64,000 nucleotides of DNA, from assembly GCF_030052815.1 (NCBI RefSeq), contig NC_079496.1, forward strand, positions 37,039,593 to 37,103,592, read 5' to 3'. Below, in pieces: positions 1 through 64,000 of the stretch; the stretch's first letter is position 1, and each line of letters starts with the position of its first letter. The translations under genes were made by a program, and so were the position numbers. The stretch is from Hevea brasiliensis. Its lineage: Eukaryota; Streptophyta; Magnoliopsida; Malpighiales; Euphorbiaceae. Under the pieces are notes generated by a model that saw only the letters and a program-made list of their open reading frames with translations, was not told where the DNA came from and searched no databases.

Positions 1-1068
1 ACTCTAGGAAGGTCAGAATGACTTGATTTTTGAACCATTAGAACGCTTAGACATAGGAGAACATTTCCTATGAAAACGTAGAGCCCAGTTCTGACCAAAA
101 CCTTTTCAAATTGCTAACCAAAGTTAGCTCATCAAAACTGCCAGAACTAAAATTATACGGAAATTCTGGACATAAACCAATCTAGCCAATTATGGTAAAA
201 ATGCCATAAATTGAGCTACAAAACTCCAAATGGAGTGATTCAAATAGGGAAATAAAGTAGAGACATTAAAGGAACAACTTTGGTGAAGAAAATTTAGCCA
301 AAATCCCACTGTAAATTAGTCTAATGGAATAGTAAAATTAGGAGACAAAATCTAAAATTTTGGAAGTACTTCTAAGAAGTTTTGAGTGGTAATTGGCAAC
401 TAATGCCAACAAATTTAGAACCCAAAATGTGGTAGGAATATGTGTTTAGAATTTGTATTCTTATTATTTATGAAATAGTCAACATTTGCATGAATAGTAA
501 TATAAATAGTAACCACAATGACATCAAACCCAAAGAACTAAAACCTAAATGACTTATACCTAAATCATGTGGATAGGTAGATGTGACTTGTATCCCCATC
601 ACAAATAGAACACATAATACCTTAGTAATATAACTTGAAATATGAAATGTGATTTACATAAATAGATTGCTAATTGTATTAAATGAGGTAAAGTAGTCAT
701 TAGAACTTATGTCTCCATTGTAAATAGAATAATAATACCTTGCATAATAAATGGCACATGAGAGGGAACAATGTGAATTATAAACACTTTTTCTCATCAT
801 GAAAGAAAAGAAGAATGTTTGAGTATAATGGTACATGAAAACAATTGACATGAATTGTGATCAATATGGAAGATAAAATGAATGTATAAATTATATAGAA
901 ATGGTATGACAGCCCAAGACACCACGGTGTCCAGTGCCAAGGACCCGCTTATCCAGTTTAGTCAGCCTGTCATAGGTTACTTTGGCAGTGGAATAGATTA
1001 AAAATATTAGAAATTAAAATATTGTAAATTAAATAAATGAGTTAGAAAGACCTAAAATAAATTAGATT
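1..1068 (+). repeat. Partial Ty3/gypsy LTR (family D), truncated by the window edge
   Basis: No coding sequence. The stretch is collinear with the middle and downstream part of the (+) Tekay-type LTR at 1414-4512: both carry the block ending CTCCAAATGGAGTGATTCAA (here about 221-242, there about 3145) and the block with CACCACGGTGTCCAGTGCCA (about 920-940). It is too divergent to be the same subfamily. It stops at 1069, where a minus-strand LTR begins with TGTGACGCC. Short open frames inside it have no recognisable domain. Assignment as LTR is by collinearity; the family name D is mine. Confidence 0.6.
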
Positions 1069-1413
1069 TGTGACGCCTCTTACCCGTCTACTGTATAGCC
1101 GAGCAAGAAGTGCCATATTCGATGTCGGAGCACCCTATCTTGTCTTATTAAGTCCATTGTAAATTTTTAATATCATTTAGAAACAGGTAATGCAGGTGTA
1201 GAATTTTTTTTCTGTTTTTTTATAACTTGTTCCTGTGGAGACCCGGACAGAGCCTCCTTTGTTTTGTTAGCATCTGGCGAGTTTCACTAATTCCCTATTA
1301 ACATGTTCATATTCATTTTTCCAAATCATATTCTATTGTATCATTTCATTCATAATTATTTATGAGATCTCAAAAGGGTATCATCTATTGCATTCATATA
1401 GCAATTCATAAAC
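1069..1413 (-). repeat. Family-C gypsy LTR, copy 1, first part
   Basis: Starts TGTGACGCCTCTTACCCG, the reverse complement of a gypsy LTR 3' end, so the LTR reads on the minus strand. It is nearly collinear with 29388-29733. It is interrupted at 1414 by element I and resumes at 24669; the five bases before the insertion (TAAAC, 1409-1413) and after it (TTAAC, 24669-24673) are an imperfect target-site duplication. Confidence 0.8.
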
Positions 1414-4400
1414 TGTAACACCCTCATTGTAGCAATTATGTATATTCTATTGTTCCGGTGATTGGTGTCGGTTCGGACAGCTAGAACGTCTAGAAAAATA
1501 TTGAAACTAAAGTGAGGAACCATAATTAACTCAAATAATAAAAAGAAAAATATAGGAAAAATTTTAGAAATAAAATACAACCAAGTTAAATGAGCTGGTG
1601 CCATAACGATGGGTAACCTAGTGGGAAGTTGCGGTCCTCGCAACTAGAAGCCCTAAACTCGGGAGGAAATTCATAAAATAATTTTTGGGACTCAAGAGAA
1701 GAGTCATTGAGGATTCTATGGTATTAGAATACCAAGAAAAGGCTTAAAAAATTTTTTCAATTGGTACACGCAATTTTAGCTCGTTAAGCCAAAAGGAGGG
1801 CATTTTGGTCATTTCGTCTTTAGAGATGATTTTTTACCAACTTATCCATTTATGTAAGTGAATTATATGATATAAAATATGAACAAATATTGATGAAAAA
1901 TTTATTAAAAATGAATAGCAAGAGAAAGGAAAGAAAATAAAAATAAATGGGATTTATTACCTAATGCTTATGTAAGCATGAGGTAATTAAATCCTATGGC
2001 CAATCAAAATAAAGAACCACAATTAAAATACATTAAAAATAAAGAAAAGAGGGCAGAAATGTTGAACAAACAAGCAGCCTTCTCCCTTCTTCAAAACATC
2101 CCATACTTTCTCCCTCACTCCTCCATTTTTGGTTTACCAAAGCTTCCTTTCCTTAGTCCTCTCTCAACAAAACCCTAACTTAGAAACATAAAACCTTGAT
2201 ATTTCAGTTTGGTGAAGCTTTTGGGAGCAAAAGGAAGTGTAAAATAAGAGTTCTTTCAAGCATGAGATTAGCTCCATTAAAGGTTAGTGACCAAACTTAA
2301 TTTCTCTCTTTTAATTCATGTTGAAGGAGTGGTGTGCAATGCAAATTTACAAGAAAATTGAAAAAATATCACATGTATGCCTGTCTTAAAATTTCAGTAG
2401 CTTTGGTATAGGTAGGATTTTGGAGATTTCTTTGAATGGAAGTGGTACTCTAGCTGCCCTTAACACTAATATATTGATTAGGATAGTGAAGTGCAAGTGA
2501 ATGCAAAATTCTGAAATGGTAGGGCTAGGGTTTGGAATCAAATTGAGACTTTGTTCATGTATTTGGTGAAAGAGAGTTTTAATGGTCAATTACTGACCAT
2601 TTGGCTGTGTGTGAATAATAAATGAAGTGGTTTGTTTAGTGGGAATTGAAGTTACTGTGGCTGCCCTTGGTGACCTGCAGGACTGGGCATGAGTCCAACA
2701 GGTTTGGGTAGCAATAACTGGAGTTGTAGAAGTTCAATTGGTGTAAGGCCAATTGGACATGAAACTAGACACATAATGGCACAACTTTGGTGAAGAAACC
2801 AGGCCCAGAAAACTAAATCAAGGTGACTCTAAGATTGCCCTAATCTGGGTGACCTGTATTCTGCCTGGGCAAAATGACCAAATAAATAGTATTTATTCAT
2901 TTGGTCATAACTCAGTGTAGAAAGGTCTAATTGACCTAAAATTTTACCAGACAATAGCTGAGACATATACCTACAACTTTCATGAAGAAACCTAATGCAA
3001 AATTTTATCATAACATGTTCAAAAGGTGACTTGCAATCACTGCACAAAACACTATAGATTTGGTTAGTCCAAAAAATCTAGGGAGTTGGCAATCCTACCA
3101 GTCATGGTAATTAGGCCATAACTTTAGCTGCAAAACTCAAAATGGAGTGATTTAAAAAAATAAATGTAACTAGACACAATAAGGAACAACTTTCATGTTG
3201 ACAACTTTATCAAATTCCCACTGCAAAAATGACTAATCGAACAGTAAATACAAGGCTTGAAATCTGAAAATTTTAAACAAATAACATTAAGAGTAGAAAT
3301 GCTATTGGCAACCAATACCAACAATTTTCAAATGCAAATTGTGATATGTTGGGAGTATTAAAACCAATGTACCTATTGTCTATGCAAAAGTCAACATTTT
3401 TATTGACTAATGAAATGAATAGTAACACCTAACCTTAAAATTCAAGAATTGTACAATTTAAAAGTGTAACATGCCCTAGTATACCTAGCAAGATTGGCAT
3501 GGATAGGTTGGCATGCCAATAGGGTTCTGTTAGTAGTACTGCATATGGCTTCATGCCATTCTGTGTTTTATGGCCTTACGTGCTATTTTGTGTTAAAATA
3601 GCCTCTCGCTATGTTGATTGAGTTGTTATACTTGGGTTTTATCCCTGATAATTATTATACCTTATTGGTTGTTTTATTGCACACCGGGAGACACAATGTG
3701 ACCGATGGTGTGATGGTCTGAGGTACTTGGTACCCAGTGCCAGCTTATCCGTTTATTCAGTCCAGTCGACTAGTATAGGTTACTCGGGCAATCAAATAAA
3801 TCTTACCAAATCTTAATCGAATAATACTGCAAGAAATGCCAAATTGAGTCTACATAAAATGTAAACATACATTCTGCATATTTATTTTATTTTAGTTATT
3901 TTATTTTATATTGTCACCACTAAGCAGAATCGCTTAGCGCATCGCTTTTGCCACGCGCAGGTACTAGAGACATAGCTGGGGAGTCCAGCAGACCTCAGAA
4001 GGGGTGAACTTTCAGATCTGCACACAGAGTCACCTCACATTTGCAGTACATTGGTAGGACATTAAGCTACTTTTGATATTTTGTATTTTGTAAACTTTTG
4101 TAATGTATATTATAAACTCATGTAATTATGCTTTTGATGTAATTATCTATGAACCATGTTCAGTAATAAATTTCAGCATTTCTTATTGAGTTGAGTATGA
4201 CATGAAATGAATTGAATTTTGAGATATTGAAGTCATTTGAGAAATTGTTGAAAATATGTTGGTGGTTGACTGAGATTGAAATTATAATTATATTGGAAGT
4301 GTTTTTAACAGATTCAGAAGAACTGTTTTTCCAATTTACAGCCGGCACTCTGCCGGATTTTCTATAAAATTTGTAAAAAATATAGATTAATAAAAAATTA

Positions 4401-4512
4401 TAAATAAATGAATTAAAAAGGGTAAATTGTAATGGAAATATGAATTGGTGCTCCGGCACACTGTGTGGCATATCTTGCTCAGCTACATTGTAGACGGGTA
4501 AGGGGTGTCACA
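1414..4512 (+). repeat. 5' LTR of element I (about 3.1 kb)
   Basis: Begins TGTAACACCC and ends GGGTGTCACA, so the ends form a 10-bp inverted repeat with one mismatch. The end is fixed by the primer site six bases later; the start by identity with the sequence following the polypurine tract at 8004. It contains the palindromic CCAAAT...ATTTGG hairpin in degenerate form (about 2876-2904). No coding content; the short open frames in it are not conserved as proteins. Confidence 0.9.
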
Positions 4513-4517
4513 TTTAA

Positions 4518-4529
4518 TGGTATCAGAGC
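4518..4529 (+). other. Primer-binding site, tRNA-Met type
   Basis: TGGTATCAGAGC, complementary to the 3' end of plant initiator tRNA-Met, five bases after the LTR end. It sets reverse-transcription priming and confirms plus orientation. Confidence 0.92.
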
Positions 4530-4640
4530 ATCAGTTTAGGCGTTTCTAGGCCTAGATAGAGTGCATACCATTGTATTGCATTTGTAATTGTTGAGATGAA
4601 ATTGATGCAGATCTATTTGTTTTGTTATTTTGATTAGGAT

Positions 4641-5685
4641 ATGGATCCTGCTTTTGAAAGAGTAGTTGATGAAGAGGTGGAGAGTTGTGCTCCACCAAGA
4701 GCTAAATCTGAAGGCAGGGGAGAATCTGCTCCACCTGCAGCTGAGGCACATGCCCAACCTCAGTTTGCATTATTTCAGTAAATGATCGAATTTTACCGAC
4801 AAATGATGGGGGCAATTCCACCACCACAACCACAGCCACAACCTCCACCGGCACCACAGAAGTCCCATTTAGAGAAATTGCAAAAACATGGGGCTGTGGA
4901 TTTCTTTGGGAAGAAGGAGACTGACCCTATGACAGTGGAAAACTAGTTGGATAGAACAGTAAGAGTGTTGAAACAACTTCATTGCACCCCCGAGCAGAAC
5001 CTGGAGGGTGTTGTGTCCCTACTTCAAGATGATGCATACCAGTGGTGGGACACAGTAACCAGTGAAGTGCAACCAGATCAAATCACCTGGGATTGCTTCC
5101 TTATAGAGTTCAGGAAGAAGTATGTCAGTAAAGTGTATTTAGAGGAGAGAAGAAGAGAATTTATCAGTCTAAGATAGAGGCAACTATTAGTGGCAGAGTA
5201 TGAGCGAGAATTTGTCAGACTAAGCCGATATGGGAGGGAGATAGTCCCTACAGAGGCAGAGAGGTGCAAAAGGTTCGAAGAAGGTCTTAATGACAATATC
5301 AAAGTCATGATAATAACATTAGAGATCACCGATTTTGCCTAATTAGTAGATGCTGCATCAAAAGTAGAAAGAGTCCGAATAAATGAGCAAAATAGAAGGG
5401 AAAGATAGTAGAAGAGGGGTCCAGGTCAGTCCAGTTCATTCTCTGCTCCCAGTAAGAAGAGTAAGGGTCCTCCTGCTCAGGGTTCGAGACAACCACAAGG
5501 TCAGGGTCAGTCCCGGGGGCCCATACCATAGTTTACACCTAGGAGAGTCTAGTCCACACCATCAGTGGGCAGCTCTCCAGGGACAGTGTTCAGGGGACCA
5601 GCCACAGCATCTTTTATCTGTCCATACTGCCAGAAGTGGCATAAGGGGGATTGCTGGCGACTGACTGGTGCATGCTTACGATGTG
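4641..5685 (+). pseudogene. gag of element I, disrupted and truncated in the zinc finger
   Basis: The start ATG at 4641 gives a protein beginning MDP, as in element II. In order: an acidic N-terminus, a proline/glutamine-rich linker, the Retrotrans_gag core (WWD near 5047, then YLEERRREF at about 5140-5165), a basic serine/proline/glutamine tail, and the beginning of a zinc knuckle ([20 protein letters not shown]). Stops interrupt it near 4780, 4945, 5175, 5340, 5408 and 5530. The knuckle then runs straight into RT sequence near 5680-5686. Gag would form the virus-like particle and package the RNA. Non-functional; assignment from direct alignment by eye with element II. Confidence 0.85.
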
Positions 5686-7992
5686 TATGCTAAATTGTCC
5701 AAGTGTGACTTCTGGATGAGTGAAATCTCCTTCCTTGGATACATAGTATTAGCTGAGGGAATTAGAGTAGACTCCAAAAAGATAGAAGCAATGATGGAAT
5801 GGAAGTCTCACAGAAATACAACTGAGGTCAGAAGTTTCTTAGGGCTAGCTGGGTATTATAGAAGATTTGTGAAGGGGTTCTCTCTCATAGCTGCTCCAAT
5901 GACCATGTTGTTACAAAAAAAATGTGAAATTTAGATGGAACAACAAGTGCCAAGCTAGTTTTGAGAGGTTAAAGGCTATGTTGACAGAAGCACCAGTGTT
6001 AACACAGCTAGTGTCGAGAAAAGACTTTGTGGTCTACAATGATGCCTCGCATAATGTTTTAGGGTGTGTATTGATGCAAGAGGGGAAAGTGGTCGCCTAT
6101 GCTTCCAGGCAGTTAAGGTCACATGAACAGAACTACCCTACTCATGACTTGGAGTTAGCAGCAATTATCTTCGCATTGAATATATGGAGGCATTATTTGT
6201 ATGGTGAAAAATGTTACATTTATACAGACCACAAAAGTCTAAAATATTTGCCAACCCATAAGGAGCTCAATCTTAGACAGAGGCAATGGATTGAGTTCCT
6301 AAAAGACTATGATTGTGTGATAGATTACCATCTTGGGAAGGCAAATGTAGTTGCTGATGCCTTGAGTAGGAAGTCCATCACAGCTTTAAGATCACTAAAT
6401 GCCTGTCTGTTCTTAGCTCAAGATGGAGCTATTTTGGATGAGTTACAAGTGAGGCCATACCTGTTACAGCAGATACAAGATGGGCAGAAGGCAAATGAAA
6501 AATTAATGGCTATTGTGGGTAAAATTCCAGAGGAAAATGAAACTGATTATGAGGTGAAAGCAGATGGGTGTCTGTACTACAGGGGAAGACTGTGTGTACC
6601 AGATGATGGGGAACTGAAGACTAGTATTCTGAAAAAAACGCACACTAGTGTTTATGCTATGCACTCAGAAAGCACAAAAATGAATAATGATTTGAAGCCT
6701 CATTTTTGGTGGCCTGGTATGAAGAGGGATATAGCTTACTATGTGACTAAGTGTTTGACATGTCAGCAAGTTAAAGTAGAATATCAAGTTCCATCAGGAT
6801 TGCTACAGCCTATAAGCATACCAGAATGGAAATGGGACCGGGTCACTATGGATTTTGTTAGTGGTCTACCTCTCACCCAGAAGAAGCATGATGCAGTGTG
6901 GGTGATAGTGGATAGATTAATGAAGTCAGCACATTTTCTACGAGTTAGGACTGACTACTCACTGGAGAAGCTAGCAGAATTGTATATCCGTGAGATAGTT
7001 AGACTGCATGGAATCCCACTTTCCATCATATCTGATCGAGACCCAAGGTTTACATCGAGATTTTGGAAAAAGTTGCAAGAAGCCTTGGGCACACAACTCT
7101 ACTTTAGCACAGCTTTTCATCCTCAGACGGATAGACAGTCAAAATGAGTAATCCAGGTCAACCTAAAAACTAATTGAATTTTTACAAATAATAAATTGAA
7201 ATGAGAGTAACAATGTGAATTATGTGAAAAATCTTGGAGGATATGCTGAGGAGTTGTGTCATTGAGTTTTAGGGGAGTTGGGATAGATATCTTCCATTGG
7301 CAGAATTTGCATATAATAATAGCTACGAAGCTAACATTCAAATGGCCCCGTATGAAGCACTGCATGGGAGGAAGTGTAGAACCCTAGTGTGTTGGAGTAA
7401 ATTGGATGAAGATAAGTTGGTAGGACTAGACCTGGTGAAACAGACTGAGGAGAAAGTGAAGATAATCAAAGCTAATTTGAAGGTTGCCTCAGATAGACAA
7501 AAATCTTATGCCGACTTGAAGAGAAAAGAGATAGAGTATGCAGTTGGCGACAAAGTGTTTCTCAAAGTCTCACCGTGGAAGAAAGTACTGGGGTTTGGAA
7601 GAAAGGGTAAGTTAAGCCCTAGGTTCATTGGCCCATATGAAGTTATTAAACGTGTGGGACCAGTGGCCTATCGGCTAGTTTTACCACTAGAACTGGATAA
7701 AATCCATAATGTATTCCATATGTCTATGCTAAGAAGATACTGCTCAGAACCTTCACATGTCATCTCAATGGAAGAGATTGAAATCCAACCGGATTTGACA
7801 TATACAAAAGAACCTATACGGATCCTGGCTCGCGAAGTGAAGGAACTGAGGAATAAACAAATTCCACTGGTGAAAGTACTTTGGAGGCACCATAATACTG
7901 AGGAGGCAACTTGGGAAAGTGAAGAGATGGTGAGGCAACAGTTCCTTCAACTGTTTGCATCAGGTAAATTTCGAGGACGAAATTTAAATTAG
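5686..7992 (+). pseudogene. pol remnant of element I: RT C-terminal part, RNase H, integrase, chromodomain
   Basis: It begins at the RT motif [10 protein letters not shown], after loss of everything from the zinc finger to the RT active site. A frameshift in the A-run at about 5920-5930 leads into RNase H ([20 protein letters not shown] near 6035-6095, TDHKSLKYL near 6225) and integrase: the zinc-binding H...C region near 6640-6765, then D (TMDFVSG, 6845-6865), D (ISDRDPRF, 7027-7050). At 7142-7147 the Glu of the motif DGQSER is lost (RQSK then stop). The decayed intron follows, then a frame with one stop (about 7270) through the integrase C-terminus to a chromodomain (about 7795-7960), ending at TAG 7990-7992. 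Tekay/Del clade by chromodomain. Confidence 0.88.
7157..7231 (+). other. Decayed intron-like segment in integrase of element I
   Basis: It occupies the same place as the 75-nt introns of II (12269-12343) and III (58357-58431), directly after ATCCAG. Donor is GTCAAC instead of GTAAAC. The acceptor CAG|GTC is replaced by an A-rich stretch, so the 3' boundary is only approximate. AT-rich. In this copy the site is probably not spliceable. Confidence 0.6.
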
Positions 7993-8003
7993 AGGGGAAG
8001 AGT
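7991..8003 (+). other. Polypurine tract of element I
   Basis: AGAGGGGAAGAGT immediately before the 3' LTR start TGTAACACCC at 8004; plus-strand DNA synthesis would start here. It overlaps the gag-pol stop codon. Confidence 0.85.
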
Positions 8004-8420
8004 TGTAACACCCTCACTGTAACAATTCTGTATATTCTACTGTTCCGGTGACCGGTGTCTGTCCGGACAGCTAGAACGTTTGGAAACATATTGAAACTAA
8101 AGTGAGGAACCATAATTAACTCAAATAATAAAAAGAAAAATATAGAAAAAATTTTAGAAATAAAATACAACCAAGTTAAATGAGCCGGTGCCCTAGCGAT
8201 GGGTAACCCAGTGGGAAGTTGCGGTCCTCACAACTAGAAGCCCTAAACCCGGGAGAAAATTCATAAAATAATTTTTAGGATTCTAGAGAAGAGTCATTGA
8301 GGATTCTATGGTATTAGAATGCCAAGAAAAGGCTTAGAAAATTTTTTCAATCGGTACACACAATTTTAGCTTGTTAAGCCAAACGGAGGGCATTTTGGTC
8401 ATTTTGTCGTCAAAGATGAT
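8004..8420 (+). repeat. 3' LTR of element I, first segment
   Basis: Collinear with 1414-1830 of the 5' LTR and cut at 8421 by the minus-strand LTR of element II. The last five bases before the cut, ATGAT (8416-8420), are the expected left target duplication of II; the right copy has been deleted. Confidence 0.9.
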
Positions 8421-11400
8421 TGTGACACCCCTTACCCGGCTACAGTATATCCGAGTAAGATATGTCACACGGTGTACCGGCACACTCTATTTTGCCTTAA
8501 TTAATTTTTGTCATAATTTCGAATATAATTTATTTAAGCCATTTATCAAAAGTATTATTTATTTGAAGTTCCGAAAATTTTAAAGAAAATCCGGCAGAGT
8601 ACCGGCTAAAAATGGAGAAAACAGTTCTTCAGAACCTGTGAAAAACACTTCCAATATTCATGTCTCATCATCTCAAACTCCAATATCAAAATCTCAACAA
8701 CATTTCTCAATTTCAGTTCTCAATCATCCATCACATGTGATAATCAAGTATAAATCACAATTATATATTTACTTTTCCATTCACAAATACAATTTTCATA
8801 ATTTACATGAACATCAATATACATTACACAAGTTTAATTACATATGAGAAAATCAAAATTTATTTACAGAATGCCAAAATGACACCTAGTGTCCTACCAA
8901 TGCACTGCAGAAGTTGAGGTGACACGGACATCGTGCGTAAGCTGCAGGATGGACTCACCCGATCTGGCATCTTTGGGCTCACGATCTGTATCTCCAGAAC
9001 CTACGCGTGGCAAAAGCAACGCGCTAAGCAATAATGCTTAGTGGTGCAATAATAAAATAAAAGAAATAGCAAGAAATAAATATGTAGTGAATGTATATGT
9101 TTTATTTGTTTTGAATTTGTGTATCATTAACTTTGTCCACTTTTATTCATTTGGTTGCCCCAAGTAACCTACACTAGACGACTGGACTGGATAACGGGTA
9201 AACTGGCACTGGGTATCTAGTACCTCGGGCCGTCACACCATCGGTCACATATGCATCTCCCGGTGTGCAACAGAACAGCTACCAAGCTGTAAATAATCTC
9301 AGGCACAAGGCCAAATCTCAATGCAGGGTCAGAATGGCTAAAAGCCATGAAATCACAGAATGACATATTGCCATGTGCAGTACTACTAACTGAACCCTAT
9401 TGGCATGCCAAACTATCCAAACCAATCTTGTTAGGTATACTAGGGCATTTGAAACTTTTAAATTCTTCACTTTGTGAATTTCAAGTTTTGGCGTCACTAT
9501 TCACCTCATTGGTCAACAAAAATATTGACTTTTAGGTAGAAATTAGGTACATTGGTTTTGGCACCCCCAACATACCACATTTTGCATTTAAAACTTGTTG
9601 GAATTGGTCACCATTACCATTTCTAACTTAAAATCAAGAGGGCAGAAATTTCAGTTTTCAAAGCCTAAGTTTACTGTTCCATTAAGCACTGTTACAGTGG
9701 GAATTTGAAGAAATGGCAAACATGAAAGTTGTTCCTTATTTTGTCTAGTTGAATTTATTTTTTTGAATCACTCCATTTGGAGTTTTGTAGATTCAGATAT
9801 GGTCCAAAAACCACAGCTGGCCGGATTGCCAAAACTGCAGAATTACCAAATCTACAGTACCATGAACAGTGATTGTGACTGCCATTTGGGTTAGGTTGTA
9901 GTCATAATTTGGGGTAGGTTTCTTCATGAAAGTTGTTTGTCTATGTCTTAACTTGTTTCTGTAAAACTTTCAGGTCAATTGACCATTTCTACAGTGAGTT
10001 ATGGCCAAATGAACAGTTACTGTTCATTTGGTCATTTATGCAGGTGCTGTTGCAGGGTATCCGGATTGGGGCCAACTTTTGGTCCTCTTGCTTTGGTCTT
10101 TTGGGCATGGTTTCTTCAGCAAAAATGTGCCATTATAAGCCTCGTTTCATGTCCAATTGGCTAAACACCAATTGGACCTACACAGCCAAAGTTATGGCTG
10201 TCTAAGTGGGCTGGAATCACAGCCACCTTTGCTGCTGTCCCTAGGCAGCATACTCATTCACTTTGCCATGCTATATTTCAGTCCAAATTATGGTCAACTT
10301 ACCTAAAATGGTCCCTAATTGACCATTAAAATGTTCTCTAACAATTTCCTAAGCCAAGCCAAATTTTCACTTCTCAAAACCCTAATTTCCACATGAGTTT
10401 TCACAACATGCTTTAATTAACTATCTCATTCACTAACCACATGCATACATGGTTTAAACATAATCTCTAATCCACTTTAAATCCATCAAAACAATCCATT
10501 ATTGTTCCTTCAATAGGGCTGCCGAAATCCATGGTATGTATACACATAATTTTTGTTCATTTAAGTTACAAATCCTTACTCAATTCAAGTCACTATCATG
10601 GAATATAAGAGTTTAAGTAAATAGGTGCACTAACCTCTTGTAGGTAGATTTTTCCCAAGTTAAATCTTCACTTTCATTCCTTTTCTAGGCTGCCAAACAC
10701 TCTCCCATGATGAGTGGACAAATTTTAATGAAAGGGGTTTAGGGTTTATGGTGAAAAGAAGAGAGAAATTGAGCTTTGATTGAAGTTGTCAATGGAGGTT
10801 GGGCTATGGGCAAGGGTTTCGGCTGCATGAGGAAGAGGATGGCTGCTGTTTGCTTTTGATTATTTTGGTCTTCATTTTGTCTCTTTTATTAGTTAATGAA
10901 TTGGTTGTTTGAATGCAATTGGTTATAGCTTTTAATGACATCATCATGATGTCATAAATAAGCCTTTTTCCTTATTTTCTTTTCTTTTCTTCACTACTCA
11001 TTTTCAATTTAATTTCTAGTAATGTTTATTTATATTTTATGTCATATTAATTATTTACTCAACTGGACAAGTCGGCCAAAAATCACCTCTGAAGGCGAAA
11101 TGACCAAAATGCCCTCCGTTTGTCTTAACGGGTCAAAATTGTCTGTACCGATTGAAAAATTTTTCTAAGTATTTTCTTGGCATTCTAATTCCATGGGAAC
11201 CTCAATAACCCTTCTCTGGAGTCCCAAAAATTATTTTATAATTTTTCCCCCGGGTCTAGGGCTCCTAGTTGCGAGAGCCGCAACTTCCCTCTGGGTTACC
11301 CATCACTAGGGCACCGGCTCGTTTAATTTGGTTGTATTTTAATTCTAAAATTTTTACTAAATTTTTCTTATCAATATTTGAGTTGATTATGGTTCTTCAC

Positions 11401-11498
11401 TTTAGTTTAAATATTTTTCCGGACATTCTAGCTGTCCAGACCGACACTGGTCACCGGAACAGTAGGATGTACAGAGTAGTTACTGGGAGGGTGTTACA
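8421..11498 (-). repeat. 3' LTR of element II (3078 bp)
   Basis: On the plus strand it runs from TGTGACACCC (8421) to GGGTGTTACA (11498). It contains a perfect palindrome with 13-bp arms (10005-10017 and 10019-10031), a second with 10-bp arms (10935-10955), and the conserved block with CTAAGC...GCTTAG (about 9019-9040). No gene inside. Confidence 0.92.
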
Positions 11499-11511
11499 AC
11501 TCTTCCCCTCT
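11499..11511 (-). other. Polypurine tract of element II
   Basis: On the minus strand AGAGGGGAAGAGT, abutting the 3' LTR at 11498. Same sequence as in element I. Confidence 0.85.
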
Positions 11512-12268
11512 AATTTAAATTTCGTCCTCGAAATTTACCTGATCCAAACAGTTGAGGGAACTGTTGCCTCATCGTCTCTTCACTTTCCCAAGTTGCCTCC
11601 TCGGTTTTGTGGTGCCTCCAAAGCACTTTCACCAGTGGAATCTGCTTATTCCTCAATTCTTTTACTTCCCTAGCTAGGATCCGTAGAGGTTCTTCTTCAT
11701 ATGTCAAATCTGGTTGTATTTCAATTTCTTCCCTGGAGATGACATGTGAAGGATCTGAGTGGTATCTTCTGAGCATGGACACGTGGAACACATTGTGGAT
11801 CTTGTCCAGCTCTGGTGGTAAAGCTAGCCTGTAGGCTACTGGTCCCACACGTTCAATGACTTCATATGGGCCAATAAACCTAGGGCTCAACTTACCTTTC
11901 CTTCCAAACCTTCATACCTTTTTCCACGGTGACACCTTGAGGAACACTTTGTCGCCAACTGTGTATTCTATTTCTTTTCTCTTCAGGTCGGCATAAGATT
12001 TCTATCTGTCTGAGGCAACCTTCAGATTAGCTTTGATTAGTTTCACTTTCTCCTCAGTCTGTTTCACAGTGCAGCCCTACGATTTGTCTTCGCCCAATTC
12101 AGTCCAGCAAACTGGAGTTCTACATTTTCTCCCATACAGTGCTTCATATGGGGCCATTTGGATGCTAGCTTGGTAGCTATTGTTGTATTCAAATTCTGCC
12201 AGTGGGAGGTATCTATCCCAACTCCCCTCAAACTCAATGACACAACTCCTCAGCATATCCTCAAGGAC
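11510..12268 (-). pseudogene. Integrase C-terminal domain and chromodomain, element II (second exon)
   Basis: Reading from the intron acceptor at 12268, the frame continues [15 protein letters not shown], then the integrase C-terminal domain (KLSPRFIGPYEV, about 11890-11855, the GPY/F-like module), HNVFHVSMLRRY and a chromodomain (about 11695-11540; aromatic W-R-H and ATWESEE motifs), ending at 11510-11512. The chromodomain is thought to bind modified histone tails and steer integration into heterochromatin. Lesions: a garbled stretch at about 12065-12085 (EDK then stop), a stop in place of Gln at about 12004, and an indel near 11910. The final 126 codons are clean. There is no usable start of its own; expression would depend on splicing from the upstream exon. 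Confidence 0.88.
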
Positions 12269-12343
12269 CTGACATATATTTCATGTTATTGTTATCATTT
12301 TAATTCAATATTTGTATCAATTCCATTGGTTTCAATTGTTTAC
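12269..12343 (-). other. Putative 75-nt spliceosomal intron inside integrase, element II
   Basis: On the minus strand: donor CAG|GTAAAC at 12343, acceptor TGTCAG|GTC at 12269/12268. About 23% G+C, as plant introns usually are. Reading through meets TGA in the fourth intron codon, whereas removal joins ATCCAG to GTCCTTGAG and gives IQVLEDML, the expected continuation of plant gypsy integrase. The same 75-nt interval with GT...AG ends is present in element III. It lies just after the catalytic Glu (SERVIQ). Splicing itself is not demonstrated. Confidence 0.75.
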
Positions 12344-14185
12344 CTGGATTACTCTTTCTGATTGCCCATCCGTCTGAGGATGGAAAGTCATCTTGAAGTG
12401 GAGTTGTGTACCCAAGGACTCATGCAACTTCTTCCAAAATCTCGATGTAAACCTTGGGTCTCTATCAGATATGATGGAAAGTGGAATTCCATGCAGTCTA
12501 ACTATCTCACTGATATACAATTCTGCTAACTTTTCCAGTGAGTAGTCAGTTCTAACTGGCAGAAAGTGTGCTAACTTGGTCAATCTATCCACTATCACCC
12601 ATGCTGCATCATGTTTCTTTCGGGTGAGAGGTAGACTACTTACAAAATCCATGGTGACCCGATCCCATTTCCATTCAGGTATGCGTATAGGCTGTAGCAA
12701 ACCCGATGGAACTTGATGTTCTGCCTTGACTTGCTTACATGTCAAGCATTTAGTCACATAGTCAGCTATGTCTTTCTTCATACCAGGCCACCAATACTGC
12801 AGCTTCAGATCATGATACATCTTTGTACTTCCTGGGTGCATAGCATATGCACTGGTGTGTGCCTCTTTCAGAATACTAGCCTTCAATTCCCTATTATCTG
12901 GTACACACAGTCTTCCTTTGTAATACAGACACCCACCGGCTTTCACCTCATAGTCAGTTGCTTTTCCCTCTGGAATTTTGCTCATAATAGCCATTAACTT
13001 TTCATCTATTTTTTGCCTATCTAAAATCTGCTGTAGCAGGTTTGGCCTCACTTGCAACTCAGCCAAAATAGCTCCATCTCGAATCAAAGTTAGACGGGCA
13101 TTCAATGATCTCAAAGTTGTCATGGATTTTCTGCTCAAAGCATCAGTAACTACATTTGCCTTCCCAGGATGGTAGTCAATTACACAATCATAGTCTTTCA
13201 GGAACTCAATCCATCGCCTCTGTCTAAGGTTGAGCTCCTTCTGAGTTGGCAAGTATTTCAGACTTTTATGGTCTGTGTAAATGTAGCACTTTTCACCATA
13301 CAAGTAATGCCGCCATATCTTCAATGCGAAGATAATTGTTGCAAGCTCTAGATCATGGGTAGGGAAATTCTGTTCGTGTGGCCTTAGCTGCCTGGAAGCA
13401 TAAGCGACCACCTTCCCCTCTTGCATTAGTACACACCCTAACCCGTTATGAGAGGCATCACTGTAGACCACAGAGTCCTTTCCTAACACTGGCTGTGTTA
13501 ACACTGGTGCCTCTGTCAACATAGCCTTTAACTTCTCAAAACTGGTCTGACACTTGTTATTCCAGTCAAATCTGACATTCTTATGTAACAACTTGGTCAT
13601 TGGAGCAGCTATTAAGGAAAATCCCTTCACAAATCTTCTGTAATACCCAGCTAGCCCCAAGAAGCTTCTGACCTCAGTTGTATTCCTGGGAGGCTTCCAT
13701 TCCATCACTGCTTCTATTTTCTTGGGATCCACCCTAATCCCATCAGCTGACACTATGTGTCCAAGGAATGCAATCTCATTCAACCAAAAGTCACATTTGG
13801 ACAACTTAACATACAGCTTCTTTTCTCTCAGGGTTTGCAGAACAATCCTCAAATGTTCATCATGTTCTTCCCTGGTCTTGGAATACACCAAAACATCATC
13901 AATAAAGACCACTACAAACCAATCTAAGTGTGGATGGAAGATACGGTTCATAAGGTCCATAAATGCCGCTGGTGCATTTGTTAGGCCAAAGGGCATCACC
14001 AGAAACTCATAATGCCCATACCGAGTCCTGAATGCAGTCTTGGGCACATCTACATCCTTCACCCTCAACTGATGATACCCTGATCTGAGATCAATTTTAG
14101 AAAATACTCCTGCTCCCTTCAACTGATCAAACAGATCATCAATTCTAGGCAATGGATATTTGTTCTTCACAGTCACTTTATTCAA
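12332..14185 (-). CDS. Element II pol: RT, RNase H, integrase catalytic core (open frame)
   Basis: An open frame of 617 codons on the minus strand. Near its start are the RT fingers/palm ([12 protein letters not shown], about residues 29-40) and the catalytic FIDD motif (about residue 95). RNase H carries [14 protein letters not shown] (about 242-256) and TDHKSLKYL (about 305). Integrase has a zinc-binding H...H...CLTC region (about 440-480), D in TMDFVS (about 513), D in SDRDPRF (about 575) and E in DGQSERV (about 610). It ends in VIQVNN because the frame enters the intron at 12343 and meets TGA. Upstream it is separated from the RT N-terminus only by one TAG (14186-14188), which is CAG in element III; so the first Met is not a genuine start. 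It would copy RNA into DNA and join the ends to the genome. Confidence 0.92.
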
Positions 14186-14764
14186 CTACCGGTAATCGAT
14201 ACATAGCCTCAAAGTCCCATCCTTCTTCTTTACAAACAGCACTGGAGCTCCCCACGGTGACACACTGGGGTGTATGAACCCCTTATCAAGCAACTCTTGC
14301 AACTGAGTTTTCAACTCCCTCAATTCAGTGGGTACCATTCTATAAGGAGCAATGGAAATGGGTGCTGTACCCAGCAGTGTCTCAATAGCAAATTCGACTT
14401 CCCTTTCTGGTGGCAAACCAGGCAATTCTTCAGGAAACACATCTGGGAAGTCTTTTACTGTGGGTATGTCACTCAGGTTTGGCTTAGCCTGCCTAGTATC
14501 CACCACATGTGCTAGGTAGGCTTCACAGCCTTTTCTCATCATTCTTCTTGCAACTGTGGCTGAGATAACATTGGACAAGAAATCTGTCCTTTCCCCCACA
14601 ACTGTGATCTCATTACCCTCAGGAGTTTTCAAAGAAATTCTCTTCAATTTGCAATCAACTATTGCCTGATGACGTGACAACCAGTCCATTCCCAAAATCA
14701 CGTCAAACTCGTGGAAGGGCAACTCAATCAAGTCTGCCAAGAATTCATACCCCTTAACGGGCAA
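14186..14764 (-). pseudogene. Element II: protease C-terminal part, linker and RT N-terminus
   Basis: An open frame with the protease C-terminal signature [11 protein letters not shown] (about residues 21-31), a linker, the pre-RT motif [20 protein letters not shown] (about 106-125), and RT fingers ([20 protein letters not shown], then DYR), ending at a TAG in place of Gln. It is shifted from the upstream gag-protease frame by a 7-bp deletion near 14757: element III has seven extra bases there and keeps the frame. Both lesions look recent. Confidence 0.88.
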
Positions 14765-15834
14765 CCCTTGTATACTTTGTTCACCACTACACTGTGGCCC
14801 AATGGATTAGTGACCAGAATGTCTTGGTCACTCTCTCCTACTAGTATCCCCCTTTCTACGGGTAGGTTGATGCAGATGTATGAATGAGTGGATCCTGGAT
14901 CCACCAATGCATGCACAGGTGTATTGTAGAGGGAGAACGTACCCCTGATGACGTCCGGGGCATCTTGCTCCTCCTGAGCTCTAATAGCATAAGCTCTTGC
15001 AGGTGGTCTGCTGTCAGGCCCCTCTGCTGGCTCAGATGCAGGCCTCTGTGATGGTCCCACGGCGTCAGATTTGCCAGATTTTCTACCTCTTTGTGGTGCA
15101 GGAGCAGGTCTGTTTGTTTGTGTTGGAGCAGCTGTAGTAGTTCTGCGTGGACAGTTCCTCAGCTGATGCTCTGTCGACCCACACCTTAAGCAGGCACCAG
15201 TCACTCTCCAACACTCCCCCTTATGCCATTTCAGGCAGTGTGGACATGCAGAAGATGCTGGGGCTGGTCCCCTGAACCCCATCCCTGGAGAGCTGCCCAC
15301 TGATGGTGTGGACTGACCTCTCCTAGGGGTAAACTGTGGCCTGGGCCCCTGAGACTGACCCTGACCTTGTGGCTGACCCGAACTCTGTGCAGATGGACCT
15401 CTGAACTTCTTCCCAGATGCAGGAGCTGAACTAGACTGACCTGGTCCCCTCTTCTGCTGTCTATCCCTTCTGGTCTGCTCACTGATTCTTACTTTTTCAA
15501 CCTTTATTGCAGCTTCCACTAACTTGGTAAATTCTGTGATTCCCAAGGCAGTGAGCTGGATCTTTATGTTGTCATTTAGTCCCTCTTCAAATCTCTTACA
15601 CCTTTCAGCTTCATTAGGGACTATCTCCCTTCCGTAGCGGCTTAATCAGACGAATTCCTTCTCATACTCAGCCACTGACAACTGTCTCTGCCTCAGGTTA
15701 ATGAATTCCCTTCTTCTCTCTTCCAGGTATACAGTACCCACATATTTCTTCTTGAATTCTGAGAGAAAGAAGTCCCAAGTTCTGACTTCTAGCTGCACTT
15801 CATGACACGATATCCCACCATTCGTAGGCATCAT
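14728..15834 (-). pseudogene. Element II: gag C-terminal half, zinc knuckle and protease active site
   Basis: One reading frame, interrupted by a single TGA at 15646-15648 (AGA in relatives). Gag core: DFFLSEFKKKYVG and YLEERRREFINLRQRQLSV, then ERCKRFEEGLNDNIK. A basic Pro/Gln/Gly/Ser-rich tail follows, then cysteine/histidine clusters: CPHCLKWHKGECW and CLRCGSTEHQLRNC; the second is a CX2C-X4-H-X4-C zinc knuckle that would bind the RNA. Then the aspartic protease: HALVDPGSTHSYI, with the catalytic D in a DPGS context usual for this clade. The frame is lost at a 7-bp deletion near 14757. Confidence 0.9.
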
Positions 15835-16217
15835 CTTGCAACAGGGATATGGCAGCCTCTAGGTTTTGCTCTGGGGTGCAGTGGAGTTGTTTTAGAACTC
15901 TGCCCGTTCTGTTCAACCAATTCTCGGCTGCAACAGAGTCATCTTCTCTCTTACCGAAAAAGTCCACTGCTCCAAACTTTCTTAGCCTTTTCCAGGAGTG
16001 ATTTCTGCTGTGGAGGTGGAGGTGGTGGTGGTGTTGGCATTACTCCGGCCATTTGTCTAAAGAAATCGGCCATTTGCTGGAACATGGCCTGTGGAGGCTG
16101 AGCAGGCTCTGCTTGAGCTGGCGGAGCAGGTTCTCCCATGCCCCCAGTCTCAGCTGCTGCAGGTGGAGCATGACTCTCCACTTCCTCCTCGACTGCTCCT
16201 TGAGATGAAGGGTCCAT
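15835..16217 (-). pseudogene. Element II: gag N-terminus
   Basis: Starts at ATG 16217 (MDPSSQG), about 105 bases inside the primer site. An acidic/alanine-rich stretch is followed by QAMFQQMADFFRQMAGV and a run of seven prolines at about residues 63-69. An extra G near 15985 shifts the frame (LEK then AKKVW); in the other frame the expected GAVDFF and LKQLHCTPEQNLEAA follow. A second one-base indel sits near 15805. The start matches element I and III gag by position and sequence. Confidence 0.87.
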
Positions 16218-16322
16218 ATCCTATTTAACAAAGACAAACAGATCTGCATTAGTGCCACCTCAACTCTTACAAATGCAATGCATGGTATGGACTCAATCTA
16301 GGCCCAGAAACGCCTAAACCGT

Positions 16323-16334
16323 GCTCTGATACCA
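16323..16334 (-). other. Primer-binding site, tRNA-Met type (element II)
   Basis: The minus strand reads TGGTATCAGAGC, five bases from the end of the 5' LTR (16340). Confidence 0.92.
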
Positions 16335-16339
16335 CTAAA

Positions 16340-18671
16340 TGTGACACCACTTACCTGGCTACAGTATATCCGAGTAAGATATGTCACACGGTGTACCGGT
16401 ACACTCTATTTTACCTTAATTAATTTTTGTCATAATTTTGAATATAGTTTATGAAATACAATTTATTTAAGCCATTTATCAAAAGTATTATTTATTTGAG
16501 GTTCCGAAAATTTTAAAGAAAATCCGGCAGAGTATCGGCTAAAAATGGAGAAAACAGTTCTTCGGAACCTGTGAAAAACACTTCCAATATTCATGTCTCA
16601 TCATCTCAAACTCCAATATCAAAATCTCAACAACATTTCTCAATTTCAGTTCTCAATCATCCATCACATGTGATAATCAAGTATAAATCACAATTATATA
16701 TTTACTTTTCCATTCACAAATACAATTTTCATAATTTACATGAACATCAACATACATTACACAAGTTTAATTATATATGAGAAAATCAAAATTTATTTAC
16801 AGAATGCCAAAATGACACCTAGTGTCCTACCAATGCACTGCAGAAGTTGAGGTGACACGGACACTGTGCAGAACTGCAGGATGGACTCACCCAGTCTGCG
16901 GTCTACTGGGCTCACGATCTGTATCTCCAGAACCTATGCGTGGCAAAAGCAACGCGCTAAGCAATAATGCTTAGTGGTGCAATAATAAAATAAAAGAAAT
17001 AGCAAGAAATAAATATGTAGTGAATGTATATGTTTTATTTGTTTTGAATTTGTGTATCATTAACTTTGTCCACTTTTATACATTTGGTTGCCCCAAGTAA
17101 CCTACACTAGACGACTGGACTGGATAACGGGTAAACTGGCACTGGGTATCTAGTGCCCCGGGCCGTCACACCATCGGTCACATATGCATCTCCCGGTGTG
17201 CAACAGAACAGCTACCAATCTGTAAATAATCTCAGGCACAAGGCCAAATCTCAATGCAGGGTCAGAATGGCTAAAAGCCATGAAATCACAGAATGGCATA
17301 TTGCCATGTGCAGTACTGCTAACTGAACCCTATTGGCATGCCAAACTATCCAAACTAATCTTGTTAGGTATACTAGGGCATTTGAAACTTTTAAATTCTT
17401 CACTTTGTGAATTTCAAGTTTTGGCGTCACTATTCACCTCATTGGTCAACAAAAATATTGACTTTTAGGTAGAAATTAGGTACATTGGTTTTGGCACCCC
17501 CAACATACCACATTTTGCATTTAAAACTTGTTGGAATTGGTCACCATTACCATTTCTAACTTAAAACCAAGAGGGCAGAAATTTCAGTTTTCGAAGCCTA
17601 AGTTTACTGTTCCATTAAGCACTGTTACAGTGGGAATTTGAAGAAATGGCAAAAATGAAAGTTGTTTCTTATTTTGTCTAGTTGAATTTATTTTTTTGAA
17701 TCACTCCATTTGGAGTTTCGTAGCTCTAGATATGGTCCAAAAACCACAGCTGGCTGGATTGCCAAAACTGCAGAATTACCAAATCTACAGTACCATAAAC
17801 AGTGACTGTGACTGCCATTTTGGTTAGGTTCTAGTCATAATTTGGGGTAGGTTTCTTCATGAAAGCTTTTTTTCTATGTCTTAACTTGTTGCTGTAAAAA
17901 TTTCAGGTCAATTGACCATTTCTACAGTGAGTTATGGCCAAATGAACAGTTACTGTTCATTTGGTCATTTCTGCAGGTGCTGTTGCAGGGTATCCGGATT
18001 GGGGCCAACTTTTGGTCCTCTTACTTTGGTCTTTTGGGCATGGTTTCTTCAGCAAAAATGTGCCATTATAAGCCTAGTTTCATGTCCAATTGGCCAAACA
18101 CCAATTGGACCTACACAGCCAAAGTTATGGCTGTCTAAGTGGGCTGGAATCACAGCCACCATTGCTGCTGTCCCTAGACAGCATACTCATTCACTTTGCC
18201 ATGCTATATTTCAGTCCAAATTATGGTCAACTTACCTAAAATGGTCCCTAATTGACCATTAAAATGTTCTCTAACAATTTCCTAAGCCAAGCCAAATTTT
18301 CACTTCTCAAAACCCTAATTTCCACATGAGTTTTCACAACATGCTTTAATTAACTATCTCATTCACTAACCACATGCATACATGGTTTAAACATAATCTC
18401 TAATCCACTTTAAATCCAATAAAACAATCCATTATTGTTCCTTCAATAGGGCTGCCGAAATCCATGGTATGTATACACATAATTTTTGTTCATTTAAGTT
18501 ACAAATCCTTACTCAATTCAAGTCACTATCATGGAATATAAGAGTTTTAAGTAAATAGGTGCACTAACCTCTTGTAGGCAGATTTTTCCCAAGTTAAATC
18601 TTCACTTTCTTTCCTTTTCTAGGCTGCCAAACACTCTCCCAAGATGAGTGGACAAATTTTAATGAAAGGGG
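16340..18671 (-). repeat. 5' LTR of element II, truncated
   Basis: Collinear with 8421 to about 10743 of the 3' LTR, with few differences. At 18671-18673 it jumps within GGTT into element I LTR sequence equivalent to position 2250. The outer ~0.75 kb of this LTR, its target duplication and ~0.42 kb of the element I LTR are missing. The 13-bp palindrome is at 17938-17950 and 17952-17964. Confidence 0.9.
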
Positions 18672-20475
18672 TTCTTACAAGCTTGAGATTAGCTCCATTA
18701 AAGGTTAGTGACCAAACTTAATCTCTCTCTTTTAATTCATGTTGAAGGAGTGGTGTGCAATGCAAATTTACAAGAAAATTGAAAAAATATCACATGTATG
18801 CCTTTCTTAAAATTTTAGCAGCTTTGGGATAGGTAGGGTTTTGAAGATTTCTTTGAATGGAAGTGGTACTCTAGCTGCCCTTAGCACTAATATATTGATT
18901 AGGATAGTGAAGTGCAAGTGAATGTAAAAATCTAAAATGGTAGGGCTAGGGTTTGGACCCAAATTGAGACTTTGTTCATGTATTTGGTGAAAGAGAGTTT
19001 TAATGGTCAATTACTGACCATTTGGCTATGTGTGAATAAGAAATGAAGTGGGAATTGAAGTTAGAGTGGCTGCCCTTGGTGGCCTGCAGGACTGGGCATG
19101 ATTCCAACAGGTTTGGGCAGCAATAACTGGAGTTATACAGGTTTAATTGGTGCAAGGCCAATTGGACATGAAACTAGACACATAATGTAACAACTTTGGT
19201 GAAGAAACCATACCTAGAAAACCAAACCAAGTTGACTTAAAGATTGCCCTAATCCGGGTGACCTACATTCTGCCTGGGCAAAATGACCAAATGAACAGTG
19301 TTTATTCATTTGGTCATAACTTAGTGTAGAAAGGTCCAATTGATCTAAAATTTTAACAAAAAATATCTGAGACAGTGGCCTACAACTTTCATGAAGAAAC
19401 CTAACCCAAATTTTGACCATAACATGTTCAAAAGGTGACCTGCAGTCACTGCACAAAACACTATAGATTTGGTCAGTCTTGAAAATCTGGGGAGTTGGCA
19501 ATCCGGCCAGTCATGGTAATTAGGCCATAACTTCATATACAAAACTCCAAATGGAGCAATTAAAAAAAAAGAAATGTAACTAGACATAATAAGAAACAAC
19601 TTTCATGTTGACAACTTTGCCAAATTCCCACTGCAAAAATTACAAATGGAACAATAAATACGAGGCTTGTAATCTGAAAGTTATGAACTAACATTAAGCT
19701 TAGAAATGGTATTGGCAACCAATACCAATAATTTTAGAATGAAAAATGTGGTAAGTTCGGAGTATGAAAAATGTGAAAAATGTGCCTATTGTCTATGCAA
19801 AAGTCAACATTTATGTTGACTAATGAAATGAATAGTAACACCTAACCTTAAATTTCAAGAATTGTACAATTTAAAAGTGTAACATGCCCTAGTATACCTA
19901 GCAAGATTGGTTTGGATAGGTTGGCATACCAATAGGGTTCTGTTAGCAGTACTACATATGGCTTCATGCCATTCTATGTTTTATGGCTTCAAGTGTCATT
20001 CTGTGTTATAATAGCCTTTGGCTATGTTGATTGAGTTGTTATACATGGGTTTTATCCCTGATAATTATTACAGCTTATTAGACACAATGTGACCGATGGT
20101 GTGATGGTCCGAGGTACTTGGTACCCAGTGCCAGTTTACCCATTTATCCAGTCCAGTCGACTAGTATAAGTTATTCGGGCAGTCAAATAAAATCTTATCA
20201 AATCTTAATTGAATAGTACTACAATAAATGCCAAATTGAGTCTACATAAAATGTAAACATACATTCTGCATATTTATTTTATTTTAGTTATTGTATTTTA
20301 TATTGTCACCACAAAGCAGAATTGCTTAGCACATTGCTTTTGCTACGTGCTGGTACTAGAGACATAGCTGGGGAGTCCAGCAGACCTCAGACCGGGTGAG
20401 CTTTCAGATCTGCACATAGAGTCCAGAGTCACCTCGCATTTGCAGTACATTGGTAGGACATTTGGCTACTTTTGA
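18672..20475 (+). repeat. 3' LTR of element I, second segment
   Basis: Collinear with about 2251-4072 of the 5' LTR. It ends at the family-B insertion; TTTGA (20471-20475) is the left copy of a perfect target-site duplication. No coding content. Confidence 0.88.
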
Positions 20476-23400
20476 TGTCACATCCTACTCCTCGTAAGAT
20501 GTAACATGCTCCTGTTATACACCAAATGAATTACCATACTTCGCTTACCGGTAACCCATTAAATATACTACAAGGGATTTTGAAATAATTTTCGTTCATT
20601 TTTAAATTGGTGGATAAAATTTTCTCAGATATTAAAAACCTTTATTTAAAGTCCAAACATAAATCAAATTTTTAGATATTTAAAATCTCCGTAATTTTTA
20701 CAAAAATTTCGGCAGAGTGCCGTCTATATTTTGAGAAAACAGTTCTTCAAAACCTGAAAATAAAGATACTCTCAATATTTTTCTCAATCACAACTCCATT
20801 ATTCATTCTCATTTTACAAATCAACACAAGCAACTCAATACACATTTTAAATTAAATCAAACATTAAAACCTCTCATTAAGGTAACAAAATTAATATTTA
20901 CATTCATGGGATCATTAAAAATTTAGTAGTGCAAAACTTTATAAATACATAAAATCTCAAGATAACCTTATAATAATTTGTATTTAATCCAAAAATCTAT
21001 TACAAAAGAGTTGGTACAACTGCTCAAAGTAAATTTCATATATACAGTTACAGAATTACATTAAAATCTAAAGTACAAGGGTATACCTATGATATACCCG
21101 AAGATAGTCTCACTATGCCTTTTAGTAATCTTGCTCAGCTGCTTTATATTTTCTTTCACCTGTGACAGCATACAAAGCTATCGTTGAGTGGTGAACTCAG
21201 TGGTGCACAAACTAATAATTTAAAACTTAATGCAAGTTATGCTTGACAATTCATAACAAATAAAAATTTAAAATTTTTAAATTCTTTAAAGTTCATAACA
21301 TTCATAAATCAATATTTTCATTAATGCAAATTATTCATTTGAATAACATTTTGATCAAATAGTAACTATTTATCTACATTTCTTTTAAATCCCAAAACAA
21401 TACAAAAATATTTTGAATCACTGACAAATTATTTATTTCAACCACAATTTATCAAACTATGCATAATTTAAAGGGCGTTGCCAACAATTCACACAGTTGA
21501 ACCCATGACCCAAAATTCAAATAGATGCCGTGTTGTACACCACGATATTTCACACTCTCCCAATGACTGAGGCTAAAAGGGAGGAACAAAGACTAGCTAG
21601 TATATATGAGTACTCATTCAAACTCTTTCCCAACTGGCAAGCTAGAGAGGAAGGAACTCGCCCCATCTAGTGGAGGAGATATCTCACTAGACAAGCTAAT
21701 GAGAATTCACAACATATTTTACCATGTCAACTGTGGTTTCAAATCATATTCAAAACAATTTCTATTTACAAAATGTTTACAAATCATCAACATATTTAAT
21801 CATCATAAATTCATGCTCAAGGTTGGCAACACATCAAACTTAAAATTTACAATCCTCAAAACTATGCAATAAATCCTTAAATGCATAAGAAAATTTACAT
21901 TTAATTTATACAATTTCATTCAACAAATTAAAATCCTCAACACAACAAAATTATAAATCATAAAATAAACTTGTTCAAATCAATTTAGAAGTGAAAAGTA
22001 ACCAAATAGTTAGTTGTGCACAAACCTTATACGAGTCGCCTCTTGGCCTTGACTCGATGTCTCGGGTTCTTTTCCGGTATTCTTTTCCACTAAAACACAT
22101 AGTTTCACAGTGTTTCAGTATCACCATTTATCATAACTCCAAAAATAAATTCAAATCTACTTATACCTAGCTTTAATATGCTAAACCTAACGTTCTTTAA
22201 AATTTGTATTTCAGGGTTACTATTCATGATACTATTCAAGTCAATTTGTTGACTTTCTAATGCTTAATAGGTATGGAAATTCTAATTTTACCCACATACC
22301 ACATTTTCGTTACCTAATTTGTTGGTTTTGGTTGTTTACTCAAAATCTAAGTCTTTTAGGCAAATTTGCAAATTTTCAATTTTGGTATCTTATGTTGCAC
22401 TGTTCCATTGTCATTTTTCTGTTAGAATTTGGCAAAACTTTCTTCATAGAAAATGTTCCCTATTGTCTTAAATTTATTCTCCTTTTTGAATCACTCCAAT
22501 TGGAGTTTTGTAGCTCAAGTTATAGCTATTTGAATGATGGCTGCCGGATTGGACTTAACCCAGATTTCTGGGCACCAAACAGGTTCTGGTAGTTTTAAGT
22601 CACTATTTTTGGGTGGCCAAATGACTTGGTTAAGGGCATAATTTGAGTTTATGTTCTTCAAGAAAGTTTTAGGTCTATATCTCAGCTTTCTACTGGTAAA
22701 ATGTCAGGTCATTTAGACCTGCCTAGCCCAAGTTATGGCCAAATGAACAAGTTCAATTTGGTCATTTTTGTACAGGTCAGACTGCATAAATCCGGATTCG
22801 GTCAATTTGTTCACTAGGTTTTGGTCACTCTTTGGGTATGATTCCTAAATGAAAGATGTTCCATTTTGTGTCTATTTTCATTCCCAATTGGCCTCACACC
22901 AATTGGACTTGTAAATTTTCAGTTTTGGTCCCTCAAAGGGACCTTGGTCCTGCTGCCTACAGAATGACCATTTTCAATCCAAATTTAAACTCACTTCTAA
23001 CACTTGCAACACATCTCAATTGGTCACAAATGACCATTTTTCACCTCAAACAAGGTCAAACACACCATTTGACCAATTCTCACATTTTTGTCTCTCAAAC
23101 CCTAGGTGCCAAAAACCCTAACTTATACAATTCATTCAATTAATGAATTTAAAGTACATAATCAACATCTATACACTTAATTCATCTCAAATAATCATTC
23201 AAAACTATCAAACTCATTCATTTCAAACCCTAATCCTAGATGGCTAAAATTTCTATCTGGTCCCCCATAATAGTTTTCTTTTGAATTTAAGTTAAAATCT
23301 AAGTTAAATTAACTCAAAACATATGTTTTAAACTAAAAATTTCAATTTAGATTATTACCTCACTTGAGCTTTCCAATCTTCTTAATTCTTCAATTTTCTT

Positions 23401-24256
23401 CAAATTTTCTCTTTCAAATCTTTTTCTTGAAGCTCAATTTGAGGGTTTCTACAAGTTTTCTAAGGGATTTATGCGGTAATTTAGGGTTACAAAAGCTCAA
23501 AGTGAGCATTAATGGAGGGAAGAAAAAGAAAAAAAAATGAGAGAGAAGAGAGTTCACGGTAAGAAGAAGAAGAAAGGGAAAAAATGAAATTTATTTCAAT
23601 TTTTTTGCTATTTTATGTCTTTTAAAATTGCTTTTGACTTGGTCAATTTAGGTAGGAAAATTAAAATTAGTTTTAACATCATGATGATGTCATAAAGGTG
23701 ATGTAATAAGTCCTATTTTTATTCTTTTTCTTTTTCTTTAATTTTTCAATAGTTCTTTAATTTAATTTTCGATTCCAAATTTTTCTTTTCTCTGATTTTA
23801 TTTGACAGTTAGTTCGGGAGTTAGCTCTCGGGGTCAATTGACCAAATTGCCCCTAGCCGGTTCAACCTTGTTTGCAAATAATTCAATATTTCTTCTGGAT
23901 CCCTGACCTAATTATTTAACTGGCTTAACAATTCTTTTTTCCTAATTTTCTCTTTTCCACTGTGTTCGCAATAGTCCCAAGGACCGCGGCGTCACATTTT
24001 ACTGTTCGAAATTCAAGTTTAAATCGACCTTGCAGTCTTTCCCGAGAAGGTCACCCATCGCTGTGACTCTCGGCTCATTTAACTTAATATGTTCTGTTTT
24101 TCTTATTTATACTTAACTAATTGATAATTACTAATTATTTGTGTTTAGGGCTTAACTAGGTGTCTTAAACATAGTTCTAATCCTCTTAATTGTCCGGACC
24201 GATACCGGTCATCGGAACAGTAACATATTCCAGGCTGTGCAAATAGGAGTGTTACA
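20476..24256 (-). repeat. Solo LTR, family B gypsy (3781 bp), with perfect duplication
   Basis: Plus-strand limits TGTCACATCC and GGAGTGTTACA, flanked by TTTGA at 20471-20475 and 24257-24261. On the minus strand it starts TGTAACACTCC and soon carries a block like the start of the Tekay LTRs (GGTCCGGACA), so it is an LTR of a related long-LTR gypsy family. No primer site, polypurine tract or gag-pol is present, so this is a solo LTR left by LTR-LTR recombination. Open frames of 88-110 codons inside show no domain. Confidence 0.9.
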
Positions 24257-24668
24257 TTTGATATTTTGTATTTTGTAAACTTTTGTAATGTATATTATAA
24301 ACTCATGTAATTATGCTTTTGATGTAATTATCTATGAACCATGTTCAGTAATAAATTTCAGCATTTCTTATTGAGTTGAGTATGACATGAAATGAATTGA
24401 ATTTTGAGATATTGAAGCCATTTGAGAAATTGTTGAAAATATGTTGGTGGCTGACTGAGATTGAAATTATGATTATATTGGAATTATTTTTAACAGATTC
24501 AGAAGAACTATTTTTCCAATTTATAGCCAGCACTCTGCCGAATTTTCTATAAAATTTGCAAAAAATTCATATCAATAAAAAATTGTAATGGAAATATGAA
24601 TTGGTGCTTCGGCACATTGTGTGGCATATCTTGCTCGGCTACACTGTAGACGGGTAAGGGGTGTCACA
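24257..24668 (+). repeat. 3' LTR of element I, last segment
   Basis: After the second TTTGA it continues collinear with about 4073-4512 and ends GGGTGTCACA at 24668; TTAAC of the host LTR follows. Confidence 0.88.
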
Positions 24669-24872
24669 TTAACGATAATTTACAAGTTTATGTACAATCT
24701 CAAAATTTAATTATAATCCAAAATGAAATACATCATGTGTTTATGTACAATGAACAAAAAGACAAAATCTAGACATACATGGGCCCTACCAATAAAATTA
24801 CAACTGTCGAGGTGACTAGTAGACACTGGTAAATCTGATCGGCCTCTGTATGAGCACTACTGCTACAACTGC
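24669..24872 (-). repeat. Family-C gypsy LTR, copy 1, second part
   Basis: Resumes the LTR broken at 1413. It matches 29733-29910 in order, sharing CATACATGGGCCCTACCA and the block that follows. It is cut again at 24873 by a family-B LTR; the remainder is not in the window. Confidence 0.75.
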
Positions 24873-25856
24873 TGTCACACCCTATCCCTTTGAAGGCATA
24901 ACATGATTCCGTAGTACACTTAATGAATTACCGTACTTCGCCTGCCAATAACTCATTAAATATACTACAAGAGATTTTAAAACAATTTTCATTCATTTTG
25001 AAAGTGGTGGGTAAATTGTTTTCACAAATATTAAAAACCTTTATTTGACACTAAGTCATAAATCAAATTTTTTGGATATTTAAAATCTCCGTAATTTTTA
25101 TAAAAATTTCAGCAGAGTGCCATCTGTATTTTGAGAAAATAGTTCTTCAAAACCTGAAAAGAAAACACTCCCAATATAATTTATAAACCACAACTCCATT
25201 ATTCAATTTCATTTTATAAATCAGCACAAGCAACCTAATACACAGTTTAAATTAAATCAAATATTGAAACATCTCATTAAGGTAACAAATTTAATATTTA
25301 AATTCATGGGAGTATTAAAAATTTAATAATACAAAACTTTATAAGTTCATAAAATCTCAAGATAATATTACCATAATTTGTATTTGATTACATTCCAAAA
25401 TATATTATAAAAGAGTTGATACAACTGCTCGAATGAAATTACATACATATAATTACAGAATTATGTCAAAATCTAATGTACAAGGGTATACTTATGATAT
25501 ACCCAAAGATAGTCTCACTGTGTCTTCAATTAGTCTCACTCAACTGCTCTATATTTTCTTTCACCTGCAACAACATACAAAGCTATCACTGAGTGGTGAA
25601 CTCAATGGTACACAAACTAATAATTTAAAAGGCTGAAAATAAAATATTTGCTGATAAATCATAATTCAAACATTTCACACTCATATTTCACAATTTTCAA
25701 ATCACATTTATAATACAATTTTGTCAAATAATATAATAAACACAGTGTTGCCAATCCATACACATCTTAGGTCATGACACAAAATTTTCGATCGCAGTGT
25801 TGTACACCATGACAAGACAGACTCACCTCGCAAATCGAAATCAATAAGGGAGGTGG
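24873..25856 (-). repeat. Family-B gypsy LTR, copy 2, partial
   Basis: Starts TGTCACACCC and is collinear with 20476 to about 21590 of the solo LTR-B, diverged by many small indels. It is interrupted at 25857 by TGATAAGTGC, the start of the Athila-type LTR. The rest presumably lies beyond 64000. Confidence 0.78.
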
Positions 25857-27551
25857 TGATAAGTGCATAATTTATTAATTTTACTCCCATCACATTTAGT
25901 GTTTCTAGTATGTTTTATGCATAATTCAGTTAACTAAAGTATATTTATCATTTAGGCATATTTTTAAATAGTTGTTGGAATAATTGTGTTAAATGGAGAA
26001 ATTTTCAGCATTTGACCTTTATTACATTTTTCAGGTGTTTCTAAAGTTGTGGGTCTCCAAATTAATTGCTGTTTAATCCATTGAAAAGCTAAGATAGAGC
26101 ACTTCAAATGATAAAGAGGGACCAAAGCCCAAATCAGTCTCCAAGGTTGACAAAATGAGCTATGGATTTATTTCAAAAGCCCACACTTAATTGTCACGAC
26201 TAGTTTCAGTATTTATTTTGTATCTGTAGTTCTAGAGGTCCAAATGAAGTAAGCCCAAGCCCAATTGAACCATAAGAGATACCTCTACAACTTCTATGAG
26301 GGGCTGGAAGCAAGATAAGGCCATTTTAATTGTCAAAAATGGCAATGAAGTCATCACTATGGGCTGGACCGTCTATCTGAACCAGTTCTAGTTTTTGGGC
26401 CATAACTTGGGCTATAGACCTCTAATTTAGGCAAATGAATACCTGTTGGAAGGCTAAGAAATAGGGCTACAACTTTCTTGAAGAATGTAGAGACAGATTC
26501 GGAAAGGAAATCATTAAAAATCGGCCTTGATTTTAGAGACGTGAATGCAGGCTGAAAATCTGTCTTTTGAATTTCAAAACTTTTCTTAGTTTGGTTCCTA
26601 TCTTTGGGATTAGATTTTTTTATTATAAATGCGTCTTTGGGCAGCAACTAAAACACATCCAATTTAGACCTTCGTTCTCCATTCTCTTTTTAGATTTCTT
26701 CTTTATTTTTCTTTATTTTTCTATAAGCCATGAACATGAGTGGCTAAGTTTTTAATTCAGTTCAAGGGATTTTAGTTCTTATGCGTGATTTGTGAGACAA
26801 GGTTATTAATTTAATTTATGTCTTTTTAAGTATCTATTATTTTCTAATTTCATTATCTTTGATCTATTGAATGATTTGCTAAAAAGGCCTATTAGTTAAT
26901 TGTTTGATGTGATCAATTGCTAATTCATCTTCATAATCCGTAATTGTTGTGTAAGATTGAACGGGACTAGCAATTAGTTTTATTGATTATGATCCAAGTT
27001 TTTGATAATAACCTGGGAAATAATAGGGTGAATTAAATGATTTATGCTTTATAAATTATTGTTCAGCTTAATTACTTCCTATTCTTAAAGCAGTTATTAA
27101 TTTGATGAGGATTGCTTAATACCAATTTAGTTAATAATTAGAGTCAATAAGAGTGCTGGACTCGAATTGATGAGTATAAGGAAGTCAGAGGTTTACCTCG
27201 CTGTTTGGTAAATCTACGTTAAGTATTCTATAAGATATAATTGTATTTCTTTTGTCTATAATTGAATCAATTCATTGGAATGTGAATTACCTTGGACTGA
27301 AGTTTATTTAATTTGAGAGTTTCATATGTAATTTTAGTTCTTAATTTTTGATTTCTGATTTCTTCTTTGGACTGCGAGTTACCCCACCCCCCCCCCCTTC
27401 AAAACTTTGTTTCTTTTTCCATTACACAAGTGCATGAAATTTTAGTAGTTCAGTTTTTAGGGTTCGACCTGGATTTACCACTTACTACATAAAATATTTT
27501 ACAACTGGAAATTTCAGTTAATTTAATTTTTAGTGGAATCGACAACCATCA
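25857..27551 (+). repeat. 5' LTR of the Athila/Tat-type element (1695 bp)
   Basis: Starts TGATAAGTGC and ends ACCATCA, followed at a few bases by the primer site. It contains a C-rich homopolymer run at about 27383-27397. End positions were inferred from TG...CA rules and the primer site; the other LTR is not available for confirmation. Confidence 0.75.
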
Positions 27552-27558
27552 AGAATTT

Positions 27559-27578
27559 TAGCACCGTTGCCAGGAACT
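27559..27578 (+). other. Decayed primer-binding site, tRNA-Asp type
   Basis: TAGCACCGTTGCCAGGAACT. The usual Athila/Tat site is TGGCGCCGTTGCCGGGGA; the differences are mostly G to A, as expected from cytosine deamination on the other strand. Confidence 0.75.
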
Positions 27579-27829
27579 GAAGTTTATTGGAATTCGTGTT
27601 TTTGGCTATTATTAATTTTGTTTGTGAGTTATTGCTGTTTTCAGGTTTTCAAAAAAAAAATTATGGTGTTACTATTCATTAAGATTTTCTGTAGAATTAG
27701 CAGGGTGGCCCATACCTATTTTGAAGAAAATGACGTTCTGATCAAGAGGATTCATGGCCCCACCCTCTTGAGGCCAAATTCCATTGTTTTCTAAGGTTTT
27801 TCTATTTTTACTTTGAATTTTTTTTGTTT

Positions 27830-29119
27830 ATGACAAGAACTTCTCAATCTGGTGAGTTGATCTTTGATCCAAAAGTAGAAAAAGCAGCTAAACAGTTGAG
27901 AAAATTGGCTAAGCAAGCTAAGCAGATTCCGAGTACATCTAAAGGAGTCCAATCTCCAAGGGAGTTAAGTTCGGATTTGAATTTGGATTCAAATTCTGAA
28001 AATGAAACCTTGGCTGCTAGAACCTTGAAAGAGTTGGCTGCTTCTGATCTAAACCAACAGCCTTTGTGTATTCAGTACCCTGCTTTAAATGTTGCTTTTG
28101 AGTTGAAATCTGGACTAATCCATTTATTGCCTAAGTTTCATGATCTTGCAAGTGAGGATCCACATAAGCATTTAAAATAATTTCATGTTGTGTGTTCCAG
28201 CATGAAACCTCAAGGAGTTTCAGAGGATCAAATGAAGCTTCGAGCTTTCCCTTTCTCACTGGAAGGCGCAGCTAAGGATTGGTTGTATTCCCTTCCTTCC
28301 GAATCTGTCAACTCATGGAATGGGATGAATCAGATATTTTTGGAGAAGTATTTTCCTGCTTCCCGTGTTGCCAACATAAGAAAAGAAATTTGTGGCATCC
28401 GGCAGTACAATAGAGAGAGTTTGTATGAGTATTGGGAACGATTTAAGCAATTGTGTGCAACCTATCCCCATCATCAAATCAGTGAGCAGCTGTTGATTCA
28501 GTATTTCTATGAGGGATTTCTACCAATGGACCACAATATGATAGATGCTGCCAGTGGAGGGGCTTTGGTTGATAAGACACCAGAAGAAGTAAGGAGGCTG
28601 ATTGCTAACATGGCAGCAAACTCTCAGTAGTTTGGAATGAGAATGGATCACGCACCTAAGAAGGTTAATGAGGTAAGTACATCTAACCTTGAGAAACATA
28701 TTTTTTATTTAACTTCTTTGGTGAGGCAGTTAGCTGTAGGGAATATGCAAACTGTTAAGGTATGTAGGATTTGTTCAGGTTTGGGTCATGCTACTAACAT
28801 GTGTCCTGCGTTACAAGAGGATGAATCAATGCAACATGCTAATGCAGTAGGAAATTATGGATAGCCACAACATAGGTATGATCCCTTTTCAAATACTTAT
28901 AATCCAGGATGGCGAGATCATCCCAATTTGAGTTATGGGAATCAACATTTGCAAAACCGATACCAACAGCAGAGACAAGTGAATCAATTACCTCCGCCTC
29001 CCTCAAATCAAGGTATGTCACTTGATGAAATTATTAAGGCCTTGGCTAATAATGCGCAACAGTTTTAGTAGGAAATCAGAAATAGCATTCAAAACATAAA
29101 GAGGTAGATTGGTCAATTA
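27830..29119 (+). pseudogene. gag of the Athila/Tat-type element
   Basis: Starts at ATG 27830 (MTRTSQSGE). A lysine-rich coiled stretch (KAAKQLRKLAKQAKQ) is followed by PALNVAFELKSGLIHLLPKF. TAA at 28178-28180 replaces the expected Glu before FHVV. The Retrotrans_gag core follows (LRAFPFSLEGAAKDWLYSLP at about 28228-28290, then FLEKYFPASR). TAG at 28628-28630 replaces Gln. A perfect CX2C-X4-H-X4-C zinc knuckle (CRICSGLGHATNMC) lies at about 28761-28804. TAG at 28862-28864 precedes YDPFSNTYNPGWRDHPN. More stops follow near 29066 and 29105, and homology ends at IGQL, where the TRIM begins. Gag would form the particle. Non-functional. Confidence 0.88.
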
Positions 29120-29387
29120 GGCCCACTAGTGGACAATATCACTAGTGGGCTGGGCCGTTACATTTGTGGTATCAGAGCCGCTCCGTGTGCAACCTTGAGC
29201 AATGGAGGGGCAAACCTCAACGAGGACACTGAGTCCCATAAGGGGGGTGGATTGTAACACCCTAAGCAAATCCCACATTGGCAAAACACGGCAGAGATGC
29301 TGGGTTTATAAGTTGGTGGTTCATAACCCCTAGTGACGCGTTTTAAAACCGTGAGGGCTTCGGCCTAGAGTGGACAATAACACTAAA
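29120..29387 (+). mobile_element. TRIM (miniature LTR retrotransposon), truncated both sides
   Basis: The last ~43 bases of a 5' LTR (to 29162) are followed by primer site TGGTATCAGAGC (29167-29178). The internal region is only 90 bp (29163-29252) and ends in the purine tract AAGGGGGGTGGAT. The 3' LTR starts TGTAACACCC at 29253 and is cut at 29388. The repeated phrase GTGGACAATA occurs in both LTR pieces (29130 and 29370). No coding capacity: it would depend on proteins of other elements. It is inserted in the Athila gag. Confidence 0.82.
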
Positions 29388-30398
29388 TGTGATGCCTCTT
29401 ACCCGTCTACTATATAGCCGAGCAAGAAGTGCCACATTCGGTGCCGAAGCACCCTATCTTGTTTTATCATATCTATTGTAAACTTTTAATGTCATTTAAA
29501 ACATGTATTCAATGTGCAATTTTTTTTTTTTATCTTATTTCTGTGGAGACCCGGACAGAGCCTCCCCTGTTTTATTAGCATCTGTCGGGTTCCACTATCA
29601 CCTGTTAATATATTCATAGTCATCTCACATATTTTCATATCATATTCTCTTTTATCATATCAGTCATAACTATTTATGAGATCTCAAAATGAAGTGTCAT
29701 CTATTGCATTCATATAGAAATTCATAGATAATAAATTATAAGTTTTCATTTCAAGTCCAAAATGAAATACATCATAAACTAGTAATTACATCATGACTAA
29801 ACATAATGAACCAAAATACTAGTCTATACATGGGCCCTACCAAAATACAAAAGACCGGTGAGGTGACTCTGGACAATGGCATATCTGATCAGAGCTCATC
29901 GGTGAACTCGTGGTGCTTTGCTTTGGTGATCTCGATACCTACGCGATGGAAAACCAACGCGCTAAGCATAACACTTAGTGGTGCATAATTTATAATAACA
30001 ATAATTTAATAATTTGAAATAATATATGCAACTCATAATTTCTTGATCTTTTATATTTTTATTGCTCTTTAGAAACAATTAACATTATCGGGATCTTTTA
30101 TGATTACTTATTGTATTTTAAGTCTTAATTAATTTTTATCAGTGCCCAAGAAACCTATAACAAATTTATGAAGGCTGGATGCATGGGTGTATACTGGTTA
30201 GACAGCCATATGTCTATCCAGAATACGTCTGTCAGGCATGAGGCCAGCTATCGGGCACTAGACCCGCTGTCAGGCTTGTAAAGCCAAAAAAAAACTAGGC
30301 ACAATGGCCAGTAAGTAGGCATATAGCCTGTAGAACAATCATACCAGACATATATTGTCAGTTCATGATTTTCTTGGTAGGCATTACTGCTATTTGTA
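29388..30398 (-). repeat. Family-C gypsy LTR, copy 2, first part
   Basis: Starts TGTGATGCCTCTTACCCG and matches 1069-1413 and 24669-24872 in order. It contains the block with GCGCTAAGC shared by several LTR families here. It is interrupted at 30399 by copia 2, with duplication TTGTA (30394-30398) against CTGTA (49922-49926). Confidence 0.82.
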
Positions 30399-31976
30399 TG
30401 AAGGAACGAAAGCGTGAAAACAGAAGTTTATACCATTGAATTCAAAAATTTTCACCTAGGGTCACATGCATCATGCAAGATTTATTTTTATCTATTTGAT
30501 TTCAATGATAAACAACATATTAAAACTCTTTTAATATGTTTTTGGATCTGTATTTGCCATTTAAGATTTTAAAATTAATCAGATTAGTTTTAGAACCCTA
30601 GATTAAATCAAGAATGATTACACTAGCCTCTTGATGCACTATAGCGTGTCTACACCTTTGAGATTCATCTTCAGGACAACAAATGTTGTCCCTCTAGCTT
30701 GTCCACACCAAGAACACCTATGGCAGCCCTTGAACAGCTTCTCAAGCTTTTTCTATTAATTAGAAATTCAAGTTCTGCCTTTTAAGAGAATAGAGATGTA
30801 AACATGGCACTAGAAACAATTTCTAGTGTTCTTAATTCAAAAGATTGATGGCTAATCTCTTTGAATTGGTGAGAGATGAAGAAGAATAGAAGAAAAGCCT
30901 CAAAGTGGCGTGACAAAGGAGAGGAGTGCTGCTGGTTATTTTTTCTTTTCATAACCACACTTAAATAGCTAGGTTAACACATTAAACCCTTGCCACATGT
31001 CACCCTTTGATTAGCTCTAGGTTTAAGTGACCCAATCACATTGTGCCAAGTATCAAACCTATATTTAATCTTGATTTTAATCATCTTACATGATTAAAAA
31101 ACATTTGGCAAGCTTATGTGTAATCTCATGTGTCACCATCTCATGGTGCCACGTGTCACATTGTGAAATGACCAAAATGCCCCTGTGTCTTAATTTTGAG
31201 TTCTCAACCCAAAATAATTATTTTTCTTCTTCTAATCAATTTATATCAAATATAAATTAATTAATTAATCTCTATTAATTAATTTCTCATTAATTAAATT
31301 CATATTTAAACACTTTAAATATAAATTTAACTTATACTATACATCCAATAATCTAGATTTGGTTTCAAGTCATGCTAGGGACTTTGCAATTTAATTGCAA
31401 ACCAAACCTATTTAATTAATCAATTAAACTCTTTAATTAATTAATTAAATCATATTTAAATAGGTGATAACTTGTGTATGTGTGTGACTTACTAGGCTCA
31501 TTACTAATTGGCAATGAGACATGATATCAAGTCTTAATATCATCAGAACTCTTTCTTACCATAAATGATTTCTCTAAATCATTTTATGAACCTCATAGAC
31601 CATGGTTAACACCTAGCATAGCATGCCATGGCCACCCAATTAGTAATAAGGTTTACCTTAAATGAACCTATAATCATATGTTACCATGCACTAGAATCTC
31701 TCTGTTACAAAATCCCAACTCAAGGTGGAGTCATGGTTTATGTCAAACTCCATTTGCTATGAATATTATGTTCTCTTTTAATCCCAGTTCTTGATTAAAA
31801 AGATTTTCTCATCAGAAACTCTTTTCTGAATAAATCTATCTGTCCTGGCCAGGAACTTGAAACATCAAGAACAATTAAATGAATAGGATTTTATCTCTAT
31901 TTACTTAGAGGAACAGATTCCATTTTGATCAACACCTACCTCCATATATAACTAGTAGGAGCCAACACATGCCCAT
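30399..31976 (-). repeat. 3' LTR of copia 2, first segment
   Basis: Plus-strand start TGAAGGAACG (30399), collinear with 47815 to about 49393. It is cut at 31977 by copia 1, whose left duplication is CCCAT (31972-31976). No gene. Confidence 0.92.
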
Positions 31977-34073
31977 TGAAGGAACGGAAGCGTGAAAAAC
32001 ATAAGATTATACCATTGAATTCAAAAATTTTCACCTAGGGTCACATGCACCATGCAAGATTTATTTTTATCTATTTGATTTCAATGATAAACAACATATT
32101 AAAACTCTTTTAATATGTTTTTTGGATCTGTATTTGCCATTTGAGATTTTAAAATTAATCAGATTAATTTTAGAACCCTAGATTAAATCAAGAACGATTA
32201 CACTAACCTCTTGATGTGCTGCAGCGTGTCTGCGCCTTTGAGATTCGTCTTCAGGACACCAGATGTTGTCCCTCTAGCTTGTCCACACCAAGAACACCTA
32301 TGGCAGCCCTTGAACAGCTTCTAAAGCCTTTTCTATTAATTAGAAATTCAAGTTCTGCCTTTTAAGAGATTAGAGATGTAAACAGGACACTAGAAACAAT
32401 TTCTAGTGTTCTTAATTCAAGAGATTGATGGCTAATCTCTTTGAATTGATGAGAGATGAAGAGAAATAGCTGGAGAGGCTCAAAGTGGCGTGACATATGA
32501 GAGGAGAGGCTGCTGGTTATGTTTTCTTTTCATAACCACACTTAAATAGCTAGGTTAACACATTAAACCCTAGCCACATGTCACCTTTTGATTAGCTCTA
32601 GGTTTAAGTGACCCAATCACATTGTGCCAAGTGTCAAACCTATATTTAATCTTGATTTTAATCATCTTACATGATTAAAAAAATATTTGGCAAGCTTATG
32701 TGTTATGCCATGTGTCACCATCTCATGGTGCCACGTGTCCTGTAATGAAATGACCAAAATGCCCTGTGTCTTAATTTTGAGTTCTTAACCCAAAATAATT
32801 ATTTTCTTCTTCTAATTAATTTATATCAAATATAAATTAATTAATTAATCTCTATTAATTAATTTCTCATCAATTAAATTCATATTTAAACACTTTAAAT
32901 ATAAATTTAATTTATACTACACATCCAATAATCTAGATTTGGTTTCAAGTCATGCTAGGGACTTTGCAATTTAATTGCAAACCAAATCTATTTAATTAAT
33001 CAATTAAACTCTTTAATTAATTAATTAAATCATATTTAATTAGGTGATAACTTGTGTATGTGTGTGACTTACTAGGCTCATCACTAATTGGCTATGAGAC
33101 ATGATATCAACTCTTAATATCATCGAACTCTTTCTTACCATAAATGATTTCTCTAAATCATTTTATGAACCTCATAGACCATGGTTAACACCTAGCATAG
33201 CATGCCATGGCCACCCAATTAGTAATAAGATTTACCTTAAATGAACCTATAATCATATGTTACCATGCACTAGAATCTCTCTCATTACAAAATCCCAACT
33301 CAATTTGAGTCATGGTTTATGTCAAACTCCATTTGCTATGAATATTATGTTCTCTTTTAATTCCAGTTCTTGATTAAAAGATTTTTCTCATCGAAACTCT
33401 TTTACGAATAAATCTATCTGTCTGGCAGAACTTGAAACATCAAGAACAATTAAATGAACATAGGATTTTATCTCTATTTACTTAGAGGCAGATTCCATCT
33501 TGATCAACACCTACCTCCATATATAACTAGCAGGAGCCAACACATGCCCATATACCCATACATAGTACAAGTATGAAAGCGATATCAAACTCAAACTACC
33601 TATATACAAGATAATGTGCTATCTCAGTCTAAAGATTATATGCATCGATATGATTTATGACAAAACATTGACAAGAGTAAACTCCATGTGCTTGTCATAA
33701 GTGTCACCGTTCGACCTACTTATCATTTATAAGTGCCTATCATGTTTGTTATATGGCATGAGACTCACCATTCCATCTTATTTATATCTCATATAAATAA
33801 CTTGGGAACAAACATGAATACAATCTTTACGGATAAGTCATGTCCTTATTATGAAGTATCCTCGATTGTGAACCTATTTATGATACTTTGTGCTAGAAAT
33901 ATTGTCACTCATATTCTTAACAACTTAAGAATAATATTTCTAACAAAATATCAATGGACCTTTTCTATTACACATAAATATATTATATAAACAGAAAAGT
34001 GGAAATGCCTTTTATTAATAAAATATATACAAGATACATACTAAATGATATGCTCTAGGGCATACTACTAACA
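31977..34073 (-). repeat. 3' LTR of copia 1 (2097 bp)
   Basis: Plus-strand limits TGAAGGAACGG and GGGCATACTACTAACA. The left ~1.1 kb is nearly identical to the 5' LTR at 39403; from about 33120 on, small differences cluster at CAG/CTG sites (for example CATCAGAA to CATCGAA). An 85-codon plus-strand frame recurs in LTR copies (33733, 41168, 41698) only because the LTRs are similar. Confidence 0.93.
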
Positions 34074-34087
34074 ATCTCCCACTAGCA
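34074..34087 (-). other. Polypurine tract of copia 1
   Basis: The minus strand reads GTGCTAGTGGGAGAT, next to the LTR start TGTTAGTAGT. The same tract follows the LTR of copia 2 at 42040. Confidence 0.75.
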
Positions 34088-36786
34088 CTAGAGCCATTCA
34101 TTACAATACCTTAGACCCATCTTCTCAAGATGTCAGTCTAACTGAGCTTGTGACAAAGGCTTAGTGAATGAATCATCTGGTTTTTCATCTGATTCTATTT
34201 TATGCATGTCTATATTGCCTTGCCCAACTATATCTCTTATAATGTGGTAGTGCCTTTCTATGTGTTTGGATTTTGGGTGAGACCTTGGTTCCTTAGCCTG
34301 TATGACTGCTCCATTGTTGTCACAGTGTAATGGAACTGCTGACTCAATGGAAGGAACTCGTAAGTTACATCACGAACTTCTTCATCCAAAGCGACTTCTT
34401 TTGCGACATCGATGCAGCAATATACTCGACCTCGATGAGTGGAATCTGCGATGCGTGCTCTGTTTGGAACTCTTCCAACTGACTGCACCTCCATTACAAA
34501 TGAACACATATCCAGAGGTAGACTTTCTATCATCGATATCTGATTGGAAATCAGAATCAGTATAACCGTCTAAATGCAAGTCTCCACCTCCATAAATCAA
34601 GAATAAATCCTTAGTTCTTCTCAAGTACTTAAGGATATTCTTGACTGCTATCCAGTGTTCTAAACCTGGATTGGATTGATACCTGCTAGTCAAACTAACA
34701 GCATATGCGATATCCGGCCTAGTACACAACATTGCATACATTAAACTTCCAATAGCCGAAGCATATGGAATCCTGGCCATCTTATCTCTTTCTTTAGGTA
34801 TCTTTGGAGACATCTCTTTAGAAAGGTGGATACCATATCTCACTGGTAACAATCCTCTCTTGGAATCAAGCATGTTAAACCTCTTTAATACCTTTTCCAA
34901 GTATAGACTTTGGGATAAACCAATTATTCTTTTCGCTCTATCTCTATAGATGCAAATCCCAAGAATATAGGTTGCCTCCCCTAAGTCTTTCATGGAGAAT
35001 GTATTTGACAACCATACCTTTATAGTCGTCAACATACCTGTATCATTACCCATCAACAGTATGTCATCCACATATAAGACAAGGAAAGTGATAGCACTGT
35101 CACTAACCTTCTTATATACACATGGCTCATCCTCATTTTTGATAAAACCAAAAGATTTAATGGCTTCATCAAAACGGATGTTCCAACTCCTCGAAGCTTG
35201 TTTCAACCCATAAATGGATCGCTTTAGCTTGCATACCTTGGAACCATCTTGGGATTCAAATCCCCTAGGTTGTTCCATGAAAATGTTTTCTTCAATGTAT
35301 CCATTAAGAAAATCTTTTTTGACATCCATCTGCCAAATCTCATAATCATAGTATGCAGCTATTGCTAATAAAATCCTAATTGATTTAAGCATGGCAACAG
35401 GCGAGAAAGTCTCCTCATAGTCTATTCCTTGCCTTTGGCGAAACCCTTTCGCTACTAGCCTTGCCTTATAGGTCTCTACCTTTCCATCAGAACCAATTTT
35501 TTTTCTTGAAAACCCATTTGTTCCCTATAGGTACAATACCTTTAGGTGGGTCAACAAGATCCAAAACTTGATTCTTATACATGGAATCAATCTCGGATTT
35601 CATAGCATCAATCCATTTTGAAGAGTCTATATCTGATATAGCTTCTTCATAGGTAAGTGGATCATCTCCATGATCTACTTCTTCATGAGTAGACAACTCT
35701 TGTTCTTCTTCATGAAGAAAACCATATCTCACTGGTGGGTGAGATACGTTGTTCTACGAGGAACAGTGTAGATGTTTCATTAATGGGTATAGGTTGACTA
35801 GATGGATCTATATCCATCTTATGCATTGGTTGGTCGAAATTCTCCAATTCTAACTCTATTTGCCTTCCTTTGCCTCCTTCTTGAACAAACTGTTGTTCAA
35901 GAAATGTGGCATCTCTACTTATCACAACCTTTTGTGAAGTAGGCAAATAAAATAATATCCAAAACTATCTTTTGGATATCCAACAAATCGACCTCTTTCT
36001 GATCTGGTCTCCAATTTATCAGTGTTCAGCTTTTTGATATAAGCTAGACAACCCCAAATCTTAACATGCTTAAGACTTGGTTTTCTTCCATGCCAAATCT
36101 CATAAGGTGTGGAAGAAAGCGATTTTGATGGAATCCTATTCGAATATACAAAGTGATTCTAATGCAAATCCCCAAAGGAGATTGGCATATTAGTATAGCT
36201 CATCATACTACGTACCATATCCAATAGTACGATTTCTCCTTCAGATACACCATTCAGCTGTGGCGTTCCTGGAGGAGTCAGCTGAGAAACAATGCCATAC
36301 TCTCTCAAGTATTCATCAAATTTAGTACTCAAATATTCACCTCCACGATCTGATCGAAGAGCTTTAATATTCTTTCCTGTTTGATTTTCTACTTCAGATT
36401 TAAATTCTTTGAACTTTTCAAAAGATTCATGTTTGTATTTCATCAAATACAAATACCCAAACCTTGATTTATCATCGATAAAGGTAATAAAATAATGAAA
36501 ACCCCTCTAGCCATTTCTTTAAATGGACCACATACATCACTATGTATTAGCTCCAAAATATTTTCACTCTTAGCCCTTGTCCAACAAAGGGTGATCTAGT
36601 CATTTTGCCTTGAAGGCAAGATTCACAAGTTGGAGTAGGCTCGAGCCCAATGAGGATAGAATCCCCATTTTCTCCAATTTTGCAATCCTATCTTACGCAA
36701 CATGACATAACCTTAAGTGCCAAATATATTTTGAACTTGAGTTGGTTTTCACGGCATTGCATTCATTTAGATTGCTATACTCGCCG
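34088..36786 (-). pseudogene. pol of copia 1: integrase, RT, RNase H (disrupted)
   Basis: Reading on the minus strand: integrase fragments (GGEYLSTKFDEYLREYG near 36330-36300; PPGTPQLNGVSE near 36240-36270), then frameshifts; RT in an open frame 35392-34382 with QMDVKKDFLNGY, KRSIYGLKQASRSW and the catalytic VLYVDDILL; RNase H with DGYTDSDFQSD and SGYVFICNGGAVSWKSSKQS; and the tail to a stop at 34088-34090. RNase H is garbled near 34380-34460. Compared with copia 2, most frame breaks coincide with CAG, CTG or CCTGG positions, so the true sequence may be more intact. Copia pol copies the RNA and integrates the DNA. Clade Angela/Tork is inferred from RT/RNase H motifs. Confidence 0.85.
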
Positions 36787-36874
36787 TGGAAACACTTTCT
36801 TCGGGCAATGGAAACACTTTCTGTTGGCAATGGAAACACTTTCTGTTGGCGGTGGAAACACTTTCCTTTGCCTT
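36787..36874 (-). repeat. 22-bp tandem repeat, four units, replacing ~0.5 kb
   Basis: The unit start TGGAAACACTTTC occurs at 36787, 36809, 36831 and 36853, exactly 22 bp apart; the first three units are nearly identical. Copia 2 has about 500 bp here (44755-45260), encoding the zinc knuckle, protease and start of integrase. This looks like deletion with repeated filler DNA. An assembly fault is possible. Confidence 0.8.
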
Positions 36875-37619
36875 TGTCGACTTTGGTCTTCCCTTTCTGT
36901 TTAGCTATTTTCTTGGAAGGACCAGAATCAAGTTTCTTTTTCTTATTGCCCTTCTTCTTGTTGGACTTTCCAGTGAAGAAGATGCAACCAAAGCTACCTC
37001 TTTTCCTTTATTGCCTGGCATATTCTTTTGGGCAATAACCAGCATGTTGAGTAAACCAGCTAAGGTGCATTCCTGTTGAGTCATATGGAAATTTGTCACA
37101 AAATTCCCAAAAGACTCAGGAAGGGACTGAAGGATCAAATCCGTCTGTAGTTGGAAATCCATGTTGAAGTCAAGATGTTCCAACTGCTCAATCACCAATC
37201 ATCTTGTGGACATGATCCCCAACATTACATCCCTCGAGAGATCTTCATGCGGAGCAATGCCTAGATATCTCATACCTAGCATTCCTCTGTGCTCACCATA
37301 CAACTCTTGTAGGTGAAGGAGGATCTCACTTGCACTCTGCAAGTTTTCATGCTGCTTCTGTAACTCATTACTCATGGAAGCAAACATGTAACACTTAGCT
37401 CTCATATCATGCTCCTTCCACTTGTCCAAAGTTTCATGTTCCTCTTAAGTGGCCTCTGGAGGTAAGGGACCAGGAACATTTGAATCTAGAACATATCCTA
37501 TATGTTCAAGGTTCAGACAAGTTTCAAATTTCTTAGCCAATCAGTGATTAGGTCTGTCAACTGTTGTGATCAAGTATGCTTGCAAGGATATTGAATGGTG
37601 GTGGTTGTTCTGTGCTCAT
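36875..37619 (-). pseudogene. gag of copia 1
   Basis: The start corresponds to ATG at 37619, by position and sequence against copia 2 (46023). Recognisable: DKWKEHDMRAKCYMFASMSN and LLHLQELYGEH (about 37430-37280), then QLEHLDFNMDFQLQTDLILQ and LPESFGNFVTNFHM (about 37185-37080), then GLLNMLVIAQKNMPGNKGKE. This is the copia gag (UBN2/Retrotran_gag_2) type. Frame breaks lie near 37195-37270 and 37500-37560, several at CAG/CTG sites. No zinc knuckle survives. Confidence 0.83.
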
Positions 37620-39388
37620 TATTATCGAGAAAATTAAGTGCGAAATAACCAGATTAATTAGTAAATGTATCGTAATTAACCAAATATGATTATGGTCTTT
37701 TAATCAAATTGGTCCTCCCACTAACTTAGCGAATTCTACACTTCCAAAGTAGAAAACGGAAATCCTAGTTGGATGGATTTCTAGTGGGTGATTGAATTCT
37801 TATAATTCTATTGATCATCCTCAGGTACATCCATTATTGGAATTACAATAAACTATAAGTGAGCAACTCCTTGCCCATCACATCTCATGTGAGGTTCAAT
37901 CCTTTATCTAGCCCCTAATGCTCAAAATCTCGTGTACATCCATTATTGACTTATCTTGCATTAGTTAAGTTGATCCCATTGAGCCAGTAATTATGCAAAT
38001 AATTTTAATGTCCTCAGGTACATCCAATATTGGCCACCAAACCATTTACATATTTACAACATCTCATGCTTAACAATTATTCTTAAGAAAATCTCTTAAA
38101 TTAATTGCATCTCATGCAACTATTTAAAATTTCTTAAAATAATTGCCCCAATGGAGGGCTTATGTTATAATTACTTTAATTATAGCATTTCCAACTTAAT
38201 CATTTGTTTGGAAGATTTTATAGCCATCCTTATTACTATTAAGGTCTCACTTTGCACATTATCCATTTAGCATGCATATATCATATAATTGCATACATTC
38301 CCATACATCTCATGCATTCATGGATAAGCAGTAAATATGGTATGATCATGGACTTTCTAAGGGATTCAATTCTGAGCCACCAAGAATTGAATCAGGGCAT
38401 TCCTAGGTGCATTTCATTCATTTATTTTACAACAGTTGCTGAAGGAGTACATAATCAACACTTGATATTGAATTCCTCCCACCGGTCCCACCAATGCTCT
38501 TTACCTCCTTGAACTTCTTGCAATCCAATATTACATAGTAATCCTTGGCATACCAAGGCGAATTTACAAGAACTTAAATAAATGAAATTACAACCCAAAA
38601 ATATTACAAACTTAATAATACATGCCCAAAATAAATTAAAATAAATTAATTAATTTACAATCCTAAAGAAACATAAAAGAAATAAATCCAATCACATTGG
38701 TCTTTTATAGTCCATGATCATCCATCATGCATATCACTATTTAACAATTAAATAAAACATACATACTTAAATTAAATTGAATATCTCATATTCAACTTAA
38801 AAATCAGATTTGAATATTATTCATATAAATTTAAAAATTCAGATTTGAATCTCATTCAAACAACTTTAAAAATTCAGATTTGAATCACATTCAAACAACT
38901 TCAAAAATTCAGATTTGAATCACATTCAAACATTTTTTAAAAAATCAGATTTGAATCACATTCAAATATTTTTTAAAAAATCAGATCTGAATTTTATTGA
39001 ATCAATTTTAAAAAATCAGATTTAAATATGATTCAAACAACTTTAAAAATTCAGATTTGAATCACATTCAAACAACTTTTAAAATTCAGATTTGAATCAC
39101 ATTCAAACAATTTTTAAAATTCTGATTTGAATCATAATTTAATTGTGTGATTAAAACAACTAATTAAACACTTTAATTAGTCAAAGAATAGGCCTTAGAT
39201 CATACAATAATTGCAGAATTAAAAGCCAAACCTTGAACCACCCAAGGAACCATTGTTGCCGCCACCAATGGTGGCTTCACCATGTGTGACGCCACATCTT
39301 ATGATCCAACCAGCAATGAATCAATCATCTCATGATCAAATCACACAATTAAATCATATAATCAACAATCTAAATGGCAAATATAGTG
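37620..39388 (-). other. Long untranslated leader of copia 1
   Basis: About 1.77 kb between primer site and gag with no recognisable protein. It contains a 35-bp tandem array (38770-39145) and three copies of a phrase containing GTACATCCA (about 37825, 37934, 38017). It would be the 5' UTR of the genomic RNA, where packaging and dimerisation signals usually lie. Confidence 0.75.
38770..39145 (-). repeat. 35/36-bp tandem array of hairpin units in copia 1 leader
   Basis: AGATTT (or AGATCT) marks unit starts at 38806, 38841, 38876, 38911, 38947, 38983, 39018, 39053, 39088 and 39123: spacing 35 or 36. The best units contain TTTGAATCACATTCAAA, a perfect 7-bp inverted repeat around a 3-nt loop. 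Confidence 0.88.
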
Positions 39389-39400
39389 GCTCTGATACCA
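39389..39400 (-). other. Primer-binding site, tRNA-Met type (copia 1)
   Basis: The minus strand reads TGGTATCAGAGC, two bases from the LTR end at 39403. Confidence 0.92.
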
Positions 39401-39402
39401 AT

Positions 39403-41508
39403 TGAAGGAACGGAAGCGTGAAAAACATAAGATTATACCATTGAATTCAAAAATTTTCACCTAGGGTCACATGCACCATGCAAGATTTATTTTTATCTAT
39501 TTGATTTCAATGATAAACAACATATTAAAACTCTTTTAATATGTTTTTTGGATCTGTATTTGCCATTTGAGATTTTAAAATTAATCAGATTAATTTTAGA
39601 ACCCTAGATTAAATCAAGAACGATTACACTAACCTCTTGATGTGCTGCAGCGTGTCTGCGCCTTTGAGATTCGTCTTCAGGACACCAGATGTTGTCCCTC
39701 TAGCTTGTCCACACCAAGAACACCTATGGCAGCCCTTGAACAGCTTCTAAAGCCTTTTCTATTAATTAGAAATTCAAGTTCTGCCTTTTAAGAGATTAGA
39801 GATGTAAACAGGACACTAGAAACAATTTCTAGTGTTCTTAATTCAAGAGATTGATGGCTAATCTCTTTGAATTGATGAGAGATGAAGAGAAATAGCTGGA
39901 GAGGCTCAAAGTGGCGTGACATATGAGAGGAGAGGCTGCTGGTTATGTTTTCTTTTTCATAACCACACTTAAATAGCTAGGTTAACACATTAAACCCTAG
40001 CCACATGTCACCTTTTGATTAGCTCTAGGTTTAAGTGACCCAATCACATTGTGCCAAGTGTCAAACCTATATTTAATCTTGATTTTAATCATCTTACATG
40101 ATTAAAAAATATTTGGCAAGCTTATGTGTTATGCCATGTGTCACCATCTCATGGTGCCACGTGTCACTGTAATGAAATGACCAAAATGCCCTGTGTCTTA
40201 ATTTTGAGTTCTTAACCCAAAATAATTATTTTCTTCTTCTAATTAATTTATATCAAATATAAATTAATTAATTAATCTCTATTAATTAATTTCTCATCAA
40301 TTAAATTCATATTTAAACACTTTAAATATAAATTTAATTTATACTACACATCCAATAATCTAGATTTGGTTTCAAGTCATGCTAGGGACTTTGCAATTTA
40401 ATTGCAAACCAAATCTATTTAATTAATCAATTAAACTCTTTAATTAATTAATTAAATCATATTTAATTAGGTGATAACTTGTGTATGTGTGTGACTTACT
40501 AGGCTCATCACTAATTGGCAATGAGACATGATATCAACTCTTAATATCATCAGAACTCTTTCTTACCATAAATGATTTCTCTAAATCATTTTATGAACCT
40601 CATAGACCATGGTTAACACCTAGCATAGCATGCCATGGCCACCTAATTAGTAATAAGATTTACCTTAAATGAACCTATAATCATATGTTACCATGCACTA
40701 GAATCTCTCTGTTACAAAATCCCAACTCAAGCTGGAGTCATGGTTTATGTCAAACTCCATTTGCTATGAATATTATGTTCTCTTTTAATTCCAGTTCTTG
40801 ATTAAAAGATTTTTCTCATCAGAAACTCTTTTCTGAATAAATCTATCTGTCCTGGCCAGGAACTTGAAACATCAAGAACAATTAAATGAACATAGGATTT
40901 TATCTCTATTTACTTAGAGGAACAGATTCCATCTTGATCAACACCTACCTCCATATATAACTAGCAGGAGCCAACACATGCCCATATACCCATACATAGT
41001 ACAAGTATGAAAGCGATTATCAAACTCAAACTACCTATATACAAGATAAAGTGCTATCTCAGTCTAAAGATTATATGCCTGATATGATTTATGACAAAAC
41101 ATTGACAAGAGTAAACTCCATGTGCTTGTCATAAGTGTCACTGGTTCGGCCTACTTATCATTTATAAGTGCCTATCATGTTTGTTATATGGCATGAGACT
41201 CACCATTCCATCTTATTTATATCTCATATAAATAACTTGGGAACAAACATGAATACAATCTTTCTGGATAAGTCATGTCCTTATTATGAAGTATCCTCGA
41301 TTGTGAACCTATTTATGATACTTTGTGCTAGAAATATTGTCACTCATATTCTTAACAACTTAAGAATAATATTTCTAACAAAATATCAATGGACCTTTTC
41401 TATTACACATAAATATATTATATAAACAGAAAAGTGGAAATGCCTTTTATTAATAAAATATATACAAGATACATACTAAATGATATGCTCTAGGGCATAC
41501 TAGTAACA
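39403..41508 (-). repeat. 5' LTR of copia 1 (2106 bp)
   Basis: Runs TGAAGGAACGG to GGGCATACTAGTAACA on the plus strand. CCCAT at 41509-41513 follows as the second target-duplication copy. Near-identical to 31977-34073. Confidence 0.93.
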
Positions 41509-41513
41509 CCCAT

Positions 41514-42039
41514 ATACCCATACATAGTACAAGCATGAAAGCAGTATCAAACTCAAACTACCTATATATAAGATAATTGTGCTATCTCAGGTCTAATGAT
41601 TATATGCACTGATATGATTTATAACAAAACATTGACAAGAGTAAACTCCATGTGCTCGTCATAAGTGTCACTGGTTCGGCCTACTTATCATTTATAAGTG
41701 CCTATCATGTTTGTTATATGGCATGAGACACACCATTCGATCTTATTTATATCTCATATAAATAACTTGGGAACAAACATGAATACAATCTTTCTGGATA
41801 AGTCATGTCCTTATTATGAAGTATCCTCGATTGTGAACCTATTTATGATACTTTGTGCTAGAAATATTATCACTCATATTCTTAACAACTTAAGAATAAT
41901 ATTTCTAACAAAATATCAATGGACCTTTTCTATTACACATAAATATATTATGTAAACGGAAAAGTGGAAATGCCTTTTATTAATAAAAATATGTACAAGA
42001 TACATACTAAATGATATGTTCTAGGGCATACTACTAACA
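41514..42039 (-). repeat. 3' LTR of copia 2, second segment
   Basis: Continues the LTR broken at 31976 and ends ACTACTAACA. The two segments sum to about 2.1 kb, the length of the intact 5' LTR at 47815. Confidence 0.92.
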
Positions 42040-42053
42040 ATCTCCCACTAGCA

Positions 42054-44588
42054 CTAGAGCCATTCATGACAATATCTTAGACCTATCTTCTCAAGATGTT
42101 GGTCTAACTGAGACTGTGACATAGGCTTAGTGAATGCATTAGCTGGATTTTCAGCTGATGCTATTTTCTGCATGGCTACATCGCCTCACCCAACTATTTC
42201 TCTGATAATGTGGTAGCGCCTTTCTATGTGTTTGGATTTCTGGTGAGACCTTGGTTCCTTAGCTTGTATGACTGCTCCATTATTGTCACAGTGTTGTGAA
42301 ACTGCTGACTCAATGGAAGGAACTATTGTAAGTTCTGTCACGAACTTCTTTATCCAAATAGCTTCCTTTACAGCATCTGATGCAGTAATATACTCAGCCT
42401 CTGTAGTGGAATCTGCAGTCGTGCTCTATTTGGAACTCTTCCAACTGATTGCACCTCCATTATAAATGAACACATATCCAGAGGTAGACTTTCTATCATC
42501 GATATCTGATTGGAAATCAGAATCAGTATAACCATCCAATTGCAAGTCTCCACCTCCATAAATCAAGAATAAATCCTTAGTTCTTCTCAAGTACTTAAGA
42601 ATATTCTTGACAGCTATCCAGTGTTCCAAACCTGGATTGGATTGATACCTGCTAGTCAAACTAATAGCATATGCGATATCCGTCCTAATACACAACATTG
42701 CATACATTAAACTTCCAATAGCCGAAGCATATGGAATCCTGGCCATCTTATCTCTTTCTTCAGGTGTCTTTGGAGACATCTCTTTAGAAAGATGGATACC
42801 ATGTCTCACTGGTAATAATCCTCTCTTGGAATCAAGCATGTTAAACCTCTTTAACACCTTTTCCAAGTATAGACTTTGGGATAAACCAATTATTCTTTTC
42901 GCTGTATCTCTATAGATGCGAATCCCAAGAATATAGGTTGCCTCCCCTAAGTCTTTCATGGAGAATGTATTTGACAACCATACCTTTATAGTTGTCAACA
43001 TACCTGTGTCATTACCCATCAACAATATGTCATCCACATATAAGACAAGGAAAGTGATAGCACTGTCACTAACCTTCTTATATACACATGGCTCATCCTC
43101 ATTTTTGATAAAACCAAAGGATTTAATGGCTTCATCAAAACGGATGTTCCAACTCCTCGAAGCTTGTTTCAACCCATAAATGGATCGCTTTGGCTTGCAT
43201 ACCATGGAACCATCTTGGGATTCAAATCCCCTAGGTTGTTCCATGAAAATGTTTTCTTCAATGTATCCATTGAGAAAAGCTGTTTTGACATCCATCTGCC
43301 AAATCTCATAATCATAGTATGCAGTTATTGCTAATAAAATCCTAATTGATTTAAACATGGCAACAGGCGAGAAAGTCTCCTCATAGTCGATTCCTTGCCT
43401 TTGGCGAAACCCTTTCGCTACTAGCCTTGCCTTATAGGTCTCTACCTTTCCATCAGAACCAATTTTCTTCTTGAAAACCCATTTGTTTCCTATAGGTACA
43501 ATACCTTCAGGTGGGTCAACAAGATCCCAAACTTGATTCTTATACATGGAATCAATTTCGGATTTCATAGCATCAATCCATTTTAAAGAGTCTATATCTG
43601 ATATAGCTTCTTCATAGGTAAGTGGATCATCTCCATGATCTACTTCTTCATGAGTAGACAACTCTTGTTCTTCTTCATGAAGAAAACCATATCTCACTGG
43701 TGGGTGAGATACCCTGGTTGTTCTATGAGGAACAGCTGTAGATGTTTCATCAACGGGTATAGGTTGACTAGATGGATCTATATCCATCTGATCTGTTGGT
43801 TGGTCAGAATTCTCCAATTCTAACTCTATTTGCCTTCCTTTGCCTCCTTCTTGAACAAACTGTTGTTCAAGAAATGTGGCATCTCTACTTATCACAACCT
43901 TTTGTGAAGTAGGTAAATAAAAATAATATCCAAAACTATCTTTTAGATATCCAACAAATCGACCTTTTTTTGATCTGGTCTCCAATTTATCAGTGTTTAG
44001 CTTTTTGATATAAGCTGGACAACCCCAAATCTTAACATGCTTAAGACTTAGTTTTCTTCCATGCCATATCTCATAAGGTGTGGAAGAAACTGAGTTTGAT
44101 GGAATCCTATTCAGAATATACAAAGCTGATTCTAATGCAAATCCCCAAAAGAAGATTGGCATATCAGTATAGCTCATCATACTACGTACCATATCCAATA
44201 GGGTACGATTTCTCCTTTTAGATACACCATTCAGCTGTGGCGTTCCTGGAGGAATCAGCTGAGAAATAATGCCATGCTCTCTCAAGTATTCATCAAATTC
44301 AGTACTCAAATATTCACCTCCACGATCTGATCAAAGAGCTTTAATACTCTTTCCTGTTTGATTTTCTACTTCAGATTTAAATTCCTTAAATTTTTCAAAG
44401 GATTCATGTTTGTATTTCATCAAATACAAATACTCAAACCTTGATTTATCATCAGTAAAGGTAATAAAATAATGAAAACCCCCTCTAGCCATTTCTTTAA
44501 ATGGACCACATACATCACTATGTATTAGCTCCAAAATATTTTCAGCTCTTAGCCCTTGTCCAACAAAGGGTGATCTAGTCATTTTACC
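42054..44588 (-). pseudogene. pol of copia 2: integrase, RT, RNase H
   Basis: Integrase starts after CESCL; a TGA (44331-44333) stands where copia 1 has CGA in SDRGGEYLS, which carries the second catalytic Asp. In the following long open frame (44309-42426, 627 codons) the catalytic Glu position reads NGVSKRRNRT: Lys replaces the usual Glu, so integrase would be dead even without the stops. RT: NKWVFKKKIGSDGKVE, ARLVAKGFRQRQGIDYEETF, QMDVKTAFLNGY and VLYVDDILL with the catalytic DD. RNase H: DGYTDSDFQSD and SGYVFIYNGGAISWKSSK, then TAG (42426-42428) for the Gln of copia 1. The tail runs on to the stop at 42054-42056. Clade Angela/Tork inferred from motifs. Confidence 0.9.
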
Positions 44589-45386
44589 CTAAAGGCAAGA
44601 TTCACAAGTTGGAGTAGGCTCAGAGCCCAATGAGGATAAAATCCCCATTTTCTCCAGTTTTGCAATCCTATCTTCTGCAATATGATATAACCTTAAGTGC
44701 CAAATATATTTTGAACTTGACTTGGTTTTCACCATGGCATTGCATTCTTTTAGATCACTTGCATTCAATTTGTGTTTGTCATTATTATCCAAATAATAAA
44801 GACCATCATTCATATAACCCGAACCAACATATTTATTTCTAAAATAAATATTGCAAACATCATCTGTGAACTGAAATTCATAGCCATTTCTAGTCAAACT
44901 AGATATAGAAATGATGTTCTTAAAAGCATCAGGTACATGTAAAATATTATCCAAACACAAAACATGTCCAAACATGTAAAAAGATTTAGATCCTATGGCT
45001 AAAGCTTCAACAGTTGAGCCATTGCCAATCCGGACTCTAATATCTTGAGAACGCAAGTTGCTACTGTTTGCTAATTCCTGCATATCATTAGAAATGTGAG
45101 AACTGGCACCAGTATCTAAAACCCAAGCTGTAGATGAACTATGAGTATCATCAGAATCTAAATAACAAGATATGGACATACCTTTCGAAGGTGTATCCTT
45201 CTTGTGCTTCAGAGAAGCAAGATACTCTGGGCAGTTCCTTTTCCAGTGCCCATCTCCTTTGCCTCCATCAGCTTTAGTCTTCCTTTTCTGTTTAGCTATT
45301 TTCTTAAAAGGACCAGGAATCTGAGGTTTCTTTTTCTTATTGCCCTTCTTCTTGTTGGACTTTCCAGCAGAAGAAGATGCAACCAA
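44589..45386 (-). pseudogene. Copia 2: zinc-knuckle remnant, protease and pre-integrase domain
   Basis: A 265-codon open frame. A lysine-rich stretch (KSNKKKGNKKKKPQIPG) is followed by GKGDGHWKRNCPEYL, the tail of a zinc knuckle whose first cysteines are missing or altered. The aspartic protease has WVLDTGASSHI (catalytic DTG, about residue 90). The GAG pre-integrase region has WHLRLYHIAEDRIAKLEKMG (about 230-250) and the CESCL zinc-binding pair. TAG follows at CESCL (Q or R expected); upstream, TAG replaces the Glu of GKEVALV seen in copia 1. Protease would cut the polyprotein in the particle. Confidence 0.9.
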
Positions 45387-45450
45387 AGCTACCTATTTTC
45401 CTTTATTACCTGGCATATTCTTTTGGGCAATAACCAGCATGTTGAGTAAA

Positions 45451-46023
45451 CTAGCTAAGGTGCATTTCCTGTTTAGTCATATGGAAATTTGTCACAAAAT
45501 TCCCAAAAGACTCAGGAAGGGACTGAAGGATTAAATCCGTCTGTAGTTGGAAATCCATGTTGAAGTCAAGATGTTCCAACTGCTCAATCAGCCGAATCAT
45601 CTTGTGGACATGATCCCCAACATTCTGTCCATCAGACATCCTCATACGGAATAGCTGTCTAGATATCTCATACCTAGCATTCCTGCTGTGTTCACCATAC
45701 AACTCTTGTAGGTGAAGGAGGATCTCACTCACACTCTGCATGTTCTCATGTTGCTTCTGTAACTCATTACTCATGGAAGCAAGCATGTAACACTTAGCTC
45801 TCATATCATGCTCCTTCCACTTGTCCAAAGTTTCATGTTCCTCTTGTGTGGCCTCTGGAGATAAGGGACCAGGAACATTTGAATCTAGAACATATCCTAT
45901 ATGTTCAAGGTTCAGGACAAGTTTCAAATTTCTTAGCCAATCAGATAGATTAGGTCCTGTCAACCTATTGTGATCAAGTATGCTTGCAAGGATATTGGAT
46001 GGTGGTGGTTGTTTTGTGCTCAT
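45451..46023 (-). CDS. gag of copia 2 (capsid part, open)
   Basis: A 190-codon open frame from ATG 46023. It begins MSTKQPPPSNILASILDHNR, followed by a Trp-containing helix (LSDWLRNLKLVL), a central DKWKEHDMRAKCYMLASMSN, LHLQELYGEHSRNARYE and LPESFGNFVTNFHM, which match the UBN2/Retrotran_gag_2 fold of plant copia gag. The last residues (KQEMHLS) are out of frame: copia 1 continues AGLLNMLVIAQKN in the correct frame, so a one-base change near 45470 ends it early. It would form the virus-like particle. Confidence 0.9.
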   Translation of the reverse strand: MSTKQPPPSNILASILDHNRLTGPNLSDWLRNLKLVLNLEHIGYVLDSNVPGPLSPEATQEEHETLDKWKEHDMRAKCYMLASMSNELQKQHENMQSVSEILLHLQELYGEHSRNARYEISRQLFRMRMSDGQNVGDHVHKMIRLIEQLEHLDFNMDFQLQTDLILQSLPESFGNFVTNFHMTKQEMHLS

Positions 46024-47800
46024 TTTTATCAGAAAATTAACTGTAGAAAATAACCAGATTAATTAGTAAATATATCATGTAATTAACCAAAATGATTATG
46101 GTCTTTTAATCAAATTGGTCCTCCCACTAACTTAGCGAATCCTATACTTCCAAAGTAGAAAACGGAAATCCTAGTTGGATAGATTTCTAGTGGGTGATTG
46201 AATTCTTATAATTCTATTGATCATCCTCAGGTACATCCATTATTGGAATTACAATAAACTATAAGTGAGCAACTCCTTGCCCATCACATCTCATGTGAGG
46301 TTCAATCCTTTACCTAGCCCTTAATGCTCAAAATCTCAGGTACATCCATTATTGACTTATCTTGCATTAGTTAAGTTGATCCCATTGAGCCAGTAATTAT
46401 GTAAATAATTTTAATGTCCTCAGGTACATCCAATATTGGCCACTAAACCATTTACATATTTACAACATCTCATGTTTAACAATTATTCTTAAGAAAATCT
46501 CTTAAATTAATTGCATCTTATGCAACTATTTAAAATTTCTTAAAATAATTGCCCCAATGGAGGGCCTATGTTATAATTACTTTAATTATAGCATTTCCAA
46601 CTTAATCATTTGTTTGGAAGATTTTATGGTCATTCTAATTACTATTAAGGTCTCACTTTGCACATTATTCAATTAGCATGCATATATCATATAATAGCAT
46701 ACATTCCCATACATCTCATGCATTCATGGATAAGCAATAAATATGGTATGATCATGGACTTTCTAAGGGATTCAATTCTGAGCCACCAAGAATTGAATCA
46801 GGGCATTCCTAGGTGCATTTCATTCATTCATTCATTTTACAAGAGTTGCTGAAGGAGTACATAATCAACACTTGATCTTGAATTCCTCCCACTGGTCCCA
46901 CCAATACTCTTGACCTCTTTGAACTTTTTGCAATCCAATATTACATAGTAATCCTTGGCATACCAAGGTGAATTTACGAGAACTTAAATAAATGAAATTA
47001 CAACCGAAAAATTATTACAAACTTAATAATACATGCCCAAAATAAATTAAAATAAATTAATTAATTTACAATCCCAAAGAAACATAAAAGAAATAAATCC
47101 AATCACATTGTTCTTTTATAGTCCATGATCATCCATCATGCATATCACTATTTAACAATTAAATAAAACATACATACTTAAATTAAATTGAATATCTCAT
47201 ATTCAACTTAAAAATCCATATTTGAATATGATTCAAATAAATTTAAAAATTTATATTTGAATCTCATTCAAACAAATTTAAAAATTCAGATTTGAATCAC
47301 ATTCAAACAACTTTAAAAATTCAGATTTGAATCACATTCAAACATTTTTTAAAAAATCAGATTTGAATCACATTCAAACATTTTTTTAAAAATCAGATCT
47401 GAATTTTATTCAATCAATTTTAAAAAATCAGATTTAAATATGATTTAAACAACTTTAAAAATTCAGATTTGAATCACATTCAAACAACTTTTAAAATTCA
47501 GATTTAAATCACATTCAAACAATTTTTAAAATTCTGATTTGAATCATAATTTAATCGTGTGATTAAAATTACTAATTAAACACTTCAATTAGTCAAAGAA
47601 TAGGTCTTAGATCATAGAACAATTGCATAATTAAAAGCCAAACCTTGAACCACCCATGGTAGCCAAACCATGCGCACCATTGATGGTGTTTTTTTAAAGT
47701 ATGCCGCCACCTTGCTTTGCAACCAGCAATGATCTTTTGATCTCATGGTCAAACACACAATTAAATCATATAATCAACAATCTAAATGGCAAATATAGTG
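46024..47800 (-). other. Long untranslated leader of copia 2
   Basis: About 1.78 kb without recognisable protein, collinear with 37620-39388. Three related phrases containing GTACATCCA lie at 46225-46246, 46335-46354 and 46418-46439. The 35-bp array lies in 47180-47550. Confidence 0.75.
47180..47550 (-). repeat. 35/36-bp tandem array of hairpin units in copia 2 leader
   Basis: Ten or so units like those at 38770-39145, with the same TTTGAAT...ATTCAAA inverted repeats. Some units differ (CCATATTTG, TTATATTTG for CAGATTTG), yet the stem complementarity is mostly kept. Confidence 0.87.
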
Positions 47801-47812
47801 GCTCTGATACCA
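47801..47812 (-). other. Primer-binding site, tRNA-Met type (copia 2)
   Basis: The minus strand reads TGGTATCAGAGC, two bases from the LTR end at 47815. Confidence 0.92.
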
Positions 47813-47814
47813 AT

Positions 47815-49921
47815 TGAAGGAACAGAAGCGTGAAAAACACAAGTTTATACCATTGAATTCAAAAATTTTCACCTAGGGTAACATGCATCATGCAAGATTT
47901 ATTTTTATCTATTTGATTTCAATGTTAAACAACATATTAATACTCTTTTAATATGCTTTTGGATCTTTATTTTCCATTTAAGATTTTAAAGTTAATCAGA
48001 TTAATTTTAGAACCCTAGATTAAATCAAGAACGATTACACTGACCTCTTGATGCACTGCAGCGTGTCTGAGCCTTTGAGATTCATCTTCAGGACAACAGA
48101 TGTTGTCCCTCTAGCTTGTCCACACCAAGAACACCTATGGCAGCCCTTGAACATCTTCTCAAGCTTTTTCTATTAATTAGAAATTCAAGTTCTGCCTTTT
48201 AAGAGATTAGAGATGTAAACAGGATACTAGAAACAATTTCTAGTGTTCTTAATTCAAGAGATTGATGGCTAATCTCTTTGAATTGGTGAGAGATGAAGAA
48301 GAATAGAAGAAAAGCCTCAAAGTGGCGTGAAAAAGGAGAAAGTGGCTGCTGGTTATTTTTTCTTTTCATAACCACACTTAAATAGCTAGGTTAACACATT
48401 AAACCCTTGCCACATGTCACCCTTTGATTAGCTCTAGGTTTAAGTGACCCAATCACATTGTGCCAAGTGTCAAACCTATATTTAATCTTGATTTTAATCA
48501 TCTTACATGATTAAAAAACATTTGGCAAGCTTATGTGTAATCTCATGTGTCACCATCTCATGGTGCCACGTGTCACACTGTGAAATGACCAAAATGCCCC
48601 TGTGTCTTAATTTTGAGTTCTCAACCCAAACTAATTATTTTTCTTCTTCTAATCAATTTATATCAAATATAAATTAATTAATTAATCTCTATTAATTAAT
48701 TTCTCATTAGTTAAATTCATATTTAAACACTTTAAATATAAATTTAACTTATACTATACATCCAATAATCTAGATTTGGTTTCAAGTCATGCTAGGGACT
48801 TTGCAATTTAATTGCAAACCAAACCTATTTAATTAATCAATTAAACTCTTTAATTAATTAATTAAACCATATTTAAATAGGTGATAACTTGTGTATGTGT
48901 GTGACTTACTAGGCTCATCACTAATTGGCAATGAGACATGATATCAACTCTTAATATCATCGGAACTCTTTCTTACCATAAATGATTTCTCTAAATCATT
49001 TTATGAACCTCATAGACCATGGTTAACACCTAGCATTGCATGCCATGGCCACCCAATTAGTAATAAGGTTTATCTTAAATGAACCGATAATCATATGTTA
49101 CCATGCACTAGAATCTCTCTGTTACAAAATCCCAACTCAAGGTGGAGTCATGGTTTATGTCAAACTCCATTTGCTATGAATATTATGTTCTCTTTTAATT
49201 CCAGTTCTTGATTAAAAAGATTTTCTCATCAGAAACTCTTTTCTGAATAAATCTATCTGTCCTGACCAGGAACTTGAAACATTAAGAGCAATTAAATGAA
49301 CATAGGATTTTATCTCTATTTACTTAGAGGAACAGATTCCATCTTGATCAACACCTACCTCCATATATAACTAGTAGGAGCCAACACATGCCCATATACC
49401 CATACATAGTACAAGTATGAAAGCAGTATCAAACTCAAACTACCTATATATAAGATAACTGTGCTATCTCAGGTCTAAAGATTATATGCACTGATATGAT
49501 TTATAACAAAACATTGACAAGAGTAAACTCCATGTGCTTGTCATAAGTGTCACTAGTTCGACCTACTTATCATTTATAAGTGCCTATCATGTTTGTTATA
49601 TAGCATGAGACTCACCATTCCATCTTATTTATATCTCATATAAATAACTTGGGAACAAACATGAATACAATCTTTCTGGATAAGTCATGTCCTTATTATG
49701 AAGTATCCTCGATTGTGAACCTATTTATGGTACTTTGTGCTAGAAATATTATCACTCATATTCTTAACAACTTAAGAATAATATTTCTAACAAAATATCA
49801 ATGGACCTTTTCTATTACACATAAATATATTATGTAAACGGAAAAGTGGAAATGCCTTTTATTAATAAAAATATGTACAAGATACATATTAAATGATATG
49901 CTCTAGGGCATACTACTAACA
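47815..49921 (-). repeat. 5' LTR of copia 2 (2107 bp)
   Basis: Runs TGAAGGAACAG to GGGCATACTACTAACA. CTGTA at 49922-49926 follows as the second copy of the target duplication. Confidence 0.93.
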
Positions 49922-50532
49922 CTGTAGTCCCTAATTGGTATACCAATTTATCCAAACTAAATAAATAAGTCTAGGTATACTATGGGCAATTAGACATTTC
50001 TTTTTTAATTAATTTAACACTATTCACTATTGTTATTTTCTAGTACTGTTCATTGGTACCATTAATTTCACATTAATAGGACATTAGTCCTAATTTACAT
50101 ATTTATATCATTTTTAATATTAAATTTTCCTTATGAGTATTTTAATTATCCTATATAGCATTTTTCCCATGAACCTTTCTTTAGGTTCATGTTGATGTGT
50201 TATTTTTATCTAGGAATTTGACTAGGTTGGGATGTCTATTTAGTCACAATTGCTCCTCTATGTTTAAACTTGAATTTCGATTTTTGAATCACTGAGTTTG
50301 GGGTTATAGAACTCAAGTTATGGTTAAAATACCAAAGGAATAGTATTTTGGGACTTTTTTGGGTTGGCAGTTTCAGTGACCCAACTTCTGCTACCAATTT
50401 GAATTGGTTAAAGGCAAAACTGGGTTAAGTGGTCTGCATGAAAACTGTAGCCCTATGTCTAAACTTTCCATGGGTAAAATTTTAGGTCATTTGGACCAGT
50501 ATGGAGAGAGTTATGACCAGAGAAAATGCGAG
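49922..50532 (-). repeat. Family-C gypsy LTR, copy 2, second part, truncated
   Basis: Continues 30398. It is collinear with the Tekay LTR blocks at about 9400-9800 and 9900-10000 (TTGAATCACT followed by a gene-less stretch). At about 50532 it joins Athila gag sequence with no LTR end, so the remainder of this LTR, the TRIM end and ~0.1 kb of gag have been deleted. Confidence 0.7.
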
Positions 50533-51280
50533 TGCTATAGTGTTGCAGAGTGGGAAAGAAGTTGATAACTAGACTCCACATGAGGAGATGAAAAAGAAGA
50601 AGCAAGGAGAAAAAAAGTCTTAAGTTCTTGAAATTGAGGTAAATACTGAACCTAAACTGAATAAGGTTAATAATTCTATTCTTCTTCCATTCTCCTGTAG
50701 GTTGGCCAAGACGAAGAAAGAAGGATAAGAGAAAGAAATTTTGGAGACTTTCAGGAAGGTAGAGGTCAATATACCTTTACTTGATGTGATCAAACAAATC
50801 CCCAAGTATGCTAAATTCCTTAAGGAATTATGCACTACAAAGCGCAAGTTGAGGAATAATGAGAAGATCAGTGTGGGAAAAAATGTGTCAGCATTAATTC
50901 AGCGAAAATTACCCCCTAAGTGTAAGGATCCAGGTTCATTTTCTATTCCCTGCATAATAGGTGATTCTAAATTTGAATATGCAATGGCAGATTTTGGAGC
51001 ATCTATTAATGTTATGTCAAATTCAGTTTTTCAAACTTTAAATTTAGGTCCTTTGAATGAAGCCAGTGTCATTATTCAATTAGCTGATCGTTCTAATGCT
51101 TACCCATTAGGAGTAGTTGAGGATGTGTTGGTGCAGGTTGGAGGATTGATTTTTCCTGCAGATTTTTACATTCTGGATATGGAGGATAATAGTGCTCTCT
51201 CATCAAATTCAGCTTTGATTTTGTTTGGAAGAGCTTTCCTAAAAACTGCCAAGACAAAAATTGATATGGATGAGGGTACC
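50533..51280 (+). pseudogene. Athila/Tat element: gag tail and aspartic protease, interrupted
   Basis: Begins at LQSGKEVDN, the relative of the conserved LRSGKE motif of Athila gag, then a lysine-rich stretch with stops. The open part (from about 50720) reads ETFRKVEVNIPLLDVIKQIP and AKFLKELCTTKRKL. The protease follows: ADFGASINVMSNSVF (catalytic D at about 50993), IIQLADRSNAYPLGVVEDVL, FPADFYILDMED and LFGRAFLKTAKTKIDMDEGT. Insertion of element III at 51281, after GTACC, ends it. The link with gag 27830-29119 is inferred from family order. Confidence 0.87.
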
Positions 51281-54139
51281 CGTGACACCCCTTACCCGTC
51301 TACAGTATATCCGAGTAAGCTATGTCACACGGTGTACCGGAACACTCTATTTTATCTTAATTAATTTTTATCATAGTTTTGAATATAATTTATGAAATAT
51401 AATTTATTTAAGCCATTTATCAAAATTATAATTTATTTGAGGTTCCGATAATTTTATAGAAAATCCGGCAGAGTACCGGCTAAAAATGGAGAAAACAGTT
51501 CTTCGGAACCTGTGAAAAACACTTCCAATAATCATATTCAATCATTCTCAAACTCCAATATCAAAATCTCAATATTCTTCAATTTCATTTCTCAATCATT
51601 CATTTCTCATGGTACTCATATACATAAACAATAAATAAATACTCAAATTTTTCCATTCATAACCATAATTTTTCATTATTTACATGAACATCAAAATACA
51701 TTACATAAGTTTCATTTACACAAAGGAAAATAAAAGTTAGTTACAAAATACCAAAATGAAGCCTAGTGTCCTACCGCACTGTAGATAGTGAGGTGACACG
51801 GATACTATGCAGAGCTGCAGGAGGTCTCACCCAGTCTGTGGTCTACTGGGCTCTCGTTCAGTATCTCCAGAACCTACGCGTGGCAAAAGCAACGCGCTAA
51901 GCAATAATGCTTAGTGGTGCCAATAATAAAATAAAAAGAAATAACAGGAAGTAAACATGCAGTGCATGTATCGATGACTTATTTGTTTTGTACTTGTTAT
52001 ATTCATTATTTCGTTAAATTTATCCACTTTCATTTTTTTTAGTTGCCCAAGTAACCTATACTAGATGACTGGACTAGATAAACGGGTAAACTGGCACTGG
52101 GTATCTAGTACCTTGGGCCGTCACACCATCGGTCACATATGCATCTCCCGGTGTGCAACAGAACAGCTAATAAGCTGTAATGACAATAGGCACAAGGCCA
52201 ATTATCAATACAATGTCAGAATGGCTAAAAGCCATGAAATCACAGAATGGCATAATGCCATGTGCAGTACTGCTAACTGAACCCTATTGGCATGCCAAAC
52301 TATCCAAACCAATCTTGTTAGGTATACTAGGGCATTTGATACTTTTGAATTCTTCAATTTTTGAATTTCAAGTTTTAGTGTCACTATTCACTTCACTAGT
52401 CAACAAAAATGTTGACATTTGCATAGAAAATAGGTACATTGTTTTTAACACTCCCAATGTACCACATTTTGCATTCAAAACTTGTTGGAATTAATCAGCA
52501 ACACCATTTCTAAGCTTAAAACTAAGGGAGCAGAAATTTCAGTTTTTGTACCCTAAATTTACTGTTCCCTTAGTTACTGTTGCAATGGGAATTTGAGAAA
52601 GTGATAAACATGAAAGTTGTTCCTTATTTTGTCTCGTTGAATTTCTTTTTTTGAATCACTTCATTTGGAGTTTTGTAGCTCCAGTTATGGTCCAAAAACC
52701 ACAGCTGACCGGATTGAAAAATTGCAGAACTGACCATATCTACAGTGCAGTGAATAGTGACTGCAACTGCCTTGTTGGATAGGTTGGTCATAATTTGGGG
52801 TAGGTTTCTTCATGAAAGTTGTTGGTCTATATCATAAATTGTTGCTGTAAAAAGTTTAGGTCAATTGGGCCATTCTACAATGAGTTATGGCCAAATGAAC
52901 AATTACTGTTCATTTGGTCATTCTGCAGAATCTGGTTGCAGGACATCCGGATTGGGGCCAGTTTTTGGTCCACTTGATTTGGTCTTTTGGGCATGGTTTC
53001 ATCACCAAAATTGTGCCATTATGTGTCTAGTTTCATGTCCAATTGGCCAAACACCAATTGAACCTACACAGCCAGAGTTATGGCAGTCCAAACAGGCTGG
53101 ACTCACAGCCTCACCTACTGCCCTCACTAGGCAGCATACCAATTCATTTTTTAATACCCTAATTCACTTCAAATTATGGTCAACTTACCTCAAATGGTCA
53201 CTAATTGACCATTAGAATGTTCACTCACCATTTCATGAGCAAAGTCCAAGTTTCTCTCCAAAACCCTAACCCTAATTGACCAAGGCTCCAATTCATGCAT
53301 CCCACTCCTAATTTGCTATACTAATCATATAATTTATAAGAGGGGCAGCAATATGTCACTTTAAACCAAAGATTTCTCCTAACCCTAACTCATATCAAGG
53401 CTGCCAAAACTTCATGGAATATAACCATGCTTCATTTATTCAATTTTTGTCAAATTTTTAACTTAACTTAGCTCAAATTCATGATTAGAAAGATATAAAA
53501 GCAAAAGTTATGGCACTAACCTCTTTGGTGATTTTCTAAGCTTGTTCACACCTCACTTTCTTCCACTTTCTTTTGTTTTCTTGGCTTCCAAACACTCTAG
53601 CAAGGTTGGGTGACAAATTTTAGTGAAGGGACCTAAGGGTTTTGGGGTGAGAAATCAAAGATTGAAGGTATGAGAGAATGAGAGTTATGGAGGAAGAAGG
53701 AGAAACTAACGGCTGGCTGAAGAAGAAGGAGAAAACACCAGAATTTTTGGGTCCATTTTGTCTCTTTTAATTGTTTTAAGAAGGCTTGTTGAATGGTGAT
53801 TGGTGGAGGGTATGTAAATGACATCATGTGATGTCATTATCCCTAATTTCCTTCATTTTTTTTCTTTTCTTTTCTACCAAATTTCAATTTAATTTTTAGC
53901 AATATTTATTCATATTTTATGTCATAATAATTATTTACTTAACTGGACAAGTCAGCCAAAAATCATCTCTGAAGGCGAAATGACCAAAATGCCCTCCGTT
54001 TGGCTTAACGGGTCAAAATTGTCTGTACCGATTGAAAATTTTTTCTAAATATTTTCTTGGCATTCTAATGCCATATGAACCTCAATGACCCTTCTCTGGA
54101 GTCCCAAAAATTATTTTATGAATTTTTCCCCTGGTCTAG
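51281..54139 (-). repeat. 3' LTR of element III, first segment
   Basis: Starts CGTGACACCCC (first base T to C), collinear with 8421 to about 11257. It contains the palindromes at 52891-52917 and 53817-53838. The last five bases, TCTAG (54135-54139), are the left duplication of the nested solo LTR. Confidence 0.9.
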
Positions 54140-57100
54140 TGTAACACCCTCCCGGTAGCAACTCCGTACATTCTACTGTTCCGGTGACCGGTGTCTGTCT
54201 GGACAGCTAGAACGTCCGGAAAAATATTTAAACTAAAGTCAAGAACCAAAATTAACTCAAATATTAATAAGAAAAATTTAGGAAAAATTTTAGAAATAAA
54301 ATACAACCAAGTCAAATGAGCCGGTGCCCAAGCGATGGGTAACCCAGAGGGAAGTTGCGATTCTCGCAACGAGGAGCCCTAGACCCGGGAAAAAATTCAT
54401 AAAATAATTTTTGGGACTCCAGAGAAGGGTCATTGAGGTTCCTATGGCATTAGAATGCCAAGAAAATATTTAGAAAAATTTTGACCCGTTAAGCCAAACG
54501 GAGGGCATTTTGGTCATTTCGCCTTCAGAGAAGATTTTTGGCCGACTTGTCCAGTTGAGTAAATAATTATTATGACATAAAATATGAATTAATATTGATA
54601 AAAAAATTAATTGAAAGTTAGTAGAAAAGAAAAGAAAAGAAAATGCAATAAAATGCCAAATATGACATATTGTGATGTCATTTAAAAAGCTTCCTCCAAT
54701 CACAATTAAACAACCCTTTAATTAACTAATAAAAGAGACCAAAGGAGACCAAAAATTCTGGTAATCTTCTTTTTCTTCTTCAGCCAAAACGTGACCTCCC
54801 TTTTTCCATAACCCTCCATGAAAGTTTTCTTTAATTTCTTCCATTTCCCATGAAATTCCACTACTAAACCCTAAGTCACCTTCACTAAAACTTGTCCCCA
54901 CATCACAAGGCAACTCTAGGCAGCCAAAAAGAGGAGAAATTCTAGAGTTTTCACAAGCTCAATAAGTTGAGCAAAGAGGTTAGTGCTTAATTATGCATGT
55001 ATATCTCTTGTTCCATGTTAAGGACTTAAAAATGAGTATGAAATTGTGGATTAAATGAATGAAACTTATGGGTATGTATGCCATGGATTTCGGCTGCCCT
55101 AAGGAAGGAATAGGATTGAGTGTATGTGATGGACTTGGAGTGAACTAGAAACCATGTTTAAAGTGTATAAATATAAGGATAATGAACTAGTAGTTAATTA
55201 AGGTAAGTTGTGAAAATTCATAATGGGAATTAGGGTTTTAAGGGTGAAAATTAGACTTGGCATTTGAATTGATTAATGGACATTCTAGTGGTCAATTAGT
55301 GACCACTTAAGGCAAGTTAATCATAATTTGAAGTGAGTTAATGCATGGCAAAGTGAATGTGTAGGCTGCCTAAAGACAAAGAAGCAGGTGATCAAATTTC
55401 AGTCCACTTGGACTGCCATATCTTTGGCTGTGTTGGTCCAATTGATGTTTGGCCAATTGGACATGAAACTAGGCTTATAATGGCACATTTTTTCTGAAGA
55501 AACCATGCCCAAAAGACCAAAGCAAATAGACCAAAAGTTGGCCCCAATCCGGATACCCTGCAACAGCACCTGCAGAAATGACCAAATGAACAGTAACTGT
55601 TCATTTGGCCATAACTCACTGTAGATAAGGTCAATTGACCGGAAATTTTTACAGCAACAAGTTAAGACATAGAAAAACAACTTTCATGAAGAAACCTACC
55701 CCAAATTATGACCAGAACCTAACCCAAATGGCAGTGGAAGTCACTGTTCATGTTACTATAGATATGGTAATTTCTGCATAATGGAAATCCGGCCAGCTGT
55801 GGTTTTTGGACCATATCTGGAGCTACAAAACTCCAAATGGAGTGATTCAAAAAATGAAATTCAACTAGACAAAATAAGGAACAACTTTCATGTTTGCCAT
55901 TTCTTCAAATTCCCACTTCAACAGTGCTTAATAGAACAGTAAATTTAAGCTTCACAAACTGAAAATTCTTCTTCCCTTGGTTTAAACTTGGAAATGGTAA
56001 TAGTAATCAATTCCAACAAGTTTTAAATAAAAAATGTGGTATGTTTGGGGTGTTAAAACCAATACACCTATTTTCTATCCAATGAGGTGAATAGTGACAC
56101 CAAAACTTGAAATTCAAAATTTGAAAAATTTAAAAGTATCAAATGCCCTAGTATACCTAACTAGATTGGTTTGGATAGTTTGGCATGCCAATAGGGTATT
56201 GTTTTAGCAGTACTGCGAAAGGAAAGGCTTTGTGCCTGTATTCATGGCTTTATGCCCGTATCCATGGCTTTTATGCCCGTATTCATGGCTTGTATGCCCG
56301 ATTATGTGATATCATAGCTTTTAGCTATATTGACTGCATACGTGGTTGACGTTCTGCGTCCCATGGTATGACGGCCCGAGGCACCACGGTGCCCAGTGCC
56401 AACGACCCATTATTCAGTCCAGTCATCCAGTATAGGTTACTTGGGCAACCAAATGAATGGAAAAGTATAACTGTGAACTGATTATTAAAGAAAATACGAA
56501 AATTAAGTATCAGGAATGATTACAAAAATACAAGGAAGCTCAAGATCATAAAAAAAATAATAATTAACGAAATGCATGAAGAAGTTAATATCATAAAACA
56601 TGATTAGCCCTCGACTAAACAATAAGTTAGTAATTACTCATTTCTTATGAACACAATAGCAAGGAAATTATTATTTTTATTTGCATATTATATTTTCTTG
56701 TATTATTGGCACCACTAAGCTTTATGCTTAGCGCGTCGCTTTTGCAACGTGTAGGTACTGAAGATTTGGATAGAGGGCCCAGTAGACCACAGATTTGGTA
56801 AGGCAGTTCACAGTTCTGCATAGTGTTCGTGTCACCTCACCGTCTACAGTGCATTGGTAGGACACTAGGCTTCATTTTGGTATTTTGTAATTGATTTTTA
56901 TTTTCCTTTGTGTAAATGAAACTTATGTAATGTATTTTGATTTTCATGTAAATAATGCATAATTGTGTTTGTAAATGGAAAAGTGAATATTGATCTGTGA
57001 CTGTTACATGACTATCAAATGTGATGAATGATTGAGAAACGAATGGTTGAAAAATATTGAGATTTTGATATTGGTGTTTGTGAATAGATGAATATGATTA

Positions 57101-57339
57101 TTAGAAGTGTTTTTCACAGGTTCCGAAGAACTGTTTTCTCCATTTTTAGCCGGTACTCCGCCGGATTTTCTTTAAAATTTTCGGAACCTCAAATAAATTA
57201 CAATTTCAATAAATGAATTATATTTCACAAGTTATATTAAAAACTACAATAAAAATGAATTAAGATAAAATAGAGTGCTCCGGCACACTGAGTGGCATAA
57301 CTTGCTCGACTACACTGTAGTCGGGTAAGGGGTGTCACA
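54140..57339 (+). repeat. Solo LTR of Tekay/Del-type family, plus orientation (3200 bp)
   Basis: TGTAACACCC to GGGTGTCACA, flanked by perfect TCTAG at 54135-54139 and 57340-57344. No primer site or internal sequence: a product of LTR-LTR recombination. It carries the 13-bp-arm palindrome at 55582-55608. It lies in the LTR of a relative in opposite orientation, forming a large inverted repeat. Confidence 0.93.
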
Positions 57340-57344
57340 TCTAG

Positions 57345-57583
57345 GGCTCCTAGTTGCGAGAACCGCAACTTCCCACTGGGTTACCCATCGCTTGGGCACC
57401 GGCTCATTTGACTTAGTTGTATTTTATTTCTAAAATTTTTACTAAATTTTTCTTATAAATATTTGAGTTAATTATGGTTCCTCACTTTAGTTTAAATATT
57501 TTTCCGGACGTTCTAGCTGTCCGGACCGACACTGGTCACCGGAACAGTATAATGTACGGAGTTGCTATAGGAAGGGTGTTACA
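57345..57583 (-). repeat. 3' LTR of element III, second segment
   Basis: Collinear with about 11258-11498. It ends GGGTGTTACA beside the polypurine tract. Confidence 0.9.
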
Positions 57584-57596
57584 ACTCTTCCCCTCT
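57584..57596 (-). other. Polypurine tract of element III
   Basis: The minus strand reads AGAGGGGAAGAGT, identical to elements I and II. Confidence 0.85.
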
Positions 57597-58356
57597 AATT
57601 TAAATTTCGTCCTCGAAATTTACTTGATGCAAACAGTTGAGGAAACTGTTGCCTCATCGTCTCTTCACTTTCCCAAGTTGCCTCTTCAGTGTTGTGGTGC
57701 CTCCAAAGCACTTTCACCAGTGGAATCTACTTATTCCTCAACTCTTTCACTTCTCGAGCCAGGATCCATATGGGTTCTTCTTCATATGTCAAATCCGGTT
57801 GTATTTCAATTTCTTCCCTAGAGATGATATGTGAAGGATCTGAGCGGTATCTTCTTAGCATAGATACGTGAAACACATTGTGGATCTTGTTCAGCTCTGG
57901 TGGTAAAGCTAGCCTATAGGCCACTGGACCCACACGTTCCATGACTTCATATGGGCCAATGAACCTAGGGCTCAACTTACCTTTTCTTCCAAATCTCAAT
58001 ACCTTCTTCCACGGTGACACCTTTTGGAACACTTTATCGCCAACCACATATTCTATTTCTTTTCTCTTCAGGTCGACATAAGATTTCTGTCTGTCTGAGG
58101 CAACCTTCATATTGGCTTTGATTAGTTTTACTTTCTCCTCAGTCTGTTTCACCAAGTCTGGCCCTACCAGTTTGTCTTCACCCAATTCAGTCCAGCACAT
58201 TGGAGTTCTACATTTCCTCCCATACAGTGCTTCATACGGGGCCATTTGGATACTAGCTTGGTAGCTATTGTTGTATGCAAATTCTGCTAGTGAGAGGTAT
58301 CTATCCCAACTTCCCTCAAATTCAATGACACAACCCCTCAGCATATCCTCAAGGAC
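57595..58356 (-). pseudogene. Integrase C-terminal domain and chromodomain, element III (second exon)
   Basis: From the acceptor at 58356 the frame reads [20 protein letters not shown] without break through KLSPRFIGPYEV and NVFHVSMLRRY to ILAREVKELRNK. There TAG (57727-57729) replaces the CAG of element II. The rest of the chromodomain (LVKVLWRHHNTEEATWESEE) lies in the same frame to the stop at 57595-57597. Only this one lesion is seen, so this exon is better kept than in II. Confidence 0.9.
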
Positions 58357-58431
58357 CTGGCATATATTTCATGTTATTATTATCATTTTAATTCAATATT
58401 TGTATCAATTCCATTGGTTTCAATTGTTTAC
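58357..58431 (-). other. Putative 75-nt spliceosomal intron inside integrase, element III
   Basis: Donor CAG|GTAAAC at 58431, acceptor TGCCAG|GTC at 58357/58356. The length matches element II, with only two base differences, one of them in the acceptor region (TCAG to CCAG, still AG). An in-frame TGA in the fourth codon stops read-through. Confidence 0.75.
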
Positions 58432-60474
58432 CTGGATTACTCTTTCTGATTGCCCATCCTTCTGAGGATGGAAAGCTGTGCTAAAGTGGAGTTGTGTACC
58501 CAAGGACTCATGCAACTTCTTCCAAAATCTCGATGTAAACCTTGCGTCTCGATCAGATATGATGGAAAGTGGAATTCCATGCAGTCTAACTATCTCACTT
58601 ATATATAATTCTGCTAACTTCTCCAGTGAGTAGTCAGTCCTAACTGGCAGAAAGTGTGCTGACTTTGTCAATCTATCTACTATCACCCATACTGCATCAT
58701 GTTTCTTCTGGGTGAAAGGTAGACCACTCACAAAATCTATGGTGACCCGATCCCATTTCCATTCTAGTATGCGTATAGGTTGTAGCAAACCTGATGGAAC
58801 TTGATGTTCTGCCTTGACTTGCTGACATGTCAAATATTTAGTCACATAGTCAGCTATGTCCTTCTTCATACCAGGCCACTAATACTGAAGCTTCAGATCA
58901 CGATACATTTTTGTACTTCCTGGGTGCATAGCATAAACACTGGTATGTGCCTCTTTCAGAATACTGGCCTTCAATTCCCCATCATCTGGTACACATACTC
59001 TTTCTTTGTAGTACAGACACCCATCTGCTTTCACCTCATAGTCAGTTGTTTTTCCCTCTGAGATTTTGCTCATAATAGCCATTAACTTTTCATCTGCCTT
59101 TTGCCCATCTAAAATCTGTTGTAGCAGGTTTGGCCTCACTTGCAACTCAGCCAAAATAGCTCCATCTCGAACCAAAGATAGACAGGCATTCAATGATCTC
59201 AAAGCTGTGATGGATTTTCTGGTCAAAGCATCAGTAACTACATTTGCCTTCCCAGGATAGTAGTCAATTACACAATCATAATCCTTCAGGAACTCAATCC
59301 ATTGTCTCTGTCTAAGGTTGAGCTCCTTCTGGGTTGGCAAGTATTTCAGGCTTTTGTGGTCTGTGTAAATGTAGCACTTTTCACCATACAAGTAATGCCT
59401 CCATATCTTGATCGAAGATAATTGCCGCAAGCTCTAGATCATGGGTAGGGTAATTTTGTTAATGTGGCCTTAGCCGCTGGAAGCATAAGCGACCACCTTC
59501 CTCTTGCATCAATACACACCCTAACCCATTATGAGAGGCATCACTATAGACCACAAAGTCCTTTCTCGACATCGTCAGTGCACACCGGTGCCTCTCACAA
59601 CATAGCCTTCAACTTCTCAAAACTGGTCCGACACTTGTCATTCCAAATAAACTGACATTCTTGTGTAACAACTTGGTCATTGGAGGAGCTATTAAGGAAA
59701 ATCCTTCACAAATCTCTCAGAATACCCAGCTAGCCCCAAGAAGCTTCGACTCGCTTGTATTTCTCGGGAGGCTTCCATTCCATCATCGCTTCTATTTTCT
59801 TGGGATCCACCCTAATCCCATCACCGACACTATGTGTCCAAGGAAAGCAATCTCATTCAACCAGAAGTCACACTTGGACAACTTAGCATACAGCTTCTTT
59901 TCTCTCAGGGTTTGCAAAATAATCCTCAAATGCTCATCATGTTCTTTCCTGGTCTTGGAATACACCAGAATATCATCAATAAAGACCACTACGAACCGAT
60001 CTAGGTATGGATGGAAGATACGGTTCATAAGGTCCATAAATGCTACTGTGCATTTGTTAGGCCAAAGGGCATCACCAGAAACTCATAATGCCCATACCGG
60101 GTCCTGAATGCAGTCTTTGGCACATCTACATCCTTCACCCTCAACTGATGATACCCTGATCTGAGATCAATCTTAGAAAATACTCCTGCTCCCTTCAACT
60201 GATCAAACAGATCATCAATTCTATGCAACAGATATTTGTTCTTCACAGTCACTTTATTCAACTGCCGGTAATGGATGCATAGCCTCAAAGTCCCATCCCT
60301 TTTCTTTATAAGCAGCACTGGAGCTCCCCATGGTGACACACTGGGGCGTATAAACCCCTTATCAAGCAACTCTTGCAACTGAGTTTTCAACTCCCTCAAT
60401 TCAGTGGGTGCCATCCTATAAGGAGCAATGGAAATGGGTGTCAGATCTGGCAGTTGTCTCAATAGCAAATTCAA
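58432..60474 (-). pseudogene. Element III pol: RT, RNase H, integrase core (disrupted)
   Basis: In coding order: RT N-terminus (60474-60043: [47 protein letters not shown]); RT palm (60037-59792: [14 protein letters not shown], with catalytic DD); a stretch of small indels 59800-59430 over RT thumb and RNase H start; RNase H end and integrase zinc domain (59430-58879: [26 protein letters not shown]); integrase core (58869-58432: TIDFVSGLP, SDRDARF, DGQSERV, so D, D and E are all kept). TAG replaces Trp at 58870-58872, and the first Cys of the zinc pair CLTC is Tyr. Many indels fall on CAG/CTG positions of element II. Confidence 0.87.
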
Positions 60475-62276
60475 CTTCCCTTTCTGGTGGCAAACCAGGC
60501 AACTCTTCAGGAAATACCTCTGGGAAGTCTCTTACTGTGGGTATATCACTCAGGTTTGGCTTAGCCTGCCTAGTATCCACCACATGTGCTAGGTAGGCTT
60601 CACAGCCTTTTCTCATCATTCTTCTTGCAATTGTGGCTGAGATAACATTGGATAAGAAATCTGTCCTTTCCCCCACAACTATGATCTCATTACCCCTAGG
60701 AGTTTTCAAAGAGATTCTCTTCAATTTGCAATCAACTATTGCTTGATGACGTGACAACCAGTCCATTCCCAAAATCACGTCAAACTCGTGGAAGGGCAAC
60801 TCAATCAGGTCTGCCAAGAATTCATACCCCTAAATCCTTAACGGGCAACCCTTGTACACTTTTTTCACTACTACACTGTGGCCCAATGGATTAGTGACCA
60901 GAATGTCTTGGTCACTCTCCCCTACTAGTATCCCCCTTTCTACGGGTAGGTTGATGCAGATGTATGAATGAGTGGATCCTGGATCCACTAATGCATGCAC
61001 AGATGTATTGTAGAGGGAGAATGTACCCCTGATGACGTCCGGGGCATCTTGCTCCTCCTGAGCTCTAATGGCATAAGCTCTTGCAGGTGGTCTGTTATTA
61101 GGCCTCTCATCGCTCGATGTGCCTCGTGACGGTCCCATCTGCTGATTTGCCAGATTTCCTACCCCTTTGTGGTGCAGGAGCAGGTCTGTCTGCTTGTGTT
61201 GGAGCAGCTGTAGTAGTTATGCGTGGACAGTTCTTCAACTGATGCTCTGTTGACCCACACCTTAAGCAGGCACCAGTCACTCTCCAACACTCTCCCTTAT
61301 GCCATTTCAAACAATGTGGACATGCAGAAGTTGCTGGGGCTGGTCCCTTGAGCCCCATCCCTGGAGAGCTGCCCACTGATGGTGTGGACTGACCTCTCCT
61401 AGGGGTAAATCGTGGCTGGGCCCCGAGACCGACCACGACCTTGTGGCTGACTCAACTCGTGTGTGTGGAACTTTGAACTTCTTCCCAAATGCAGGAGATG
61501 AACTAGTCTGACCTGGGCCCCTCTTCTGTTGTTTCTCTCTTCTGGTCTGCTCACTTATTCTTACTTTTTCAACTTTTATTGCAGCTTCTACTAACTTGGT
61601 GAAGTCTGTGATTCCCAAGGCAGTGATCATGATCTTTATGTTGTCATTTCATCCCTCTTCAAATCTCTTACACCTTTCAGCCTCATTAGGGACTATCTCC
61701 CTTCCGTAGAGGCTCAATCTGACGAATTCCTTTTCATGCTCGGCCACTGACAGCTGTCTCTGCCTCAGATTAATGAACTCTCTTCTTCTCTCTTCCAGGT
61801 ATACACTACCCACATATTTCTTCTTAAATTCGGAGAGGAAGAAGTCCCAAGTTATAACTTCGCTGCACTTCATCGGATACCGTGTCCCACCATTCATATG
61901 CATCATCTTGCACAGATACATACAGCCTCTAAATTTTGCTCGGGTGCAGTGGAGTTGTTTCAAAACTCGCCTGCTCGTTTCAACCAATTCTACCGCAATG
62001 TAATCATCTTCTCTCTTGCCAAAGAAGTCCACTGCTCCAAACTTTCTCAATTTTTCTAGATGTGATTTTGGTTATGGAGGTGGTGGTGGTGGTGCTGGCA
62101 TTACCCCGGCCATTTGTCTGAAGAATTCGGCCATTTGCTGGAACATGGCCTGTGGAGGCCGAAAGGTGCTCGCTTGAGCCGGGCGAAGGTGTTCTCCCAT
62201 ACCCCGGGCCTCGCTTGCCGCAGTGGAACATGACTATCCACTTCCTCCTCAACTGCCCTCTAAGATGTAGGGTCCA
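60416..62276 (-). pseudogene. Element III gag and protease (disrupted)
   Basis: The start corresponds to ATG 62276 (MDPTS then stop). Pieces in order: an N-terminal acidic and proline-linked region with several indels; gag core 62050-61649 (FGAVDFFGKREDD, WDFFLSEFKKKYVGSVYLEE, ERCKRFEEG); gag tail 61630-61307 and 61436-61107 (CPHCLKWHKGECW, CLRCGSTEHQLKNC zinc knuckle); protease 61138-60830 (HALVDPGSTHSYICINLP), TAG at 60830-60832, then [18 protein letters not shown] and [20 protein letters not shown] (60817-60416). It retains the seven bases missing from element II near the protease break. Frame jumps at 61100-61450 and 61900-62270 mostly match CAG/CTG losses. Confidence 0.87.
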
Positions 62277-62386
62277 TATCCTATTCAAAATAAGAAAGAC
62301 AAACAGATCTGCATTAGTGTCACCTCGACTCTTACAAATGCAATGCATGGTATGGACTCAATCGAGGCCCAGAAACGCCTAAACCG

Positions 62387-62398
62387 TCTCTGATACCA
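62387..62398 (-). other. Primer-binding site, tRNA-Met type (element III)
   Basis: The minus strand reads TGGTATCAGAGA, with one base changed at the inner end against TGGTATCAGAGC, five bases from the LTR at 62404. Confidence 0.88.
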
Positions 62399-62403
62399 CT
62401 AAA

Positions 62404-64000
62404 TGTGACACCCTTACCCGCTCACAAGATATCCGAGTAAGCTATGTCACACGGCAAATTTGAACACTCTATTTTATCTTAATTAATTTTTATCATAGTT
62501 TTGAATATAATTTATGAAATATAATTTATTTAAGCCATTTATCAAAATTATAATTTATTTGAGGTTTCGATAATTTTATAGAAAATCTGGCAGAGTACCG
62601 GCTAAAAATGGAGAAAACAGTTCTTCGGAACCTGTGAAAAACACTTCCAATAATCATATTCAATCATTCTCAAACTCCAATATCAAAATCTCAATATTCT
62701 TCAATTTCATTTCTCAATCATTCATTTCTCATGGTACTCATATACATAAACAATAAATAAATACTCAAATTTTTCCATTCATAACCATAAATTTTCATTA
62801 TTTACATGAACATCAAAATACATTACATAAGTTTCATTTACACAAAGGAAAATAAAAGTTAGTTACAAAATACCAAAATGAAGCCTAGTGTCCTACCAAT
62901 GCACTATAGATGGTGAGGTGACACAGACACTATGCAGAGTTGCAGGAGGTCTCACCTAGTCTGTGGTCTACTGGGCTCTCATTTAGTATCTCCAGAACCT
63001 ACGCGTGGCAAAAGCAACGCGCTAAGCAATAATGCTTAGTGGTGCCAATAATAAAATAAAAAGAAATAACAGGAAGTAAACATGCTGTGCATGTATCGAT
63101 GACTTATTTGTTTTGTACTTGTTATATTCATTATTTCGTTAAATTTATCCACTTTCATTTTGTTTTAGTTGCCCAAGTAACCTATACTGGATGACTGGAC
63201 TAGATAAATGGGTAAACTGGCACTGGGTATCTAGTACCTCGGGTCGTCACACCATCGGTCACATATGCATCTCTCGGTGCAATGTATCAGCCTAATAAGT
63301 CAGTAATGACAATAGGCACAAGGCCAAATATCAATACAATGTCAGAATGGCTAAAAGCCATGAAATCACAGAATGGCATAATGCCATGTGCAGTACTGCT
63401 AACTGAACCCTATTGGCATGCCAAACTATACAAACCAATCTTATTAGGTATACTAGGGCATTTGATACTTTTGAATTCTTCAATTTTTGAATTTCAAGTT
63501 TTGGTGTCACTATTCACTTCACTAGTCAACAAAAATGTTGACTTTTGTATAGAAAATAGGTACATTGGTTTTAACACTCCCAATGTACCACATTTTGCAT
63601 TCAAAACTTGTTGGAATTAATCACCAATACCATTTCTAAGCTTAAAACTAAGGGAGCAGAATTTTCAGTTTTTGTACCCTAATTTTACTGTTCCATTAGT
63701 TACTGTTGCAATGGGAATTTGAGAAAGTGATAAACATGAAAGTTGTTCCTTATTTTGTCTAGTTGAATTTCTTTTTTTGAATCACTTCATTTGGAGTTTT
63801 GTAGCTCCAGTTATGGTCCAAAAACACAGCTGGCCGAATTGAAAAATTGCAGAACTAACCATATCTACAATGCAATGAATAGTGACTGCAACTGCCTTGT
63901 TGGATAGGTTCTGATCATAATTTGGGATAGGTTTCTTCATGAAAGTTGTTGGTCTATATCGTAAATTGTTGCTGTAAAAAGTTCAGGTCAATTGGGCCAT
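62404..64000 (-). repeat. 5' LTR of element III, cut by the window end
   Basis: Starts TGTGACACCC and is nearly identical to 51281 to about 52873. The start (62404-62460) and a stretch near 63270-63310 show the same CAG/CTG garbling as the neighbouring coding region. No gene. Confidence 0.9.

Follow-up and report, generated by a model that had tools for sequence, protein, structure and literature searches.

The stretch of DNA analyzed here (the window) comprises 64,000 nt of the 1.88-Gb Hevea brasiliensis genome (C4:37039593-37103592). It contains two Ty3/gypsy retrotransposons on the minus strand, termed elements II and III, and a homologous segment from a third, element I (Table 1). Element II has a 2.3 kb LTR pair and encodes RNase H followed by the zinc-binding integrase domain. 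The scores for the SH3-like C-terminal domain and the chromodomain were taken on the downstream exon of another copy, L019, where the chromodomain model PF00385 reaches 26.2 bits (cut-off 25.1); chromodomain residues are visible in elements II and III as well. We describe the family as a Tekay-like chromovirus, a clade name that follows an earlier reading of the window from its letters alone (the sequence-only reading) and the abundance of Tekay in Hevea. Tekay/Del chromoviruses have been reported as the most abundant retrotransposon lineage of Hevea, accounting for 76.1% of RT domains and amplified 2 to 10 My ago (PMC7353026). Elsewhere in the window, positions 38764-39275 and 47176-47580 hold tandem arrays of a 35-nt unit within a repeat whose copies lie ~7.4 to 8.4 kb apart between ~30 and 50 kb; these arrays perhaps sit inside another element family.

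Table 1. Positions of element features within the window; exon sides and LTR sides are given in element sense.
Feature	Position	Strand	Remarks
Exon 1 side, element II	12344..14185	-	Open frame: RNase H, integrase zinc finger, most of catalytic core; ends ..GQSERVIQ
75-nt intron, element II	12269..12343	-	GTAAAC...TGTCAG, phase 0, stop past 3 sense codons
Exon 2 side, element II	11510..12268	-	End of integrase core, SH3-like C-terminal domain, chromodomain; 3 premature stops
LTR, element II, 5' side	16340..18673	-	Pairs with 8421..10739
LTR, element II, 3' side	8421..10739	-	96.8% identity to partner LTR
75-nt intron, element III	58357..58431	-	2 differences from element II intron
Exon 2 side, element III	57598..58356	-	1 premature stop; low end approximate
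LTR, element III, 5' side	62405..64000	-	Cut by window end; partner match to 51282..52873
Part of LTR, element III	51282..52873	-	95.9% identity to 62405-64000
Decayed intron homologue, element I	7157..7231	+	Donor GT retained, acceptor lost, ~30% diverged from other introns

The integrase frames of elements II and III are interrupted at a common codon boundary by a segment of 22.7% GC. The donor side reads CAG before and GTAAAC after the boundary, and the acceptor side reads TG(T/C)CAG before and GT after it. In both elements the upstream frame closes with ..GQSERVIQ and the downstream frame opens with VLEDMLR; reading into the segment meets an in-frame TGA past three sense codons. These properties, noted in the sequence-only reading, were confirmed, as was its description of the 75-nt homologue in element I as a decayed version, the 3' end of which reads GTGAAAAA. 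Since three and one premature stops follow the segment in elements II and III, respectively, these copies are themselves decayed. A 131-nt query consisting of the element II intron and its flanks gave at least 40 genome matches at 99-100% identity, its own copy included (40 of 1371 candidates scored). The pol region of element II aligns with its homologue P0231 in one frame from 14224 to 11516, so that no second intron is needed in pol. Over this region the intron lies inside integrase and not, as in Ogre elements, between the gag-protease and RT regions.

The three copies in the window are real, but they are part of a far wider pattern. An insert of 60-90 nt between exact flanks of 15 and 18 nt occurs at 4,135 places in the genome, and a control search with the reversed pattern gave none. 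The joined 33-nt junction that would result from removal of the segment was found at 866 sites when up to 3 mismatches were allowed (control: 0). At least 100 of these intronless junctions are exact, all 100 among the matches listed; they span C1 to C3 and C4 up to 78.2 Mb, or ~24% of the genome, from which we extrapolate an estimate of ~420 exact intronless copies in the whole genome. This large class of intronless copies was not among the observations of the sequence-only reading. Partial inserts are almost absent. Inserts of 1-30 nt between exact flanks were found nowhere in the genome (control: 0), and inserts of 31-59 nt at eight places (control: 0), all of them introns with inner or donor-side deletions. 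The absence of the intron is thus exact, as splicing yields and random deletion does not. It is observed at the DNA level; each such copy would descend from an intron-bearing parent. The eight shortened introns (48-59 nt; C2:24587311, C2:47921117, C2:47929028, C4:26615641, C8:61611845, C8:62769118, C8:74467512, and C12:99018548) keep AG in 8/8 and GT in 7/8 cases, one lacking the donor side, and offer a possible test of minimal splicing length.

We read 50 introns in full. All of them begin with GT, end with AG, and contain the early in-frame stop past three codons; 45 start with GTAAAC and 45 end with TGTCAG. These counts describe a nonrandom sample, because the copies were picked by exact exon flanks or as window copies, and 30 of them also by a near-identical intron. 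One copy (L044) starts with GTAAAT, and in one listed row among the 60-90 nt insert matches (C1:44877781) the donor GT is gone. The length is 75 nt in 47 introns and 74 nt in three. The latter (L076, L077, and L083) represent a type that lacks one A close to the donor, and although their length is not a multiple of three, the early in-frame stop is still present. Plant introns have a minimal length of about 70 nt, and the introns found here, with 74-75 nt and a mean GC content of 22.6%, lie above this limit and are AT-rich. They lack the U-richness relative to exons that is described as typical of plant introns (PMC3735527): averaged over the 50 introns, U makes up 26.9% compared with 25.4% in the flanks, and A makes up 50.5%. 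The donor has no G at +5 and a pyrimidine tract is not clear. By plant standards this would be a weak intron, A-rich rather than U-rich and with a GTAAAC donor, and such weak signals make partial splicing plausible. A consensus splice scan of the 64-kb window (27 candidate intervals) did not single out the interval at the thresholds used, and the sole candidate below 27% GC was a different place. Because signal strength did not pick the interval, the case for an intron rests on the comparison of copies. A 23-nt donor-spanning pattern gave no match in viral contigs.

Comparison of 19 diverse copies gave a mean intron divergence of 0.113. The corresponding values for codon positions 1/2/3 are 0.053/0.049/0.102 and 0.065/0.056/0.150 in the two exons. 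The intron therefore diverges like third codon positions, that is, like silent sites, while its first 4 nt (0.026) and last 4 nt (0.05) are conserved. Conserved splice sites around a drifting interior, which the sequence-only reading had proposed to look for in related genomes, are thus found among the copies of the Hevea genome. By these divergences, the age of the intron matches that of the sampled radiation. Within the intron, positions 33-40 (ATATTGAA) form the least varied inner stretch (0.066 versus 0.224 at positions 17-24), making this a candidate branch-point region. The exon behind the stop shows coding constraint. Among 30 intron-bearing copies, shared exon 2 SNPs with a minor count of at least 5 are distributed 10:7:40 over codon positions 1:2:3. 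Transversions by themselves are distributed 1:1:4, so this excess depends on transitions. Given the third-position excess in both SNPs and divergence, exon 2 appears to be translated in replicating lineages.

To locate the site within the enzyme we used L018, a naturally intronless copy that contains one open stretch of 555 residues through the site (P0241). The glutamate of the DDE triad, which we take to be residue 462 of P0241 in the motif GQSER, lies four codons before the site, and the intron is inserted in phase 0. P0241 aligns with Ty3 Gag-Pol (7q5b, E 4.8e-79) and with the integrase of PFV (3l2q, E 7.3e-24). The alignment with PFV and Ty3 integrase reaches residue 520, 54 residues beyond the site, which follows residue 466. 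Reading through unspliced RNA would hence retain the triad and lose these 54 aligned residues, the SH3-like C-terminal domain, and the chromodomain. The sequence-only reading had predicted the loss of the two C-terminal domains, and both would be lost, but the end of the catalytic core would go with them. The idea of a switch between targeted and untargeted integrase is weak, because the site falls within the catalytic core; the truncated protein is more likely inactive than untargeted. The Pfam model of the integrase core scores below its cut-off of 32.6 bits across intronless and truncated readings (21.7, 21.8, and 19.3 bits) and is therefore uninformative on this point, whereas the structure-sequence alignment does show the truncation. 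P0135 (94% identical; from a contig of 2,066 bases, source 'jgi') terminates in the unspliced reading. Family members with an intact frame through the segment had been named as evidence against an intron. L018 fits that description in a formal sense only, since it lacks the segment precisely and does not read through it.

Taken together, the conserved ends, the drifting interior, the coding constraint downstream, and the exact intronless junctions with almost no intermediates are what a partly spliced intron should leave behind, as the sequence-only reading had proposed. We consider it quite likely that this abundant Tekay-like chromovirus family carries an old spliceosomal intron, which is removed from only part of the family's RNA. 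The main question is then how the intronless copies arose. We compared 50 intron-bearing copies with 40 intronless ones, adding element I without assigning it to either state. The intron-bearing set contains 30 copies with one intron type (type a; 28 of the 40 matches at 99-100% identity plus elements II and III) and 20 copies, all on C1, chosen by eye for different types from the listed insert matches; the intronless set consists of 40 of the 100 listed exact junction rows. One copy, L072, forms a long branch in the tree of these copies. With its flank unaligned, it was left out of the divergence, distance, SNP-SNP, intron-SNP, and presence-linkage analyses and of the methylation-filtered tree.

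In the tree of 50 and 40 copies, intron presence changes state at least 25 times, compared with a mean of 29.7 after shuffling (27 or 22 of 500 shuffles were as low), and well-supported branches force at least six changes. Removal of methylation-prone columns (651 of 1,020 kept; 49 and 40 copies) gave 23 changes versus 29.5 (4 or 6 of 500 as low) and at least seven forced changes. For this tree, whose bootstrap did not converge, the AU test rejects a grouping of all intronless copies in one clade (AU p 5.07e-6). Intronless copies also form supported sister pairs with copies carrying different intron types (L055-L006, L027-L084, L059-L085, and L020-L086). Six intronless copies (L011, L019, L021, L022, L062, and L066) group together in a clade without intron-bearing members (support 99/95), and such all-intronless clades suggest that some intronless lineages may have multiplied. 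In a first sample containing type-a introns only, the states were clearly clustered, with 14 changes versus 22.9 after shuffling and 0 of 500 shuffles as low. There, the nearest copy was intronless for 32 of the 40 intronless and for 9 of the 30 intron-bearing copies, and presence linkage gave r2 bin means of 0.019-0.093 versus an expected 0.014. In the first trees, of 28 loci plus the window's three copies, decay at the outer ends was too strong for a judgement.

Linkage bears on the same question. SNPs within the intron are correlated with flank SNPs (r2 ~0.10, shuffled 0.05) about as much as flank SNPs are with each other (0.11-0.15; 19 copies). Since its own SNPs track the flanks, the intron does not move from one background to another. 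Between intron presence and the flanks, r2 is 0.0173, a value that none of 300 shuffles reached (0.0116 after shuffling; 89 copies). The 30 common flank SNPs have a median r2 of 0.0253 in the same copies, and 4 of them fall below intron presence. Presence is thus weakly linked, as expected of a state lost repeatedly. Both alleles occur in both classes, with and without intron, at 115 of 116 sites, and SNP-SNP linkage is low beyond 20 bases. Recombination or recurrent mutation is therefore frequent and could shift intron presence from one background to another.

This last point is the basis of an alternative that we regard as unlikely, yet as the most serious of those considered. The intron would have been gained once, the intronless lineages would always have been without it, and an old polymorphism would have been reshuffled by switches of template among RNAs packaged together; the intron would still be spliced, but intronless copies would not come from spliced RNA. 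Relatives in other plants fit such a history. Among 240 related proteins (two of which are our own queries), 125 are continuous at the site, the remainder being proteins without the site (94), proteins ending within 60 residues of it (12), and others (9). A Manihot protein is continuous there, although it may be a spliced gene model. The intronless state would therefore be ancestral at some depth. Low SNP-SNP linkage, some private alleles and own clades among the intronless copies, and the partial clustering of the label point the same way. On the other hand, linkage of intron SNPs to the flanks about equals that between flank SNPs, 26 of the 30 common flank SNPs show stronger linkage than presence does, the intron has diverged as deeply as silent sites, and copies of different intron types have intronless copies as supported sisters. 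The best reading of trees and linkage is that the intron was lost recurrently and not in one event.

It is very improbable that the insert is an unspliced, neutral passenger of a split or truncated integrase, the downstream part of which would start from an ATG in exon 2 (..VLED-M-LRSC). This ATG is the fifth codon of exon 2, which stays open for 236 to 253 codons in 5 of the 31 copies read. Several database relatives are annotated from the same methionine, which may merely reflect gene calling. Such a passenger would leave unexplained the conserved GT-AG ends and the hundreds of exact splice junctions with almost no intermediates, and the cut would fall inside the catalytic core. That intronless copies stem from precise DNA-level deletion, from gene conversion between copies, or from assembly artefacts is scarcely credible even in so repetitive a family, given the near absence of leftovers (0 at 1-30 nt, 8 at 31-59 nt), the distribution of the 100 listed intronless rows over four contigs (C1 to C4), and the private changes in each of the 40 copies fetched.

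If the intron is partly spliced, as we favor, the two RNAs could divide the tasks of the element. Unspliced RNA would be the usual packaged genome, since most copies found keep the intron, and its pol reading would end inside the integrase core. It would provide Gag, protease, RT, and a truncated integrase. Spliced RNA would encode integrase in full, C-terminal domain and chromodomain included, and this enzyme would act in trans on unspliced genomes. Occasionally, spliced RNA would itself be packaged and reverse transcribed, giving rise to an intronless copy, and some of these copies would then have multiplied. With weak splice signals, little RNA would be spliced, the dose of integrase would stay limited, and the genome RNA would mostly remain unspliced. 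A switch between genome RNA and full-length integrase mRNA, suggested in the sequence-only reading, fits the DNA-level evidence for partial splicing. Tentatively, we extend this model to an enforced two-RNA life cycle, a possibility we hold with a good deal less confidence than the intron itself: the RNA that is copied could not encode integrase, and every integration would need a spliced sister RNA. Selection against the intronless form would then keep the intron although copying of spliced RNA destroys it, and the family would amount to a natural record, across the genome, of the frequency at which spliced RNA is packaged.

Spliced RNAs have been described for the plant LTR elements Ogre, EVADE, BARE1, Bagy2, and CRR, and in the parts of these sources available to us none of the five is ascribed an intron inside integrase (PMC6317226, PMC12786077, PMC3735527). 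Ogre, a Ty3/gypsy element of the Tat lineage in pea and Medicago, has its intron between the gag-protease and the RT-RH-integrase frames (PMC12786077), whereas in the Hevea family, a chromovirus, the intron interrupts the catalytic core of integrase and so gates this enzyme only. BARE1, a Ty1/copia element of barley, resembles the Hevea family in having a small, partly used intron (104 nt) and separate RNA pools for protein and replication, but splicing there removes pol expression and leaves Gag only; DNA copies of spliced BARE RNA reportedly could not be amplified from barley (PMC3735527). EVADE, a Ty1/copia element of Arabidopsis, likewise splits roles between RNAs by alternative splicing, but its shGAG strategy splices out the protease region (PMC12786077). 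The 1985 test with intron-marked TyH3, and reporters built later, showed loss of an intron on passage through spliced RNA (PMC12786077). The TyH3 intron was artificial, whereas the Hevea family carries a natural one that has seemingly been put to the same test many times and has mostly been kept. The main text of the Hevea retrotransposon survey, as far as available, contains no wording on splicing or integrase, and its one passage on introns concerns genes (PMC7353026). In sunflower, splicing was described in other elements, Tekay being absent from the expressed set in the portion of the report consulted (PMC7730604). Among the literature matches listed, titles and abstract openings describe no integrase intron in a Tekay element; this coverage leaves out most subscription journals and does not prove absence. 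We appear to be dealing with a real intron at a new place, with a new genomic signature, inside a known kind of strategy, for which the function given above is a proposal.

Retroelements must separate RNA for copying from RNA for translation. One of the largest repeat families of this plant genome seems to do so by gating a single enzyme, integrase, with an inefficient intron. Thousands of copies preserve both outcomes, and from their ratio by age and intron type one could measure how often spliced RNA leaks into replication. That thousands of copies retain an intron that can be removed raises the question as to which selection maintains it.
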